A DNA stretch of 64,000 bases from Pseudobdellovibrionaceae bacterium (GTDB taxonomy: Bacteria; Bdellovibrionota; Bdellovibrionia; Bdellovibrionales; Bdellovibrionaceae): assembly GCA_947449255.1 (NCBI GenBank), contig CANFQX010000005.1, forward strand, positions 62,001 through 126,000, in the 5' to 3' direction. Positions 1-64,000 of this stretch are shown piece after piece (positions within the stretch are counted from its first letter, which is position 1; each line of letters opens with the position of its first letter). The position numbers and the translations under genes are program-made. The notes below the pieces were generated by a model. That model worked only from the letters and a program-made list of their open reading frames with translations, searched no databases and was not told the origin of the DNA.

Positions 1-760
1 TTTGGCTGTCTAACTTACCATCAACTGTAAATTCCAGTTTCCCAGCAAGGACTTCTGACATTTGACCTTCAGCTCCGCCTGTGATTTCTTTGCCATCACA
101 AACGCCTCTGTACTCCCACTGTCTGTCTGCCACTTTATTGAAAAACATACTCATCAAATGTTTATTCCCCTGAGAGTCATACATTTCAACGCCAGTAGAA
201 TAATGAGAAGTAGAGTAAGGGTCTTTGATATTGAACTTTTTATTAGGCTCCATGCGAGAATCTAAATTGAGATCCAGCTTGATATCTTTCGTAGCCTTAG
301 CTGGGATCATCGCTCGGGGGAATTTGATGTCTGCCAATTTATTTAAGATATTGCCTTTTTCATCAGCTGCAAATCCTTGAACTCTTTGATTGTCATTGGT
401 AACAAGGAAACCTTCACGGTCAAAATGGAAAGAACCATCTCGTGTGAAAGAGTCACCATCAGAGCCTTTGACTTTGAAATATCCATCACCAGAAATAGCC
501 AAATCCGTCGACTTGTCAGTAGCATCCACATTACCTTGTGAAAGGATTGGATTCACAGCGCTCATTTTCACACCACGACCAATTTGGTTACCGCCAAGTA
601 TTCCTTTTAAATTTTTAGAAATAATATCCTGGAATTCAGCGCGGCTGGCTTTAAAGCCGATCGTGTTGGCGTTCGCGATATTATCGCCGATTACACCCAA
701 AGCTTCGCCTTGAGCAGTCATACCTGACACACCTGTGTAAAGAGATGAAAGAATACCCAT
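1..760 (-). CDS. flgE: Flagellar hook protein FlgE (3' end beyond window)
   Basis: Subunit of the extracellular flagellar hook, which joins the rod to the filament. About 253 N-terminal residues are visible; the C-terminus lies outside the window. The N-terminus (MGILSSLYTGVSGMTAQGEA, then GDNIANTNTIGFKASRAEF) is the rod/hook-family coiled region with the conserved NIANxNTxGFK motif. Around residues 85-130, LAISGDGYFKVK and DGSFHFDREGFLVTNDNQRV match hook-protein domain D1. The start at 760 has a GGAGGT Shine-Dalgarno 5 bases upstream. It is the last visible gene of the flagellar operon, after flgD, fitting the hook cap being made before the hook. FlgF or FlgG are alternatives, but the flgD-adjacent position favours FlgE. 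Confidence 0.93.
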   Translation of the reverse strand, partial: MGILSSLYTGVSGMTAQGEALGVIGDNIANANTIGFKASRAEFQDIISKNLKGILGGNQIGRGVKMSAVNPILSQGNVDATDKSTDLAISGDGYFKVKGSDGDSFTRDGSFHFDREGFLVTNDNQRVQGFAADEKGNILNKLADIKFPRAMIPAKATKDIKLDLNLDSRMEPNKKFNIKDPYSTSHYSTGVEMYDSQGNKHLMSMFFNKVADRQWEYRGVCDGKEITGGAEGQMSEVLAGKLEFTVDGKLDSQ

Positions 761-895
761 GTGACCTCCATGTCGTTGACGGCTTCATTCGGAATCCGTC
801 GTTTGGAGGGCCTCCTCTATGAGGACCAGCCCTAATATTTAGTTTTTAATTCGATCCAGCCTCTGCATCCTGCAGAAACTAGAATTATTTTCTTT

Positions 896-1309
896 CTACA
901 AAACTACTGTGCTGTCGATGTTCGTAAATACATTTTCTTTCAATGCATTTTTGTCCATCACCGTCACAACAGTGTTATTTTTTACGCTTACAATCAGTGC
1001 CGAGTCGTTCATTAAAATCAATGAATCCTTGGAACCTTTTGCAGCGGCTCTCGAAACAGCATCAGAGATTTTTGTGATTTCCTCGGGGCTATAACTTACT
1101 CCCCGGGTTCGCATTCTCTCAATGGCATGATTCGAAAACTTAATACCTTCATTTCCGGGCTTTGAAAATCCTGGCGACTTGTTAATCCCCAAAGAATCTA
1201 AAGTGTCCTTGAACGAAGGCCCCATCTTTCCCAGATCCGGTTGATTCACCTTTCTTGGTTGCGATGGAATAAGTTGATCCAGTGTCTGTATCTTTTTTAA
1301 ATCAACCAT
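896..1309 (-). CDS. TIGR02530-type flagellar operon protein
   Basis: A 137-residue cytosolic-looking protein with no signal peptide, sitting between flgD and flgE. The C-terminal half (about residues 55-130: KFSNHAIERMRTRGV, SPEEITKISDAVSRAAAKGSK, LILMNDSALIVSVKNNTVVTVMD) matches the small family named only 'flagellar operon protein' (TIGR02530 type), found between flgD and flgE in many bacteria. Biochemical function is not established; a role in hook assembly is inferred from position. It starts one base after the flgD stop, so it is clearly co-transcribed. A gap of about 135 bases to flgE follows, without a convincing terminator. Confidence 0.85.
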   Translation of the reverse strand: MVDLKKIQTLDQLIPSQPRKVNQPDLGKMGPSFKDTLDSLGINKSPGFSKPGNEGIKFSNHAIERMRTRGVSYSPEEITKISDAVSRAAAKGSKDSLILMNDSALIVSVKNNTVVTVMDKNALKENVFTNIDSTVVL

Positions 1310-1310
1310 T

Positions 1311-2318
1311 TTACTTCAGCGTCTCCTTCGCGATCTTATCGATCATTTCGCGAGACAAACCTACAGTATCCAATATCTTGGATTTACCTGCAGGGGCTGG
1401 AGCAGGGGCTGTCTTAGCTGACACTGAATTCTCCTCTTTTTTATTCTGTGCCGCGGCATCATCTTTTTTCAAGTCTAGGTTTGTAACATCGTTAACATTC
1501 TGGCCATTGTTCATAAGACGTGGGTCTGTAATCATCTGCACATCTCTAAATTTAATAGCCTGTTTGCCCACATTCAGGATCGGACCATCGGGAGAATAGC
1601 TCACTCCGGTGATCATTCCTTGAAAATCCGTCTTGATGGCAATCTTCTTTCCGTCACCAGTTTTAGCTTCTGCTGCAAATTTATATTCACCGGCAGCAGC
1701 TTTCATTCCCCGTTCGTCTTCACCATTCCATGAGAGCTTATTATCGCCCTGTTTGAGGCTGCGCAGGTTGTAGGTGCGCACTAAGTTGCCATCTGCATCA
1801 CTCACCTTGACTGCGACTTCAGAGGCATCCATAGGCAAAGAGAAACGGAAATCATGCTCCTTGTCTGTTGCACCTCGTAGCACTTTCGAAGAGTCACCTG
1901 AAACAGCTTTACCAATCAGATTCAATGCTTGAAAATTTTCTGTGGGCTTTTGTCCGTTTTTAAGTTCGTCCAGCGTTTTATTCATGTTTTGCATCTGCTC
2001 AAGAGAAGAGAAGTTAGCTAACTGAGCTGCCATCTCATGACTCTTCATCGGACTTGTTGGATCTTGATTTTTCATCTGTGCCAACATCAATCTAAAAAAA
2101 GCATCCTTATCCAGATTTGGATTTCCAGTCGTCCTTGCTTTTTTTGAAGGGTCCGTCCAATTGGGATCAGAAATTTTATTGGCAATGGCGCCAATATCTT
2201 CTTCACCTAATTTAGCTTTGTCAGCCGCACTGATGTTACTCATCCCCGATACACTTTCGGGCTTCGCACTCGTGGCTCCAAAAGCATTAACGCCGACCTT
2301 TGTTCCTACTATCGTCAT
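1311..2318 (-). CDS. flgD: Flagellar hook assembly scaffold FlgD
   Basis: Hook cap protein that sits at the tip of the growing hook and guides FlgE polymerisation. The FlgD N-terminal domain is at about residues 65-115 (NLDKDAFFRLMLAQMKNQDP, then AQLANFSSLEQMQNMNKTL). A FlgD Ig-like/tudor region follows (about 130-265: IGKAVSGDSSKVLRG, LSWNGEDERG, GEYKFAAEAKTGDGK). At 335 residues it is longer than the enterobacterial protein (about 230). The surplus is a 60-residue Asn/Ser-rich N-terminal leader and an Ala/Pro/Lys-rich C-terminal tail (about 285-335). It lies between fliK and the TIGR02530 gene in the same operon. Confidence 0.95.
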   Translation of the reverse strand: MTIVGTKVGVNAFGATSAKPESVSGMSNISAADKAKLGEEDIGAIANKISDPNWTDPSKKARTTGNPNLDKDAFFRLMLAQMKNQDPTSPMKSHEMAAQLANFSSLEQMQNMNKTLDELKNGQKPTENFQALNLIGKAVSGDSSKVLRGATDKEHDFRFSLPMDASEVAVKVSDADGNLVRTYNLRSLKQGDNKLSWNGEDERGMKAAAGEYKFAAEAKTGDGKKIAIKTDFQGMITGVSYSPDGPILNVGKQAIKFRDVQMITDPRLMNNGQNVNDVTNLDLKKDDAAAQNKKEENSVSAKTAPAPAPAGKSKILDTVGLSREMIDKIAKETLK

Positions 2319-2342
2319 GACATCTCCTTCATTAAGTTGGAC

Positions 2343-4382
2343 TTAAGCAACAAGATTAAGCCCCTTGCCTTTACCCATCGTTCCACCAAGACTTCTGATT
2401 GGGCCACCTGAAGTATCAATTGGCCTCAACGGCTCATGATCTTTCTTAGCACCTGCATAAGCCTTGCTGTTTTGGAACTCTAGAAATGACTCTCGACGGC
2501 CTTGATTTCCGAAGTTGTCATTAAATTGGTTCCAAAATTGCCGAGTCTGATTTCTTTGATCCTGTCCTTGGCTGTTGGTCTGATTTTGGGTAGCAGTGTC
2601 CGTCGATGTTGAAGCTACAACATCAATTTTTACATTCTCCACTGAGAGCTTGTGTGCAGCAAGACTGTTTTTTAGTTCAGCTAGACTAGACTCTATGGAT
2701 TGCTTTGCCTCAGGAGTCTCCGTAGACATATGCAAATTGACCTTGCCGTCTTGAATTAAAACTTTAAGGTGGATTGTTCCCATATCCCCTGGGCTCATCT
2801 CAACTTTGACTTCCCCGCCGCCTTTTTTAATCAAGTACTGAGCCTGATTCATCAGCTGCTTCACAACCGCCTGGTTTTCAACCCCGTCTTTGGCGCCAAC
2901 GTGACTTGAATTTCCAACGGCTGCAAACTTAAGAGCATCAGCCTTTGATGAGTCCGCCTTTAACCCCTGTGTCTGCTGAGATTCCAAGCCATTTATTCCG
3001 GATTTAAAATCAGATTTCTTTTCTGACATTTTTCCTTTATCTAGGTCTTTTTTCTGACTGAATCCTTGCTGATCTAAATTTTCTGAGTTTTTCAAAAAAG
3101 ATTGGTCTTGCGAATTAGCCTGAGAGTCTGCCTGACTTTGCCCTTGATTGAAATCTTGAATATTTTCTCGGCCATCATTTGTGACAATTTTTTGTCGCTG
3201 ATCCGGTCCAAAATCTATCGTAGAGTCCTCACTGACAATGTTAAAATCTTCCTTCAAATTAGATTTGGCTAATGAATCCGCATCAGCTTTCTGAAGAAGA
3301 TCTGCAATTTGATTCTGGTTGGATTGCGCTCCCTTTTTCTCAGCAAGAGCAGCAAGCAAAGCTGGCGAGACGCTTTCACTCATTTGCCCTTTTAAATGTG
3401 GTGGGAGCTTTAACAAACTTGTACCCCGGCCTTCTTTGCCAGTGAGTGACTTTTGTATCAACGAGCTGTCACTTTCACCTTCACCTGCTAATCGACCATC
3501 CACTAAATTCGGAGACTCTCCAGAACGCGTTGACTCTGAAAGATCAGCTGCTGATTTCATTTCTGAATTTTCAGAAAAACCTTCCTGAATCGGGGCCTCG
3601 CTCAATTCATCGGACTTAAATGCGGCTAGGCGGTCTTGCTCTTCGGTCCTGATTGAGTTTTTCATATCAGTATAATTCCGAATTTCGTGACTGCTTAAAG
3701 TCATTGCCTTTTCAGAAAGACTTGGCATCTCGCCTTGAGTTTTGCTAGACGGATCTAAGGTCAAACCAACGGCCTCAGAGTTATTTGCTGTTAACTCAAT
3801 GCTTGGAGTGGCTTGAATTGTTTGCCCTTGTTGAAGCTGCAAAAGAAAAGCAGCATACATGGCACGCGCCTGTCCCGCCTGGCTGTCATCCAAGTTCATA
3901 TTTTCAATAATATTGTCTGAGGTGGCTTCACCTAAATTAGATTCGTCCTGCTTGGCCATCACTTCCACGAGTCGCGTGGGAGGGATTTTAAATTCACTCT
4001 CGAATGAGTCCATGAATTCTTTTATGGCTTGCTGTCGACCTTCTAACCTGCGTTTTTTAACCCCATTTTGATCTGCAACCTGCGATTCTGCTTTCGAATC
4101 AGACTTGGGTTTCTGCTCGCTCTCTGAAGTGTCTTTTTTTCGATTTTCAGAGTCCTGATCACTTCGGTCTTTTTCTTGGACCTTATGATCTTTCGCTGCA
4201 TCCACCTTTTTTGATTCTTGAGTCCTATCTTGATTCTTACCTGCAAGTCTTTCTTGCAAAGCCTTTTCAAAAGAAGACCCTGAAGCGGAATCCTTAAAGT
4301 CCTTTTCCGATGCTTTTCCCAGCATCGATGACTTCAAGTCGGTCGCACCCATCAATTGGGGTCCGACTTTATTTGCTAACAA
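2343..4382 (-). CDS. fliK: Flagellar hook-length control protein FliK
   Basis: Secreted molecular ruler that triggers the export-specificity switch when the hook reaches length. The 679-residue protein is mostly low-complexity, rich in Ser, Gln, Lys, Asp and Glu (residues 1-520), as expected for an unfolded ruler. The conserved Flg_hook domain is near the C-terminus (about 535-610): GGGEVKVEMSPGDMGTIHLK, then a Leu/Glu-rich helix and LSVENVKIDVV. It is longer than E. coli FliK (about 375), which could mean a longer hook. The operon position between the MotE-like gene and flgD is canonical. Confidence 0.92.
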   Translation of the reverse strand: MLANKVGPQLMGATDLKSSMLGKASEKDFKDSASGSSFEKALQERLAGKNQDRTQESKKVDAAKDHKVQEKDRSDQDSENRKKDTSESEQKPKSDSKAESQVADQNGVKKRRLEGRQQAIKEFMDSFESEFKIPPTRLVEVMAKQDESNLGEATSDNIIENMNLDDSQAGQARAMYAAFLLQLQQGQTIQATPSIELTANNSEAVGLTLDPSSKTQGEMPSLSEKAMTLSSHEIRNYTDMKNSIRTEEQDRLAAFKSDELSEAPIQEGFSENSEMKSAADLSESTRSGESPNLVDGRLAGEGESDSSLIQKSLTGKEGRGTSLLKLPPHLKGQMSESVSPALLAALAEKKGAQSNQNQIADLLQKADADSLAKSNLKEDFNIVSEDSTIDFGPDQRQKIVTNDGRENIQDFNQGQSQADSQANSQDQSFLKNSENLDQQGFSQKKDLDKGKMSEKKSDFKSGINGLESQQTQGLKADSSKADALKFAAVGNSSHVGAKDGVENQAVVKQLMNQAQYLIKKGGGEVKVEMSPGDMGTIHLKVLIQDGKVNLHMSTETPEAKQSIESSLAELKNSLAAHKLSVENVKIDVVASTSTDTATQNQTNSQGQDQRNQTRQFWNQFNDNFGNQGRRESFLEFQNSKAYAGAKKDHEPLRPIDTSGGPIRSLGGTMGKGKGLNLVA

Positions 4383-4418
4383 AACTTCCTCCTTCCATGA
4401 ATGGAAATTTAATCGAAT

Positions 4419-5249
4419 TTAATTACGTCTCTTGTAGCCAGCATATTTCTCTGAAATAATTTGTGCTTTTTCTGGTTTCAATAGATTCATGATATCAGCA
4501 GCATTTTTCTTTTTCATACGACCAAGTATCTCAACTACTAAATCCTCGTCCATAGTCTCAAAGACTTTAGCCGCCTGTGGTGGCTTCATGTTCGAATACA
4601 TCTGTACTAAAGTTTCGACTTTCTGGTCGTCAGCCTTGACTCGCTCTTCTAGCATTGACGAAATCTTTGCTCTCATGCCTTCAAGCTCTTTGAGCCGATT
4701 GTCCAATTCATTTTTTTGAGCCTGCATTTCTGCCTCTTGGCGATTCAATTCCTCTTCGCGAGCATCCAATTCCTTTTTTCGATCCGTTAACTTTGACAAG
4801 TAACTGACATCTTCATTGCCAGAGGGACCGTTTTTGTCTTCTACTTTCTCGCCATTCTTTGCATCTGATCCTTTTGAAATATCCGATTTAGCCCCTGAGG
4901 ATGCCTCTTTTGGACTTTTCACATCTTCGGCTAAAGCTTCACCGGTCATGGTCACTTCAACTCGTTTCAAAAAGTTTTCAACCTCGATATGATTCTGAAC
5001 ACCCCAAAAAGCAAAAAGAGCTCCCACTAGCGAAAAAGAAACCACCTTAACTGGAAATTGAGATTTCTTTTTTTTGCGTTTGATCGCAGGCATGCTCATT
5101 CTACTGCGTATCTGCCGATCAATATCATCTGCAGGAAGATCTAAATTCAAACGTGGTCCAGTTGTTTTTCTCGGACGAACGGGATTGCCGCCACCGTCAT
5201 CAGCAGCTCTGCGAGCGTCCTTGAAAAATTGATCATATCCACTTTTCAT
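4419..5249 (-). CDS. MotE-like flagellar protein with MgtE-N-like C-terminal domain
   Basis: 276 residues. A cytoplasmic N-terminus (1-60) contains KKKKSQ just before a single predicted membrane helix (about 68-88, VKVVSFSLVGALFAFWGV). An acidic Ser/Lys-rich linker, a long Glu/Lys coiled coil (about 130-205, TDRKKELDAREEELNRQEAE) and a C-terminal MgtE-intracellular-N-like domain (about 208-270, VQMYSNMKPPQAAKVFETMD) follow. This arrangement matches MotE, the chaperone/stabiliser of the motor protein MotC in alphaproteobacteria, and similar proteins encoded just after fliJ elsewhere. A role in motor or export-apparatus assembly is inferred. It starts 4 bases after the fliJ stop. Confidence 0.8.
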   Translation of the reverse strand: MKSGYDQFFKDARRAADDGGGNPVRPRKTTGPRLNLDLPADDIDRQIRSRMSMPAIKRKKKKSQFPVKVVSFSLVGALFAFWGVQNHIEVENFLKRVEVTMTGEALAEDVKSPKEASSGAKSDISKGSDAKNGEKVEDKNGPSGNEDVSYLSKLTDRKKELDAREEELNRQEAEMQAQKNELDNRLKELEGMRAKISSMLEERVKADDQKVETLVQMYSNMKPPQAAKVFETMDEDLVVEILGRMKKKNAADIMNLLKPEKAQIISEKYAGYKRRN

Positions 5250-5253
5250 CTGT

Positions 5254-5703
5254 TTAAACTTCCTTCACGTTTTTGAAGCGCAGAATACTCTGCTCATCCA
5301 TTTCTTTCTGATCTTGCAAGATTCTCTCGGCTCTGTAGACCTCGAATTTATTTTCTCGCATCTTTTCCATTATTTTATAATCTTGTGAGGCGAGTCGCAA
5401 AATTTCTCTTTTGGACTCGACCAATTTCTCAACTTCTACAATTTTCATTTTTTGTTGAGAAATGCGAACCTTCTGACCAATTAGAAAATCGTGAATCTGA
5501 ACCAGGTTCGCACCAAGGTCCCCGCCTTGCTGGGTGAACTTTCCGGATTGAATGTGCGCCAGGTGCTCATCTTCGTGCATTTTGGCCAAAATATTTTGTT
5601 GCTCAGTTAGTTGCAATGTCGCCTCTTGAAAATCTTTTTGAGCAAGATTCTGGTTTGTTTTGCGATGATCCATCACTTTTTGCAGAGGAAATTTAAATTT
5701 CAT
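5254..5703 (-). CDS. fliJ: Flagellar export protein FliJ
   Basis: A 149-residue, almost entirely helical, highly charged coiled-coil protein. FliJ sits in the FliI ATPase ring and links it to FlhA in the export gate. The N-terminus (MKFKFPLQKVMDHRKTNQN) has the family's typical F-x-L-Q-x-hydrophobic start. The rest is heptad-rich (KMKIVEVEKLVESKREILRL). Sequence similarity in this family is always weak, so the call also rests on size, helical character and position directly after fliI, 13 bases downstream. Confidence 0.88.
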   Translation of the reverse strand: MKFKFPLQKVMDHRKTNQNLAQKDFQEATLQLTEQQNILAKMHEDEHLAHIQSGKFTQQGGDLGANLVQIHDFLIGQKVRISQQKMKIVEVEKLVESKREILRLASQDYKIMEKMRENKFEVYRAERILQDQKEMDEQSILRFKNVKEV

Positions 5704-5716
5704 TGTTACTCATCTT

Positions 5717-7045
5717 TTATGCATTCATTAAAATTTGTTGCAACATTCGCACGGTATTTGTGAAATTTGTCGGATCCTCGACCTTTTGCTTGAGAAAATC
5801 ATTAACGGCATCGATCACTTTTACGGCTTTATCAATTTTAGGATTGGCTCCAGGCTTGTAGGCCCCAATATTAATTAGATCTTCAGCGTCTTTGTAGACG
5901 GCCAAAGTCTCGCGAAGCTTCTGGGCTAGCCTGACATGCTCTGGCGAAGCCACAGCCTTCATAACTCGGCTTGAACTCTGCATAATATCCACGGCAGGAA
6001 AATGACCACGAGAGGCCAGCTCTCTGCTTAAGACAATATGCCCATCAACGATGGACCGAACAGAATCCCCAATTGGATCATTCATGTCATCACCCTCAAC
6101 AAGGGTCGTATAAAACCCAGTGATGCTGCCCTCGCCCTCAAACGAGCCGGCCCTTTCAAGCAATTTGGGCAAGGTAGAGAAAACACTTGGTGTGTAACCT
6201 TTCTGTGAAGGTGGCTCACCGGTGCTCAGTCCAATTTCTCTCTGGGCCATCGCAAAGCGTGTCACAGAATCCATCATCAACAGGACATTTTTCCCCTGGG
6301 CACAAAAATATTCCGCGATAGCAGTTGCTACGTAGGCTCCACGCATTCGAAGCAGTGGGCTCTGATCGCTGGTCACACAGACCACGACAGATTTGGCCAT
6401 ACCGGTGGGGCCTAAATCGTGTTCAATAAACTCTCTGACCTCACGACCGCGCTCACCGATCATAGCTATCACATTCACGTCAGCGCTTGCATTTCTGGCC
6501 ATCATGCCAAGCAAAACGGATTTACCAACACCTGAACCTGCCATGATTGAGACACGCTGACCAAGGCCTGCGGTCAATGCACCATTTATGGACCGAATGC
6601 CCACATCCATGGGCTCTCGTATAGGCCTGCGCGCCAAGGGGTTTCGCACTTCGCTATAAAGTCGCACCTCTTGAAAATTTTCAATGTCACCCTTGTCATC
6701 CAGCGGACGACCCATTCCATCTATGACTCGACCTAGAAGATCATTCCCCGCTCGAACAGTTGCAATCTGTCGTGATAATATAATTTTCGAACCAAGAGCT
6801 ATTCCACGCATTTCGTTGAACGCCATCATCAAGACATTTTTATCTTTAAAACCTACGACCTCGGCTAAAAATGATTTTTCTGTCCCCGTTGGTGTAATTT
6901 GCACAACACTGCCAACACTTGCACCTGGCAAATAGCCCTTAATCAGCATTCCATTGACCTCGATCACTTTGCCCGTGTCCCGAGTCAAATGGACCGACTT
7001 TATCAATTCTGTGTACCGATCAAGGTTAAGTTCCAACTCGCTCAT
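5717..7045 (-). CDS. fliI: Flagellum-specific ATP synthase FliI
   Basis: Hexameric ATPase of the flagellar type III export apparatus, energising unfolding and delivery of export substrates. 442 residues, the normal family length. The Walker A motif is AGSGVGKS at about 169-176. GERGREVREFIEHDLG (about 200) and the Walker B region LLMMDSVTRFAMAQREIGLS (about 255-275) follow, as in the F1-beta-like family. The FliI-type C-terminal helical region includes SSSRVMKAVASPEH. It overlaps the fliH stop by one base. Confidence 0.97.
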   Translation of the reverse strand: MSELELNLDRYTELIKSVHLTRDTGKVIEVNGMLIKGYLPGASVGSVVQITPTGTEKSFLAEVVGFKDKNVLMMAFNEMRGIALGSKIILSRQIATVRAGNDLLGRVIDGMGRPLDDKGDIENFQEVRLYSEVRNPLARRPIREPMDVGIRSINGALTAGLGQRVSIMAGSGVGKSVLLGMMARNASADVNVIAMIGERGREVREFIEHDLGPTGMAKSVVVCVTSDQSPLLRMRGAYVATAIAEYFCAQGKNVLLMMDSVTRFAMAQREIGLSTGEPPSQKGYTPSVFSTLPKLLERAGSFEGEGSITGFYTTLVEGDDMNDPIGDSVRSIVDGHIVLSRELASRGHFPAVDIMQSSSRVMKAVASPEHVRLAQKLRETLAVYKDAEDLINIGAYKPGANPKIDKAVKVIDAVNDFLKQKVEDPTNFTNTVRMLQQILMNA

Positions 7046-7863
7046 TAACTTGCAATCCGATCTTTTACTTTAAATAAGCTCTCTGACAAAGTGACCCAGA
7101 GCTGTTCAATTCTTTGCTCGATACGTGCATCAACCTCGCCATAATTTGTTTCGACGACACATCCACCATCAGTCACTTCGTTGTTGGCCTGGAATTTTAC
7201 TTTTTTGATAAATTCAAATTCCCGGGCTGTTTCATTTCTGAGTTCATCCAAAAACTTGAATTGCGAAGGTGAGACATGGACAGTCACTTGCTCTTCATCT
7301 TGCGCAAGACTGATGGAATCCCGAAGCACTTGAACAATGGCCTCATTGCTTCCTTCAACTTGCTGTTTTGCCAATCGCGAAGCGATTTGAAAAACAAGAG
7401 TCACGAGGTGAGTTTCATTGAATGAAATCAAATCTTTTTTTAGGTGCTTAATAGAAGTAAAGAGCGTCTCCAGATCATCCATTCTAACATTGATTTCTTT
7501 AGACACTGACTGGAAAGCTTCCCTGCGACCTTCCTCAAGCCCCAGCGAAAATGCCTGCTGATAGGCCTGCTCCTGAATCTCTTTAAGCTTTTCGAGCGCA
7601 GCTAATTCAACTTTACCTTCTACATTGTCTTTTTCAAGTTCATCGATTCCGGTTTGGATCCGAATCACGTCGTTCATACGAAAATCAGAGCCATTCCTTT
7701 TCTGCTCTAAATATTCCCTTGCAACATCTGGTGTTCCCAAATCAAATCGCACGGGAACAAAGTCCAATGCGATCTGATCCGCCATTTCTTTGGACAAGAT
7801 CGTTTTTGCTTTTCTTGCAGGCCCATTGAATCCAGAACCCTTGTTTTCCTTAGACCATGGCAT
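7045..7863 (-). CDS. fliH: Flagellar assembly protein FliH
   Basis: Regulator/stator partner of FliI, homologous to peripheral-stalk subunits of ATP synthases. 272 residues. The central region (about 85-140) is a Glu/Ala-rich helix, EQAYQQAFSLGLEEGRREAF, of the FliH GxxxG-like type. The C-terminal domain (about 150-265: LVTLVFQIASRLAKQQVEGS, VTVHVSPSQFKFLDEL, DGGCVVETNYGEVDARIEQR) carries the family signature in which a D-x-G-C-x-(I/V)-E-T element precedes xGxxDA. It overlaps the end of fliG by 14 bases, implying translational coupling. Confidence 0.93.
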   Translation of the reverse strand: MPWSKENKGSGFNGPARKAKTILSKEMADQIALDFVPVRFDLGTPDVAREYLEQKRNGSDFRMNDVIRIQTGIDELEKDNVEGKVELAALEKLKEIQEQAYQQAFSLGLEEGRREAFQSVSKEINVRMDDLETLFTSIKHLKKDLISFNETHLVTLVFQIASRLAKQQVEGSNEAIVQVLRDSISLAQDEEQVTVHVSPSQFKFLDELRNETAREFEFIKKVKFQANNEVTDGGCVVETNYGEVDARIEQRIEQLWVTLSESLFKVKDRIAS

Positions 7864-8881
7864 CTTCTGAACCGCCTCTTGCTATCATGATTTTTCCATC
7901 AGCTTCTAAACGTCGTGCCACATTGACTATTTCTTGTTGAGCGCCCTCAACATCAGAAAGTCTTGAAGGTCCTAAATTTGAAAGATCCTCTTTCAGCATC
8001 TCTGCAGCCCTTGCTGAAATATTCTTGAAAACCTTAGTTCGGATTTCTTCGGTAGATGTCTTAAGAGCAAGAAGTAATTTGTCATTAGGAACCTCTTTAA
8101 GAAGTGCTTGAATACCTCGGTCATCAATTTTAACAATATCATCAAAGACAAACATGAGTTTTCGAATCTCTTCTGCCAAAAGGGGATCTTTTTCTTCCAG
8201 GCGAGACATGATGGCCGTCTCTGTATTTTTGTCCATAACGTTGAGCATCTCTGCCACGGGTTGGACCCCGCCAAGACTTGCCTGTTCAACAGTCGCAGTA
8301 TTTGCTAGTTGAATTTTTAAAACCCTATCAATTTCTTCAATGAGTTCAGGATCAACGTGGTCCAATTTGGCCATCCGCAAGACCGCCTCCGCCTGCAAGG
8401 ATTCAGGAAGGCGCTTAAGCACTTCACCTTTTTTTTCTGGCTCCAAATGCGCTAAAATGACAGCCACTGTTTGTGCATGCTCGTTCACCAGAAAATTTGC
8501 TAATGACTTGGCATCGACCATTTCCAAGGACTCTAGGGTTCTTGAACCTGCCGATACATTCAATCCCCCAAGTATTCCTCGGGCCCGCTCTTCACCTAAA
8601 GCGTTTACAATTGTATCTTTGGAAGATGTCAGCTCAGAAAAAATATAATCATCAGACTCCGAAATAAGTTCATAGAATTCTTCAAGAACTTTTTTCGTAA
8701 CATGAACAGGAACAACACGAAGCTTATTCATCTGATTGATGACTTTTCGAATGTCACCATCATCCATCCTGCTCAAGAGCATCTTCACTGCCTCAGGCCC
8801 AAGATAGTTGATAAGGATAGCGGCTTTATCAAAGCCCTTCAGTTGATCAAAATCAATATTATCTGATTTTTGAAGTTTCAT
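7850..8881 (-). CDS. fliG: Flagellar motor switch protein FliG
   Basis: Rotor component that contacts the stator (MotA) and transmits torque and switching. The FliG N, middle and C domains are visible: FDKAAILINYLGPEAVKMLL near the start, LANFLVNEHAQTVAVILAHL (middle), and VFDDIVKIDDRGIQALLKEV with DKLLLALKTSTEEI (C domain with the charged torque helix). I chose the ATG at 8881, which overlaps the fliF stop as TAATG and has an AGGAAAG Shine-Dalgarno 6 bases upstream. An in-frame ATG at 8905 would add 8 residues inside fliF and has no better ribosome site. Confidence 0.95.
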   Translation of the reverse strand: MKLQKSDNIDFDQLKGFDKAAILINYLGPEAVKMLLSRMDDGDIRKVINQMNKLRVVPVHVTKKVLEEFYELISESDDYIFSELTSSKDTIVNALGEERARGILGGLNVSAGSRTLESLEMVDAKSLANFLVNEHAQTVAVILAHLEPEKKGEVLKRLPESLQAEAVLRMAKLDHVDPELIEEIDRVLKIQLANTATVEQASLGGVQPVAEMLNVMDKNTETAIMSRLEEKDPLLAEEIRKLMFVFDDIVKIDDRGIQALLKEVPNDKLLLALKTSTEEIRTKVFKNISARAAEMLKEDLSNLGPSRLSDVEGAQQEIVNVARRLEADGKIMIARGGSEDAMV

Positions 8882-10536
8882 TAAGTGTCTTTCCTGACTA
8901 GCCACATCCCGAAGGCATTAGCTGCTTTTTCTTCATCACGATTCATGGAAGCCATTATCCTGTCCTTCAACAATTCACTTTCAGCCTTCTCAGGATCTAT
9001 TGAAAGGTCCTGGAATATAGGCAAGGCTGTTCCCATGCCAGGAAGTGAGTTGTCAGAGGATTGAAGATCTTCCAATTCTTCAATCGTTCTTGGCAACATC
9101 TCCTCAACAGAGTCTTGGAAGCTGTCTGTAATCCACTGCATGAATGGCCGAATAACAATAAAGAAAAATAGCAGCAAAGAAAAACCCATCAATGCCCATT
9201 TAAATAAGGCATGAATCAGTTTTTTGCGTTCCAAAGTTGTTAGAATTTTTTCTGATTCTCCGAAGTCCTCAGGCTGAAATTGGATTGTTTCAATTTTAAC
9301 AGAATCGCCTCTGGCCGCGTTGAAACCAACTGTGCTCTTGACGAGGTCCTCGTATTTTTTGAGTTCCTCAACCGATCTTGGCATCCATTTCGACTCCGTT
9401 GTTCCATCGGCCTTTGTTGTCGTGGTCATCATTCCATCAACGACGACGGCCACACTGATGCGTTCAAGATTTCCCGCGGTTTCTTTGATATTACGAACTG
9501 TTTTTGGGACCTCAAAATTGACAGTCTTCAATTCTTTTTTAACATCTTGCTTAAATCCAACTTGGCCACCATTGTCTTCAGCACCGGGCAAGTTGGACCT
9601 AGAGCCCGGAACTCCGGATGGATTTGTTCTTGCTCCATCCAGGGATTCTTCTTCAGTCTGTTGTGATTTAATCGCGGTTTTATCGGCATCAACTGTCTCT
9701 TCTATTGCAGAAATAATTCTGTGACTTAAGGTGGCATCCACCTTGGCCACGACCTTTGTATGACCGACAACTTTTGAAAGGATATCTTCAACTCTGCCTT
9801 CAAGATCCTTTTCAACCTTGGATTTCAAATCCATAAGTTCATTAGATCCACCAGTAGATCCATCCGTAACTTTACTTAAAACTTTTCCGCGCTCATCTAG
9901 AACTGCCACTTTGTCGGGATCTAAGCCCTCTACGGCATTGGCTACCAAGTAGCGAATGCCTCGAACTTGCTCCTGAGAAAGTTCCTTGCCTTGATGCAGC
10001 TCCAAAACTACTGAAGCGGAAGCTTGGCCGCCTTCCTCTAAAAAGGTTTTCTTGGCAGGTAAGGCCAATATGACTTTAGACTGTTTAACTGCCATGAGGG
10101 TGTTGATGGCTCTCATCAACTCTCCTTGAAGAGCTCTTTGGTAGTTAATTTTTTGCGCATAAGAGTTTACGCCAAAATCTTGCTTGTCAAAAATCTCTAA
10201 GCCAATGGAACCCATCTTGGGCGAACCAATCTCTGACATGAGAGCCATCTGCGTAGAATGCAAAAGATCATTTGAAACGGCAATGGTTCTGCCCTCATCC
10301 CGCAATTGAAAGGGAATATTTTTTTCGTGCAACTTTGCTATAATGGTCGCGGTCTGGTCAGCGGGAATATTTGTAAAGAGTGGCACAAACTCTCGACCTG
10401 AAGCCAAGTAAATCATGCTTATCAGTGCAACAACTGTAATCACCGACGCTGCCACAATGGACATACGTTTTGTGGGACCTAGATTTTTGAAAAACTCTGA
10501 AAACTGGGCATACAACCCGCCAAAAACCTTTTTCAA
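8881..10536 (-). CDS. fliF: Flagellar MS-ring protein FliF
   Basis: Forms the inner-membrane MS ring on which the rotor and export gate are built. 551 residues. Membrane helix 1 is at about 25-46 (MSIVAASVITVVALISMIYL). The YscJ/FliF ring-building domain runs to about 200 (GREFVPLFTNIPADQTATII, INYQRALQGELMRAINTL). The FliF C-terminal periplasmic domain follows, with a Gly/Ser/Asn-rich loop (about 295-325). Membrane helix 2 is at about 443-465 (LFKWALMGFSLLLFFFIVI). The cytoplasmic tail, which binds FliG, ends the protein. Position between fliE and fliG is canonical. Confidence 0.96.
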   Translation of the reverse strand: MKKVFGGLYAQFSEFFKNLGPTKRMSIVAASVITVVALISMIYLASGREFVPLFTNIPADQTATIIAKLHEKNIPFQLRDEGRTIAVSNDLLHSTQMALMSEIGSPKMGSIGLEIFDKQDFGVNSYAQKINYQRALQGELMRAINTLMAVKQSKVILALPAKKTFLEEGGQASASVVLELHQGKELSQEQVRGIRYLVANAVEGLDPDKVAVLDERGKVLSKVTDGSTGGSNELMDLKSKVEKDLEGRVEDILSKVVGHTKVVAKVDATLSHRIISAIEETVDADKTAIKSQQTEEESLDGARTNPSGVPGSRSNLPGAEDNGGQVGFKQDVKKELKTVNFEVPKTVRNIKETAGNLERISVAVVVDGMMTTTTKADGTTESKWMPRSVEELKKYEDLVKSTVGFNAARGDSVKIETIQFQPEDFGESEKILTTLERKKLIHALFKWALMGFSLLLFFFIVIRPFMQWITDSFQDSVEEMLPRTIEELEDLQSSDNSLPGMGTALPIFQDLSIDPEKAESELLKDRIMASMNRDEEKAANAFGMWLVRKDT

Positions 10537-10593
10537 AACTACACCTCGATCTAATTATATCTCTAATCTTAGCAAGAAATCTTAACAAAAAAA

Positions 10594-10929
10594 CTAAACC
10601 TGCATTTTCATAACTTCTTGATACGCATCTATGATTTTGTTACGAACTTGGACCATCACTCGCAATGCGATATCTGCTCGCTCAGCAGCTATCATCGCAC
10701 CTGCGACGTCATCAGTTTTTCCAGTGGCAACATTTTGTGAAAATTTATCAGACGCCTTTTGCAACTCATTCACTGAGCCAACGGCATCTTTGAGTGTGTC
10801 TGCAAAGCTTTTACCTGCATTTGATGTCGAATCAATTGGTGATGATCCCTCGATAGCCATTGATTTAGAATCGCGTGTAATTCCTGTTTCGAGAAATCTA
10901 TTTGCATTTGATATGGTAAAACCTTCCAT
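10594..10929 (-). CDS. fliE: Flagellar hook-basal body complex protein FliE
   Basis: Rod-base adaptor joining the MS ring to the rod. I place the start at ATG 10929 (MEGFTISNANRFLE), 8 bases after a GGGGAG Shine-Dalgarno; an upstream in-frame ATG at 10953 would put that site inside the gene. The resulting 111 residues match the usual FliE length. The C-terminal half has the family pattern: KSFADTLKDAVGSVNELQKA, then AMIAAERADIALRVMVQVRN and KIIDAYQEVMKMQV at the end. About 110 non-coding bases precede it. Confidence 0.94.
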   Translation of the reverse strand: MEGFTISNANRFLETGITRDSKSMAIEGSSPIDSTSNAGKSFADTLKDAVGSVNELQKASDKFSQNVATGKTDDVAGAMIAAERADIALRVMVQVRNKIIDAYQEVMKMQV

Positions 10930-11038
10930 GGCTTCACTCTCCCCTGTTAACAATGTTAATCCAAATCAAACTTTTTTACCTGCATTTTCAGCCTGGTCTA
11001 GGAATGATTTACCTCACGGTGCTATTTTGTCTGCTGCT

Positions 11039-11482
11039 TTACCTGCCAATTTCCAATGCACTCATCGCCATGTCCTTAGAGGCTTGAAGGGCCGTTACAT
11101 TGGCTTCGTAGGACCTCGATGACTGTATCATATTGGTCATTTCTTCCATGAGATTGATATTGGGATAGGCAACATAACCTTCAGGATTCGCATCAGGATG
11201 ATCCGGCTCATACTTTAGAAGTGGAGCTTTGCGGTCTGAAAGGATGTCGCTGACCTGGACCCTCTGCATATTCTCCTTGCTGTCTGTACCACTGATCATC
11301 TCAGAAAAGTTTTTAGCGTCGGGCATCGATTCAAAGACGACGTCTTTTCTTCGATAGGGGCCACCTTCAGGCGTTTGAGTTGTATTGATATTAGCAATAT
11401 TACTTGCGATCGTATTCATACGCATACGCTGTGCTGTCATACCGCTACTGCTAATTCTCATGCCCGTCAAAAAATCAGCCAT
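11039..11482 (-). CDS. flgC: Flagellar basal-body rod protein FlgC
   Basis: Proximal rod subunit. 147 residues, slightly longer than the usual 135. The N-terminal rod motif is GMRISSSGMTAQRMRMNTIA then SNIANINTTQTPEGGPYRRK. The middle has the FlgC signature YEPDHPDANPEGYVAYPNIN. The C-terminal helix contains MEEMTNMIQSSRSYEANVTA, typical of rod proteins that pair N- and C-terminal helices. It starts 7 bases downstream of flgB. Confidence 0.96.
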   Translation of the reverse strand: MADFLTGMRISSSGMTAQRMRMNTIASNIANINTTQTPEGGPYRRKDVVFESMPDAKNFSEMISGTDSKENMQRVQVSDILSDRKAPLLKYEPDHPDANPEGYVAYPNINLMEEMTNMIQSSRSYEANVTALQASKDMAMSALEIGR

Positions 11483-11489
11483 AAATCAA

Positions 11490-11903
11490 TTACCTTCCAT
11501 CACCAGCCGCATATTTTAATGCCGCCATTTTTTTATTAATTAATTGTAGTGCTGTTTTATACATAATGGCATTTTCAGACAGAGCTGACATTTCTTTTTC
11601 CATATCGACGGTATTGCCATCATTATTGACGGCTCCCTCGGGGTCTTCATAAATATCAGGTTTTGTCTTACCGGCTGAAATCCCACCAACGCCAAAATGC
11701 TCCTTGCTGCTGGTGCTGAGGGCGTTTGCACCATCCATATCCAAAGCTCGCCCAAGAGCTTCCTCGAAGTCCATCTTTTTAGCGTGATAGCCAGGAGTCT
11801 CAGCATTTGCGATATTGGAGGCCGTGATATTGCTTCTTACTTGTCGCATCCGCAGTGAAGTTGCAAGGGCGTTGGTCGTTTTATCAAAAAGGTCTCCGCT
11901 CAT
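11490..11903 (-). CDS. flgB: Flagellar basal-body rod protein FlgB
   Basis: Proximal rod subunit at the base of the flagellar axis. 137 residues, the normal family size. Motifs are LRMRQVRSNITASNIANAET with PGYHAKKMDFEEAL, and a C-terminal DMEKEMSALSENAIMYKTAL. Its ATG overlaps the stop of the upstream AAA+ regulator by 4 bases, so the regulator and rod genes are translated from one message. Confidence 0.96.
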   Translation of the reverse strand: MSGDLFDKTTNALATSLRMRQVRSNITASNIANAETPGYHAKKMDFEEALGRALDMDGANALSTSSKEHFGVGGISAGKTKPDIYEDPEGAVNNDGNTVDMEKEMSALSENAIMYKTALQLINKKMAALKYAAGDGR

Positions 11904-12742
11904 AAGATTCCCTCTTCTCTGTATTCGTTCAGTTTATTTCTTAATGTTCTAATACTAATCCCTAACAGCTGAGCCGCACGAGTACGGTTTTGTGATGTCA
12001 GATCTAAAGTCTGTATAATAAGCTTCTTTTCTACCTGAGAAAGCGACATTCCAGCTGCGAAATCACCAGAGCACCCCTCAGCGACAACTTCAAATTGAAT
12101 GTGCTCAAGACCAATCACAGGACCATTGGTCAAAACCACGGACCGCTCGATGACATTTTCAAGTTCGCGGATGTTCCCAGGCCAGCTCCAGCTGTTGAGT
12201 CTTACGTAGGCCTCATTTGAAAATTTTAAACCTTTTTTCCCATGCATGATCTGCGAAACTTCCAAAACAAAATTTACAATATTAAGAAAGTCAGCTGGAC
12301 GATCCTGCAGATTCGGCAATTCGAGGTGAACGACCGCAATTTTGTAGAACAGATCTTGACGAAATTGCTCTGCTTTAACCATAGACCTTAAATCTCTTCG
12401 CGAAGTCGAAATAAAGCGAGGTTTTGATGCGTCTGCACGCTCTGAAAGTTTCATCAACTCCACCTGAATTGATGCAGAGGCACAGTCCAAGTCTTCAATG
12501 AGAAGTGTACCGCCATCAATCTTTGAAATTTCAAAGGCTTCAGCGTTCCGACATTCCAATTTATAAAATCGAGGTGCCCGGCTTTTACAATGAATGTAGT
12601 GAGCTAGGCTAGACTTTCCAACGCCCACGTCACCCATAATTAAAAGGCTTGCCTGGGTTGCTGCCAACTGAAGGCTCAGTTGTCTTGTTTCATTTGTTTT
12701 TCTGTCTTCAATGTGTAGCGAATCAAAATCAAAATGCGACAT
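11900..12742 (-). CDS. Degenerate sigma-54-type AAA+ regulator without GAFTGA loop
   Basis: 280 residues: AAA+ core of the NtrC/FlrC class plus a C-terminal Fis-type helix-turn-helix, with no receiver domain. Seen: Walker A GDVGVGKS (about 37-44), Walker B-like GGTLLIEDLD (about 77-86), EQFRQDLFYKIAVVHLELPN, WPGNIRELENVIERS (about 193-207), and the Fis helices AAQLLGISIRTLRNKLNEYR at the end. In ordinary activators the segment between Walker A and B contains ESELFGHxxGAFTGA, whose loop grips sigma-54. Here that segment is replaced by a short stretch (KLECRNAEAFEISKIDGG) with no such loop. DNA binding and ATPase function look intact, but classical sigma-54 activation looks unlikely. A GGGGAG Shine-Dalgarno precedes the ATG. 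It probably regulates the flagellar operon in which it sits. Confidence 0.85.
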   Translation of the reverse strand: MSHFDFDSLHIEDRKTNETRQLSLQLAATQASLLIMGDVGVGKSSLAHYIHCKSRAPRFYKLECRNAEAFEISKIDGGTLLIEDLDCASASIQVELMKLSERADASKPRFISTSRRDLRSMVKAEQFRQDLFYKIAVVHLELPNLQDRPADFLNIVNFVLEVSQIMHGKKGLKFSNEAYVRLNSWSWPGNIRELENVIERSVVLTNGPVIGLEHIQFEVVAEGCSGDFAAGMSLSQVEKKLIIQTLDLTSQNRTRAAQLLGISIRTLRNKLNEYREEGIL

Positions 12743-12750
12743 CCACTCCC

Positions 12751-15528
12751 CTACTTACTTTCTTTTTCTGACATTGCTGGTATGCGTGTAATATATTTCT
12801 TATAACCATCTCGCCATTCGGAATTCTTCATTTGCTCTTGGGCCAAATTTTTCCAAAAACTGCTTTTTGCACCCTTGAATTCATGCCAAGCATCTGCGGC
12901 TTGCTGAATATCTCCAGCTTTAAAATAGATTTCTCCTAATTTATAACGGATTGAGGACAGGGGACGAGAACTCTCATACTTTTCCAGGAGCTCACGATAA
13001 GAGGCGATGGCTTGCTCTTTCGACTTCTTTGAAAGATAAAGGTCGCCCAACATCTCTAAGGCTTTCGAATGAATATTTGCTGGCACATGATCAGAATCTT
13101 TTGCTAAATTGAGGATATTTTTTAAGGCCTGTATTGCTTCATCAGACTTTTTTTGCTTAATCAAAAGCTCTGCCAATTTCAAATAGGGCTGTGCAACTAG
13201 ATCAGCCTGTCCTTTCCACGTCCTAAGAAGCTCACCTAAATATCTAATCGCAGAGTCAGGTTCCCCTCTTCTCTCCAGCAATCTAATGGCAATATCTACC
13301 CTTTCAATTTGATCAGCGTCAGGCATAGATCCAGGTGTTTTAATGTTTTTAAGATAGTCATAGGATTGATTGAATTTTTGATCTGAAAAAGAGGCTGCAG
13401 CAAGTCTGAGATTAATCTGGTCCTCGGTGGGCAGATTTTCTTTAACCGCTATTTCCTTTGCCTCGATTGTGCCTCTTATCGCATAGATGCGATTAAGAAC
13501 TTCCTTGTAGTATTTTTGGGCCTCATTGGGAACGCCGGCCATTTCATAGGCTCGTCCAATGTTGTATTTAGTGTCCAATCGCTTAGAATTCTTTAGCCAG
13601 CTGTCCGAATAATCACTGTGTGTTTTCAGTGCTTCCAGAAAATTTCCCTCGTCAACCTGGCGCTGCAATTTCCCGTTGATGTTAGACACAATACGCCTGG
13701 TCAATAAAGGGACATCAACATTGATAGGATGCTCTTTATAATATTTAGAAAGAAGAGCAATGGCTTTATCGTGTTCTCCCCTTTGAGTATAACCATCCGC
13801 AACCATGACATTTGCAAACTGCTCAACATGAGGAAGGTCTGACTTCTTTGCCAGTGACATAATTTCTTTAACGGCGTTGTCTGTCTCTTTCGGGCGCATC
13901 CCCTTCATTCGACCTGATAGGAGGCGTAAGCGCGCAATGATGGCCGCCTGATTTTCACCATACCTAAAGTAGGTCTCAAGGTAAGCCCCCATCACTCGCG
14001 ACTTATCTGCACCAAGTATTTCCATCAGCTCTCCCATGCGGGTCAGAGCGTAAGGCGCATGATCATTGGACGGAAACTTTTTTATAAAATCGCGGTAAAC
14101 CCCTAAGCTTTCTTGATACTTTTGCAAACCAAACAGTGACTCTGCCTGATTGTAATAAGCGTTTGCGAAACTATTTTGGTCCTCTGGATATTTCTTGAGG
14201 GCTCTTTGATATTCTTCGATCGCCTTGGTGTAATTTTTTGCTCGGACCCAGACATCACCTTTTCGATAGGAGGCCTCTACTTTCAAATCATGATTCTTAG
14301 AATTTTTTTCCAGATCCTCATATTGTTTTACCGAATCATCCCACCGATTCAAACTCATGTAAGCTAGTCCCATACCAAGCCGAGCCAAATCTTTGGACAT
14401 GGATTCTTTATCACCGAAGTTTTTATTATCGATATGCTCTTTAAATAACCGAAGTGCTGTAAGACCATTGCCTTTCTCCAGATTCAGAAATCCGTTCTTG
14501 ATGGAAGTTCTTTCGGCAAGGGGCGACGTTGGATATTTTTGGACAGCTTCCTTATATTTTTGAATGGCCTCGTCAAAATACCGCCCTTGCTCAGTCTGCA
14601 GCGAAAGTGCATACAAAACATCGGCTCGCATGAAATCCACTAGCTCAGAGTATTCAGAATTTGGATATTTTTCTTTGAACCAATCGAAAGTTTTAAGAAA
14701 GACTCCATATCGTTTTTTCTCAAATAAGGTTTGAAGTAGGCGCATTTGCTTATTTTCATCATTGTTTTTGGCAGTCACTTCGTACAGGGCGGGAGTCGTC
14801 TTTAGCTGCTCCCACTTTGAAACTGGATTTTCGAACATTGGAAAGCTGATGTAGTAGTTTTCTCTGGAGCGGATGATGGATTCATCTTTGACGTCATAAG
14901 GCTTTACGGTGAAGCGCTCGTATTCGGGATCTCCTCCGTCAAAAATTCCTTTTCGATTTTCTTCATTGTCTATTTGTACCGGTTGTATAAAGTTGTTTCC
15001 CTTACTCTCAATAATCATAGCGTCAGCAGTCGAGGGGGCCCTCTCTTTATTGCTTGGTGATTTTTTTGGTTTATTGGCTAGGCTTGCAGCCTTCCGAAGC
15101 GGACTGTCTTTCGTTATTTCATTTGGGTTCACATAGAAATCCACGATCAGTCTTGATGGCTGGTCCGTTAGATAGTCAAAGGTATCAATATTGGAACCTG
15201 ACAAAGTAAATGAAATCAGAAATTTGCCATCGATAGATTTTTTATCGACTGCTATTTTTTTAACCATATCGCTGGTGAATTTCTCCAGAGACGCCAATGT
15301 GCTTTCATCAAGCCTGGGTACGGACATCTCAACAACAGTGATTCCTTTATCTTCTTTTCTCTTCAGTTCATAGTCCCAGTTCTGGTGACCTGACAATTCA
15401 AGGTGAACGGTGTCACCTTGAAATTGAATTGCGGCACTAGCCAAAGTCTCAGCTAGACAAATTTCGGCCGACATTCCCAGACCTAAAATAACAGTAGTGA
15501 TTAAAAGAAAATACTTAAAGGCGATCAC
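12751..15528 (-). CDS. Exported TPR-repeat protein with AMIN-like N-terminal domain
   Basis: About 925 residues. I prefer a GTG start at 15528 (IAFKYFLLITTVILGLGMSA, then a signal-peptidase site near CLAE), with GAGG 8 bases upstream. The open frame extends to 15780, but that extension lacks a signal at its N-terminus and collides with the divergent gene. After the signal peptide comes an AMIN-like beta domain (about 30-130: AIQFQGDTVHLELSGHQNWD, LTDQPSRLIVDFYVN). A long series of TPR-type helical repeats follows (about 240-900), for example SEYSELVDFMRADVLYALSL and EEYQRALKKYPEDQNSFANA. It is a periplasmic or envelope scaffold that may bind peptidoglycan or secreted partners. It ends 8 bases before the regulator gene and so appears to head the flagellar operon. 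Confidence 0.8.
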   Translation of the reverse strand: MIAFKYFLLITTVILGLGMSAEICLAETLASAAIQFQGDTVHLELSGHQNWDYELKRKEDKGITVVEMSVPRLDESTLASLEKFTSDMVKKIAVDKKSIDGKFLISFTLSGSNIDTFDYLTDQPSRLIVDFYVNPNEITKDSPLRKAASLANKPKKSPSNKERAPSTADAMIIESKGNNFIQPVQIDNEENRKGIFDGGDPEYERFTVKPYDVKDESIIRSRENYYISFPMFENPVSKWEQLKTTPALYEVTAKNNDENKQMRLLQTLFEKKRYGVFLKTFDWFKEKYPNSEYSELVDFMRADVLYALSLQTEQGRYFDEAIQKYKEAVQKYPTSPLAERTSIKNGFLNLEKGNGLTALRLFKEHIDNKNFGDKESMSKDLARLGMGLAYMSLNRWDDSVKQYEDLEKNSKNHDLKVEASYRKGDVWVRAKNYTKAIEEYQRALKKYPEDQNSFANAYYNQAESLFGLQKYQESLGVYRDFIKKFPSNDHAPYALTRMGELMEILGADKSRVMGAYLETYFRYGENQAAIIARLRLLSGRMKGMRPKETDNAVKEIMSLAKKSDLPHVEQFANVMVADGYTQRGEHDKAIALLSKYYKEHPINVDVPLLTRRIVSNINGKLQRQVDEGNFLEALKTHSDYSDSWLKNSKRLDTKYNIGRAYEMAGVPNEAQKYYKEVLNRIYAIRGTIEAKEIAVKENLPTEDQINLRLAAASFSDQKFNQSYDYLKNIKTPGSMPDADQIERVDIAIRLLERRGEPDSAIRYLGELLRTWKGQADLVAQPYLKLAELLIKQKKSDEAIQALKNILNLAKDSDHVPANIHSKALEMLGDLYLSKKSKEQAIASYRELLEKYESSRPLSSIRYKLGEIYFKAGDIQQAADAWHEFKGAKSSFWKNLAQEQMKNSEWRDGYKKYITRIPAMSEKESK

Positions 15529-15655
15529 TCCCTGAACCTCATCTTTCTTAATTCTATGCTGTTTCACATTGCACATAGGATGCCAGTCAACTTTTGATAC
15601 CTTTGCGGCCTCATGGCAAATATGATCAAGATGGGCAAAAAGATTCACAGAAATA

Positions 15656-15671
15656 TTGTCAGGCCTGACAA
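15656..15671. promoter_or_regulatory. Perfect 16-bp palindrome in divergent promoter region
   Basis: TTGTCAGGCCTGACAA is a perfect dyad lying between the divergent starts of the flagellar operon head gene (15528) and the mla operon (15750). Its length and central position fit an operator for a dimeric regulator acting on one or both operons. The regulator is unknown. Confidence 0.5.
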
Positions 15672-15749
15672 ACTGATGACAGCGACTTTGGTCTGTTTTG
15701 AGCTTCAAGACCTTCATTATTTTACTGGTTAATCCGAAAGATCTACGTG

Positions 15750-16307
15750 ATGAAAAAGAACCGCCTGAATAAAAATACAACTGGATTACTCATTAATAGC
15801 CGTCTATTTAGCAATAGATTCAGGAGCGGTTTTTTATTTCTAAGTTCATTATCAATCCTTGGTGGATGCATCTCTGTTCAATTGCAAGGGAGCAAAATAA
15901 CCAACGCCAAAGATATTCAATATGTTGAGCCGAAAGCCCCTTTTTATCTGATTAAATCAATCAGTGCCGATCACGCTTGGATGAGCAAGAAGACTGGCAA
16001 CACCATATCTTACCTTTCGGAGTGCAATACAGGGTCGGACAGCAGTCTCGAATCCCTAGAAACAGATTCTTTAAGCGCCATCGGTAAGATCAAAAACTTA
16101 AAAACTGAAAGTTTAAGACACCAAGATTCTGCTGCAAGATATAGCATTAACGAAGGCGAGATTGACGGAAAACAAGTTCAATTGGCCTTGTTGATCTTTA
16201 ATAGAAAGGGCTGCTCCTTCACGCTCAGTTACGGCGGGCTCAAAAAAGAATTTGAAGGTGAAATTAAGAACTTTGATGAATTCAAAGAAAACTTTCAGGT
16301 GCCTTGA
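15750..16307 (+). CDS. Putative lipoprotein, first gene of the mla operon
   Basis: 185 residues from the ATG at 15750 (a GTG immediately before, at 15747, is also in frame). An arginine/asparagine-rich N-terminus precedes a hydrophobic stretch and lipobox ILGGC at about residues 36-40, so the mature protein should be lipid-anchored. The rest is soluble: VEPKAPFYLIKSISADHAWM and LLIFNRKGCSFTLSYGGLKK. I do not recognise a named family. Its stop overlaps the mlaE start as TGATG, so it is very likely an accessory lipoprotein of the lipid transport system, possibly in a role resembling MlaA or PqiC. That role is inferred from context only. Confidence 0.75.
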   Translation: MKKNRLNKNTTGLLINSRLFSNRFRSGFLFLSSLSILGGCISVQLQGSKITNAKDIQYVEPKAPFYLIKSISADHAWMSKKTGNTISYLSECNTGSDSSLESLETDSLSAIGKIKNLKTESLRHQDSAARYSINEGEIDGKQVQLALLIFNRKGCSFTLSYGGLKKEFEGEIKNFDEFKENFQVP

Positions 16308-17095
16308 TGGAAAAATCGGCACTTCCATTTGTAAAATTTCTTACAGAGGTTTTTGAGTTCCTTGGCGGTGTTGGATTACTCACCAAACAAATCATCAAAA
16401 AACTTTTTACGAACAAGCTTTATTGGAACCTCATCATTGAGCAGATTTATCAGGTCGGCATACGCTCCACGCCTTTAGTCTTGATCACAGCCGCTTGCAC
16501 GGGAATGGTGATGGCTTTGCAATTTGGCCTTGGACTGGAAAAATTTGGCGGAAAAATGTATGTCCCCAAATTGTTGGCGGTGACTATATTAAGAGAGATG
16601 GGTCCCATGTTCACGAGCCTCATGGTCGCTGCTCGCGTCGGGGCTGGTTTTGCTAGTGAAATTGGGAGCATGGTCGTAACCCAGCAGATTGATGCTATCC
16701 GGGCCTTAGGAACTTCACCCATTCGAAAAATTGTCATCCCTAGAGTTTTAGCGACATTGTTTGTTCTACCCATCCTAGTCTCCTTTGCCAATGTCATTGG
16801 TAATGCAGGCGGGCTTTTTATAGGTGCGGTTGAACTTAAGCTCGACCCCAGTTTTTATGTTTTAAAGGTTCTTTCAACATCAAGTCTTTCTGATTACTTT
16901 TCTGGCTTTGCTAAGAGCTTTTTCTTTGCTCTGATCATATCAATACCTTCTTGTTATTTTGGTCTGAATGTTAAAAATGGTACAAAAGATGTTGGGATTG
17001 CGACAACAAAAGCCGTTGTGGTCACATCGATTATGATTCTGATCGCTGACTTTTTTCTATCAAAACTTTTTTGGATTGTGGAGAAAATGATATGA
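16307..17095 (+). CDS. mlaE: MlaE-family phospholipid ABC transporter permease
   Basis: Inner-membrane permease of an Mla/MCE phospholipid transporter that maintains outer-membrane lipid asymmetry. 262 residues from ATG 16307, which overlaps the previous stop. Family signatures: FTSLMVAARVGAGFASEIGS (about 102-121), QIDAIRALGTSPIRKIVIPR, and several membrane helices (LVLITAACTGMVMALQF; VLPILVSFANVIGNAGGLFI; C-terminal VVVTSIMILIADFFLSKLFW). Its stop overlaps the mlaF ATG (ATGA). Confidence 0.95.
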   Translation: MEKSALPFVKFLTEVFEFLGGVGLLTKQIIKKLFTNKLYWNLIIEQIYQVGIRSTPLVLITAACTGMVMALQFGLGLEKFGGKMYVPKLLAVTILREMGPMFTSLMVAARVGAGFASEIGSMVVTQQIDAIRALGTSPIRKIVIPRVLATLFVLPILVSFANVIGNAGGLFIGAVELKLDPSFYVLKVLSTSSLSDYFSGFAKSFFFALIISIPSCYFGLNVKNGTKDVGIATTKAVVVTSIMILIADFFLSKLFWIVEKMI

Positions 17096-17844
17096 GCAAA
17101 AAATGGCCGCAGGCCTTTATTGAGGTCGTTGATTTCCACAAGTCTTTCGAAGGAAAAAAAATTCATCAAGGTGTTAGCTTTTATATCAGAAAAGGTGAAT
17201 GCCTGGGACTTATCGGTGGTTCAGGAACAGGAAAAAGTGTTCTTTTGCGCAGTCTGGTTGGATTGGAAAAGCCCGAGCAAGGACAAATTCTGATCGATGG
17301 TGAAGATATTGTACCCATGAGAGAGCGCGAGCTGGTTGATATTCGAAAGAAAGTCGCCTATGCCTTTCAGGGCGGAGCGCTCTTTGATTCGATGACTGTC
17401 TATGAAAATCTGGCTTACCCGCTGCGAGAGCACACAAAGCTTTCTGAACCTGAAATAGCACAGCATATTCAAGACCAACTCAAAGAGTTTGGCCTAGACC
17501 CCAGCACAGAAAAACAATATCCAAACAGCTTGTCTGGAGGAATGCAAAAGCGCGTGGGTCTCGCCCGAGCTATGATGATGCATCCTCAGGTCGTTCTTTA
17601 TGATGAACCCACTGCTGGATTGGATCCCTACAATACCAAAAGAATTCAAGAGTCGATTTTAAAAATGAAAGCCAAAGGAGTGACATCAATCCTAGTCACT
17701 CACGATATGCCCACTGTGTATGCTGTGTGTGATAAAGTGGCTTTACTGCAAAAGGGCCGCATCAGCGAACAGTACGTGATGAGCAAGCTCCTCGCTGAGC
17801 CCACGGCTCTCATGACAAACTTTATAACTGGGGAAAGCACCTAA
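17092..17844 (+). CDS. mlaF: MlaF-family ABC transporter ATP-binding protein
   Basis: Cytoplasmic ATPase driving the MlaE permease. 250 residues from ATG 17092; an in-frame TTG 21 bases upstream is unlikely. Walker A is GGSGTGKSVLL (about 42-52), Q-loop YAFQGGALFDSMTVYENLAY, signature LSGGMQKRVGLARAM, Walker B VVLYDEPTAGLDP, and H-switch LVTHDM. It overlaps mlaE by 4 bases and mlaD by one base (TAATG). Confidence 0.96.
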   Translation: MSKKWPQAFIEVVDFHKSFEGKKIHQGVSFYIRKGECLGLIGGSGTGKSVLLRSLVGLEKPEQGQILIDGEDIVPMRERELVDIRKKVAYAFQGGALFDSMTVYENLAYPLREHTKLSEPEIAQHIQDQLKEFGLDPSTEKQYPNSLSGGMQKRVGLARAMMMHPQVVLYDEPTAGLDPYNTKRIQESILKMKAKGVTSILVTHDMPTVYAVCDKVALLQKGRISEQYVMSKLLAEPTALMTNFITGEST

Positions 17845-18665
17845 TGGAAAACAACTACAAAACACAAATCAAGGTTGGCATTTACCTTGCCCTAGGAACC
17901 CTCTGCATATTCACTTCCATTTTCTTTTTGGGAGGTGAAAAAGCCGTCTTTACAAAATTCACAGCAGTTCATGCCCATTTTGAGCAAGTCCAAGGACTTT
18001 CAGAAGGTAGCGTTGTTTCCCTTTCTGGAGTCAATGTAGGCAATATCAAAAAAATAGATTTCTTACCCAATCAAAACATGCTCGATGTTACGATGAGTAT
18101 CGATGAAAATTATATGAGCCGCGTCCGAAAAGATTCCCAAGTGGAAATCCGCACGCAAGGCGCCCTGGGTGATAAATATATTTTTATATTTTCTGGAAGT
18201 GCGGACAAGCCTCAGGCAGAAAGTGGCGATGTCCTATCGGTCGCCAACCCCTCTGATCTTCTGGGTGTTATTTCACAACGGGGCGGAGAAGCTGGGAAAA
18301 TCTTTGATGTCGTGAATGAATTTTATAAAATGGCAAGTTCAATCAATTCAGAAGGCCGCCTTGGAAAAATAATGAAGAACTTTGAATCGGCTTCAACAAA
18401 TTTAGCCAACACCAGCAGAGACGCACAATCTCTTATGGCCACCTTCAACCAGGGCAAAGAGCAAAATCAGACGGGACAAAAATTTTCTAAGTCTATCGAT
18501 AAACTTGAAGCTATTTTAAGCAAAATCGACAAAGGAGAGGGCACCTTGGGTTTGCTCATCAATGATCCCTCTATCCACAATCAACTGAAATCTTATTTAG
18601 GTGGATCACAAAGGAAGAATTATCTAAAAAGTTTATTGCGAACTTCAATTGAAAAAGAGGACTGA
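17844..18665 (+). CDS. mlaD: MlaD/MCE-domain substrate-binding protein
   Basis: Lipid-binding MCE protein anchored in the inner membrane and exposed to the periplasm. 273 residues: an N-terminal membrane helix (about 10-28, VGIYLALGTLCIFTSIFFLG), the MCE domain (about 40-115: GLSEGSVVSLSGVNVGNIKK, then QVEIRTQGALGDKYIFI), and a helical C-terminal tail ending in LGLLINDPSIHNQLKSYLGG. MlaB and MlaC are not encoded beside it, so the periplasmic shuttle must come from elsewhere or be replaced. Confidence 0.94.
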   Translation: MENNYKTQIKVGIYLALGTLCIFTSIFFLGGEKAVFTKFTAVHAHFEQVQGLSEGSVVSLSGVNVGNIKKIDFLPNQNMLDVTMSIDENYMSRVRKDSQVEIRTQGALGDKYIFIFSGSADKPQAESGDVLSVANPSDLLGVISQRGGEAGKIFDVVNEFYKMASSINSEGRLGKIMKNFESASTNLANTSRDAQSLMATFNQGKEQNQTGQKFSKSIDKLEAILSKIDKGEGTLGLLINDPSIHNQLKSYLGGSQRKNYLKSLLRTSIEKED

Positions 18666-18687
18666 TTTCAAATGCACTTTGTAAGAT

Positions 18688-19080
18688 CTAAAATTTAGAG
18701 ATGATTTGCTTTAAATTCGAATTGTCATCCTGAGGCACCTCGTGCCGGTCCAGAGTAAATTTAATATATTTAACAAAATTGCTGTCAAACTTCTGATTGA
18801 TCGTTTCACGGATATGATCTTTCATGAAGACCATTTGCTGCATCCAAGTTGAGTTTCTAACCCAAACATATAAAACGCCTCTTTGAAAACCCACGGGCTC
18901 GGCATTTTTTGAAATTGTTGGCCCAACAACTTCTTCCCATTTAGCCCATAACTTCCAGCGCATAAACTGTTCTGACAAAGGTGACTTGCCATTTTCGAAA
19001 AGACTTTGTAGTACTTCCGATCCAAGGGAAAGTTTTTTCTTTTTATAATTTGGATTGTTTTGATTCATATTATAGCCCAT
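18688..19080 (-). CDS. dciA: DciA-family (DUF721) replicative helicase loader
   Basis: 130 residues of the DUF721/DciA family, the loader of the replicative DNA helicase in bacteria lacking DnaC or DnaI. The conserved core is RWKLWAKWEEVVGPTISKNA, GVLYVWVRNSTWMQQMVFMK and IRETINQKFDSNFVKYIKFT, the usual 'W-x-x-VVG' and 'L-x-V-x-x-S-x-W-x-Q-x-L' pattern. The N-terminus is Asn/Lys-rich. A second in-frame ATG at 19068 could be the true start. The gene converges on mlaD with 22 bases between them, and diverges from trmFO. Confidence 0.85.
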   Translation of the reverse strand: MGYNMNQNNPNYKKKKLSLGSEVLQSLFENGKSPLSEQFMRWKLWAKWEEVVGPTISKNAEPVGFQRGVLYVWVRNSTWMQQMVFMKDHIRETINQKFDSNFVKYIKFTLDRHEVPQDDNSNLKQIISKF

Positions 19081-19155
19081 GTCTTTTGAGAGACCTGCAA
19101 TTTAGCAGAGAGCTCTCCAGGAAAGAACCTTTAAAAACAGAAAGCACCTTAAAAG

Positions 19156-20484
19156 ATGATTTCATTGTCCGAAAATAAAAAAATTACCGTGGTTGGAGCT
19201 GGGCTGGCTGGGTCTGAATGCGCTTTACAGCTAGCTGATAAGGGTTATCAGGTGGTTTTGATTGAAATGCGCGGCAAGACTATGACACCTGCCCATAAAA
19301 CGGATAAATTTGGGGAATTGGTGTGTTCGAACTCCTTTGGCAGCCTCAATGAAATTTCTGCTCCTGGTCAACTCAAATGGGAAGCTAAAATGCTGGGTTC
19401 CCACATTTTGGATATTGCCCACAAAGCAGCTGTCCCTGCGGGCCAAGCCCTCGGCATGGACCGAGAGGTTTTTTCAGAACTCATCACTGAAAGAATTAAG
19501 AATCACCCCAAGATAGAAATTCAAACCCATGTGGCAGGATCTTTAAAAGACATCCCTCGGCCGGTTGTTATCGCCACGGGGCCTTTAACTCATGATGATC
19601 TTGCCGAAGATCTTCGTCAGCATTTTGGCGATGAATTCCTTTATTTCTTTGATGCCATTGCACCTATCATTGATGCTGAATCGATTGACACAACGATCGC
19701 ATGGAAGGCCGACCGCTATGGCAAGGGCACCGATGACTATTACAACTGCCCGATGAATAAAGAAGAGTACAATCGTTTCATCGCAGAAGTGACCGCCGCT
19801 CGAAAAATAGAACCCAAACATTTTGAGACGACAAATTTTTTTGAAGGCTGCATGCCCATCGAAGTTATGGTTGAGCGTGGTCCTCAGACCTTGCGTTTTG
19901 GTCCCATGAAACCCATTGGCTTAGATGATCCCAGAACAGGCCGTTATCCTTGGGCTGTCGTGCAACTTCGGCAAGACAATAAAGAGGGCACGGCCTTTAA
20001 CATGGTCGGCTTTCAAACGCGCATGGCCTATTCGGAACAAGTCCGTGTTTTTCGCATGATACCTGGGCTTGAGAATGCAGAGTTTTTAAAGCTTGGCAGC
20101 ATTCATAGGAACCTTTTTATCAATTCACCGAAGCGATTAAATAAAGATCTTTCAAGCAAGTTAGATCCTTGGTTGTTTTTTGCGGGACAGATCACGGGAG
20201 TTGAGGGTTACTTTGAATCCACTTGCATCGGCCTTTTAGTTGCTCAATTCTTGGATCAAAAATTACAAGATAAAACATTTAGCCCACCTCCTAGAGAGTC
20301 TGCATTGGGATCACTCATGGAGGCCATCACGGACCCAACAAGGGCTGAGCACTTCCAACCGACCAATATTAATTTTGCGCTCTTCCCGCCTTTGGCCGAA
20401 AGGGAGCGCGACAAAGAAACCCGCAAAAAGAAACAAATTGCCCTAGCGCGAGAATCTTTTGAGGCTTGGATTGAAAAAAAATAA
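19156..20484 (+). CDS. trmFO: TrmFO, folate/FAD-dependent tRNA (uracil-54-C5)-methyltransferase
   Basis: Makes ribothymidine-54 in tRNA using methylenetetrahydrofolate and FAD. 442 residues, normal length. The N-terminal FAD-binding motif is VVGAGLAGSECALQLADKGY (about 12-31). TrmFO-specific motifs are TDKFGELVCSNSFGS, CPMNKEEY, FFEGCMPIEVMVERGPQTLR (the conserved Cys region), VVQLRQDN and FAGQITGVEGYFESTCIGLL. It is a stand-alone gene with a weak purine-rich ribosome site. Confidence 0.97.
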   Translation: MISLSENKKITVVGAGLAGSECALQLADKGYQVVLIEMRGKTMTPAHKTDKFGELVCSNSFGSLNEISAPGQLKWEAKMLGSHILDIAHKAAVPAGQALGMDREVFSELITERIKNHPKIEIQTHVAGSLKDIPRPVVIATGPLTHDDLAEDLRQHFGDEFLYFFDAIAPIIDAESIDTTIAWKADRYGKGTDDYYNCPMNKEEYNRFIAEVTAARKIEPKHFETTNFFEGCMPIEVMVERGPQTLRFGPMKPIGLDDPRTGRYPWAVVQLRQDNKEGTAFNMVGFQTRMAYSEQVRVFRMIPGLENAEFLKLGSIHRNLFINSPKRLNKDLSSKLDPWLFFAGQITGVEGYFESTCIGLLVAQFLDQKLQDKTFSPPPRESALGSLMEAITDPTRAEHFQPTNINFALFPPLAERERDKETRKKKQIALARESFEAWIEKK

Positions 20485-20736
20485 ATAGGCTGTCGATGCA
20501 CACAAAAATGCCGCAATGCTGTTCTAGACGCGGATCTGGAGAGATTTGCGTCATTTCAACTCAAAGCGCTATCTTTCCGATGGCAGTGCATTAACACCCT
20601 ATGAATACAGAGGTTTTCTTTCAACTCGCCGCCTTAATCAGACCAGGAATCAAATCTCAAATAATTTTATAATTCTAATTTAGAGTCATATACCTTGCTC
20701 CTGCACCCACCCATGGGCTACCTAGGGCGAACAAGT

Positions 20737-21453
20737 ATGAATTTAATTTTAAGATTACGACAGAAATTTCCAATCGCACACGTTTTTGCAATCATCCTGG
20801 TTGTCAGCGGTTGCGATGGGATTCACCTCAGTGAAACAACAAGTTTTGCCAGTGCCTTTGAATTCAAAGGTGGATCGAAGAATTTAAATTATCTTGATAG
20901 AAATGATATCTCTGGATTCTTTAAGAGCATTCATTACACGCTCCCGCTCTATATAAAATCTTTTAAAACCTCAGCCACCAAAAATAAATTGCCTTGGCAG
21001 TTGATAGCTTCCGTGGCTTATCAGGAATCACACTGGGACGCAGAGGCGATGAGCTTCACTGGTGTTCGAGGATTGATGCAGCTGACGACAGAAACAGCAG
21101 ATCATATGGAGGTCGAAGATCGCAACGATCCTCACCAAAGCATTCAAGGTGGATCAAAATACCTGCGCTATTTAATTGATAAAATTCCAAACACCATCAA
21201 TTCAACGGATCGAATCCATCTTGCCCTGGCTGCTTACAACATTGGACTGGGACATCTTCGAGATGCGCAGAAATTGGCTGAACAATTGGGCCGCAATCCA
21301 AACTCATGGAAAGAACTCAAAGAAGTCCTTCCTTTGTTGGCAGACAATTCCTATTCAAAAAATTTAGAATTTGGATCTGCACGAGGCTATGAAACAGTAG
21401 AGTTCGTGGATCGTGTGAATTCATTTTATTATTTGATGAAGGCTGCTCGATAA
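20737..21453 (+). CDS. Lipoprotein lytic transglycosylase (SLT domain)
   Basis: Cleaves the glycan strands of peptidoglycan. From ATG 20737 the product is 238 residues: a signal peptide ending in lipobox VVSGC (about 24-28), then an SLT/goose-lysozyme-like domain at about 80-200. Seen: QLIASVAYQESHWDAEA with the presumed catalytic Glu, GVRGLMQLTTETA, GGSKYLRYLIDKIP, and LALAAYNIGLGHLRDAQ. This resembles the C-terminal catalytic domain of MltF-type enzymes without the substrate-binding-protein half. The start 42 bases upstream, at 20695, would place the signal peptide internally. Confidence 0.9.
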   Translation: MNLILRLRQKFPIAHVFAIILVVSGCDGIHLSETTSFASAFEFKGGSKNLNYLDRNDISGFFKSIHYTLPLYIKSFKTSATKNKLPWQLIASVAYQESHWDAEAMSFTGVRGLMQLTTETADHMEVEDRNDPHQSIQGGSKYLRYLIDKIPNTINSTDRIHLALAAYNIGLGHLRDAQKLAEQLGRNPNSWKELKEVLPLLADNSYSKNLEFGSARGYETVEFVDRVNSFYYLMKAAR

Positions 21454-21594
21454 AAAAGTTTTGTAGACAAAACCTGTGCCGTATCGACTGCACAGCTATA
21501 AAAATTTGACCAGATCTTTCAGCTTTCGACCATTATTCCCAGAAATTGATCACTGATTGGAACCTAAGTTGTTCCTGACTTTCACTAAAAGTAG

Positions 21595-21883
21595 AATTTA
21601 TTTTTTTCAACTATTGATGAGATTAAAATAAAATTTTTAATCACAGGGTCCAGCGCTCGCAAACTCAAACGAGGGCAGGCTAATTTACTGCCAGGTAGAA
21701 TTATTAACCGATCCTTATTTCCAGTCACAGTGGAAGAGTTAAATTATAAAATTCCTACGCCATTGGTTGAAAAAAAATCAACCTCAAATTGAAACTGTAT
21801 TATTTCACTTTGGATCTAAAAGTTTTAAAGTTGATGGAGTTTGGTGCTTGAACTGGCTTGAGGGTCTTAAAAAGTATTTTTAA
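21595..21883 (+). pseudogene. Remnant of a DUF4143-type AAA ATPase
   Basis: Decayed coding DNA in two adjacent frames. The first piece (frame ending TGA 21790-21792) reads IDEIKIKFLITGSSARKLKR, GQANLLPGRIINRSLFPVTV, EELNYK. This is the sensor segment 'FLLTGSSARKL...NLL.GR...FPLT..EL' of the DUF4143 ATPase family. The second piece, shifted by one base, reads SKSFKVDGVWCLNWLEGLKK, YF and stops at 21881-21883, resembling the C-terminal end of such proteins. Walker A, most of the middle and the start codon are missing. It lies in the 595-base gap between the lytic transglycosylase and glmS. Confidence 0.75.
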
Positions 21884-21994
21884 AAGCTTAAGGCACACAG
21901 CCCGCGAGAAAGCCGAACTCCCCACATTTCCCCCTCACTCAGCAGATCAGCCCGGAGGGCCACTTTAAAGGGTTTTGCGAGAGGCTAGAGAGTA

Positions 21995-22026
21995 GGACTA
22001 AAGCTTTCAACTGAAAGCTTTAGTCC
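21995..22026. terminator. Strong hairpin downstream of glmS
   Basis: Perfect 14-bp arms GGACTAAAGCTTTC and GAAAGCTTTAGTCC enclose an AACT loop, 23 bases beyond the glmS stop. The position suggests transcription termination of the glmU-glmS unit. There is no U-tract on either strand, so it could also act as an mRNA 3' stabiliser or be a mobile palindromic element. Confidence 0.55.
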
Positions 22027-22048
22027 CGCCCCCTGTTTCCCCTTCCCA

Positions 22049-23935
22049 CTACTCCACAGTCACCGACTTTGCCAAATTCCGCGGCTGATCGACATCATAG
22101 CCCAGACTGCAAGCCAAGTGGTACGACATCAACTGCAATGGAATGACCGAAATGATGGCGCTGACAGTCCAATGTGTTTTCGGCATCGCCAAATAATATT
22201 CACTGATGGATCTAAGTTTTTCATTTTCACCCGTGCCAATGGAAATTATTTTTCCACCGCGGGCACGAGCTTCCTCAAGATTGCTGATCGTCTTGTCGTA
22301 CCACTGGTCGGTTGGAGCAACCATAACAATAGCCATGCGCTCATCGATCAAAGCTAAGGGTCCATGCTTCATTTCGCCGGCGGCGTATCCTTCGGCATGC
22401 ATGTAGGCCAGTTCTTTTAACTTTAGTGCCCCCTCCATCGCAATGGGGTAGCTGATGCCTCGGCCCATATATAAAAAACCACGGAAGAGCTTTAGACCAG
22501 CCGCAGCCTCTTCAAAGTATTTATCAAAGGCCAATACACCTTCCATTTGGCTTGGCACAGCCAGCAGTGCCGTCACGAGTTCTTTTTCCGTTTCTATGCT
22601 CATCACTTCGCGAGTGCGCGCGATCGCGATAGACAGGCAATTGATCACAGCCAGTGTGCTTGTAAAGGCCTTCGTTGAGGCCACGCCAATCTCTGGTCCT
22701 GAGTTCATATACAAATGACCTTGAGCTTCTCGATCAATCGTTGAATTGCGGACGTTGCAGATACTTAAAGTGGTGGCGCCTAATTCTTTGGCCAATCGAA
22801 TCGCGGCGAGGGTGTCAGCGGTTTCCCCACTTTGAGAAATCGTAACAACCAAAGTGTTTGGTGGCACAACCGGTTTTCGATACCTAAATTCACTAGCAAT
22901 ATCGACTTCAACCGGAACTCTAGCCAACTGCTCAATGAGATATTTACCAATAGTTCCAGCATAAAAACTAGTTCCACAGGCCACGATAAAGACACGCTCA
23001 ATTTTTTTAAAGACCTCTTGAGTTTTTAACCAGTCTTCAGCTGTGTTCAGCTCCTCGAGCTTTTGCACCGACTGGCCACCGAAGCCAATATTTTTTAGTG
23101 ACACAGAAAAAGTGTCTGGATTGATGTGGGGCTCAATGGCTGAAGCCACAGCTCTTGGCTGTTCATAAACTTCTTTAAGCATATAATGAGCGAAACCCTG
23201 TTTTTCAACCATCTCAGGATTCCAATTCAATTCAACTTCTTTTTTATGAATTGGAAATCCATTGGCAGAAAAGAAGCTGACTTCGGTCCCTTTGATATAG
23301 GCAATTTCACGATCTTCAAGATAGACGAATCTTTTCGTGTATTGAATCAACGCTTGAACATCGCTGGCCACGAACATTTCATTTTTGCCAAGTCCAACAA
23401 CCAATGGCGGACCATCTTTAAATGCTACAAGGTGATCGGGTTGATTTTCCCACATGACTAAAATGGAAAAGGCTCCACGAAGTTTACTTAACGTTCTTTC
23501 AACGGCCTTAAAAAGGTCCTGGGTCACTTCAATTTCATTGGCAATCAAATGCGCTACCAATTCAGAATCCGTGTCTGAAGTGATGACGGCACCTTCGGTC
23601 AATAGCTCTTCCCGAATTTCCAAATAGTTCTCAATGATTCCATTGTGAACTAAGTTGATTCCCCGAACTTGATGAGGATGGGCGTTTCTTTCTGAGGGCT
23701 TGCCATGAGTGGCCCAACGAGTGTGCCCAATTCCTAAGTGGCCATCAAAAGTCTCGCCCTGCAATTTATCTTCGAGCTCTTTCAATTTACCTTGAGCGCG
23801 AATTCTTTTGGTCTTTCCTTGATCCAATATGGCGACACCAGCACTGTCATAGCCGCGATATTCAAGTTTTTTTAAACCGCTTACAATGATGTCTTTTGGA
23901 TTCTGATAACCTAGGTAGCCGACTATGCCGCACAT
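22049..23935 (-). CDS. glmS: Glucosamine--fructose-6-phosphate aminotransferase GlmS
   Basis: First step of UDP-GlcNAc synthesis: fructose-6-P plus glutamine gives glucosamine-6-P. 628 residues. The N-terminal glutaminase domain begins MCGIVGYLGYQ with Cys2 as nucleophile, followed by LEYRGYDSAGVAI and GIGHTRWATHGKPSERNAHP. Two SIS isomerase domains follow (IVACGTSFYAGTIGKYLIEQ; VTISQSGETADTLAAIRLAK; LFRGFLYMGRGISYPIAMEG). The C-terminus DQPRNLAKSVTVE is the conserved tail. It is about 20 residues longer than E. coli GlmS, in the linker region. It lies 67 bases downstream of glmU; no glmS ribozyme core is apparent there. Confidence 0.97.
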   Translation of the reverse strand: MCGIVGYLGYQNPKDIIVSGLKKLEYRGYDSAGVAILDQGKTKRIRAQGKLKELEDKLQGETFDGHLGIGHTRWATHGKPSERNAHPHQVRGINLVHNGIIENYLEIREELLTEGAVITSDTDSELVAHLIANEIEVTQDLFKAVERTLSKLRGAFSILVMWENQPDHLVAFKDGPPLVVGLGKNEMFVASDVQALIQYTKRFVYLEDREIAYIKGTEVSFFSANGFPIHKKEVELNWNPEMVEKQGFAHYMLKEVYEQPRAVASAIEPHINPDTFSVSLKNIGFGGQSVQKLEELNTAEDWLKTQEVFKKIERVFIVACGTSFYAGTIGKYLIEQLARVPVEVDIASEFRYRKPVVPPNTLVVTISQSGETADTLAAIRLAKELGATTLSICNVRNSTIDREAQGHLYMNSGPEIGVASTKAFTSTLAVINCLSIAIARTREVMSIETEKELVTALLAVPSQMEGVLAFDKYFEEAAAGLKLFRGFLYMGRGISYPIAMEGALKLKELAYMHAEGYAAGEMKHGPLALIDERMAIVMVAPTDQWYDKTISNLEEARARGGKIISIGTGENEKLRSISEYYLAMPKTHWTVSAIISVIPLQLMSYHLACSLGYDVDQPRNLAKSVTVE

Positions 23936-24002
23936 AAATTCACCTGTTTGCTCATGCTAATTTTTATTAAAAACATTTCAGTCAAAAAATGCTCGCCTTG
24001 AT

Positions 24003-25433
24003 TCACTCTGAGGGTTCCGTTTCTTTAGACTTGGGGGCGTAATTTTCTTTTACAATTTGTTTTCCACGAGCCACTGCCAAGGCCTTTGCTGGGACATCTT
24101 TTGTGATCGTCGAACCCGATCCGATGATGGCATCGTGACCAATCTCAATAGGTGCGACAAACTGAGTGTCGCTGCCAACAAAAACTCGATCCCCAATGAT
24201 CGTCTTATATTTCTTATGATCGATCGCATAATTGCAAGTTATGGTTCCGCACCCGATATTGACGTCTTCGCCCACTTCAGCATCACCCAAATAGGTCAAA
24301 TGCCCCGCTTTAGATCGTTTTCCAAATTTTGTTTTTTTCATTTCAACAAAGTTTCCGACATGGGCCTCTTCACCAATCTCAGTCTCAGGACGAAGACGCG
24401 CATAGGGACCGACCACGGCCTTATTTTGAACTTTTGATTTTTCAAGATAGGATCCGCCGCGAACTTGAACGCTGTCACCGATTTCACAATCAGAAATGAA
24501 GCAATTGGATTCGATCACAGAAAAAGATCCTATTTGAGTTCGGCCCCTAATGAAGTTGTTGGGATAAAGCACTGTCCCTGCACCAATCTGTACAGTTTCT
24601 TCAACGTAAGTCGTGCGAGGGTCTATCATTAAGACACCTTCTTCAAGCAGACGAAGGGCCTTTCTTTTAAACACAAGTCGCGTTGCCTTAGCTAATTCTA
24701 ATTGGTTATTCACACCAACAGCAACCTTGGCCGTCGCTTTGATCGCGTGAACTCGCAGTTGATCTTGAATGCACAATGCGATCAGATCCGTGATATAGAA
24801 CTCTTTTTTGACATTGTTATTTTTAATTTTTGGCAGAAACTCGGCCAAAACATCGGCTTTCGCAATATAAATTCCAGTGTTGATTTCGCTGATTTTCAGC
24901 GCTTCAGCTGAGGCATCCTTGGCTTCAACGATGGCCATGAGATCTCCTCGGTGCCGCACGATTCGACCGAATTCTCCGGGATTTTTTACCTCAGCTGTAA
25001 CAACAGCCAGGTCGCACTTTTCATCTCTAAATATTCTTAAGAAATCTTTAATATCCGAAGCTTCTATGAGGGGATGATCTCCATTCATAATAACCACATC
25101 GCCTTCGATATCTTCTGGTCTTGCACAGCGAACAGCATGAGCCGTTCCCAGTTGTTCGTCCTGGGCATAACAAACCACTCCCTGCATGGGCTCTATGATT
25201 TGACGAACTAGATTTTGACCATGACCAACAACAACACGAATTTGAGTGGCGCCAGCAAGCTTTGAGGCTTCAATCACTTTTTCGATCATTGGCCTTCCCG
25301 CGACAGGATGCAAAACCTTAGGTAGTGGAGACTTCATGCGAGTCCCCTTCCCAGCGGCTAAGGCTATCACTGTTAAATTTTGCGCCGGAGGCGTTTCTTT
25401 TCGGTTATCCATTTTCAAATCATTTGAGGCCAT
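24003..25433 (-). CDS. glmU: Bifunctional GlmU (GlcN-1-P acetyltransferase / UDP-GlcNAc pyrophosphorylase)
   Basis: Makes UDP-GlcNAc for peptidoglycan and lipid A. 476 residues. The N-terminal pyrophosphorylase domain has LAAGKGTRMKSPLPKVLHPV, AQDEQLGTAHAV and the metal-binding Asp in VVIMNGDHPLI. The C-terminal left-handed beta-helix acetyltransferase domain has GPYARLRPETEIGEEAHVGN, GCGTITCNYAIDHKKYKT and DRVFVGSDTQFVAPIEIG. An AAGGA site sits 10 bases before the ATG. It diverges from the amidase gene and is followed by glmS in the same direction. Confidence 0.97.
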   Translation of the reverse strand: MASNDLKMDNRKETPPAQNLTVIALAAGKGTRMKSPLPKVLHPVAGRPMIEKVIEASKLAGATQIRVVVGHGQNLVRQIIEPMQGVVCYAQDEQLGTAHAVRCARPEDIEGDVVIMNGDHPLIEASDIKDFLRIFRDEKCDLAVVTAEVKNPGEFGRIVRHRGDLMAIVEAKDASAEALKISEINTGIYIAKADVLAEFLPKIKNNNVKKEFYITDLIALCIQDQLRVHAIKATAKVAVGVNNQLELAKATRLVFKRKALRLLEEGVLMIDPRTTYVEETVQIGAGTVLYPNNFIRGRTQIGSFSVIESNCFISDCEIGDSVQVRGGSYLEKSKVQNKAVVGPYARLRPETEIGEEAHVGNFVEMKKTKFGKRSKAGHLTYLGDAEVGEDVNIGCGTITCNYAIDHKKYKTIIGDRVFVGSDTQFVAPIEIGHDAIIGSGSTITKDVPAKALAVARGKQIVKENYAPKSKETEPSE

Positions 25434-25490
25434 ATTTAAAGTTCCTTTTAAATGCTTTTCTTCTTAGAAAAAAACAGGCTTAATTATCAC

Positions 25491-26192
25491 ATGCAAGAAA
25501 AAATTATTCACCAACGAACTTGGGCGCATTCCGCCTCAGGAAAATCGATTGAACTGTATAAAAAAAAACACACTCCAAGGGCAGAGCAATTCCAAGACAG
25601 TCCCATTCTCTTTGTTGGTGGCGTCCACGGCGATGAACCTGAAGGTGTCCATTTAGCCACGAAACTGCTGGAATGGCTTCAGGAAAATGAAAAAAATGAA
25701 ACAAAAAAAATCACTCCCTGGATCTTAATTCCCTGCTTGAATCCCGACGGTTACTCACAAAATGAGCGCACCAATGGAAATGGCGTAGACCTTAATCGAA
25801 ACTTTCCAGCCCGCGACTGGGAGCCACTGGCAAAGGCTCCTCGCTATTATCCTGGCCCTTCGCCCGGAAGTGAGCCCGAAATTCAGGCTTTAGTGAAACT
25901 CATTGAGGACGAAAAGCCACATCTTATAGTACACTTTCACTCTTGGAAGCCTTGCGTTGTCTACACTGGAAAAACCGGTGCAAAAGCAGCTGAGGTGCTT
26001 GCGACGGGAACTGGGTATGAATGTCACGAAGACATCGGCTATCCAACGCCAGGCAGTCTCGGGCAATACGGTTGGCTTGAACATCAAATTCCAGTCGTCT
26101 GCATCGAAGAACAAGAGAATATCGATTTGGAACTTGTTTGGCCTCACTTTAAAATTGGCCTTGAATTACTGCTCACTAAAGAAGGAACGTAA
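25491..26192 (+). CDS. mpaA: M14-family zinc carboxypeptidase, MpaA-like murein peptide amidase
   Basis: Probably cleaves the gamma-D-Glu/meso-diaminopimelate bond of murein peptides in the cytoplasm. No signal peptide is present. From ATG 25491 it has 233 residues; an in-frame ATG at 25452 lies close to the divergent glmU start. Zinc site: GGVHGDEPEG (H-x-x-E) and the third ligand in HFHSW. Other M14 motifs: LNPDGYSQNERTNGNGVDLN with RNFP, the substrate-gating region YPTPGSLGQYGWLE, and a catalytic Glu in VVCIEEQENID. It abuts the HAD gene directly (stop then ATG). In a predator it could recycle prey peptides; that is inference. Confidence 0.85.
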   Translation: MQEKIIHQRTWAHSASGKSIELYKKKHTPRAEQFQDSPILFVGGVHGDEPEGVHLATKLLEWLQENEKNETKKITPWILIPCLNPDGYSQNERTNGNGVDLNRNFPARDWEPLAKAPRYYPGPSPGSEPEIQALVKLIEDEKPHLIVHFHSWKPCVVYTGKTGAKAAEVLATGTGYECHEDIGYPTPGSLGQYGWLEHQIPVVCIEEQENIDLELVWPHFKIGLELLLTKEGT

Positions 26193-26912
26193 ATGTCCAC
26201 GAACCAGCGAAGTTTACAAGATTCAGAAGACACTAAATATAAAAGCATAGTCTTTGATCTTGATGACACTTTACTGGACACCTCGGGTTTGCTGGTTCCA
26301 ATGGCCTCGATGAAAGCTTGCAAAGCCATGATCGATGTTGGACTCAACTGCACTTTTGAAGACTGTATGAAAATGCGTCACCAACTTGCCGCAGATCAAT
26401 CTCACACCGAAATTTTCACTAAAATCGTTGATCACTTTGGATGCCCTTTGCCAGGTAAAGCCATTCATGACGCCCTGGAGGTTTTTTATAATCCTGCCAT
26501 ACCAGAAAATTTACCACTGATGCCCGGAGCAATAGAAAATCTGATTCATCTTGGAAAAAATTATTCTATTTTTTTAGTGACGATGGGGTCTGAGTCCGCT
26601 CAACGCAATAAAATTAGGGCTCTAAAAATAGAAAAGTTTTTTAAAAAAATATACATTCTCAATGGCTTTATTGGCGAGAAAAAGCAAATCGCCTTTTCTG
26701 ACATCCTAAATATTCAAAAACACAGTCCCTTGCAATTGCTCAGCATTGGAAATCGACTTTCAAGTGAAATTCGGGATGCGAAAAGGATCGGCTCTGAGAC
26801 TTGCTATTTTGCCCACGGGGAGCATGTCGGCGAAATGGCCCTTTACCCTGAGGACCATCCTGATTTTACTATTTTTCACCACAAGGATTTGATCAGAACA
26901 TGCGGTCTTTAA
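26193..26912 (+). CDS. HAD-superfamily hydrolase
   Basis: 239 residues. The HAD nucleophile motif is VFDLDDTLLD (about 20-29), followed by an alpha-helical cap (30-115). Motif II is LVTMGSESAQRNKIRAL, the motif III Lys lies in FIGEKKQ, and motif IV is modified (SIGNRLSSEIRDAKRIG, with Asn where GD is usual). It is probably a phosphatase of small phosphorylated metabolites; the substrate is unknown. A GAAGGA ribosome site lies in the end of the amidase gene. It overlaps the histidine kinase gene by 13 bases, so amidase, HAD, kinase and regulator probably form one unit. Confidence 0.85.
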   Translation: MSTNQRSLQDSEDTKYKSIVFDLDDTLLDTSGLLVPMASMKACKAMIDVGLNCTFEDCMKMRHQLAADQSHTEIFTKIVDHFGCPLPGKAIHDALEVFYNPAIPENLPLMPGAIENLIHLGKNYSIFLVTMGSESAQRNKIRALKIEKFFKKIYILNGFIGEKKQIAFSDILNIQKHSPLQLLSIGNRLSSEIRDAKRIGSETCYFAHGEHVGEMALYPEDHPDFTIFHHKDLIRTCGL

Positions 26913-28771
26913 AAGCGAGTTTCTTATTGATTGGCCCCTGGGATACAAAATTGCAAGAGCTGGGTGCACATATTGCCGCAGATCTCAACCAAGCCACAAA
27001 TTGGATCCATGACTCAAGATACAGCGTCGTTGCACTCTCTCTTAATCTTATCATTACAAAACAATTTGAATCCTTTTATCAGGAAGTTAAGCGCCTTGAT
27101 CCAGCTATCGAATTTATAGCTGTGGTTCCTCCGAATTTTTCTGCTAATCAATTGGCCATCCTTCATGAAAAATATCACTTTTGCAAAGTCACCAATGGTT
27201 TTACTGATCTGGAGCTTGAGTCTCATCTTTTTTTAGCACTTGAAGAGTCCAGCCAACATAGGCAAAACGAAAACTTAGCGTTTTTAATTCGGGAGCAAAC
27301 AGCTCAGCTCAAAAAAATACAAATTGAACTTGAAGAAAGAGTTCAAAAAAGAACTCGCTTCCTAACAGAAGCTCGCCGAAAATTATTTCTTACAAATTCA
27401 AGAATTGAGGGTTTCAAGGGAGCCCTCATGGCCGTGAATCAGGCCAGCTCCTTAAATGAAATCGAGCAGCTCCTGAATGAGTCCTTAGCCTCTACGGTGC
27501 AAACCTCATGGATACGAATTTTCTTTGCTCCTCAGGATGACCTCTTTAACAACCAAGTTAAATCGCAATTAAATTTCACTCAACTGCAAGTCTCTTTGTT
27601 TAGACAGCATCAACGTATTGGCTCTATATTCTATTACCGGGCCCCAGATCATCCGTTTAATAAAGATGAAGTTGAATTCTGCAACCGTGTTGCTGAAGCA
27701 GTCGCCTTGGCCCTAGATCGAATTCAAAAACTGAAAGAGTCTGAATCCGTCAAAGAACAGTGGGAAACTACCTTCAATTCCATGTCAGATCCAGTAGTCA
27801 TGATAGATAACAACTATGATATCATCCAGGCCAACAAGGCCGTTAATGAACGCCTTAAGCATGGCGAACAGACGCACAACACACGAAAGTGCTACAGTTT
27901 ACTTTATGACCGCTCAGAACCCTGCCTTGGGTGCCATCGCGGGAATAACTTCAGAGTGCGATCTCAAGATCCCTTGCCGAAAACTCTTGAAGTCTACAGT
28001 CAAAGCTTAGAGCTAGAATCAAATAAGCCTGCTGTCTTTGTAAATCTCTATCACGACATCACCCAGCAGGTAAAAATGGAGAGGCAAATTCTTGAATCCA
28101 CCAAAATGGCTGAGCTAGGAACTATTGGTTCTTCCATTGCCCATGAATTGAACAATCCCTTGGGGGGCATCCTTTCCTTTGTTCAGTTGATCAAAATGGA
28201 AATGAAACCTGAAAACCCACTTTATCCTGATATTGTTGAAATGGAGACTGGGGTTCAGCGCTGCAAAGAAATCATTCAAAACCTTTTAGGGTTTACAAGA
28301 GATCCTCATGCTGACAAAGAAGGTGCCGTCAGCCTTAAGGAAGTTTGCCTGCGCGCCCTTAAAATTGTCGAACTGCAGACCAAATCTCAGGGAATTGAAG
28401 TTCAACTTGAACTGGATGGAAGGGATATCATTATTGTGGGCCATTTGAATCTCTTGGCTCAAGCGGTGAAAAACCTGCTTCAAAATGCCATCGACCGCAT
28501 CAATGACCAAATCCGCTCTCAAAAAGGATTTAAGGCCTTTTTGAATTTGAAAATTTCAACAGAAGTAGACTCTTCTGGAACTCAAAGAGGTTATATAAAT
28601 ATAATGGACAATGGAACTCCAGAAAAAAATTTAAGCCTTCCCATCGGCCTGGGAATTCCTGTGGCCTCACAAATTTTGCGCGACCAAGGTGCCGACCTTG
28701 AGTTTTTTTCAACAGCTAACAATCAAAATGCAGCAAAAATTGCCTTCACTCGTCTAGTTTTTATGGCCTAA
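26900..28771 (+). CDS. NtrB-like sensor histidine kinase with pseudo-receiver, GAF and Cys-rich PAS domains
   Basis: 623 residues, no membrane helix, so a cytoplasmic sensor. Order: receiver-like N-domain lacking the usual Asp pattern (about 5-110); coiled coil (115-165); GAF-like domain (about 168-275); PAS (about 290-395) with three cysteines C331, C342 and C345 in CYSLLYDRSEPCLGCHRGNN; HisKA with phospho-His H415 in SSIAHELNNPLGGILSFVQL; HATPase with NLLQNAIDRIN and IGLGIPVASQILRDQGADLE. The cysteine trio is typical of PAS domains that may bind a metal or cluster, or sense redox state. The next gene is a sigma-54 response regulator, its likely partner. Confidence 0.9.
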   Translation: MRSLKASFLLIGPWDTKLQELGAHIAADLNQATNWIHDSRYSVVALSLNLIITKQFESFYQEVKRLDPAIEFIAVVPPNFSANQLAILHEKYHFCKVTNGFTDLELESHLFLALEESSQHRQNENLAFLIREQTAQLKKIQIELEERVQKRTRFLTEARRKLFLTNSRIEGFKGALMAVNQASSLNEIEQLLNESLASTVQTSWIRIFFAPQDDLFNNQVKSQLNFTQLQVSLFRQHQRIGSIFYYRAPDHPFNKDEVEFCNRVAEAVALALDRIQKLKESESVKEQWETTFNSMSDPVVMIDNNYDIIQANKAVNERLKHGEQTHNTRKCYSLLYDRSEPCLGCHRGNNFRVRSQDPLPKTLEVYSQSLELESNKPAVFVNLYHDITQQVKMERQILESTKMAELGTIGSSIAHELNNPLGGILSFVQLIKMEMKPENPLYPDIVEMETGVQRCKEIIQNLLGFTRDPHADKEGAVSLKEVCLRALKIVELQTKSQGIEVQLELDGRDIIIVGHLNLLAQAVKNLLQNAIDRINDQIRSQKGFKAFLNLKISTEVDSSGTQRGYINIMDNGTPEKNLSLPIGLGIPVASQILRDQGADLEFFSTANNQNAAKIAFTRLVFMA

Positions 28772-28862
28772 GAACCTTAATTGCTGCGGTTTTTTTGACA
28801 GGTCCGTCAAAACCCAAGTATTCTTTAAACAGATCACAGAACCCACCATGGAAGGAAGGTTC

Positions 28863-30266
28863 ATGCGCAGCCAACGAGTCCTAGTCTTAGACGATGAGTC
28901 TTCCCTTCGTACCGCTCTCTTTAGAGTCCTTGATCGAAAGGGCCTCAATGTTATCACGGCCAACAAAATTGAAGAGGCCAAATTATTATGCCAGGGTGAA
29001 GTCCCCATTGATCTAGCGATCGTGGATATGAATCTCCCTGACGGTGACGGCATTGAATTCATGACCTATTTGAAATCCCTGAATCCTGCGGCTGAGATCA
29101 TCATCTTAACTGGACATGGAACTATTGAATCAGCCATCCGAGCAACACAAAAAGGCGCCTTTCATTTCGTAACGAAGCCATTTAGCCTTGATGAGTTGAT
29201 GAGCTTGATTGAAAAAGCCCTGACTCATAAAAAGCTCCAACAAGAAAACAAACAGCTCAGATCAGAATTAAATAAAAAATATAAATTTGATCAAATCATT
29301 GGCACCAGCGATCAAATTCAGAGCGTCTTGAGGCTGATTGAGCGAGTTGCTGATTCTGACTCCACAGTGATGGTCACTGGCGAGTCAGGCACCGGGAAAG
29401 AACTTATTGCCAGAGCGATTCACTACAACTCCCCGCGAGTAAATGGACCTTTTATTCCCATCAACTGCGGAGCTATTCCTTCTGAACTTCTTGAAAGTGA
29501 ATTGTTTGGGCACATGAAAGGCTCCTTCACGGGAGCCATCGCAACTCGTGTTGGTCGTTTTGAAATGGCAGATGGTGGCACAATATTTTTGGATGAAATT
29601 GGCGACCTCGAGCCTGCCTTACAAGTGAAGTTGCTGCGTGCACTTCAAGAGCGCAGCTTTGAACCAGTCGGATCAGTAAAAACGGTGAATGTGAATGTTC
29701 GAGTTATTGCGGCCACGAATTTAAATCTTGAAGAAGCCGTAGAAAACGGTCAATTTCGTGAGGACCTCTATTATCGTCTGAATGTCATTCCTCTGGTCGT
29801 CCCTGCTCTGCGCGAAAGAAAAACAGATATTCCATTGTTGCTGAATCACTTCATCGATGTTTTTAATAAAACAAAAGGGCGTGGACTGACAGGTGTCAGC
29901 TCAGATGCTCTCGAATGCCTCGTCAACTATGCTTGGCCTGGAAATATTCGGGAACTTGAAAATCTCGTTGAACGAATGACAATCCTTAAGGGCCACGGGG
30001 CTATTGAGATGATTGATCTTCCCACTAAATATAAATCGGGAAAAATGGCGATCACAGATGTCAATAGCCTTGAGATCCCAGACAATGGAATGGACTTCAA
30101 CACTGCGGTTGATAACTTCGAAAACACTTTGATTTTAAAAGCTCTCGAAAAAACAGGATGGAACAGAAATCAGGCGGCGGCACTTTTGCGCCTAAACCGA
30201 ACCACCCTTGTTGAAAAAATAAAGAAAAAAGGACTGACTCAACCCGGAGAAGCCGTCCCCGGCTAG
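28863..30266 (+). CDS. NtrC-family sigma-54-dependent response regulator
   Basis: About 467 residues from ATG 28863, chosen because AAGGAAGG lies just upstream; an in-frame ATG at 28848 would lie upstream of this site. Receiver domain (1-120): RVLVLDDESSLRTAL, phospho-acceptor Asp in LAIVDMNLPDGDG, and VTKPF. The AAA+ domain has Walker A TGESGTGKE, the sigma-54-contact loop as GSFTGA (Ser for the usual Ala), Walker B GGTIFLDEIGDL, and WPGNIRELENLVERM. The C-terminal Fis helix-turn-helix is NQAAALLRLNRTTLVEKIKK. It activates unidentified sigma-54 promoters in response to the upstream kinase. Confidence 0.94.
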   Translation: MRSQRVLVLDDESSLRTALFRVLDRKGLNVITANKIEEAKLLCQGEVPIDLAIVDMNLPDGDGIEFMTYLKSLNPAAEIIILTGHGTIESAIRATQKGAFHFVTKPFSLDELMSLIEKALTHKKLQQENKQLRSELNKKYKFDQIIGTSDQIQSVLRLIERVADSDSTVMVTGESGTGKELIARAIHYNSPRVNGPFIPINCGAIPSELLESELFGHMKGSFTGAIATRVGRFEMADGGTIFLDEIGDLEPALQVKLLRALQERSFEPVGSVKTVNVNVRVIAATNLNLEEAVENGQFREDLYYRLNVIPLVVPALRERKTDIPLLLNHFIDVFNKTKGRGLTGVSSDALECLVNYAWPGNIRELENLVERMTILKGHGAIEMIDLPTKYKSGKMAITDVNSLEIPDNGMDFNTAVDNFENTLILKALEKTGWNRNQAAALLRLNRTTLVEKIKKKGLTQPGEAVPG

Positions 30267-30268
30267 TC

Positions 30269-31213
30269 TTAAAATAAATGAAGCATTTCAAAAAGGGCGT
30301 CCATCCCTGCCAGAGCCGTTATTTCTGAGGGATCATAGGCGGGCGATATTTCAACAACATCGCCGCCAACCAAATTGGGGATTCGCAAGGCTCTGAATAT
30401 GCGCTGAACTTCATAGGTCGTCAGCCCCCCAGGAACTGGTGTTCCTGTCCCAGGCGCATAAGCCGGATCCAAATTATCAATATCATAGCTGATGTAAGTT
30501 GGCGTCTGATCAAAAACAGGTAAAGTTTTAAGGAACTCGGGTAAACTTTGATTTCGAATGTCATCGACTGTGACCACTCGAATGCCATGCTTTTGAACAA
30601 AAGCAAGGTCTTCTTGTCCAGCTAAAGGCCCGCGAATTCCAATCTGTATCATTTTTTTTGGATCCACTAGGCCCTCCTCAACAGCATGTCTTGCGAAAGC
30701 CCCGTGATGGTACTCGCAGCCCCATGCTGCTGGATAGGTGTCTAGATGAGCATCAAAATGAATCAGGGCCAGCGGCTGGCCATATTTTTTTCTTAGAGCT
30801 CGCAGAACAGGCAATGTTGTTGAGTGATCCCCACCAACAGACAAGAATTTTTTATTGTGAACAAGCACTTCACTGACAAATTTTTCAATTCGCTCATAAG
30901 TTTGAATTTGATCAATGGGGACCGTTGGACAGTCACCAATGTCAGCCACTTTGAATTTTTCAAAAAAGTTTTCTTGCCGACTCATGTGAAAGCCCCTCCC
31001 CAAGGAAGAAATCTCTCTGACTTTTGCGGGAGCAAAGCGGGCCCCCGGGCGATAGGAAACTCCGCCGTCATAGGGTATTCCAAAAATTCCTATATCGTAG
31101 TCAGAGTCGATGGGAACATGGGGCAACCGAAAAAAAGTTTTAATTGCTGAAAACCGCGGGAATTCTCGTCCATTGAGAGGCTTATAATCCATTTTTTTTG
31201 ACTCCTGATTCAC
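30269..31213 (-). CDS. speB: Agmatinase/arginase-family ureohydrolase
   Basis: 314 residues. Binuclear manganese motifs of the ureohydrolase family are complete: GGDHSTTLP, IHFDAHLDTY and SYDIDNLDPAYAPGTGTPVP. FGIPYDGGVSYRPGARFAP and EISPAYDPSEITALAGM fit agmatinase (agmatine to putrescine plus urea) better than arginase or formiminoglutamase. Substrate cannot be settled from sequence alone. It converges on the sigma-54 regulator with only two bases between stops. Confidence 0.87.
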   Translation of the reverse strand: MNQESKKMDYKPLNGREFPRFSAIKTFFRLPHVPIDSDYDIGIFGIPYDGGVSYRPGARFAPAKVREISSLGRGFHMSRQENFFEKFKVADIGDCPTVPIDQIQTYERIEKFVSEVLVHNKKFLSVGGDHSTTLPVLRALRKKYGQPLALIHFDAHLDTYPAAWGCEYHHGAFARHAVEEGLVDPKKMIQIGIRGPLAGQEDLAFVQKHGIRVVTVDDIRNQSLPEFLKTLPVFDQTPTYISYDIDNLDPAYAPGTGTPVPGGLTTYEVQRIFRALRIPNLVGGDVVEISPAYDPSEITALAGMDALFEMLHLF

Positions 31214-31336
31214 TTACGAAGAGGCTAGCTTAGAAAAAAGAGAATTACGACTGATTTCCTTTATTGATGGCCGTCCACGCCACATCTGTTTTCAAGGCCT
31301 ATTTTAATTTAAAGAAATTAATTGCGAGCCGGTAAA

Positions 31337-32011
31337 TCATTTTTTACGGTAAATAGCAGAGCGTGTATTGCCATTTTTGATTGAATACAACTTCAGATCC
31401 ATTTCAGCCACTCGTCTGGATAACTTCCCGGGGAATAATTCTAGGTAATCATGGACAGTTATTTCTTTTTTTGAATTGAGAATTTTTTTTAATTTTCTAA
31501 TTCTTTCGCCTTTTGGAATAAGAGTGAGGTGTCGTTTCGGCTGGCTAGAGTCTTGATTGGGAAGCATTAGCTCACAAGAAAGATAGCCCCATTTTTTGTA
31601 GAGAGGCAAAGAATCAAATGCCTCATTTCTCTGTTTTTTTCCTGCAAAACTATAGAGACCTAAAAAATAATTTTCAGATGAGGACTTTTTAAAATCGGAT
31701 AAACAGCAGTTTCGCCAGTTTTTAAAACCCAGCTGCGTCCCCTTTGGTAATAAAAACAAAACATGATCACAAAGAATGCCCCAGCAGAGAGGCATTGGGG
31801 CGTCCTTTAGAACTTTATGCACTTCTAGAGGGTTCATTTTTGACCAACACCTTTGCAGATGTCTAATGAGGATTTCTCCTAATCTGGGATCAAATCGTGT
31901 CCACATAGAATATTGAACTAGGTCTGAAATTGAAACCACATTTCCAGACTGTAGAATATTATACGCGACAACTAAATCATTCTGCTGTGGAATTCTTAAA
32001 TCAACTTTCAT
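31337..32011 (-). CDS. Unknown protein with C-terminal winged-helix-like region, partner of an NTase
   Basis: 224 residues; I do not recognise a named family. The N-terminal half is compact and mixed (VYSMWTRFDP-like core, actually LVQYSMWTRFDPRLGEILIR). The middle carries aromatic and Lys-rich stretches. The C-terminus (about 180-215: EITVHDYLELFPGKLSRRVA, EMDLKLYSI) reads as a helix-turn-helix or winged helix. Its ATG overlaps the stop of the upstream nucleotidyltransferase gene as ATGA, so the two are translationally coupled. By analogy with AbiEi/AbiEii, a DNA-binding partner of an NTase may be an antitoxin and autorepressor. This is inference; no similarity to AbiEi is claimed. Confidence 0.6.
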   Translation of the reverse strand: MKVDLRIPQQNDLVVAYNILQSGNVVSISDLVQYSMWTRFDPRLGEILIRHLQRCWSKMNPLEVHKVLKDAPMPLCWGILCDHVLFLLPKGTQLGFKNWRNCCLSDFKKSSSENYFLGLYSFAGKKQRNEAFDSLPLYKKWGYLSCELMLPNQDSSQPKRHLTLIPKGERIRKLKKILNSKKEITVHDYLELFPGKLSRRVAEMDLKLYSIKNGNTRSAIYRKK

Positions 32012-32535
32012 TCCATTTGCTCCAATAGTTCATCTAAAAAATCAAGCGCAGCTTTGGCTTCGGGAATTTTTTTTGCCTTTAATTTTTCAATCTGTTGCTC
32101 TACTTTTTGAAGATTCACACCATTTTTTATCAATGCCTTAGCATGACTAATATCTTTGGCTCTGTGAGCAAAGCATTTCATAATAAGCATGTCTTCGGCA
32201 GAAAGTGCAGCGACTACCAAATAATCACCGGTAAAAACAGAAATCAAATTTTTTTCATAATCAGGCAAAATGACAAAGGCAAAGGAAGCGAAATAACAGT
32301 TCAACCAATCGGGGGGCAAATGAAGTTCCAAAGCGACTTCTTTGGTGAGTAGATCTAACTCGTGTATCTCAAGCCCTTTGGGTATGGCATCGACATCTGT
32401 TGTCGCCAGAGGAAAACCGTGCGCAAAAATCATCGCACCACCTCCTCCCATAACAAGTTTTAATGGCTTAGTGAGTTTTCGATCGAGAGCGCTAAAAGCC
32501 TGTTTCATGATCTGCAGAGAAATTGGTTTTTCCAT
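32008..32535 (-). CDS. Nucleotidyltransferase-fold protein (DUF6036/AbiEii-like)
   Basis: 175 residues from ATG 32535. I reject the in-frame ATG at 32562 because it lies upstream of the transcription start predicted from the TTGCGA/TATAAT promoter, and AAGGA sits 9-10 bases before 32535. The nucleotidyltransferase core is KLVMGGGGAMIFAHGFPLAT then TDVDA (G-G...D-x-D at about residues 30-49). LSAEDMLIMKCFAHRAKDIS matches the family's LxxxDLIxxKxxAxRxKD helix. A C-terminal Lys/Glu helix follows. Such proteins include AbiEii-type toxins, MenT-like tRNA-modifying toxins and MntA-like antitoxins. Which one applies is unknown. Confidence 0.72.
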   Translation of the reverse strand: MEKPISLQIMKQAFSALDRKLTKPLKLVMGGGGAMIFAHGFPLATTDVDAIPKGLEIHELDLLTKEVALELHLPPDWLNCYFASFAFVILPDYEKNLISVFTGDYLVVAALSAEDMLIMKCFAHRAKDISHAKALIKNGVNLQKVEQQIEKLKAKKIPEAKAALDFLDELLEQME

Positions 32536-32564
32536 AAACAACATCCTTATTTCTGAATACAACC

Positions 32565-32593
32565 ATTATAGCGAATTGCCGAACTTTTCGCAA
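32565..32593 (-). promoter_or_regulatory. Near-consensus sigma-70 promoter of the NTase module
   Basis: On the minus strand, TTGCGA (32593-32588), a 17-base spacer and TATAAT (32570-32565) form a strong housekeeping-type promoter. The -35 and spacer also form a near-palindrome ATTGCGAA-AAG-TTCGGCAAT, with one inserted G in the right arm. That suggests an operator occluding the -35, as expected for an autorepressed module. Confidence 0.7.
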
Positions 32594-32747
32594 TAAAATC
32601 ATTTTACATCGATTTTACAGATACTTACAAAGGTTTATAAAAAATATTAACTTTCGAACAAGCCCCCATCATTGCGTTGCTTCCATGATATTTAAAATAT
32701 TAAGAATTTGACCTCGACCCATTATCGCGATGTAAGGGAGCCACAGA

Positions 32748-33794
32748 ATGGCTTGGAGTCTTCAAATGAAAACCCTAAAAAACAAAGACCTCGAAAAAAA
32801 TATTCCTAAAAAAACACTGGCAGAAAACAGCCTCAACGAGGATCATAAATTGCTCGTTCAGTGGTATGAAAAAAACAAGCGCAGTCTGCCGTGGCGAATT
32901 AGTAAAGATCCTTATAAAATATGGCTCTCAGAAGTCATGCTCCAACAAACCACAGTCACCGCCGTCATTCCTTACTATGATAAATTTTTAAACCTGTTTC
33001 CTACCGTTCAGCATTTGGCAGATGCTGCGGAAAATGAAGTGATGGCCGCCTGGGCTGGACTAGGATATTATTCGCGCGCTCGAAATCTTCACAAAGCAGC
33101 AAAACATTTGGCTGAAAATGGCTTTCCAAAAACAGCCGCAGGCCTTATAGAATTTCCGGGCTTTGGCCCCTACACCTCTCGGGCCGTTGCAAGCATTGCC
33201 TTTGGTGAAAGGGTTGGAGTCCTTGATGGGAATGTCATCAGGGTCCTTTCACGAAGACATGGGCTTCATCTTGAATGGTGGAACAATAAACCTCGCCAAG
33301 AGCTTCAGACACTCTCAGATCACTTAGCCTTATTAGGTGCTCCAGAGAAAACAAATCAAGGACTCATGGAACTCGGCGCCACTGTTTGCACGCCAAAAAA
33401 AGTCATGTGCATTCTGTGCCCCTGGTCTTCCAAATGCGTCGCCAGAAAAAATGACGCCGTTGAACTTTTGCCGCTCAAAAAAGCCCGAAAAAAAACTGAG
33501 ATCTGGGTTTGGAAACCCATCGTCGCGATCAAGGATAAAAAGGTGGCCTTGGTCAAAAACGACTATGCGCCGTTTCTTAAAAATCAACTTATTTTCCCTG
33601 GCCAAATTTCAATGGAAAAAAACAAGCCTAAAGACTGTAAGCTCAGGCATAGCATAACCCACCATGACATATTTATTCAGGTCGAATTGAAAAAAAACCT
33701 CGCCGGAACAAATCTCCATTGGGTAAACTTAAGTGAGCTGAAAAAAGTAAATCCCTCCTCTCTTTTACAAAAAGTGCTGGGACAGGTTTTATAA
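32748..33794 (+). CDS. mutY: A/G-specific adenine DNA glycosylase MutY
   Basis: Removes adenine mispaired with 8-oxoguanine. 348 residues. Catalytic Glu62 lies in SEVMLQQTTV, the helix-hairpin-helix is LIEFPGFGPYTSRAVASIAF, and catalytic Asp160 is in GVLDGNVIRVLSRRHG. The [4Fe-4S] ligands C214, C221, C224 and C230 have the C-x6-C-x2-C-x5-C spacing. The C-terminal NUDIX-like 8-oxoG recognition domain (about 240-348) is shortened and diverged. AAGGGAG precedes the ATG by about 7 bases. Confidence 0.96.
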   Translation: MAWSLQMKTLKNKDLEKNIPKKTLAENSLNEDHKLLVQWYEKNKRSLPWRISKDPYKIWLSEVMLQQTTVTAVIPYYDKFLNLFPTVQHLADAAENEVMAAWAGLGYYSRARNLHKAAKHLAENGFPKTAAGLIEFPGFGPYTSRAVASIAFGERVGVLDGNVIRVLSRRHGLHLEWWNNKPRQELQTLSDHLALLGAPEKTNQGLMELGATVCTPKKVMCILCPWSSKCVARKNDAVELLPLKKARKKTEIWVWKPIVAIKDKKVALVKNDYAPFLKNQLIFPGQISMEKNKPKDCKLRHSITHHDIFIQVELKKNLAGTNLHWVNLSELKKVNPSSLLQKVLGQVL

Positions 33795-33822
33795 AAGTTG
33801 AACGAGATGAAAAAGGTCAGAA

Positions 33823-34863
33823 ATGAAATTCTTAAAAAAATGTCCACAGTTTATTCTTAGCTTAATTTTGAGTTTCATTTGTGGATGTTCTCATTTCAAT
33901 TCAAACAAAAAATCAAATGAAAAGACTCTTGTTGCAGGCTTGATCGATGAGAACAAGGGCGACTCTGTTCACCCCCGCTTTTCACCGGATGGGACAAAGC
34001 TGATCTATGCAAGCAAGATGAGATCTGAACACGCGAAATCCCAAATCTATGAATTAGATCTGATCCACAACAAGGAACGCAGGGTCACTTTTTCTGATGG
34101 CGATGCCTTTGACCCAAGTTATATCAATGACAGTGAAATTATTTATTCTTCAACAACCGACGATATAAAAGAAAATTATTTTTCTAAGGCCATTGTCGGC
34201 GAAGCGAAGGTCATTGAATTTCCTGGATCTGATATCTATAGAAGTGACAGGTATGGCAGCGAAATCATCCGCCTGACAGAACAGCCTGGATTTAATGGTG
34301 AAGCCACTTTGATCACTAGCGGTCCAAAGACATTTGTCATCTACACCTCTTTTTTTGACAATTCGATGTCGGTTCGAAAAATTGACATCGAACAAGAATC
34401 CTCTTTATCCATAGGTTCGGCCTCAGAAAAATATCGCAGGTTTCCTACACTCAATAAAGATCGTTCAAAAATTGCATTTTTGGAAAAAGATAAATCCACT
34501 CAAGAGCAAAGCCTGGTCATTTACAACCTAAAATCTAAAAAGATTGAATCCACAGTAAAACTTGAAGGCCAATATCGTGATTTGTTTTTTGCACCTCGAC
34601 CTCCCGAAAGAATTTTCTATAGTGTCCTTCGAAAAGGTGACCCCAATTATCATATCGAAATGTATGACCTCGAAGACAAGTGCACACAAATAGTTTTAAA
34701 GGATTCCATTTCTCTATTGAGTCCGGCGGTGTCTGATGACAGCTTTGAAAAATTAGCATTTGTTCGATTTAAGCCCTTAGAAAATGAAATCAAAGTTTTG
34801 AATCTACCAAACCTGAAGGACTCCTGCCGAGCACCGGAGCCCGTTTCTATGAATTCAAGATAG
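33823..34863 (+). CDS. Lipoprotein with TolB-like beta-propeller (PD40) repeats
   Basis: 346 residues. The signal peptide ends in lipobox FICGC (about 19-23). The mature part carries propeller repeats of the TolB/PD40 type, clearest as VHPRFSPDGTKLIYASK (about 50-66), then QIYELDLIHNKERRVTFSDG, DPSYINDSEIIYSS and SDIYRSDRYGSEIIRLTEQP. It is probably a lipid-anchored envelope protein binding other envelope components. It follows mutY by 28 bases. Confidence 0.8.
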   Translation: MKFLKKCPQFILSLILSFICGCSHFNSNKKSNEKTLVAGLIDENKGDSVHPRFSPDGTKLIYASKMRSEHAKSQIYELDLIHNKERRVTFSDGDAFDPSYINDSEIIYSSTTDDIKENYFSKAIVGEAKVIEFPGSDIYRSDRYGSEIIRLTEQPGFNGEATLITSGPKTFVIYTSFFDNSMSVRKIDIEQESSLSIGSASEKYRRFPTLNKDRSKIAFLEKDKSTQEQSLVIYNLKSKKIESTVKLEGQYRDLFFAPRPPERIFYSVLRKGDPNYHIEMYDLEDKCTQIVLKDSISLLSPAVSDDSFEKLAFVRFKPLENEIKVLNLPNLKDSCRAPEPVSMNSR

Positions 34864-34916
34864 GCTTGCAATTTCTTGCCTTGCATAAAGTGCAGACTCC
34901 GGGCTAGCCTAATCAG

Positions 34917-35498
34917 GTGAATAAAATTTTTTTTGGCCTTTCATTTCTATTCGTGCTGTTTTCTTTTAACTTAGAAGCGGCCCCCTATCCTGCAACAAGC
35001 AGTTCAGCTTTTACAGATCCAGCTTTGGGTCATTTTCTGCTGCACCACGGATTTAAAATAAGCAATCATGGAAGTCATTGGTTGCCGGCTTCCGAAAATG
35101 ATTCCTCACAAGATGAAACCATTCGCTTTGCCAGCAAGGAGACGTCTGAAACTGGATTTATAACCATAAAATCAGAAAAAGCAAACAAGACGGCCAGTCT
35201 GAACCTCTACAATCGCAAATGGATGAAAGAATATCCAAATTATGGCTTTGAAGTTTTATCGACGACGGCGTTTGATCTCAACAGCCAACCGGCCTTGGTC
35301 GTCGATTTGCTTTCTCGTGCAAAAGGAAAGCAAATCAGACAGGTGATTTTTAAGAATGATGACAAGATCGCCATTCTGACTTGCGTAGATGATCGCGGCT
35401 CTTTCAGTAAATCTCTGAAAGAGTGCAATGAAATTGTCAAAAATTTTAGATGGACCACGGACCCCTCGACCAAAAACTTGGGAACCCTTAAAAATTAA
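34917..35498 (+). CDS. Secreted protein of unknown function (GTG start)
   Basis: 193 residues beginning at GTG 34917, with a clear signal peptide (NKIFFGLSFLFVLFSFNLEA, then APYP). The mature part is mixed alpha/beta: FTDPALGHFLLHHGFKISNH, then LNSQPALVVDLLSRAKGKQI, and ILTCVDDRGSFSKSLKECNE with two cysteines. I do not recognise the family. No Shine-Dalgarno is visible. A TTGCAT / TAGCCT pair (34881, 34905) places the predicted transcription start on the GTG itself, suggesting a leaderless message. Its stop overlaps that of convergent hemB by 3 bases. Confidence 0.75.
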   Translation: MNKIFFGLSFLFVLFSFNLEAAPYPATSSSAFTDPALGHFLLHHGFKISNHGSHWLPASENDSSQDETIRFASKETSETGFITIKSEKANKTASLNLYNRKWMKEYPNYGFEVLSTTAFDLNSQPALVVDLLSRAKGKQIRQVIFKNDDKIAILTCVDDRGSFSKSLKECNEIVKNFRWTTDPSTKNLGTLKN

Positions 35499-36481
35499 TA
35501 CCTATTTTCGTTGAGCCATTGTGCCATTGGTAACGCAAAGTAGGTGAAGATAATATCAGCTCCAGCGCGCCGGATAGAGTAAAGAGTTTCAACCATGGCT
35601 CGAGTTTCATCAATTAAACCAGCCTTGGCACCCATTTTAATCAAGCTGTATTCGCCACTGACATTATAAGCGGCAACCGGAATATAAGTGTGGGCCTTCA
35701 CTTTTGCGATAATGTCTAAGTAACTTAGGGCGGGCTTTACCATGACAATGTCAGCGCCTTCGCTGACATCAAGCTCAACCTCACGCAAGGCTTCGCGAAC
35801 ATTTCTAAAGTCCATCTGATAAGTTTTTTTGTCGCCAAATTTTGGTGCAGAATCTAAGGCCTCACGAAAAGGTCCATAAAAACTCGACGCGTATTTTGCA
35901 GAATAAGACAAGATGCTTGTATCAGTGAATCCCTCTTGATCTAGGGCTTCTCGAATAGCCCCCACTCGGCCATCCATCATGTCTGATGGCGAGACCACAT
36001 CAGCACCACATTGAGCGTGCAGAACACTCATTTTAGCCAGAATTTCTACTGTTTCATCATTCATAATTCGGCCATTTCGAACAACTCCATCATGACCATC
36101 AGAAGAGTAAGGATCAAGAGCCACGTCAGTGATCAACGTGACCTCAGGAAATTTATCGCGAATCATTTTTAAGGTTGTAGGAACCAAACCGTTTTTATTC
36201 ATAGACTCTGTACCCACTGAATCTTTTTTTGAATCAGAAAGTGCTGGAAAAATATCGAAAGTTTTTACACCCAAAAGCAGAGCGCGGCTTATTTCTTTCA
36301 GCACCAGATCGGGGCTCAGCCGAAAAATTCCAGGCATAGAATCGATAGCCTGTTTTTCACAGATTCCTTCAACCAAGAAAAGTGGCAAAACAAGCTGGGA
36401 AGGACGAAGTTCTGTCTCGGCCACCATTTGGCGCATCGCTTCAGATTTACGATTTCGTCTTGGTCGCTGTGTTAACTTCAT
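35495..36481 (-). CDS. hemB: Delta-aminolevulinic acid dehydratase HemB
   Basis: Porphobilinogen synthase, condensing two 5-aminolevulinate molecules. 328 residues. Seen: RPRRNRKSEAMRQMVAET, the metal-binding-loop region LITDVALDPYSSDGHDGVVR, catalytic lysines in SYSAKYASSFYGPFREA and DIVMVKPALSYLDII, and AYNVSGEYSLIKMGAKAG. The zinc-type triple Cys of mammalian enzymes is replaced by Asp/Ser-rich residues, suggesting a Mg-dependent enzyme. A GGAG site lies 6 bases from the ATG. It diverges from the hemA operon across 169 bases. Confidence 0.97.
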   Translation of the reverse strand: MKLTQRPRRNRKSEAMRQMVAETELRPSQLVLPLFLVEGICEKQAIDSMPGIFRLSPDLVLKEISRALLLGVKTFDIFPALSDSKKDSVGTESMNKNGLVPTTLKMIRDKFPEVTLITDVALDPYSSDGHDGVVRNGRIMNDETVEILAKMSVLHAQCGADVVSPSDMMDGRVGAIREALDQEGFTDTSILSYSAKYASSFYGPFREALDSAPKFGDKKTYQMDFRNVREALREVELDVSEGADIVMVKPALSYLDIIAKVKAHTYIPVAAYNVSGEYSLIKMGAKAGLIDETRAMVETLYSIRRAGADIIFTYFALPMAQWLNENRY

Positions 36482-36650
36482 AGATTCTCCGTTACTTTAT
36501 TAAAGAATGAACAAAAATTGGAAGTTTCCCGTTTTGAGACCAGTCAAAAGGCCATCTTCGTGCTGAAAATCTGACTGAACTTACTATTTCTTCTATTCAA
36601 TGACATTTCGATGACACTTCACAAAAAGTTAAATGCTACCTTAAACTCTA

Positions 36651-37607
36651 ATGGAAAACATACTGCTCGTACACCGAAAAACGAATAAAAAAAAGGCTGG
36701 GAAATCAGTCCAAACTCAGGAGACTCTCGTCTCTGAGATCGCAGCGGATTTTCCTATAGAGCTGCAACATGCGGCGATTTGGAAGACCTGTCTTCGCAAG
36801 ATTCTTTTTTGCAGAGAAGACGAGCTCAGCAAGATCCAACCTCACCTCGAAGACAGTGACGAAATTTTGCGGGGCGAGCAAGCCTTGACTCTTCTGTTGG
36901 AAATTCTTTGCGGTCTCCACTCTCCCATTGTGGGGGAAACAGAAGTTTACGGACAATTTAAAGCTTTTGTCGAATCGCGCAAGCAACTGCAAGATTCTCT
37001 TTTTATGGAAAACCGCAAGTGGATCACATTTATTAATACTGAAGTGAAACAAGTTCGCTCTAATCACCTTTTAGGCCTTGGTTCAAACAGCTATGGCAGT
37101 TTAATTCGGCGCCACACCAAAGAACTTGAATCGGCATCCATCTGTGGATCTGGACAACTTGCCATTGAAATACTGCCCTGGATTGCGCAAAAAAAATCAG
37201 TTCAAATGGTCTGTCGCAGCCCAGAGAAATTAAAAGATTTTAAAGAGAAATATCAGAACTTGAAGGTGCTGACCTACAATGACCCCCAACATCACAGCCA
37301 GGCTGTGATTATTGCGGCACCTCTAGAGGATACGGATATTTTAAAAGTGCTTTCGCAAATGCCTTTGCCTCCCTCAGTCATTTATGACCTTCGTGGAGAA
37401 AAAAATTCCCTTAGCATTTTGCTTCAGATACAGTTTCCACAAGTTGAGGTGATGAGTCTTGAAAAGTTTTTTTCAGAAATTGAAGAAACCAAAAAGGACA
37501 CTGAGTCTAAACTACAAACGTTAAAAAAATATTTACTTGAAAAAGCACTGACGTTTATTTATCGCACTGAACTTCGGCCATTAGGCTGGGAAGATATATG
37601 CGCCTAA
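36651..37607 (+). CDS. hemA: Short glutamyl-tRNA reductase HemA
   Basis: First committed step of C5-pathway tetrapyrrole synthesis: glutamyl-tRNA to glutamate-1-semialdehyde. 318 residues against the usual 410-430. Catalytic Cys47 lies in KTCLRKILFC, aligning with the TCNR motif although Asn is replaced by Leu. GLHSPIVGETEVYGQFKAF (88-106) is the conserved glutamate-binding helix region. A Rossmann NADPH fold follows (ASICGSGQLAIEILPWI at about 151). The C-terminal dimerisation domain is absent: after KFFSEIEETKKDTESKLQTL only a short helix remains. Position at the head of the hem operon supports the call. It overlaps hemC by 10 bases. Confidence 0.85.
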   Translation: MENILLVHRKTNKKKAGKSVQTQETLVSEIAADFPIELQHAAIWKTCLRKILFCREDELSKIQPHLEDSDEILRGEQALTLLLEILCGLHSPIVGETEVYGQFKAFVESRKQLQDSLFMENRKWITFINTEVKQVRSNHLLGLGSNSYGSLIRRHTKELESASICGSGQLAIEILPWIAQKKSVQMVCRSPEKLKDFKEKYQNLKVLTYNDPQHHSQAVIIAAPLEDTDILKVLSQMPLPPSVIYDLRGEKNSLSILLQIQFPQVEVMSLEKFFSEIEETKKDTESKLQTLKKYLLEKALTFIYRTELRPLGWEDICA

Positions 37608-39142
37608 AAATTTCCGCTAGAAAAAGTGACCTTGCCAGACTCCAAGCCTATATGGTTGGGGACGCTCTCAAAAAACAAAATCCTGATCTCGAAGTTGAAT
37701 ACAAATTTAAGGAGTCCCTGGGTGACATCAATCTCACGGATCCTTTATGGAAGATCCCCCAAAAAGGTGTTTTCACAGAAGATTTTTATGGCGAACTCGT
37801 TCGTGGGGAAGCCGATCTCGTTGTTCACTCCTGGAAGGATCTTCCTACAGAATTAAAAAATGATACAGAGATCGTGGCGACCTTGCCTCGTGCAGATCAG
37901 CGTGATCTTTTGCTGGTAAAAAAGAGCCACCTCCAGAAAATGACTGAATCTAAATCGATACGCGTTTTCAGTTCTTCACCTCGCAGAGAGTACAATTTGA
38001 CTGGCTTTCTAAAAAGCCATCTGCCCTTTCCTATAGAAAATGTAAAATTTGAAAATGTGCGTGGCAATATTCCGACTCGGATTCGTAAACTCTTGGAAGC
38101 CAATGAAACCGACGGTCTGATTCTGGCTAAAGCAGCTCTGGACAGATTGCTCACATCTCCTCAGGCAGAATTTAATGAAGTCCAAGCTTTGTTGCAAGGC
38201 CAACTTAAAGATTTAAACTGGATGGTCTTACCACTTTCCATCAATCCCAATGCGGCAGCCCAAGGCGCACTGGCTGTGGAGATCATTTCAAGTCGCAAAG
38301 ATCTTCGCAGCCTCTTTTCGAAAATCAACCACAGTGATACATTTCAATGTGCTCTGAAAGAGCGTGAAATTTTGGCTCGCTTTGGTGGTGGTTGCCACCA
38401 AAAAATTGGGGTCACCGTGCTAGCTCGGCCCTATGGCGAAATCACCATCCTTAAGGGATTAACCAATGCTGGTGTTGTTCTTGATTCAAGAACCTTAAAA
38501 ACCCAAACAGAGGCACCGAAATTTAAATCAGAAAAAATGTGGTCCAGCGAAGTTCTAGCGGACAGAATCCCAATAAAAAATTGGTCCATTCCTCAAAATG
38601 TGAACGCCCTTTATGTTGCCAGAAGTGAAGCTTGGCCTGTAGATTTTAATTTTCCTCACTTTGTTTGGTCTGCAGGTATTAAAACTTGGAAAAATCTGGC
38701 ACAAAAAGGCGTTTGGGTTCATGGTTGTTCTGAAGGACTGGGAGAACGAGAACAAGTTGGAATGGAAGCCTTAGCTGGAATGGACATCAAGGCGCTGAAG
38801 TGGGCTAAAATGACTCATGACCGTGCCGATGTTTATCAGGACAAATCGGACAAGAATGAAACGATGACTGTCATTCCAACCTACTCGTTAACAATCAATG
38901 GAAATTTTGATTCTTGTCTGGATAAAGAGAGTTTTTTCTGGAGTAGCGGCACTCAATTTTTAGCAGCTATTGAAAAAGTGCCCGAAATTTTAGGTAAGTT
39001 TCATGGCTGCGGACCCGGAAATACTTTTGATTTTATTCGCAGTTATTTGGAAGAAAAAAATGAATTTGACCCTTCCCGCTTAAGAATTTTTCTGGATCAA
39101 GAGGATTGGAGACTACAATGCACACAAATACAAACACCATGA
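37598..39142 (+). CDS. hemC: HemC porphobilinogen deaminase fused to a HemD-like uroporphyrinogen-III synthase domain
   Basis: 514 residues against about 310 for HemC alone. Deaminase domain (1-305): [30 protein letters not shown] (catalytic Asp73), [24 protein letters not shown], and dipyrromethane-cofactor Cys266 in [14 protein letters not shown]. Residues about 310-514 form a second domain: [60 protein letters not shown]. Its closing segment resembles the C-terminal 'GPxTA' part of HemD. No other hemD lies in the operon, which otherwise has every step from hemA to hemH, so the domain is probably HemD (inference). GGGAAG precedes the ATG. Confidence 0.88.
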
Positions 39143-40410
39143 ATTCGGAGGAATTGTTTCAACGCGCACTCAAAGTTGCGCCAGGTGGCGTCCACTCCCC
39201 CGTCAGATCCTTTAAAGGATTAGATCGTGCACCTGTTTTTTTTAAAGAAGCCCATGGTGCATTTTTAACCTCTGTTGAAAATAAAAAATACATCGATTTT
39301 TGTCAAAGTTTTGGCCCGCTTATTTTAGGCCACAGAGATCCTGAGGTTGCCGAAGAGGTTCACCGCATGGTGGACACCGCTTGGACTTTTGGGGCGACCG
39401 AGATCTACTCTTTGGAGTTGGCGGAATGGATTACATCGACTCTTCCTTTTATGGAAAAGCTTCGTTTCGTATCTTCCGGAACTGAAGCCGTCATGAGCGC
39501 ACTGAGAGTGGCTCGCGCGGCAACCGGACGACATAAAATCTTAAAATTTGAGGGCTGCTATCACGGGCATGTCGACAGTCTATTGGTCAAAGCCGGCAGC
39601 GGCTTAGCTGGAACATCTGCTTCATCCAGCGCTGGTATTTCAGCAGAAGTTGCCGCATTAACCTTGGTTACACCCCTAAATGATGAAGAAAAATTAGCTG
39701 AGGTCTTTCATAATCACGGCCATGAAATTGCAGCCGTGATTATTGAACCCTTGCCTGCAAACTATGGCTTGCTTGTCCAGCGCCCTGAGTTTCTGCAAAA
39801 GGTGGCGGCGATCTGCAAGGCCAACAACAGTCTGCTCATTTTTGACGAAGTCATCTCAGGATTTCGAGTTGGCCTTGGTGGCATGGTTGAAAAAACTGGC
39901 ATCCAACCAGACCTTGTGACTTATGGAAAAATCATTGGCGGTGGCTTCCCTGTGGGCTGTTATGGCGGCAAGGCCGAGCTGATGAATTTAGTCGCTCCAA
40001 GCGGAGATGTCTATCAAGCTGGAACTCTGAGCGCCAATCCTATTGGCATGCGTGCCGGCCTCACTACTTTAAAAAAGATGCAGCGTCTTGATGGTTGGAA
40101 TGTTTTAGAGCAAAGAACATCAAAATTTGTAAAAGCTTTGCGCGATGGTTTTGCAAAAAAAGATTTACCAATTCAGATTGATCATTCGGCTTCCTTGTTT
40201 TGGATTCATGGTCACTCGGCTGAAGTTATTCGCACCATTGAGCAAATTCCTCAAAATCAAGCTGCTACATTTAAAGGGCTATTTTTAAGGTCCTTGGACA
40301 AAGGGGTTTACCTAGCCCCCAATGCCTATGAAGTTGGCTTCGTTTCTATGGCTCACACCGATGAGCTTTTACAGCAGGCTGCACAAATAATTATTGAATC
40401 TGCGGTTTAA
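39118..40410 (+). CDS. hemL: Glutamate-1-semialdehyde 2,1-aminomutase HemL
   Basis: PLP enzyme converting glutamate-1-semialdehyde to 5-aminolevulinate, the second C5-pathway step. From ATG 39118 (GGAG 7 bases upstream) it has 430 residues. An ATG at 39139, overlapping the hemC stop as ATGA, is an alternative start. Seen: [94 protein letters not shown]-binding Lys in [13 protein letters not shown], and [20 protein letters not shown]. Confidence 0.97.
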
Positions 40411-40414
40411 GAGC

Positions 40415-41275
40415 ATGTTTCCAAACCGCATGAAGCCTTATTTAAAAACTCTGCTTGCCATTTTATGGTTTGCATTTACGTTCTCTCTGGTTTCATGGTG
40501 GTGGATTTATTCACTCATTCAAGCTCAGGAAAATCAACCAGGCAAAGGTGCCCATCGCATGTTTGCGTGGGAGGGATCGATTCTGCTAGGGGCCATCCTG
40601 ATCGGTGGCGTGGCGCTCATTTTATTTTCTTATAGGGATCAAAACCGTCATGAGCGGCTGCGATTCTTTTTCTCAACCTTTACCCATGACATTAAGACTT
40701 CGATTGCTCGACTTCGCTTGCAAGCAGAGGTCTTGGAGGAAGATCTGCAAGGAAACAACAATCCGGTCATGAAACGCTTGATTGCAGATATTCACAAATT
40801 GGATCTGCAATTGGAAAATTCACTGCTGCTAGCAAATCTCGAAGATGGAAAGTTATTATTTCAAAATGTTTCTCTGGGAAGTCTATTCACTTTTCTGCGC
40901 AATGAATTTCCAGATTTAACCATCGAACTGGAAAAAGAGGCCTTCATTCTTGGTGACCAAAGGGCCTTACTCAGTGTGTTTCGCAATCTTTTACAAAATG
41001 CTGTCCTTCACGGCAAAGCCACTTCGGTACGAATTCATGTTTTAAATCTAAAAAACCAAAAGATCGAATTGATTGTCGAAGACAATGGCCTAGGCTTCAA
41101 AGGTGACCCTACAAAGCTAGGATCTGAAATTCTGATATCAACATCAGCTAGAGGAAATGGCATTGGCCTTTTACTGACGAAAAGGCTCGTCGAAAAAATG
41201 AAGGGCAAAATTCAATTTGAATCGAAAGAAAATTCAGGTTTTAAGACCCTGCTTTTTCTTGAGGGGCACCTTTGA
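40415..41275 (+). CDS. Membrane sensor histidine kinase inside the heme operon
   Basis: 286 residues from ATG 40415, five bases after the hemL stop. Two membrane helices are at about 10-30 (LKTLLAILWFAFTFSLVSWW) and 52-72 (GSILLGAILIGGVALILFSY), with only a roughly 20-residue periplasmic loop, so there is no large external sensor. HisKA: FSTFTHDIKTSIARLRLQAE with the phospho-His. HATPase: NLLQNAVLHG (N box), VEDNGLGFKG (G1), ARGNGIGLLLTKRLVEKMKG (G2). Such short-loop kinases often sense membrane-embedded or intracellular signals. Co-transcription with heme enzymes suggests monitoring of porphyrin, heme, iron or redox state (inference). Confidence 0.92.
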   Translation: MFPNRMKPYLKTLLAILWFAFTFSLVSWWWIYSLIQAQENQPGKGAHRMFAWEGSILLGAILIGGVALILFSYRDQNRHERLRFFFSTFTHDIKTSIARLRLQAEVLEEDLQGNNNPVMKRLIADIHKLDLQLENSLLLANLEDGKLLFQNVSLGSLFTFLRNEFPDLTIELEKEAFILGDQRALLSVFRNLLQNAVLHGKATSVRIHVLNLKNQKIELIVEDNGLGFKGDPTKLGSEILISTSARGNGIGLLLTKRLVEKMKGKIQFESKENSGFKTLLFLEGHL

Positions 41276-41958
41276 GAAAAATTCTTTTGGTCGAAGACGA
41301 CCTTTCTTTGGGTGAAACACTGACTGACCGTTTAAGAAAAGAATACGATGTCAGTTGGGGCCGAACTCTGGCTGAGGCCTGGGATCTTTTTACAAAAATA
41401 AAAGACTTTGATCTCATTTTGCTGGATGTGGGGCTTCCTGATGGAACTGGCTTTGAACTGGCTGCTAAAATTAAAAAACTATCCCCCGTCTTATTTTTAT
41501 TTCTGACAGCTCAAGCTGATGCAGAATCTAGATTGATGGGCTTCGAGCTTGGCGCCGAGGAATACATCCCTAAGCCCTTTCACCTCAAAGAGCTCTTGAT
41601 CAGAGTCAAACACGTCCTGGATGCTCATGTTCCCCTTCGCGATATCACTTTGGAATCCTGTGTGATTAATTTTACAAATATGACTCTGCAAAGAAAATCG
41701 GGACAAATCGAGTATCCTCCCGTAACTGATATGAAGGTTTTGCAGTTGCTCATTGATAAGTCCCCACGAGCACTCAGTAGGGATGAAATCATGAATGAAG
41801 TCTGGGGAATTAACAAAAACCCCAGTCTTCGCACCATAGATAATATAATTGTTCGGCTCAGAAATCTAATTGGCGATCAGGGCGAAAACCATATTCGCTC
41901 GGTACGAGGATTAGGATACCAATGGGCTTTTGAGACTACATCAAAGGAAAAAACATGA
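41272..41958 (+). CDS. OmpR/PhoB-family response regulator inside the heme operon
   Basis: 228 residues starting at TTG 41272, overlapping the kinase stop (TTGA), with GGGG 5-6 bases upstream. Receiver: KILLVEDDLSLGETL, phospho-Asp in LILLDVGLPDGTGFEL, and the conserved Lys in EEYIPKPFHLKELL. The C-terminal winged helix is PVTDMKVLQLLIDKSPRALS then TIDNIIVRLRNLIGDQGENH and IRSVRGLGYQW. It is the cognate partner of the adjacent kinase. The hem operon promoter upstream of hemA/hemB is an obvious candidate target. Confidence 0.95.
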   Translation: MRKILLVEDDLSLGETLTDRLRKEYDVSWGRTLAEAWDLFTKIKDFDLILLDVGLPDGTGFELAAKIKKLSPVLFLFLTAQADAESRLMGFELGAEEYIPKPFHLKELLIRVKHVLDAHVPLRDITLESCVINFTNMTLQRKSGQIEYPPVTDMKVLQLLIDKSPRALSRDEIMNEVWGINKNPSLRTIDNIIVRLRNLIGDQGENHIRSVRGLGYQWAFETTSKEKT

Positions 41959-42974
41959 ACACAGCTTTTCACAATGCCATCAACAGAGTTCCCCAAAAAA
42001 CTCCTCCCATCTGGTTCATGCGACAAGCGGGTCGGTATCACAAACATTATCAAGCTTTGCGAGCAAAAAACTCATTCATGCAGTTGTGCAAGCAACCAGA
42101 GCTTGCTGCTGAAGTGGCACTGGGACCCGTTCAAGAGTTCGATTTCGATGTTTCTATTTTATTTAGTGATATTCTTTTCCCGTTAGAAGCTCTTGGTATG
42201 GGTTTAGAATACACCGATCATGGCCCCAGACTTGGATATAAACTTTCTGCGGAAACAATTCATCAGCTGGGTGATGTGCCCTCAGCCATCGAATTCATGA
42301 GCTTTCAGCGTGAAGCCGTGAAGGCGACAAGACAAGTTTTACCCTCGAACAAAAGCCTGATTGGATTTATTGGTGGACCTTGGACATTGTTTGTCTATGC
42401 GTCCGAGGGTTCCCATGCGGGCTCTTTGGTTCAGTCTAAGAAGAATATCGATTTATTTCCTCAGTTTTTAGAAAAAATGTATCCACTTCTGAAGGCAAAT
42501 ATTCAGCTCCAGTTGGATGGTGGAGTCGAAACTGTGATGATTTTTGATACGGCCGCTGGAGAGGTTTCTCCAATGTTTTTTCAAAAAAGGATTCAGGCGG
42601 TATTGACTCGTTTGGCTCAGGATTTTCCGGGAAAAATTGGATATTACTCAAAAGGAACTCAACCTGTTTTCTTCAACAAAGAATTTACCGACCTTCCATG
42701 GGCGGGACAAGGTTTTGATCATCGCTGTTATTTGCCAGCAAGTTTTAAAATTCAAAACAAAGGCTTCGTGCAGGGCAACTTTGATCAAAGTCTTCTTTTT
42801 ATGGAACCTGGTGATTTCAAAAGAGAGCTCAACAACTTCCTTGCCCCTTTTAAAGACATGACGCTGCAAGAAAGAGCTGGCTGGGTCTGTGGACTAGGAC
42901 ATGGTGTTCTTCCACAAACTCCCGAAAGAAACGTAAAACAATTTATTGAAACAGTTCGCGAGGTCTTCCAATGA
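41955..42974 (+). CDS. hemE: Uroporphyrinogen decarboxylase HemE
   Basis: Converts uroporphyrinogen III to coproporphyrinogen III. 339 residues, normal length. Motifs: PPIWFMRQAGRYHKHYQALR (the N-terminal signature with catalytic Arg residues), FDVSILFSDILFPLEALGMG (catalytic Asp), GFIGGPWTLFVYASEGSHAG, and GWVCGLGHGVLPQTPERNVK. The ATG overlaps the response-regulator stop by 4 bases. Confidence 0.97.
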   Translation: MNTAFHNAINRVPQKTPPIWFMRQAGRYHKHYQALRAKNSFMQLCKQPELAAEVALGPVQEFDFDVSILFSDILFPLEALGMGLEYTDHGPRLGYKLSAETIHQLGDVPSAIEFMSFQREAVKATRQVLPSNKSLIGFIGGPWTLFVYASEGSHAGSLVQSKKNIDLFPQFLEKMYPLLKANIQLQLDGGVETVMIFDTAAGEVSPMFFQKRIQAVLTRLAQDFPGKIGYYSKGTQPVFFNKEFTDLPWAGQGFDHRCYLPASFKIQNKGFVQGNFDQSLLFMEPGDFKRELNNFLAPFKDMTLQERAGWVCGLGHGVLPQTPERNVKQFIETVREVFQ

Positions 42975-44329
42975 TTTCAAGCACCAAAATTCTTTTAGCA
43001 AAATATGATGTCCCAGCACCTCGCTATACCTCTTACCCGACCGTTCCCTATTGGGAAACCAGCCCAACAACGGCAGAGTGGATTGGACATTTAAAGACAT
43101 CTTTGAATGAGACCGCCGGTGGCTGGTCCCTTTATTTACACATTCCATTTTGTGAAACTCTATGCACCTTTTGTGGTTGCAACAACATCATCACCAAAGA
43201 TCATAAGCGTGAAGCTCCCTATGTTGAAATGGTCTTAAAGGAATGGCAACTTTACATCGAAGCCGTTCCCGAACTTTTAAAAAAACCACTCAAAAATATT
43301 CACTTAGGTGGCGGCACACCCACTTTTTTATCAGCTGAAGCACTCACAGAACTTTTAGGCCCAATCCTTTCCTCTGTTCAAATAGATCTAAATGATTTTG
43401 AGGGATCTATAGAGGTCGATCCTCGCAGAACAACAACTGAGCAGTTAAGGGCCCTCAGAAAATTGGGTTTCAATCGCGTCAGCATGGGCGTGCAGGATTT
43501 CAATCCTGAGGTTCAAAGGCTGGTGAATCGAATTCAACCTTTAGAGATCACAGAAAATCTATCCAATGCAGCTCGGGATATGGGCTACACTTCAGTCAAT
43601 TTTGATTTGATTTATGGTTTAGCTAAACAGACTGTAGAATCCATTCGAGCGACTGCCGAATCAACGGTCCAACTTCGACCAGATCGCATCGCACTTTACA
43701 GCTTTGCCTTGGTCCCATGGATTAAGCCGCAACAAAGACTCTTTAAAGATGAGGATTTGCCAAAGGCCGCTGAAAAACGCGAGCTCTATGAAATCGCTCG
43801 CGGAGTTCTTTTGAATGCTGGTTACATTGAAGTGGGTATGGATCATTTTGCCTTGGCTACAGACAAATTGAGTCTCGCCCTGAAGGAAAACACTCTTCAT
43901 CGGAATTTCATGGGCTACACGGATCAACGCACAGATGTGATGCTGGGCCTGGGTGTATCCTCTATCTCTGAGACACCTTACAGCTTTCATCAAAATGAAA
44001 AACTTCTGCCACTCTATCAAGGCGCTCTTGAAGAAGATCGTTTGCCTACTCTCCGTGGTCATATTTTAACTAGCGAAGACCGCGTTCGCCGCCAACAGAT
44101 ATTAAAATTAATGACCCAGTATGAAGTTGATTTCATCAATTCTGAACAAGCCCTTCAGGCGCAAGAATTCTTGCATGAAATGATCCAAGATGGATTGGTC
44201 TCGATCAGTGACAACAAGATGCTGATCCAAGAGCAGGGCAAGCCCTTTTTAAGAAATGCCTGTGTGTTTTTTGATGAGCGCTTGAAACATAAACAACCCC
44301 AAACAAAAATATTCTCTCAATCCATATGA
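42971..44329 (+). CDS. hemN: Oxygen-independent coproporphyrinogen III oxidase HemN
   Basis: Radical SAM enzyme converting coproporphyrinogen III to protoporphyrinogen IX without oxygen. 452 residues. Motifs: PRYTSYPTVPYW at the N-terminus (typical of true HemN rather than HemW), the [4Fe-4S]/SAM site HIPFCETLCTFCGCN (C-x3-C-x2-C), NIHLGGGTPTFLSAEAL, EVDPRRTTTEQLRALRKLGF, and SVNFDLIYGLAKQTVESI. It overlaps both neighbours by 4 bases. Confidence 0.96.
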   Translation: MISSTKILLAKYDVPAPRYTSYPTVPYWETSPTTAEWIGHLKTSLNETAGGWSLYLHIPFCETLCTFCGCNNIITKDHKREAPYVEMVLKEWQLYIEAVPELLKKPLKNIHLGGGTPTFLSAEALTELLGPILSSVQIDLNDFEGSIEVDPRRTTTEQLRALRKLGFNRVSMGVQDFNPEVQRLVNRIQPLEITENLSNAARDMGYTSVNFDLIYGLAKQTVESIRATAESTVQLRPDRIALYSFALVPWIKPQQRLFKDEDLPKAAEKRELYEIARGVLLNAGYIEVGMDHFALATDKLSLALKENTLHRNFMGYTDQRTDVMLGLGVSSISETPYSFHQNEKLLPLYQGALEEDRLPTLRGHILTSEDRVRRQQILKLMTQYEVDFINSEQALQAQEFLHEMIQDGLVSISDNKMLIQEQGKPFLRNACVFFDERLKHKQPQTKIFSQSI

Positions 44330-45576
44330 AAAAAGTATCCGTGATAGGAGCTGGATTTGCAGGCCTCACTCTCAGCCTGCGCCTTGCACAAAAAGGATTC
44401 ACGGTTGAGCTATTTGAAAAGGAGCCCCGAGTTGGGGGTCTCCTTGGCACGGACCGCACTGATTATGGCATTTCAGAGAAGGCCGCCAATGCTCTCATTA
44501 GGACTAAGGAATCAGAAGATCTTTTTAAAGAACTGGGCATTCAGCCCAGCTATCCTCTGGAGTCTTCGAAAAAAAGATTTATATTCAGGGACCATCCCAC
44601 AAGATGGCCCTTAAAATTTGCAGAATCGATACAGTTTATTTTTAAATTTATTCCTCAATTCATTTTCGTAAAAAACAAACTTCGTCCAAAAGAATTTGAA
44701 ACTCTCGAAAATTGGGGACATCGTCACTTAGGATCTGCGGCCACCGACTATATTCTGGGCCCAGCTATGCAGGGTATCTATGCCAATGAAATATCTGGTC
44801 TAAGCTCAAAACTGATCTTAGGAGGACTCTTTGCTGGTAAAAAAAATAAACGCTACAGTGGTCTCTTGACGGGCCCCGGCGGAATGCAAGATCTCATTGA
44901 TCAGCTTGAAAGTCGCTTACGACAAATTGGTGTTAAGATTCATACAAGCTCCACTGTTGAGCTGAAAAACCTTGAGGGTCCTGTTGTTTTAGCGACTTCA
45001 GCAACTGCCGCAGCTTCACTTCTTGAAAGCAGTATAGAAAAGAGCTTTGAAAACAGCTTCGCAAATACAACGGCTCAAACCAGCAAAATTCTAAAGACTA
45101 TAAAAATGTCTTCTTTAATAAGCGTGACTTTGTTTTTTAAAAATGAACAAAAAAAATACCAGGGCTTTGGTTGCCTGATCCCCCGTCAATTTCATTTAAA
45201 AACATTGGGCATTCTTATGAACTCCTATATTTTTAAAGATCGCAATGGAACTTACAATGAGACCTGGATTTTAGGTGGCGCTCAAGAGCAACCGCTTCTG
45301 GCCCTTTCTGATTTAGAAATTATTTCTCTAATACAGACTGAGCGAAAAAAAATCTTAAATCTTGATTCTGAAATTCACGACCACCGCATCAACCGCTGGG
45401 ATCATGCCCTTCCTTATTATGATTTGATATTAGAAAAAGCTCAGCAGGATTTGAATCAACTCAATCCTACTAAAAAAATCTATTTACATGGAAACTATCT
45501 TTCTGGAATTGGCTTAAGTAAAATTCTAGAACGCAGTCAGTTTCTTTCAGAGGAGATCGCAAAACATCATGGCTAA
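44326..45576 (+). CDS. hemY: HemY-type FAD protoporphyrinogen oxidase
   Basis: Oxidises protoporphyrinogen IX to protoporphyrin IX using FAD. 416 residues, slightly shorter than the usual 450-470. The N-terminal dinucleotide-binding motif is VIGAGFAGLTLSLRLAQKGF with ELFEKEPRVGGLLGT. The middle has NWGHRHLGSAATDYILGPAM then QGIYANEISGLS, a PPO/HemY hallmark. The C-terminal FAD contact is LHGNYLSGIGLSKILERSQF. The oxygen-using type is paired with oxygen-independent HemN in one operon. It overlaps hemH by 8 bases. Confidence 0.93.
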   Translation: MKKVSVIGAGFAGLTLSLRLAQKGFTVELFEKEPRVGGLLGTDRTDYGISEKAANALIRTKESEDLFKELGIQPSYPLESSKKRFIFRDHPTRWPLKFAESIQFIFKFIPQFIFVKNKLRPKEFETLENWGHRHLGSAATDYILGPAMQGIYANEISGLSSKLILGGLFAGKKNKRYSGLLTGPGGMQDLIDQLESRLRQIGVKIHTSSTVELKNLEGPVVLATSATAAASLLESSIEKSFENSFANTTAQTSKILKTIKMSSLISVTLFFKNEQKKYQGFGCLIPRQFHLKTLGILMNSYIFKDRNGTYNETWILGGAQEQPLLALSDLEIISLIQTERKKILNLDSEIHDHRINRWDHALPYYDLILEKAQQDLNQLNPTKKIYLHGNYLSGIGLSKILERSQFLSEEIAKHHG

Positions 45577-46576
45577 AACTGGCATTATACTTTGTAATAT
45601 TGGAACCCCGCGCTCTTATCAGGTCAAAGACGTCAAAGAATACCTTCTGACTTTTCTGATGGATAAGGACATCATTAGCGTTCCCTTTCTGATCCGTTGG
45701 CTTTTAGTTCATGGAATCATCGTTCCAAGGCGCGCCCCTTTCTCTGCTGGAAATTACAAGAAGATTTGGATGATAGAGGGTTCGCCACTGTGGGTTTATT
45801 CCAGAAATTTTGCAAACAAACTGCAAACAGAATTGGGCTCAAATTATAGTATTAAGCTTGGCATGCGCTACAGTGAACCTTCTATTGAAAACGCCCTGAA
45901 GGAACTTGAATCCGAACAAGTGGAATCCATTTTACTTATACCCATGTTTCCACAATATGCTGAGGCCACTACAGGATCTATTCTGAAAGAATTCAATCGA
46001 GCGGCAAAAAAATTAGAGACCCAAACACCTGTAAAAATTTTCCCAACCTTCTTTTCCAATGACTATTACACAGAGACCACAGCAACAATCACCAAAGAAA
46101 CTCTGGCAGACCAAAGTGTCGATCACTATCTTTTTTCATTTCACGGCCTGCCTGAAAGCCATGTTCGCAGAAATGCCAATTGCTTAGTCAGTCCGGACTG
46201 CTGCCTGGCCGTCAATGCGTGTGAAAAGCCCTGTTACAAGGCTCAATGCCATTCTTCTGCTGCAAAAATAGCAAAACAATTAAATCTTTCCCAAGACCAA
46301 TGGAGTGTGTCCTTCCAATCAAGGCTCGGTCGCGGGGAGTGGCTGAAACCTTCCACCGACAGCATTTTGGAATCTCTAGCAAAATCAGGAAAGAAAAACA
46401 TTGCCGTCCTCTGTCCCTCGTTCGTTGCTGATTGCATTGAAACCTTGGAAGAGATTGCCATTGGCGGCCAGGAAACCTTCAGTCATGCTGGCGGCGAAAC
46501 CCTTCGCATGATTCCATGTTTAAATGAGGATCCTCGGTGGGTAAAAAACTTTGCTGTGGCTGTTCAGAATTTTTAG
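45569..46576 (+). CDS. hemH: Ferrochelatase HemH with internal cysteine cluster
   Basis: Inserts Fe2+ into protoporphyrin IX. 335 residues. Motifs: GIILCNIGTPRSYQVKDVKE, PMFPQYAEATTGSI, catalytic His192 in FSFHGLPESHVR, and CPSFVADCIETLEEI with the metal-site Glu. Between H192 and the next helix lies C205-x5-C211-C212-x5-C218-x3-C222-x4-C227. Internal four-Cys segments of about 20 residues ligate a [2Fe-2S] cluster in one described class of bacterial ferrochelatases (Myxococcus xanthus type), and the same is likely here. It is the last gene of the heme operon. Confidence 0.96.
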   Translation: MAKTGIILCNIGTPRSYQVKDVKEYLLTFLMDKDIISVPFLIRWLLVHGIIVPRRAPFSAGNYKKIWMIEGSPLWVYSRNFANKLQTELGSNYSIKLGMRYSEPSIENALKELESEQVESILLIPMFPQYAEATTGSILKEFNRAAKKLETQTPVKIFPTFFSNDYYTETTATITKETLADQSVDHYLFSFHGLPESHVRRNANCLVSPDCCLAVNACEKPCYKAQCHSSAAKIAKQLNLSQDQWSVSFQSRLGRGEWLKPSTDSILESLAKSGKKNIAVLCPSFVADCIETLEEIAIGGQETFSHAGGETLRMIPCLNEDPRWVKNFAVAVQNF

Positions 46577-46624
46577 AGGAATATTCATGACTGGCTCACT
46601 GTCCTTTGCTAGATATATAGTTAT

Positions 46625-47914
46625 ATGTCACAGCAAAATAATAAAAACTTGGGTCCTTTCAGCATTTTAACATCAATTTTTTTTATATTCGGTTTTATTA
46701 CCTGTCTTAATGACATATTAATTCCGCATTTAAAGGCCGTATTCACACTGAACTATTCGCAGGCTATGCTTGTGCAATTCTGCTTTTTTACGGCCTATTT
46801 TATAGTCTCAGTTCCCAGCGGATATTTAGTCGAAAAAATCAAATATAAGGGTGGGATCATTGTTGGCTTGCTGATTTCAGGCTCAGGTTGTTTGCTTTTT
46901 TATCCAGCGGCAGGACTTCATTCTTACGCCCTGTTTTTAACCGCTTTTTTTGTTTTAGCTTCAGGCATCACCCTGTTGCAAGTTTCGGCAAATCCTTATG
47001 TGACTGCATTGGGTTCACCTGAAAGCGCTTCCAGTCGCTTGACTTTAACTCAAGGGTTTAACTCTTTGGGCACGACCATAGCTCCTTATTTTGGGTCGTT
47101 ATTTATCCTTTCAACAGCTATCAAGAGTGCCAGTGAACTCAAGTTGATGAGCGCAAGTGAATTGTCACTTTATCAAGCCGCTGAAGCAGCAACAGTGCAA
47201 AATCCTTACCTCTTTTTAGCAGCTGTCTTGTTTTTTCTAGCGGCAATTTTGGCAGTGATAAAGCTTCCCGAAATTGCCCCCCACAAATCACCAGATGAAA
47301 CTTCAGAACAAGGCCAAAAATTGAGCGCTTGGGATTATCCGCACTTGGTTTTTGGAGCCTTGGCCATCTTTCTTTATGTTGGCGGAGAGGTTTCTATTGG
47401 CAGCTTTTTGGTGAGTTTTTTGGGACAAGACAATATAGCTTCCCTGCCAGAGCACTCTGCAGGAAAATATGTATCAATTTATTGGGGCGGAGCCATGGTG
47501 GGACGTTTTATAGGTGCCGCGGTCATGCAAAAGCTGCAGCCTTCTAAAGTTCTGGCCTTCAATGCCTTAGCCTCTGTTCTGTTCATTGCGATCGCAATCC
47601 TTGGAGAAGGAAGCCTCGCTATGTGGAGTCTTTTAGCCGTTGGCCTGTGCAACTCTATTATGTTTCCAACAATTTTTTCACTGTCGATCAAGGGTTTGGG
47701 AGTCCACACCGGCCAGGGTTCAGGAATTCTTTGCGCAGCCATTGTTGGCGGAGCGATCATACCTCTCTTGCAGGGACTTCTTGCGGACCGCTCAGGATTG
47801 CAAATTGCTTTTGTCATTCCCATGTTGTGCTACATCTATATTGGTATTTTTGGATGGCAATATTTTACTTTGGTGAAAAGATCATCTTTATCAACGAAAA
47901 CTTCCGTCGAGTAA
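46625..47914 (+). CDS. FucP/GluP-type MFS sugar transporter
   Basis: Proton-coupled sugar uptake in the inner membrane. 429 residues with about 12 hydrophobic helices. The FucP/GluP family signature is strong: FFIFGFITCLNDILIPHLKA (first helix with the conserved Asn/Asp), FFTAYFIVSVPSGYLVEKIK, and LLQVSANPYVTALGSPESAS then SRLTLTQGFNSLGTTIAPYF. Substrate could be glucose, galactose or fucose; glucose/galactose-type seems most likely. There is no Shine-Dalgarno; TATATA at 46614-46619 lies 5 bases before the ATG, compatible with a leaderless message. Confidence 0.9.
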   Translation: MSQQNNKNLGPFSILTSIFFIFGFITCLNDILIPHLKAVFTLNYSQAMLVQFCFFTAYFIVSVPSGYLVEKIKYKGGIIVGLLISGSGCLLFYPAAGLHSYALFLTAFFVLASGITLLQVSANPYVTALGSPESASSRLTLTQGFNSLGTTIAPYFGSLFILSTAIKSASELKLMSASELSLYQAAEAATVQNPYLFLAAVLFFLAAILAVIKLPEIAPHKSPDETSEQGQKLSAWDYPHLVFGALAIFLYVGGEVSIGSFLVSFLGQDNIASLPEHSAGKYVSIYWGGAMVGRFIGAAVMQKLQPSKVLAFNALASVLFIAIAILGEGSLAMWSLLAVGLCNSIMFPTIFSLSIKGLGVHTGQGSGILCAAIVGGAIIPLLQGLLADRSGLQIAFVIPMLCYIYIGIFGWQYFTLVKRSSLSTKTSVE

Positions 47915-47990
47915 GACCAATTTGAAGGGCCAGCTGCACACACAACAGTGATTAAGAGCGTGTGTTGATTGGTCGATTTTTCACCTTTTT
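47915..47990 (+). terminator. Possible terminator after the MFS gene
   Basis: GACCAAT (47915-47921) and ATTGGTC (47968-47974) can pair, with an inner ACACAC/GTGTGT pairing, followed by GATTTTTCACCTTTTT. The stem is interrupted, so the call is tentative. Confidence 0.4.
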
Positions 47991-48064
47991 ACAAATCACT
48001 CATCGAGTTCTCGCCAAAGTTCAGCGGCCCCTATAGTTTACCAAAATCTAAGGGGACTTTATAA

Positions 48065-49444
48065 ATGAAAAACAAAACTGCATTTTTGCCTTTCAGCCTT
48101 ATCGCAGGCTTTACTCTTACCCTTCTGAGCGCATGCAATTTTGTCGACAATCAATCTGTGATTCCTGACTCCTGGCAAATGTTTTTCAATGCCTCACCCG
48201 AAAATGCAAACTATCTCACTTCTAATGCCGAACACAAAGTTCTGATTGCTGTGATTGATTCTGGAACGGACTATAACCATCCGCTCTTGCAAAAGCATAT
48301 CCACTACACTGTTGATAGAAGCGGGAATGCGATTGGTGCAGGATGGGATTTCTTAGGTAAGGATGCTTGGCCTCTGCCTTATTTGGCAAGAACACGCTTT
48401 CTCTATGATGAAGACCAACAAGTTCATGATGATGAAAAACTCTTGGTTGCTAATATCTCAAAGCTTTTACAACTCGAACCAAGCTTATATCAGTGGGTCC
48501 ATGTGCATAGGAATCACAATGCAGAGGCCGAAGAAGGCATCTATCATGGGACTCATGTCGCAGGCCTTGCTTCCTATGATGATCCACGAATCGGTATTTT
48601 GCCTTATAGAATACTTCCCCACCAAGAGGCTTTATCTGAAAGCTCTAAACTGAATCAATCTTCGGAAGACTTTCTAAATGATTTAGAAGAGGCCATCACC
48701 CGCGCACATAATGCTGGAGCAAAGGTCATCAATATGTCGATTGGAACCAGCTTTGGAAAAACTGAAAGCGGTTCAGAGGACATGATCAAAGTTTTCAATG
48801 AATTTGAATCTTTCGTTAAGTCTTTCCCTGACGTTATCTTTGTCGCGGCCGCTGGAAATGAAAAAACTTGGGTCAACGGAGAGAACCGCTATAGTTTTCC
48901 CTGTGGAATCAATGCTCAGAATATAATTTGTGTCGCTTCCCTCGATAAAAATGGCTCGCCCTCTGAATTCACAAATATTCCTCTGATCAACAGCCCCCTG
49001 ATTTTTGCCCCTGGTGAAAATATCATCGCACCAGTACCAACCCAATATTGCAACTCCCCAAGCTTAGCAAATTTAACTGCAAATTTGGATCAAGGATCGA
49101 TTGGAAACCTAAGCCAAGATATCTTAAAAGACTGTTCCATGAATGGAAAGGCTCCTTTGATGGCCTTGTCTGGGACCAGCATGGCCTCCCCAATCATCGC
49201 ACGAATGTTAGCCCAAGAAGTGCTAAAATCAGAAACCACTGCAAGTGCAACCGAAATCATACAAAAGTTTTTGGGACACTCAGTAAATTCAAAACTTGGG
49301 CCGTTGACCATGGCTAAAGTCAAAGTGCCTGTGCCAAGTTGGTATGCAAAAAACCAAGATCCTTCGGGAATGGGACTGCGAAGCTTGAATAAAGAAATTA
49401 AAAATCAAAGCAGCAAATATTTTGAGTTCTATATAAAAAAATAA
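48065..49444 (+). CDS. Lipid-anchored subtilisin-family (S8) serine protease
   Basis: 459 residues. The signal peptide ends in lipobox LLSAC (about 20-24), so the enzyme should be tethered to a membrane. The catalytic triad is Asp65 in VIDSGTDYNHPLL, His161 in GIYHGTHVAGLAS and Ser372 in SGTSMASPI, with oxyanion Asn265 in AAAGNE. A roughly 95-residue Asp/Glu/Leu-rich insertion separates the Asp and His motifs. There is little room for an inhibitory propeptide between lipobox and catalytic domain. AAGGGGA precedes the ATG. Secreted subtilases are abundant in predatory bacteria; the substrate is unknown. Confidence 0.93.
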   Translation: MKNKTAFLPFSLIAGFTLTLLSACNFVDNQSVIPDSWQMFFNASPENANYLTSNAEHKVLIAVIDSGTDYNHPLLQKHIHYTVDRSGNAIGAGWDFLGKDAWPLPYLARTRFLYDEDQQVHDDEKLLVANISKLLQLEPSLYQWVHVHRNHNAEAEEGIYHGTHVAGLASYDDPRIGILPYRILPHQEALSESSKLNQSSEDFLNDLEEAITRAHNAGAKVINMSIGTSFGKTESGSEDMIKVFNEFESFVKSFPDVIFVAAAGNEKTWVNGENRYSFPCGINAQNIICVASLDKNGSPSEFTNIPLINSPLIFAPGENIIAPVPTQYCNSPSLANLTANLDQGSIGNLSQDILKDCSMNGKAPLMALSGTSMASPIIARMLAQEVLKSETTASATEIIQKFLGHSVNSKLGPLTMAKVKVPVPSWYAKNQDPSGMGLRSLNKEIKNQSSKYFEFYIKK

Positions 49445-49516
49445 ATCCAGAGAGCACTGTTCAAATCGAATCACCCTCCATCTTCAGTCCTCTTTTTTGC
49501 TGAAGACAAAAGTAAA

Positions 49517-49540
49517 TAAGACGTATATGTTGGCGTCTTA
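49517..49540. promoter_or_regulatory. Inverted repeat just upstream of the OPT transporter gene
   Basis: TAAGACG (49517-49523) and CGTCTTA (49534-49540) flank a 10-base spacer, 22 bases before the transporter ATG and immediately before its GGAGGGGG ribosome site. It could be an operator or a translation-controlling hairpin. Confidence 0.4.
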
Positions 49541-49562
49541 GCACTTTGGAGGGGGATATCTC

Positions 49563-51434
49563 ATGGCAATTGACGAATTGAATCACGAACAAATTCAAAC
49601 TATGTCTTTAGAAGAAAAAGATGAGTGGTGGCTTAAAAATATCTATAAAGGCGACATGCCTCAACTCAACCTGCGTTCGGCCCTGACGGGAATCCTTTTG
49701 GGTGGAATACTGAGTCTAACAAATCTCTATGTTGGCATCAAAACAGGTTGGACTCTTGGAGTGGGAATCACTTCTGTTATCCTTTCATTTTCATTTTTTA
49801 AATTGCTTGATAAAATGAAGCTGGGCAGCCACATGACTGTCTTAGAAAACAATGCCATGCAGTCGATTGCGACCAGTGCCGGGTACATGACAGCTCCATT
49901 GATGTCTTCCATTCCAGCTTATATGATGGTCACGGGACAAGTCATTCCTATGTGGCAAACCATTTGGTGGATTATTTCACTAGCTCTCCTGGGTGTCCTT
50001 TTTGCCTTTCCATTGAAAAAACGTTTCATCAATGACGAACAACTGCCCTTCCCAGAAGGCTATGCCTCAGGTGTGGTGCTTGATGGTCTTCACTCCGACA
50101 GCGGGGCTGAAGGGCTCTTTAAGGCGAAACTGCTGATGGCTGGAGCTGGAGTTTCTGCCCTGATCGAGTTCTTGCGAGCCGACGCTGTTTTGGATGCGCT
50201 GAAGATCAAATTCCTGGCTCTGCCGCAGCACTGGGATGATTTTATTTATAAATTTGCGACACCAAAAATTTTGGGATCTCCACTGAAGGATTTGACTATT
50301 CAGTTTGACACCTCGATCGTGATGCTAGGAACCGGCGGATTGATGAGCATGAAAACCGCCATGTCGATCATGATTGGCGGTCTGTTGAATTATTTCTTGA
50401 TTGCACCCATGATGATTCAGGCGGGAATTATTCCTGAGGCCAAATTCAAGGCGATCGCCATGTGGGCGCTTTGGGGTGGTTCATCGATTATGACCACATC
50501 CTCCTTGTTCTCTTTCTTTGCGAAACCACAAATCATCATTGATGCCTTCACAAAAAGCTTTTCAAAAAAAGAAAAGAAAGCGGATGTCCTAGCTGGGATT
50601 GAGCTGCCCATGTGGATATTTGCCGTTGGGATACCCATCGTCGGAGCCATTGTGGTCTTCATTGGTCATGCTTGGTTTGGTATAAACTATTGGCTGGGGC
50701 TGATTGCGATCCCCCTTGTGTTTGTCTTTACATTGATAGCCGTGACAGCAACTGGTTTAACAGGCATCACTCCAGGCGGGGCTCTGGGTAAACTGACACA
50801 AATCACCTATGGCGTGCTTGCCCCAGGAAATGTCACCACAAATTTAGCGACGGCGGGAATCACAACTGAAGTGGCCTTGAATGCCAGCAACCTTCTCATG
50901 GATATTAAACCTGCCTATATGCTGGGTGGAAAGCCAAGACATCAGGCGCTGGGTCATGTGCTTGGTATTTTTGCGGGCTCTTTTGTTGCGGTTCCAATCT
51001 TTTATTATTTATTCCATAATGACATTTCCCTTTTCACCTCAGATGCCATGCCCCTTCCAGGAGCCGCAATCTGGAGAGGCGTTGCCGAAGTTCTCACCAA
51101 AGGACTCAGTAATTTGCATCCCTCGGCTAAAGCGGCCGCAGGTATTGGTGCGCTGTTGGGAATTTTTATTGAGTTGATGAATAAAAAAACACGAGGTCGA
51201 TTCCCTCTCTCTGGTGTTGGCTTGGGCTTGGGTTTTGTTTTGCGCTTTACTGATGCATGGACAATGACTTTGGGAACTTTACTTTTCTGGCTGGCTCGTC
51301 GAAGATACAAAGACGAATCCAGTTTTGGATATCGCGCCTTTGTATTGAATCAAGAAACACTTGCGGCAGGTATTATTGCTGGTGGTTCTATTATTGGAAT
51401 TATTCTGATCATGATTGAGACAGCTGTTAGGTAA
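49563..51434 (+). CDS. OPT-family oligopeptide/metal-chelate transporter
   Basis: 623 residues with about 14 hydrophobic segments. OPT-family motifs: PQLNLRSALTGILLGGILSL, TNLYVGIKTGWTLGVGITSV, MTVLENNAMQSIATSAGYMT, DEQLPFPEGYASGVVLDGLH and ATGLTGITPGGALGKLTQ. It takes up short peptides or metal-ligand complexes with protons. A GGAGGGGG Shine-Dalgarno precedes the ATG. In a proteolytic organism it fits import of peptides released by secreted proteases such as the preceding subtilase (inference). Confidence 0.94.
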   Translation: MAIDELNHEQIQTMSLEEKDEWWLKNIYKGDMPQLNLRSALTGILLGGILSLTNLYVGIKTGWTLGVGITSVILSFSFFKLLDKMKLGSHMTVLENNAMQSIATSAGYMTAPLMSSIPAYMMVTGQVIPMWQTIWWIISLALLGVLFAFPLKKRFINDEQLPFPEGYASGVVLDGLHSDSGAEGLFKAKLLMAGAGVSALIEFLRADAVLDALKIKFLALPQHWDDFIYKFATPKILGSPLKDLTIQFDTSIVMLGTGGLMSMKTAMSIMIGGLLNYFLIAPMMIQAGIIPEAKFKAIAMWALWGGSSIMTTSSLFSFFAKPQIIIDAFTKSFSKKEKKADVLAGIELPMWIFAVGIPIVGAIVVFIGHAWFGINYWLGLIAIPLVFVFTLIAVTATGLTGITPGGALGKLTQITYGVLAPGNVTTNLATAGITTEVALNASNLLMDIKPAYMLGGKPRHQALGHVLGIFAGSFVAVPIFYYLFHNDISLFTSDAMPLPGAAIWRGVAEVLTKGLSNLHPSAKAAAGIGALLGIFIELMNKKTRGRFPLSGVGLGLGFVLRFTDAWTMTLGTLLFWLARRRYKDESSFGYRAFVLNQETLAAGIIAGGSIIGIILIMIETAVR

Positions 51435-51452
51435 TTAATGACTGACGTTGCT

Positions 51453-51475
51453 GGGGATTCGATCCTAGAATCCCC
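51453..51475 (+). terminator. Rho-independent terminator after the OPT gene
   Basis: GGGGATTC (51453-51460), loop GATCCTA and GAATCCCC (51468-51475) form a perfect 8-bp GC-rich stem followed by TTACTTTTAAAA. It lies between convergent genes and may serve both, though the T-rich tail is on the plus strand. Confidence 0.75.
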
Positions 51476-51498
51476 TTACTTTTAAAAATACAAAATTC

Positions 51499-52332
51499 TT
51501 ATTTGATCTCACCGCCCTTGATCAATCTTAGAACACCCTCATCGATCTTTGATAGAACGATCGGTGTCCCTGAAAAATTATAACTATCCCCATAAATTAA
51601 AAGATGTGATTGCTTGCCAACCGCAATTTTAGCGCACTCTGTGAGATCAACATTTTCAGCGACAAACATTCCAAAGAAATTATTTAACTTTCCAAGATTA
51701 AGCCCGCCACATATTTTTAATTTCTTAGTCAGGACTTTCAAATGACTATTCAATGGCTCATCAATATTTACCGCCAAGTCTGATTTCATGTCGAAATTTG
51801 AGATGTTTTTTGAATCGCAGTTGATATAGGTGTTTTCAAAAAAGTTTTGTTCATTATACTCAAAGGTGTTGCCTAAATCATTTTCGAATCTTGTTCTGAA
51901 GTTTAAAAAGGCTTCGCTTAGAGCCTTGAATGACATTCCAGTTAAGTCATTTTTTAATTTATTTGAGAAGCCCTGTGAACTTACGGTATCGATATTGTGA
52001 ATACTTTCATTTATTTGCAAATTGGGCTCATTTCCAAAACCTGCAACAAAACTCAACAATCCCGTTGTCATTATTGGGCCTAGGCCAGTGCTTAAATCCC
52101 TTAAGCGATCGTATGGATTGTCTTCTTTTACTCTTCTTAGATAGTCCTCAAAAACTCTTTCAAACTCTGTCGGCCCTTGTTGACTTTGAACTGGGGCTGG
52201 CCCGTTTGAGGCACCAACATTTTGATTGGGGGGAACCTCTTTGACGTAAGGCTGTTGGCAACCTGTCTGCAAACAAAGTCCTGCTGACAATAAAGCTATA
52301 TTTATATTTCTCGATACTTTAAAAAATTGCAT
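51499..52332 (-). CDS. Putative lipoprotein of unknown function
   Basis: 277 residues. The signal peptide (NINIALLSAGLCLQTGC) ends in lipobox LQTGC at about residues 21-25. A Pro/Asn/Gln-rich linker (26-55) leads to a helical middle (EFERVFEDYLRRVKEDNPYD) and a beta-rich C-terminus with cysteines (INCDSKNISNFDMKSDLAVN, KKLKICGGLNLGKLNNFFGM, VDLTECAKIAVGKQ). I recognise no family. GAGG 6 bases before the ATG supports the start. It is monocistronic. Confidence 0.7.
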   Translation of the reverse strand: MQFFKVSRNINIALLSAGLCLQTGCQQPYVKEVPPNQNVGASNGPAPVQSQQGPTEFERVFEDYLRRVKEDNPYDRLRDLSTGLGPIMTTGLLSFVAGFGNEPNLQINESIHNIDTVSSQGFSNKLKNDLTGMSFKALSEAFLNFRTRFENDLGNTFEYNEQNFFENTYINCDSKNISNFDMKSDLAVNIDEPLNSHLKVLTKKLKICGGLNLGKLNNFFGMFVAENVDLTECAKIAVGKQSHLLIYGDSYNFSGTPIVLSKIDEGVLRLIKGGEIK

Positions 52333-52672
52333 TCAAAACCTCAGTCCCATTTCTATTTTTTGGCGGTGGCAGCACTTTGCCTGGCAGCCCAACTTCAGTA
52401 AGCAACAACTGAGCCATCATCAACGCCAACTGAAGGGAGCTAAATTTTCGGTGTAAAAACTGAGTGAGGTGACTTAAGTGGCTAGTAGGATTGAGTTTTT
52501 AGCCTGTTGTGCTGTTGTGCTGTTGTGATCCCTTTAGACCTAATCAGGGTATTAATGTCTAAGGGATAAGCAAATAGAAAAAGTTTTCACTATCTAAATA
52601 ACAAGCAGATTAAAACCTAATTTGATTTCAATGGCTTATTCACGCGTAAGGGGCAAAATTCATTTTTCATCT
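52333..52672. other. Intergenic region with a short tandem repeat
   Basis: About 340 bases without a supported gene. The only visible structure is three tandem 8-base units TGTTGTGC/TGTTGTGC/TGTTGTGA at 52505-52528. The short open frame at 52622-52825 (plus strand) overlaps the end of the next gene and looks like a shadow. Confidence 0.5.
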
Positions 52673-53167
52673 CTATCTTCCTTCCATCAGTTCAACAAGT
52701 TGATCAAAAGCTTTGCCCCAACCTTCTTGAAAACCCATGGCCTCATGCTTTTTACGTCCCACCTCGTCGGCGTGCGCAACAATGGCTTTATAAGAAGTGC
52801 CCTTATCTGTTTTACTGAAAACTAGAGTTGCAACAAACGGAAATTCAAACTCTGAAGGTGAAATAGCAACAGGTCGAAATCCTTTTGTCATCATTCCGGT
52901 CCAAACTAATTTTTGATGTTCGATGACTTCAAGGAAGCAACCGTGGTTATTCACCTTTTCTCCTGCAGGTCCTTCCATCACATTGAAAAACTCGCCACCG
53001 GCATGAAGTTCAATTCGACAGTCCGTCACCTTCCAAGGCTTTGGACAAAACCACTTCATTAAAGTTTCAGGATCGGTCCAACCTTTCCACAATTTTTCAA
53101 TGGAAAGTGTGGTGATTCGTTCAAAAATAAGGTCCAAATTTGGGTCATTTTTTTGTTGTTCAGTCAT
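52673..53167 (-). CDS. SRPBCC/AHSA1-family protein
   Basis: 164 residues of the START-like hydrophobic-cavity fold (activator of Hsp90 ATPase homologue 1 / polyketide-cyclase group). Seen: LIFERITTLSIEKLWKGWTD, PETLMKWFCPKPWKVTDCRI, ELHAGGEFFNVMEGPAGE, FLEVIEHQKLVWTGMM, and the C-terminal helix EGWGKAFDQLVELMEGR. These match the 'W-T-x-P-x-x-L-x-x-W' and 'P-G-G-x-F' patterns. The ligand is unknown. It stands alone. Confidence 0.85.
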   Translation of the reverse strand: MTEQQKNDPNLDLIFERITTLSIEKLWKGWTDPETLMKWFCPKPWKVTDCRIELHAGGEFFNVMEGPAGEKVNNHGCFLEVIEHQKLVWTGMMTKGFRPVAISPSEFEFPFVATLVFSKTDKGTSYKAIVAHADEVGRKKHEAMGFQEGWGKAFDQLVELMEGR

Positions 53168-53390
53168 TGATGTGTCCAGACATTGAAATTATTCTTTTAA
53201 ATTAAATTCCTAGTGCCTATCAAGTTCAATCCCTTTTTTGACAAAAACATCCTAATTATTAAATTTTCTTTAAACCAATTTATTAATTAGATCTTTTTGT
53301 CATGCCTAGACCAGCAAGCGCAAAATGCAGACATATTTATATTTATATAGAATTCCTAGACCCTAAAAATCAATCTTACACCTTCGCTTT

Positions 53391-53424
53391 GACTTACATA
53401 TAATTTACATATTATATGTAAGTC
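53391..53424. promoter_or_regulatory. Nested palindromic operator upstream of imuA-imuB-dnaE2
   Basis: Perfect 13-bp inverted repeats GACTTACATATAA (53391-53403) and TTATATGTAAGTC (53412-53424) surround an 8-base spacer. The spacer holds a third half-site, so TTACATA occurs at 53394 and 53405 and TATGTAA at 53415. The inner pair forms TTACATA-TTA-TATGTAA. The element ends 34 bases before the imuA ATG. As this cassette is DNA-damage inducible elsewhere, a LexA-type or other repressor site is the likely reading. Confidence 0.7.
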
Positions 53425-53458
53425 AGTCAAGAAGATCTATCCGCGAAGGAGCACAAGC

Positions 53459-54151
53459 ATGGATGCAGTCAAAGGCCTACAAAAAAATACACCCTCCCCA
53501 GCCCTTCTAGCTCTCCCAGCCTTGGCCAGCATCAATTTTGTATCAGCTGAGGACCTGCAACCCCCCGAGGGAGTTCCCACTGGTGTAAGCACTTTGGATG
53601 ATTTTCTGCTCTGGAAAGGCATCCCCAAAGGAGATCTCAGTTTGTTTCAAGGAACCCCTGGGACAGGAGCCACATCGCTGTGGGTTGCCATCACACAGAA
53701 AGTTCACGAGCAAAACAAGTGGGTTGCTTGGGTGAATGGGGGCGCACAGCTTTTACCCGCGCACTTGGTCCGTCGCAAAATTAATCTTAAAAAACTTTTG
53801 GTGGTAAAAAAACCTGAAGAGGCTGAGCAAATATTTTGGATTTTGCAAGAACTGATAACCAGCTCGCTGTTTGAATTGATCGGCTGCGAATTGTCGCAGA
53901 TGTTTTTTAAAAATCATCAGCTGCAAAAGCTCAGAAAGCTCAGTCGCTTTCATAAGGTGGCCTTGGTTTTTGTTTGCCATAAAATAAGCCACTTTGTGAA
54001 TCCTCTTTTTAGTCTAATCATCGAATTTAAAAAAGATTTTATAACTCTGCAACGGGCTCTCCATCGACCCACGCCTTTCAGTGTCTCTAGCGGCATGATT
54101 CGTGGTCAGCTCCAAATACAGTCTCCTGCAGTCAAAAAATATCTGGAGTAA
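53459..54151 (+). CDS. imuA: ImuA, RecA-like mutasome protein
   Basis: 230 residues. The N-terminal core resembles RecA/ImuA: VPTGVSTLDDFLLWKGIPKG (about 40-59, the 'G.p.LD.lLgGGlP.G' motif), a Walker-A-like GTPGTGATSLWV where the Lys-Ser/Thr of a true P-loop is replaced, then WVAWVNGGAQLLPAHLVRRK. It helps the error-prone polymerase complex act on damaged DNA. The degenerate P-loop suggests a structural rather than ATPase role. AAGGAG lies 8 bases before the ATG. The imuB start follows 6 bases after the stop. Confidence 0.88.
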   Translation: MDAVKGLQKNTPSPALLALPALASINFVSAEDLQPPEGVPTGVSTLDDFLLWKGIPKGDLSLFQGTPGTGATSLWVAITQKVHEQNKWVAWVNGGAQLLPAHLVRRKINLKKLLVVKKPEEAEQIFWILQELITSSLFELIGCELSQMFFKNHQLQKLRKLSRFHKVALVFVCHKISHFVNPLFSLIIEFKKDFITLQRALHRPTPFSVSSGMIRGQLQIQSPAVKKYLE

Positions 54152-54157
54152 AAAAAT

Positions 54158-55480
54158 ATGCGCACCCTTTGTTTAGATTTTAAAACACCTCAAGAAAGCT
54201 CTTCAGCGGAGGCCTTTCTTTTGCTTAGCCCACGGGTTCAATTTCGTTTTCCTCACTTTATTTTCATTGATATTGATTCCACGGCCCATCTTTTTGGTGG
54301 GGAGCAGGCTTGCCTTTCGAAGGCTCTGCAGATTGCACAAAAATTTTCTATTCAAAGCAGTGGTGCTATTGCTGATAGCCCTGCCACGGCTCAGATGATG
54401 GCTCGCTGGAAACCCTCAAGTATTTCACCAAAGGGACAGGATTCTAAATCCTTTCAAGGCTTGGGGCTGGATGCTCTTAAGGATCTTGAAGGTCTTATGC
54501 CTTGGTCACAAAAAAAACTGATTGAGCATGTTATCTCCTTTGCGCGCACTTTGGGAATTTGCACTCTTGAGGAAATTTACAATCTCAGGCTTGTCTCGCT
54601 GCGAGAGCGGTGGGGAGATTTTGGTGCTCTACTCTGGAATCGTCTGCACAATCAAGAAACCCAAGTCATTTCCCCACTCATTCCACGCGATCCATTGACG
54701 GCCTACTGTTATTTGGATGACCCTTTGTCGACGGTGGGTCTGCTTTTTAATCACATCAAAGTTCATCTTGATGGACTTTTTGCTAGATTGAATGGACTTT
54801 GCAGGTTCGCGCAGAAACTGGAAGTTATTCTGTACTGTGAATACTCAGAGCAAAAATTTATTTTATTGATTGAGCCCGTCAGTCCCAGTCGCGACAGTCA
54901 GCTCTTTGAAGATTTATTATTTAAACGGATGGAGAAAACCGAACTCACAAATCCTATTCGCGAGTTTGAAATTACGATTTACGATGTCGCCGAAAAAATT
55001 CAACAGTTGGATTTTTTTGAGCCCCGAGACAACAGTGAAGATCGATGGCGACGACTGATTAGCTTTGCAAAGCAAGCCAATTGTGAAATGGGATTTCTGC
55101 AGTTGGAAGCGCACCACTTTCCAGAAAAAAGTTTCAAACTGGTCACGGAATGGCCTAAAGACTTTAAATCAGAGGATCTGGTCGAGCGCCAAGAAGATGG
55201 ACTGCAAGTCAAGACATCCTATGCAAAAGGCCTTGCACAAAGTCCAAGACCCTCGCTTTTATTGGAACAACCGCAATCCATTTCACACCAAGATTTAAAA
55301 CGTATGCACTTTCTATCTAAATTGCCGAATGAGCGCATTGAGTCTTCCTGGTGGCAATTCGCAAACCCAGAGTTTAAGTTTCGCGACTATTATTTTGCTC
55401 TCTCGCACCAGGGCCAAATGCTTTGGGTCTTTCAAGACCGTATGAGTTCTCAGTACTATCTGCATGGCTATTTTGACTAA
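54158..55480 (+). CDS. imuB: ImuB, Y-family polymerase-like mutasome subunit
   Basis: 440 residues, related to Y-family polymerases but usually catalytically inactive; it acts as the hub linking DnaE2 to the beta clamp. Seen: FIFIDIDSTAHLFGGEQAC, GAIADSPATAQMMARW, LGLDALKDLEGLMPWSQKKL, PLSTVGLLFNHIKVHLDGLF, and the closing motifs ERIESSWW and SSQYYLHGYFD typical of ImuB C-termini. The acidic catalytic residues of DinB-type enzymes are not conserved in the visible palm region. GGAG in the imuA end serves as ribosome site. Confidence 0.9.
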   Translation: MRTLCLDFKTPQESSSAEAFLLLSPRVQFRFPHFIFIDIDSTAHLFGGEQACLSKALQIAQKFSIQSSGAIADSPATAQMMARWKPSSISPKGQDSKSFQGLGLDALKDLEGLMPWSQKKLIEHVISFARTLGICTLEEIYNLRLVSLRERWGDFGALLWNRLHNQETQVISPLIPRDPLTAYCYLDDPLSTVGLLFNHIKVHLDGLFARLNGLCRFAQKLEVILYCEYSEQKFILLIEPVSPSRDSQLFEDLLFKRMEKTELTNPIREFEITIYDVAEKIQQLDFFEPRDNSEDRWRRLISFAKQANCEMGFLQLEAHHFPEKSFKLVTEWPKDFKSEDLVERQEDGLQVKTSYAKGLAQSPRPSLLLEQPQSISHQDLKRMHFLSKLPNERIESSWWQFANPEFKFRDYYFALSHQGQMLWVFQDRMSSQYYLHGYFD

Positions 55481-55490
55481 GAAGAATTGA

Positions 55491-58400
55491 ATGATTAAAT
55501 TTGCCTTAGCGGAAACCAAAGAAAAAGCAATCGCAAAGCCCGCACCGCGGGCAAAGCAGTTTATTGAACTTCTTGGGCGGAGCAATTTTTCATTCCTGAG
55601 AGGCGCCTCTCATCCCGAAGAGATGGTCGAGCAAGCCATCAAGTATGAGTATGATGGCATTGCCCTCTGTGATCTCAATGGACTTTATGGAGTGGCCCGA
55701 GGCTATGCCACAGCTCAATCTCCGCCGATGTTCACAGCATCCCTCAAGGCCAAAGAAGGTTTTCATTATCTTGTGGGCTCAGAAATTACTTTGACCGATG
55801 AGAGCTCCTTGACTCTGATTCCTCAAAATAAAAATGGCTACTCTCATTTGTGTGAACTCTTAACCCTAGGCAAGCGACAGGCCACCAAGGGCTTTTCCTC
55901 GCTGACCTTGAGCCAAGTCGAACTGCATGCGCAGGATTTGCTCTGTTTTGCTCTTCCGCCAATCAGCAAAGAACGCTATGAAACACTAGAAAAAATCTTT
56001 GGCAATCGACTCTATCTTCCTGTGTGGCGTGATTTGACTTGGGAATCCCAAGAGTATTGCAAGCAGGCCTTCTTGCTTGAGCAAAAAATGAATGCTCAGC
56101 TTTTTGTGACACAAAGGCCCTTCATGCACACTGCTGAAAGAAAACCCTTGTTTGATGTTCTCACTTGCATCTTGCATCACACAACCTTGGATGGAGCCAA
56201 AGACAAGCTCATTCAAAATGCAGAACGATCGATGAAATCCATCGATGAAATATCATTGCTGTGGAGTGATCGCCTAGACCTTGTTGAAAAAACTGTGGAT
56301 ATCTCCAAGAGATCCACATTTTGTTTAAGTGAAATTCGCTATCGTTATCCGCGTTCAAATATTCAAGACCACCTAACGCCCTCAGAATATTTACGACAAC
56401 TGGCTGAAAAAGGCGCGCAATGGCGCTTCCCTCAAGGTGTTCCTAATAAAGTGAAAGCCACTCTTGAAAAAGAACTGAGCCTGATTAAAACTCTTGAATA
56501 CGAAGATTACTTTATCACTCTGAAAGAAATCTGTCAGTTTGCCGAAGAAAAAAAAATTTTATTTCAAGGCAGAGGTTCTGCTGCAAACTCTGTCGTTTGT
56601 TTTTGTCTGGGATTGACCTCTGTCAGTCCCGTGGCAATAGATATGCTTTTTGAGCGCTTCATGTCCCTTGAAAGACGCGAACCTCCTGACATCGACATCG
56701 ACTTTGAACACAGCCGCCGTGAAGAAGTTATCCAACACATCTATGAAAAATATGACGAGCGCCATGCCGCCATGGTCTGCACCGTGATTCGTTATCGCTC
56801 GCGAATGGCGATCCGAGAAACAGCAAAGGTCTTTGGAATTTCACTGCCCAAAATCAATGCGATGATTAAATTTATGGGTCGCGATGGAATGAAAAGACTG
56901 ACCGAGGATCCTTCCGTGATTGAGCGCTTTGGTCTGCCTCGCGAAGAGTGGGATTTATTTTTAAAAATGGCCCACCAGATGCATGGCTTTCCCCGTCATC
57001 TTGGTATTCACACGGGTGGTTTTCTGATCACCCAAGATTCTATCACCGAAATGGTTCCCGTCGAAAAAGCCACAATGAACGGACGCTATGTCATTCAGTG
57101 GAATAAAGATGATGTGGCAGCCCTGGGCCTAATGAAAATTGATGTTCTGAGCCTCGGCATGCTGACTTGCCTCAGAAAAAGTTTTGATCTTTTAAAAAAG
57201 CACAAAGGTCTTCATTTTAATTTAGCAACCTTGCCCGTGGATGATCCGAAAACCTACGACATGATTTGCAGAGCAGAAACCGTGGGTGTTTTTCAAATTG
57301 AATCCCGCGCACAGATGAACACCTTACCTCGAATGATGCCCCGAAAATATTATGATCTGGTTGTTGAGGTGGCTCTTGTTCGCCCCGGACCACTGCAAGG
57401 TGGAATGGTTCATCCTTATCTTAAAAGACGTCAGGGCCTAGAAAAAGTCACCTATGCAAGCCCGCTGCTTAAGCCCATTCTTGAAAAAACTCACGGCGTG
57501 CCTATTTTTCAAGAGCAAGTGATGAAAATTGTGATCGAGGCCGCGGGCTTCACACCCGGCGAAGCCGATGAGCTTCGCCGTATCATGTCTTCAGCCTGGC
57601 GCAAACGCTCGACGATGGATGCCATTCACGAACGAATTATTGCGGGCTTTGAAAAAAATGGCATATCGAAAGACTACGGCGAACAAATTTTTAAAACGAT
57701 TCAAGGTTTTGCCAACTATGGTTTTCCAGAAAGTCATGCCGCAAGTTTTGCACTGCTGACCTATGCCAGTTGCTATTTGAAGTGCCATCATCCGGATGTC
57801 TTTGCCTGCGCTCTTTTAAACAGCCAGCCCATGGGGTTTTATGCCCCTCGCACTATCATTTCCGAGGCTCAACAAAATGGCGTCGAAGTTTTGCCTCTCT
57901 CAATTCAAGAGTCTGATTATGACTACACTCTTGAAGAAAACTCTTCGCCGACAAATATCAAATCCTTACGAGTGGGATTTTGCTCGCTCTATGGTGTTCC
58001 TGGAAAAATCACTCGCGCTATCGAAACTGAACGCAAAGAGAATGGCCCCTATTTGAATCTGACAGATTTTGTGCGCAGAACATCACTGCCACGCAGCCTG
58101 CTGATTAAACTCGCCTCGTCCGGGGCGATGGAGTGTTTTCGTCTGAACACTCGCGAGCTGATTTGGCACCTAGAAAGCATCAGCTTGGATCAAAACAGTT
58201 TTTTATGGGGACAACCGAAAGAGAGCCTCACTCAAATGGACTTCACCGAAGACAATGAAAGCGCAGAAGAGCACGAAGCAGAAATTCTGCCTTTTGAATC
58301 GCACTGGGATCGATTACGCAGAGAATATGACTCGAAGGGCTTTTCAGTGGATTCGCATCCTCTGTCGGTGCTTCGCACTTATCTTTGCGCCAAAAATCAA

Positions 58401-58706
58401 GAGCTCATAAAAAATAAATTTGTACCTTTTATGACGTCCGAGGATCTCAAAAAAATTCCCACCAAACGCAAAGTCCGCGTTGCAGGTCTTGTCGCTGTCA
58501 CGCAAAGACCTCCCACCGCCAAAGGAATGTGTTTTATCACTCTGGAAGATGAATTTGGCTTCATCAACATCGTCATTCAACCTGATGTCTATCAAAAAGA
58601 CCGCATGTCTATTTATGGGAAGTCCCTTTTAGAAATTCAAGGGCAAGTGGAAAAGGTGGGCCACATCATCAATGTTCGGGCTGTCCGTGTTTTGCCGTTG
58701 CAGTGA
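55491..58706 (+). CDS. dnaE2: Error-prone DNA polymerase III alpha subunit DnaE2 (ImuC)
   Basis: 1071 residues, the DnaE2 length. The PHP domain has FIELLGRSNFSFLRGASHPE, DGIALCDLNGLYGVARGYAT. Polymerase core: FQGRGSAANSVVCFCLG, the catalytic aspartates in EPPDIDIDFEHSRREEVIQH, HLGIHTGGFLI, the third Asp in LGLMKIDVLSLGMLT, and VALVRPGPLQGGMVHPYLKR. FQEQVMKIVIEAAGFTPGEA and GFPESHAASFALLTYASCYL follow. A C-terminal OB fold (KVRVAGLVAVTQRPPTAKGM) ends the protein. Performs mutagenic translesion synthesis. It is the last gene of the imuA-imuB-dnaE2 operon. Confidence 0.97.
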   Translation: MIKFALAETKEKAIAKPAPRAKQFIELLGRSNFSFLRGASHPEEMVEQAIKYEYDGIALCDLNGLYGVARGYATAQSPPMFTASLKAKEGFHYLVGSEITLTDESSLTLIPQNKNGYSHLCELLTLGKRQATKGFSSLTLSQVELHAQDLLCFALPPISKERYETLEKIFGNRLYLPVWRDLTWESQEYCKQAFLLEQKMNAQLFVTQRPFMHTAERKPLFDVLTCILHHTTLDGAKDKLIQNAERSMKSIDEISLLWSDRLDLVEKTVDISKRSTFCLSEIRYRYPRSNIQDHLTPSEYLRQLAEKGAQWRFPQGVPNKVKATLEKELSLIKTLEYEDYFITLKEICQFAEEKKILFQGRGSAANSVVCFCLGLTSVSPVAIDMLFERFMSLERREPPDIDIDFEHSRREEVIQHIYEKYDERHAAMVCTVIRYRSRMAIRETAKVFGISLPKINAMIKFMGRDGMKRLTEDPSVIERFGLPREEWDLFLKMAHQMHGFPRHLGIHTGGFLITQDSITEMVPVEKATMNGRYVIQWNKDDVAALGLMKIDVLSLGMLTCLRKSFDLLKKHKGLHFNLATLPVDDPKTYDMICRAETVGVFQIESRAQMNTLPRMMPRKYYDLVVEVALVRPGPLQGGMVHPYLKRRQGLEKVTYASPLLKPILEKTHGVPIFQEQVMKIVIEAAGFTPGEADELRRIMSSAWRKRSTMDAIHERIIAGFEKNGISKDYGEQIFKTIQGFANYGFPESHAASFALLTYASCYLKCHHPDVFACALLNSQPMGFYAPRTIISEAQQNGVEVLPLSIQESDYDYTLEENSSPTNIKSLRVGFCSLYGVPGKITRAIETERKENGPYLNLTDFVRRTSLPRSLLIKLASSGAMECFRLNTRELIWHLESISLDQNSFLWGQPKESLTQMDFTEDNESAEEHEAEILPFESHWDRLRREYDSKGFSVDSHPLSVLRTYLCAKNQELIKNKFVPFMTSEDLKKIPTKRKVRVAGLVAVTQRPPTAKGMCFITLEDEFGFINIVIQPDVYQKDRMSIYGKSLLEIQGQVEKVGHIINVRAVRVLPLQ

Positions 58707-58771
58707 GTTTTTTGCACTAAATTCATGAAGCTTTGAGGTCCTGATTACAAAGCCAGGAAGACATCAAAATG

Positions 58772-58805
58772 ATACGGAATATTTTTTTAGGGAAATATTC
58801 CGTAT
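58772..58805. terminator. Bidirectional hairpin between dnaE2 and the outer-membrane gene
   Basis: Perfect 13-bp arms ATACGGAATATTT and AAATATTCCGTAT enclose an 8-base loop TTTTAGGG, located between two converging genes. The tail is only mildly T-rich, but the position argues for termination. Confidence 0.65.
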
Positions 58806-58823
58806 GATCTTTCATTAATTCAC

Positions 58824-59882
58824 TTAAAATAAAAATCGCGATCCGATGGTGAAATTCGTCATATTCCCGTCAGTCACAGTCGATTTTTTATCAAATATTA
58901 AATAAGAAATTTTCGAATTAATTTCGAAAGCAGGGCTTAAGTTATATCTAACGGATCCTGCGTAAGCAAGCCAACTAGATCCATCTATGGTATAATCAGA
59001 TCCAGCAACATTGACTTCCTGACTTGTATTTGAAAAAGATCTACCATAACTCACTTGAAAATTAGGATGGAAAGAGTTTTTGAACTCAAAAGTTGGGCCG
59101 AACACAAAGGTATCACCTTTTGTCCTTGTATAGTTAGTAACTTGGTTGATTGGCCCGGAAGGACTTAAGCCAATATATTTATAGTTACCCTCCAAGTTAT
59201 AAATATAACGAAACAAGGCGCCAAAAATAAATGCATCTGTATTAAATACCGGGCCAACGGTAGCTTTAATGTTGCTTTGATCTGGAATTGCATTCCCACT
59301 GCTTGGACTAGATGAACTGTTTGATCCATGTTGGTAAGTAAGCTCACTTGTTCCTAAAGGAGATTCATAACTAAGGGATGAGAAAAGTGTAACGGCACCC
59401 AAGTCAAGATTACCCTTATAACCAACTATAAACGAGGACAGCCCCATATTGGAAAATTTAGGGCTGCCTGAAATTTCAGTGTCCCAGCTCTGATAGGAAA
59501 CTGAAAATCCAAGAGAAATACTTTCATTAATTCCATAATAATATTAGACAATAGATTCTGAATCATCAGAATTAGCAGGACTATTTTTAAAGCCCTTTAT
59601 AGTCCCTACAAAACCATCAGTATATTTAAAACTCAAATCAACATAACTAAGATTTATTTTCAATTCACTTTGGCCAGCTGCGGGCGTCAGTGTTTGATTT
59701 AACATAGCTGATTCACTTCCGCGACCGGCCATTGAACCTGAACTCGCTTGTTGCTTTGAAAAATTTGAGGCCTTCTTCATTGGTTTTTTATTTTCTTCCG
59801 AAAAATTATCTTCCGAAGCCACTGCCGAAATTGTAACAAAAAAAGCAACCAATAGTATTAGACTTTTCAAAAAAACCCCCAA
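58824..59882 (-). pseudogene. Outer-membrane beta-barrel protein interrupted by one in-frame stop
   Basis: The reading frame runs 353 codons from ATG 59882 to 58824 with a single TAA at 59546-59544. N-terminal part: signal peptide (LKSLILLVAFFVTISAVASE), Ser/Lys-rich linker, then strands SELKINLSYVDLSFKYTDG. Directly after the stop the same frame continues YYYGINESISLGFSVSYQSW, then MGLSSFIVGYKGNLDLGAVT and alternating strands to a terminal Phe (IGSRFLF), the usual recognition signal of barrel proteins. The two halves share frame and character, so they are one gene. Either it is inactivated by one substitution, the codon is read through, or the base is a sequencing error. Confidence 0.82.
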
Positions 59883-60345
59883 AAATATTTAATGTGTTTT
59901 CACTCTGAGTTAAACAAGTTACTGCAAATAATATTTTTTACTATAATGGTTTTCCGCGCAACAAATTTTATTAAACACTTTCTTGATATTTTTTTGCACC
60001 TTCGAATTATGCCAAATTCTATTTTAGGATTTACCACTTTCGATCAGTATTTGAAGCAATTTAGGATGAAAAAAATGGGACATGAAAAACCTTACAACTG
60101 AAGATGCACTGTCTCTCAAAAATCAAATATAATCCTGGACTAAAGGAAGATTGACGAATAGTAGTCAAGCCAAATAGCTCTAACATCAGTACTGTATCAT
60201 AATGCTATATTTCGGAAATAGAAACTAGCCCGAGTTTGAAAATTGCGGCGCCATATCTTTATAAAGATGAACATTGCCCTGGACCATTAAATACCAAATT
60301 CAAACACGAATACCTCGGCCTGCCAAATGAACTCATTGTGCTTTT
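59883..60345. other. AT-rich intergenic region without supported genes
   Basis: About 460 bases between the divergent outer-membrane gene and the DUF4143 ATPase. A 69-codon open frame (59892-60101, plus) has no ribosome site and a composition typical of random AT-rich DNA, so I do not call it. No repeats or RNA structure stand out. Confidence 0.5.
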
Positions 60346-60408
60346 TACCAAATTCTGACAAATCGGAATTTGGTATTACCATTTTCCGATTTATGTGTAT
60401 AATGGTAA
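60346..60408 (+). promoter_or_regulatory. Promoter with two inverted repeats upstream of the DUF4143 ATPase
   Basis: TACCAAATTC (60346-60355) and GAATTTGGTA (60366-60375) form a perfect 10-bp inverted repeat. TTACCATT (60376-60383) and AATGGTAA (60401-60408) form a second one. The second repeat contains the likely -35 (TTACCA, 60376) and -10 (TATAAT, 60398-60403), with a 16-base spacer. The ATG is only 8 bases beyond the -10, so the transcript should be leaderless or nearly so. The layout suggests repression by a dimeric regulator. Confidence 0.6.
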
Positions 60409-60411
60409 AAG

Positions 60412-61608
60412 ATGGAAAAGCGATATCTAGAAAACCTTATCATTGAAGATGCCCTGGCAAGCAAAAAAATTGCCTTTGTTTCTGGGCCACGGCAAGTGGG
60501 CAAAACGACTTTGTCAAAGGCCATCCTAAAAAGAGTCAACGGAAACACACAACAGTATTATAATTACGACGATGATGAATTTAGGAAAATCTGGATAAAG
60601 TCGCCCAAAATACTCATCAATGAAAATTCTAAGCCTTGTTTTGGTTTTGATGAAATTCATAAAGATCGAAAATGGAAAAATAAAATCAAAGGTCTCTTTG
60701 ATATCTATGGCGAAGAAAACACATTCCTGATTACTGGCAGTGCAAGACTTGATTACTATAGAAAATCTGGCGACAGCCTTCAGGGCCGATATTTTCCCTA
60801 CAGACTGCATCCTTTTACTGCTGCAGAGTCAGCCAAAATCAAACCTCCACCTTTGGAAGATTGGGATGAAAACGCCTCTAAACTTATAGTAGATCTAAAG
60901 TCTTTAGAAAAGCTGAGTGGATTTCCTGAGCCCCTGTGGGGACAAAATGAGCTTAAAGCCAATAGGTGGCGAAAGCTCTATCGTGAAAGACTCATACGAG
61001 AAGATGCACGAGATCTACAGAATGTGAGGGAGCTCTCAGCCCTCGAAAATCTAAGCTTATTGCTCCACCAACGAGCAGGAAGTCAGCTGTCTTATGAATC
61101 CCTTCGTGAAGATATTGGGGGCTCTCATGACACCCTCACTCGCTGGTTGGGAATTTTAGAGGCCCTTTATTATTGTTATCGAATTCGTCCCTATTCAAAA
61201 AACCTAAAATATTCGCTTAAAAAAGAGCCCAAGCTGTTCCTGTTTGATTGGGGACTTTGCGAAAATGAAGGGGCTCGGTGGGAAAATATGATTTCTGGAC
61301 ATTTACTAAAGAATGTTCATTTATGGAATGATGCCGCCATGGGCGACTTTGAACTGTTCTACCTTCGCGATAAACAAAAACGTGAAGTTGATTTTTTGGT
61401 AACTCGAAATCGCAAGCCCTGGTTGATGGTGGAATTAAAATCCAATAGCTCGAACATCAGTTCTTCACTTGAGTTTTACAACAACCTCCTGAAACCGAAA
61501 TTTTGCTTTCAAGTTGTCAAAAATTTAAAATCAGTCAGGCCGAAATCTATGTCATTCCCAAATATTGAGATTATCCATGCTGAAAAATTTCTGAGTGCGT
61601 TGAATTAA
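60412..61608 (+). CDS. AAA ATPase with DUF4143-type C-terminal PD-(D/E)XK region
   Basis: 398 residues. Start KRYLENLIIEDALASKKIAF is typical of the family. Walker A is SGPRQVGKTTLSKAIL (about 24-39), Walker B FGFDEIHKDRKWKNKIKGLF, sensor FLITGSARLDYYRKSGDSLQ with GRYFPYRLHPFTAAE, a middle helical winged-helix-like domain (SYESLREDIGGSHDTLTRWL), and a C-terminal nuclease-like fold (LFYLRDKQKREVDFLVTRN, then VELKSNS, the D...E-x-K core). These ATPases are frequent, mobile and poorly understood; roles in defence or toxin-antitoxin-like systems are proposed. The upstream region has repeats and no clear Shine-Dalgarno. Confidence 0.88.
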   Translation: MEKRYLENLIIEDALASKKIAFVSGPRQVGKTTLSKAILKRVNGNTQQYYNYDDDEFRKIWIKSPKILINENSKPCFGFDEIHKDRKWKNKIKGLFDIYGEENTFLITGSARLDYYRKSGDSLQGRYFPYRLHPFTAAESAKIKPPPLEDWDENASKLIVDLKSLEKLSGFPEPLWGQNELKANRWRKLYRERLIREDARDLQNVRELSALENLSLLLHQRAGSQLSYESLREDIGGSHDTLTRWLGILEALYYCYRIRPYSKNLKYSLKKEPKLFLFDWGLCENEGARWENMISGHLLKNVHLWNDAAMGDFELFYLRDKQKREVDFLVTRNRKPWLMVELKSNSSNISSSLEFYNNLLKPKFCFQVVKNLKSVRPKSMSFPNIEIIHAEKFLSALN

Positions 61609-61634
61609 GCTGGAAAACAGTAAAAAAATGCACC

Positions 61635-61662
61635 TTGAAAACCAAAAAATCTGAGTTACACT
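61635..61662 (+). promoter_or_regulatory. Promoter placing transcription start on the ATG of the next gene
   Basis: TTGAAA (61635-61640), a 16-base spacer and TACACT (61657-61662). The expected start of transcription, seven bases beyond the -10, is the A of ATG 61669, and no Shine-Dalgarno is present. The downstream gene is therefore probably expressed from a leaderless message. Confidence 0.55.
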
Positions 61663-61668
61663 GACCCC

Positions 61669-62463
61669 ATGCTTTTGGAATCACTAGAGTTTCTATTAAC
61701 ACCAACGACACCGCTTGCGCGCAAGCATGGTTTTCTATACTCATCTATTTCATTGAAACACAGGTATGAACGCTGCAAAAAGGTTTGGATCCCTCACCTT
61801 AAAAATTGTCAGGATCTTTTCTTAGAAACTGTTCAAGGTCTGCCGCAAAAAAATCATGTGGTAATTCTTGGCAGCGCACATCTTCATGAAATTCCAATGC
61901 ATTTATTGATGCAAAATTTTAAGCAAGTAACCTTGGTCGACATTGTCCATCCGCTTAAACATCACTGGCTGGCAAAAAGAAATTCTCGGCTAAAACTGAT
62001 TTCACAAGATCTCACTGCTGCACTTCAGGATCTTGAAGGACTAAAGGACATCAATGATCTTCTTCACTTAGCCACTGAGCTTTCAAAGAAACCTCTCTTT
62101 CATTTTGTAGCGGACTTAATTGTTTCAGCGAATTTGCTTTCACAACTGGCGTTGCTACCTATCGATGCCATTGAAAAAAAAATGAAACGTGAATTAACTG
62201 TCGAAGAAAAAGATTTGATCTGTTCAAAATTTGCACGACTTCATTTGGACAGTCTAAGCCGGTGCCAGGGGAAAAAACTGATCTACTCGGATCGAAAGGT
62301 GATCTATAAAGATCCCCAAGGACAGACCATTTATGAAGGACAATATCCCGTGGACTTCAGTGACTTTAAGAAAGTAAAAACCTGGACTTGGACCCTAGCC
62401 CCACTGGGTGAGGCGGCGAAGGATTCTTCTATCGAGATGGATATTGAAGCCTACGGCAGATAA
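61669..62463 (+). CDS. Hypothetical protein with a Rossmann/methyltransferase-like segment
   Basis: 264 residues, no signal or membrane helix. I do not recognise a named family. Around residues 63-90, NHVVILGSAHLHEIPMHLLM then FKQVTLVDIVHP resembles motif I and the acidic strand-2 end of class I SAM-dependent methyltransferases (h-h-h-G-x...h-x-x-V-D). His-rich stretches (VHPLKHHW), a helical middle (LLHLATELSKKPLFHFVADL) and a Trp-rich C-terminus (KTWTWTLAPLGEAA) follow. It may be a methyltransferase or a nucleotide-sugar-type Rossmann protein; substrate unknown. Own promoter predicted; not coupled to the ATPase gene. Confidence 0.6.
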   Translation: MLLESLEFLLTPTTPLARKHGFLYSSISLKHRYERCKKVWIPHLKNCQDLFLETVQGLPQKNHVVILGSAHLHEIPMHLLMQNFKQVTLVDIVHPLKHHWLAKRNSRLKLISQDLTAALQDLEGLKDINDLLHLATELSKKPLFHFVADLIVSANLLSQLALLPIDAIEKKMKRELTVEEKDLICSKFARLHLDSLSRCQGKKLIYSDRKVIYKDPQGQTIYEGQYPVDFSDFKKVKTWTWTLAPLGEAAKDSSIEMDIEAYGR

Positions 62464-62536
62464 AAGGCTCCTAACCTGCCACTATTTTTTGGATAATTTT
62501 TAAATCAATGCTTTTCCAATGCCTAGCTCCGGTCTT

Positions 62537-62779
62537 CTATTCAAAAAGCTGCGCAAAAGTAATCGTTTTATAAAAATACTTTTGGAAGGCTTCTCTCGTT
62601 TTTACTGTGGTTTCTGCCTCATAGATCAATACTGTTTTCAGTGATGATCTTCTCGGCAGTTGCAGAAGCGCAGTCTTTTTTTGAACTTCTTTTATGACTG
62701 CTTGGTCCAGTTCTTTTCGACATTTAAATTCACAGAGATAGAAGACATCTAAATTTGTGTGAATGAGAAGATCGATTTA
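62537..62779 (-). pseudogene. C-terminal remnant of an AAA ATPase with nuclease-like domain
   Basis: An open stretch of about 80 codons without a start, ending at TAG 62539-62537, reads IDLLIHTNLDVFYLCEFKCR, KELDQAVIKEVQKKTALLQL, SSLKTVLIYEAETTVKTREA and FAQLFE. This matches the C-terminal PD-(D/E)XK-like part (QIDLLI...hxxCExK) of archaeal/bacterial-type AAA ATPases of the DUF234 kind. Upstream, stops interrupt the frame (TAA just before IDLLI) and no Walker motifs are visible. It is therefore a decayed fragment. Confidence 0.6.
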
Positions 62780-63045
62780 CCGGGGTGATATATTTTAGTT
62801 TTGATGGCATTCCCTAATCCTTCTTCGATGGACTAAAAACTGACCCACTAAATTGTTGATACCACTTATTGATTAGATATTTTGGCATCAAGCGAACGAT
62901 GCGATTCATGAATGCTGCACGTGATGACCAGACTAGGTCATCATCGAGGGCAGCTGGATATAAGATCTGCCATCAAAAATTTGAGGGCAATAACGAGATC
63001 CCCAGTAAGAAGATTTTTTGGCCCATAAAAAGTAGCAGGCAAAAC
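62780..63045. other. Non-coding stretch with a hairpin
   Basis: No supported gene. TGATGACC (62922-62929) and GGTCATCA (62936-62943) form a perfect 8-bp stem with a 6-base loop, downstream of hepT on the minus strand. There is no U-tract, so a terminator role is uncertain. A 112-codon plus-strand frame (62869-63207) runs into antisense hepT and is not called. Confidence 0.45.
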
Positions 63046-63462
63046 TCAGGACCAAGAATCCAGATGCTTAAAAATGGCCTCATTAAACTCATCAAAATCT
63101 CCAAGATGTTTACTGATTATAGAAGCCACTATTTCGGGCTTGATTGTCTCGTAATCATGAACAGAGATATTGCGAAAACCAACCATGCTGACCATTTTTT
63201 TTGTTAACTGATCATTGATTAATCCATGATTATTTAATAAGTGAAAGGCCTGCTTGTAACTATTGGGAAGTCCCAGACCGTCTTTTGCTAAAACACAAAG
63301 TGCCATGTCAATGCAGGCTTGGATCGCCCTTTGCAGGTTGAGCTCGAAAAGTCCTTGTTTGAAGCTTGGATCTTGTACAGATTTCTGAACTTTTTCTATC
63401 GCCATCAAACAATTTTTTACGATGTTGATTTTAGAATATAAGACATCTTTTTCACTGCTCAT
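63046..63462 (-). CDS. hepT: HepT-family HEPN toxin
   Basis: 138 residues, all-helical HEPN (DUF86) protein: LYSKINIVKNCLMAIEKVQK, LNLQRAIQACIDMALCVLA, VSMVGFRNISVHDY. The RNase motif R-x4-H is R97-NISV-H102, followed by D103 and Y104. In characterised HepT-MntA pairs the Tyr of RX4HXY is the residue AMPylated by the antitoxin. Expected to cleave RNA when free. Its start overlaps the mntA stop by 4 bases, giving the antitoxin-first order. Confidence 0.9.
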   Translation of the reverse strand: MSSEKDVLYSKINIVKNCLMAIEKVQKSVQDPSFKQGLFELNLQRAIQACIDMALCVLAKDGLGLPNSYKQAFHLLNNHGLINDQLTKKMVSMVGFRNISVHDYETIKPEIVASIISKHLGDFDEFNEAIFKHLDSWS

Positions 63463-63845
63463 GATTTTTTCCTGTTTAAAATATTTTTTTCGATGACAGA
63501 GCGATCGACTTTAAAGTCGACATACATGGAAGTGCTTGAGCATTTCCATTGCAATAAGAGGGCTGGATTGTCATTGATCAGTTCTCGCCCTGTCTCAATC
63601 ACCTGTCTTGCAAAAATAGGATCGATAAAGTTAAGTTCAACAAGATCAACATCTCTCTCTGTAAGATCTTCTAGAGCTCCCCAGATTTTTAATTTATCTT
63701 CTTTGGCAACATGAGCTTTATAATAAACAGCCAAATCAATATCGCTATCCGATCTATATCGAGGAGTTCCAAACGAACCCAGAACGAAAGCAAATTCAGT
63801 AAAAGGCGCTAAGATTTTGATTGTTTGTTGCAAAATTTCTTCCAT
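63459..63845 (-). CDS. mntA: MntA-family nucleotidyltransferase antitoxin
   Basis: 128 residues. The minimal-nucleotidyltransferase motif is complete: GS (23-24), ten residues, then D35-I-D37 in VLGSFGTPRYRSDSDIDLAV, exactly the GSX10DXD pattern. ERDVDLVELNFIDPIFARQV supplies the third acidic strand and typical C-terminal segment. It neutralises HepT by adding AMP units to its tyrosine (family knowledge). It is the first gene of the pair, with an upstream minus-strand TTGACC element as a possible -35. Confidence 0.9.
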   Translation of the reverse strand: MEEILQQTIKILAPFTEFAFVLGSFGTPRYRSDSDIDLAVYYKAHVAKEDKLKIWGALEDLTERDVDLVELNFIDPIFARQVIETGRELINDNPALLLQWKCSSTSMYVDFKVDRSVIEKNILNRKKS

Positions 63846-63930
63846 TGTATTTTAGATGTTAAACGTTCCTCACAAAAAAGGTCAAGGTCACCATTTTTTG
63901 CATGTCATGAACCTTTTTAAGTGAAACTCC

Positions 63931-64000
63931 CTAAGACCTCTTCAAAGCAATAAACAACCCCTCCGCAGTAGGAGCAATCGCACTTTCATAGAGATCAGGA
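63931..64000 (-). CDS. C-terminal end of an unidentified gene (5' beyond window)
   Basis: The last 23 codons of a frame entering from the right edge: PDLYESAIAPTAEGLFIALK, then RS and TAG at 63933-63931. The sequence looks like genuine coding DNA but is too short to identify. It is transcribed in the same direction as mntA-hepT, about 85 bases upstream of mntA. Confidence 0.5.
   Translation of the reverse strand, partial: PDLYESAIAPTAEGLFIALKRS

Follow-up and report, generated by a model that had tools for sequence, protein, structure and literature searches.

The closest described counterparts of the locus reported here are two-gene modules that contain a nucleotidyltransferase (NTase). In the AbiE systems, the gene for the regulator is known to precede that for the NTase (PMC3985639), and the winged helix of the antitoxin is positioned at the N-terminus (PMC10435456). 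For MenT1, an NTase toxin of Mycobacterium tuberculosis, toxicity requires D41, K137, and D152, and residue T39 is phosphorylated (PMC10435456, PMC11375011).

The window, that is, the entire stretch of 64,000 nucleotides that was analyzed, is from a predatory bacterium and contains a cassette of two overlapping genes. Their positions are as follows.

32008 to 32535, minus strand: NTase gene (DUF6036, 175 amino acid residues), probable toxin, assigned from PF19502, a MenT1-like fold, and a start common to relatives
31337 to 32011, minus strand: partner gene (224 residues), probable antitoxin and autorepressor, assigned from its position downstream of the NTase, its structure, and helix-operator covariation
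32008 to 32011, minus strand: ATGA stop/start overlap of the NTase and partner genes (translational coupling), a gap of -4 being the commonest among relatives

An earlier note on this DNA had described two open reading frames, the ATGA overlap, and a 224-residue partner, and all are present in the sequence. With a probability of about 0.7, we read the cassette as a mobile two-gene toxin-antitoxin module, with the NTase as toxin and the two-domain partner as both antitoxin and autorepressor.

The NTase was assigned to begin at the ATG at 32535 because the sequence AAGGA lies upstream, relatives begin with the same methionine, and the start given by the ORF finder, the TTG at 32562, is too near the -10 box. 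The latter start, just 2-3 nt past that box, was rejected. The ribosome-binding site and the sequence motifs of the enzyme are located as listed below.

32544 to 32548, minus strand: ribosome-binding site AAGGA of the NTase
32437 to 32448, minus strand: motif I, GGGG, residues 30-33, of which G30 and G32 are conserved in all 46 sequences
32389 to 32403, minus strand: motif II, T45-x-D47-x-D49, invariant in 46 sequences
32143 to 32178, minus strand: motifs III/IV, K120..A123-x-R125-x-K127-D128-x-x-H131, invariant in 46 sequences

Apart from the glycines, the residues conserved throughout the 46 sequences are T45, D47, D49, K120, A123, R125, K127, D128, and H131. The protein matches Pfam family PF19502 (DUF6036) with E=2.8e-9 and a score of 37.4-37.7 bits, the gathering cut-off being 23.6, and all 44 of the family members searched against Pfam match it as well. 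Two of these 44 touch PF08843 weakly; the window NTase matches DUF6036 only, and the Pfam search for DUF1814/AbiEii, which marks membership in AbiE, gave no match. The AlphaFold2 model (pLDDT 95.3) displays an NTase fold, the best match of which in the PDB is MenT1 with a Z score of 9.9, followed in order by a fungal NTase-like protein, the AbiEi entry 6y8q, ANT(2'')-Ia, MenT3, and MenT4. When the PDB was searched with sequence profiles built from the NTase and partner alignments, only chance matches resulted. The NTase fold and motifs that had been proposed from the sequence are thus borne out by GGGG, T45-x-D47-x-D49, RxKDxxH, PF19502, and the predicted structure, for which MenT1 is closest.

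Of the MenAT1, MenAT3, and MenAT4 systems, then, it is the first that supplies the solved fold nearest to the window NTase. On the basis of motifs, T39-x-D41 of MenT1 corresponds to T45-x-D47 of the window protein, and the putative catalytic lysine and aspartate are conserved too. The spacing between these differs, being 15 residues in MenT1 (K137-D152) and 8 in the window NTase (K120-D128), and MenA1, a 68-residue protein, is unlike the window partner. With AbiEi/AbiEii, a type IV system with a DUF1814 NTase, the cassette shares two overlapping genes and an NTase of the pol-beta type. Indeed, the distance from the motif I glycines to DxD is 15 residues both in AbiEii and in the window enzyme. 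Whereas the regulator gene comes first in AbiE (PMC3985639), here the NTase gene is first and the partner lies downstream; whereas the wHTH of AbiEi is N-terminal, the winged helix of the window partner is C-terminal; and the NTase belongs to DUF6036, with a motif IV of KDxxH instead of +DxxD. HEPN-MNT systems are like the window cassette in being two-gene NTase modules, but the window partner is a predicted DNA-binding autorepressor, and the alignment between the window NTase and the solved MNT antitoxin is weak.

The architecture of the partner is distinctly two-domain.

31577 to 32011, minus strand: N-terminal all-helical domain, residues 1-145, from alignments and the model
31340 to 31525, minus strand: C-terminal winged helix, residues 163-224, with VIA-align Z about 8 to winged helices
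31394 to 31420, minus strand: recognition helix SRRVAEMDL, residues 198-206, with specificity positions R200 and M204, from covariation with operator bases

The model (pLDDT 92.7) is all-helical to about residue 145 and forms a winged helix from residue 163, in keeping with the winged-helix C-terminus read from the sequence beforehand. For the C-terminal part of the partner profile, a match to a Fic protein was obtained as well (E 5e-7), in the winged helix at the C-terminus of that protein. In the alignments, the N-terminal domain, presumed to be the NTase-binding part, contains a near-invariant R-x-D-P-R-L motif (R39, D41-P42-R43). The partner has zero matches in Pfam, NCBIfam, and PADLOC, so that no family in these libraries, housekeeping ones included, accounts for it, and the AbiEi models leave it unmatched; neither window protein is matched by PADLOC or NCBIfam. 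None of the HEPN Pfam families was matched by 44 partners. The observations in the earlier note that the NTase comes first and that the partner does not resemble AbiEi both hold.

The promoter and the putative operator overlap one another in the following manner.

32588 to 32593, minus strand: -35 box TTGCGA, which is also the left operator half-site
32565 to 32570, minus strand: -10 box TATAAT
32569 to 32593, minus strand: putative operator TTGCGAA-N11-TTCGCTA over the promoter, a conserved repeat in relatives

As had been claimed, the promoter TTGCGA-17-TATAAT is near consensus (a 10/12 match, tied best in the region). The leader between the transcription start and the ATG of the NTase is about 20 nt in the window. 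A search of Rfam revealed no RNA element at 30000-34000. The near-palindrome that had been seen in the -35 box and spacer spans the -10 box too and, taken by itself, is not significant, since 15% of shuffles equal it. It is considered real because relatives conserve it. Of 47 upstream regions, 28 have both promoter boxes (-35 and -10) covered by an inverted repeat of the form TTGCGA..N..TCGYAA, 25 or 26 bp in length, and the strict operator pattern occurs at 22 of the 47 loci versus a shuffle mean of 0.005. Within the 3.2-Mb source genome, the operator pattern has two matches, one of which is the cassette promoter. The operator/promoter begins exactly 35 nt before the ATG of the NTase in L017, L020, L038, L048, L050, L053, L056, L058, L060, L061, L064, and L075; given this spacing, transcription in these 12 loci is expected to start at the ATG or immediately beside it, resulting in a leaderless mRNA.

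The sequence of the half-site follows that of the recognition helix. Base 7 is C in 15 loci, all of which have R at the position of M204 of the window partner, and A in another 15, none of which does; the resulting p value of 1.3e-8 (Fisher) is only descriptive, because the operator-class patterns were written after the upstream sequences had been inspected, as is the p value of 5e-7 (6 versus 30 loci) for a second operator class in which TTGAC pairs with Q at the position of window R200. On the NTase tree, base 7 and the residue each switch four times and every compared pair agrees. Just 2 of the independent base/residue pairs (4 in all) lie on well-supported branches, and the Fisher p values therefore overstate independence. 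The rule is kept in four new loci outside the alignment (L231, L232, L233, and L235), and a fifth, L234, obeys it in one half-site. Because operator base 7 co-varies perfectly with the recognition-helix residue (30/30), the role of the partner as a putative repressor of its own operon via the inverted repeat is strongly supported, and nearly certain, at the level of sequence. The conserved operator and the helix covariation thus point to a partner that, like AbiEi, would repress its own operon at inverted repeats. These partner-operator pairs represent a natural data set on DNA recognition by winged helices.

In a group of three loci, L021-L023, the operator is absent and an XRE-type C-terminus is detectable in two; as judged from sequence, the DNA-binding domain in this group is swapped for a predicted XRE-type HTH. 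L022 has a different palindrome, TAGGCATTTAAGCCTA, that overlaps the -10 box (shuffle p about 0.05), and its partner is without the common winged helix. For two other DUF6036 pairs examined in the source genome, the palindromes are not significant.

The surroundings of the cassette are informative as well.

31214 to 32747, no strand assigned: region from an agmatinase-family gene to mutY, containing the cassette, which is absent from 22 congeners

In those 22 congeners, mutY directly adjoins the agmatinase-family gene with no gene in between, and the cassette is present in 1 of 23; it is therefore a discrete two-gene insertion. Its G+C content is 38% versus 42% for the window, and the third-position value is 0.33-0.35 as compared to 0.42 +/- 0.03 for 15 long genes. 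A relative resides on a plasmid, pBdHM1, from Bdellovibrio sp. HM001. The identification of this copy with locus L022 was rejected since the sequences differ. The cassette is mobile, and its distribution is sporadic. No relative was found among 50,697 phage records or the IMG/VR viral contigs.

The NTase profile identifies 46 loci in GTDB genomes of the Bdellovibrionota and of the Myxococcota and other deltaproteobacteria, including two with a broken NTase (L063 and L079). According to the partner profile, the partner lies directly downstream in 46/46, mostly with a 4-base overlap. An intact NTase of the window class occurs in 32 of 291 genomes of the phylum, each time with the partner (32/32), and co-occurrence, which had been suggested as a check, is accordingly complete in both sets. 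In a larger search, 42 of 369 genomes contained at least a fragment of the NTase, and no intact NTase without a partner was encountered in the genomes searched. In G160, an NTase cut by a deletion, with the RxKD motif gone, is fused to an intact partner; in G132, the first 80 residues of the NTase are missing and the partner is intact; and in G292, the partner is present and the NTase absent. Both genes have decayed to remnants in G214 and G179, and G352 retains an NTase fragment without a partner. The asymmetry of decay, with the partner kept and the NTase lost in three genomes, fits the NTase as the toxin.

Several other explanations for the cassette must be weighed against the toxin-antitoxin module. 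The roles might be reversed as in HEPN-MNT systems, with the partner as the toxin and the NTase as an antitoxin that modifies it. For HepT-MntA, AMPylation of the toxin by the NTase-fold protein is reported (PMC7641770). We regard such a reversal as very improbable, given that the partner is intact without an intact NTase in the three genomes noted above, that it holds the DNA-binding domain and operator specificity, and that the NTase model matches MenT1 with a Z score of 9.9 and the MNT antitoxin 8xeo with one of only 3.6. A switch devoid of a toxin, in which the NTase acts on its own repressor, by nucleotidylation or some other modification, for dedicated regulation, would accord with a partner that is a predicted autorepressor and with an operator found almost nowhere else in the source genome. 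A repressor with its own modifier as the sole target has no evident benefit, however, and the sporadic distribution and the outlasting of the NTase by the partner fit an addiction module better, all of which makes the switch quite unlikely.

Compatible with the toxin-antitoxin reading is a dedicated anti-phage defense unit similar to AbiE, which we consider rather unlikely. Phage resistance can arise from AbiE NTase systems (PMC3985639), and a few of the loci adjoin AbiE, SoFic, or PADLOC candidate genes, but the neighbors are mostly ordinary housekeeping genes. ATPases of the AAA_14/DUF4143 type or PADLOC PDC-S01 candidates adjoin about four loci (L036-L080 neighbors), and a similar-looking ATPase gene at L144:1837-2958 adjoins an orphan partner.

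For the toxin-antitoxin module, the following mechanism can be envisioned. The NTase would act as the toxin and probably stop growth via nucleotide transfer to RNA, and by analogy to the MenT enzymes its most likely target would be tRNA ends. The N-terminal helical domain of the partner would bind and silence the enzyme, and the C-terminal winged helix would bind the inverted repeat that covers the -35 and -10 boxes, thereby repressing the operon. A drop in the level of the partner would then release both promoter and enzyme. More speculatively, T45, at the position of T39 in MenT1, might allow partner-induced autophosphorylation as an additional silencing route; with this invariant threonine, antitoxin-induced autophosphorylation becomes testable beyond MenT. 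Of the AbiE-type layout claimed in the earlier note, the NTase, the predicted DNA-binding partner, and its apparent operator stand, whereas neither a DUF1814 NTase nor an upstream AbiEi was found; by analogy, the module plausibly works like AbiE while falling outside that family. The further suggestion of an undescribed system holds in that no mention of DUF6036 or PF19502 was found in the literature searched and the partner matches none of the family libraries searched. It is tempered in that our best reading is a variant on the NTase toxin-antitoxin theme, with the toxin gene first and the DNA-binding domain of the partner C-terminal. Toxin-antitoxin-like NTase modules would thus exist with both gene order and domain order reversed.

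The source genome contains additional DUF6036-type genes at C3:82046, C13:3418, and C13:42092, and the first two each precede a different partner of 210-215 residues with an apparent C-terminal HTH. In a set of 51 divergent DUF6036 loci, a partner of that type lies downstream in 31, one of the HTH type is present in about 14, mostly on the upstream side, and a winged-helix partner is located upstream in two. The modules designated types II-IV resemble that of the window in placing a DUF6036 NTase beside a partner, and in each of these three types an HTH domain is detected or at least apparent. Their partner sequences are unrelated or marginally alike to that of the window (hhalign probability under 25%), and in types III and IV the partner gene is upstream, unlike in the window. 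In the hhalign comparison of partner profiles I-IV, those of I, II, and IV are colinear, yet with a probability under 25%, so homology is not claimed; as far as the profiles indicate, these three types may share a helical domain. A functional hypothesis is in this manner provided for DUF6036, an unassigned family of NTases that, throughout the Bdellovibrionota, have as neighbors partners that bind DNA or contain an HTH. We propose tentatively, and at somewhat less than even odds, that the DUF6036 NTases constitute a separate toxin-antitoxin superfamily. Its antitoxins would join a single helical domain to DNA-binding domains that can replace one another (winged helix, XRE-type HTH, or other HTH) and that may sit at either end, in modules of either gene order, and each of these domains would match the promoter-operator of its own module by a readable residue-base code. 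An upstream HTH-type partner of about 160-215 residues, in the order opposite to that of the window, is observed in L024, L025, L027, L198, L202, L203, L205, L207, L210, L213, L217, and L218.
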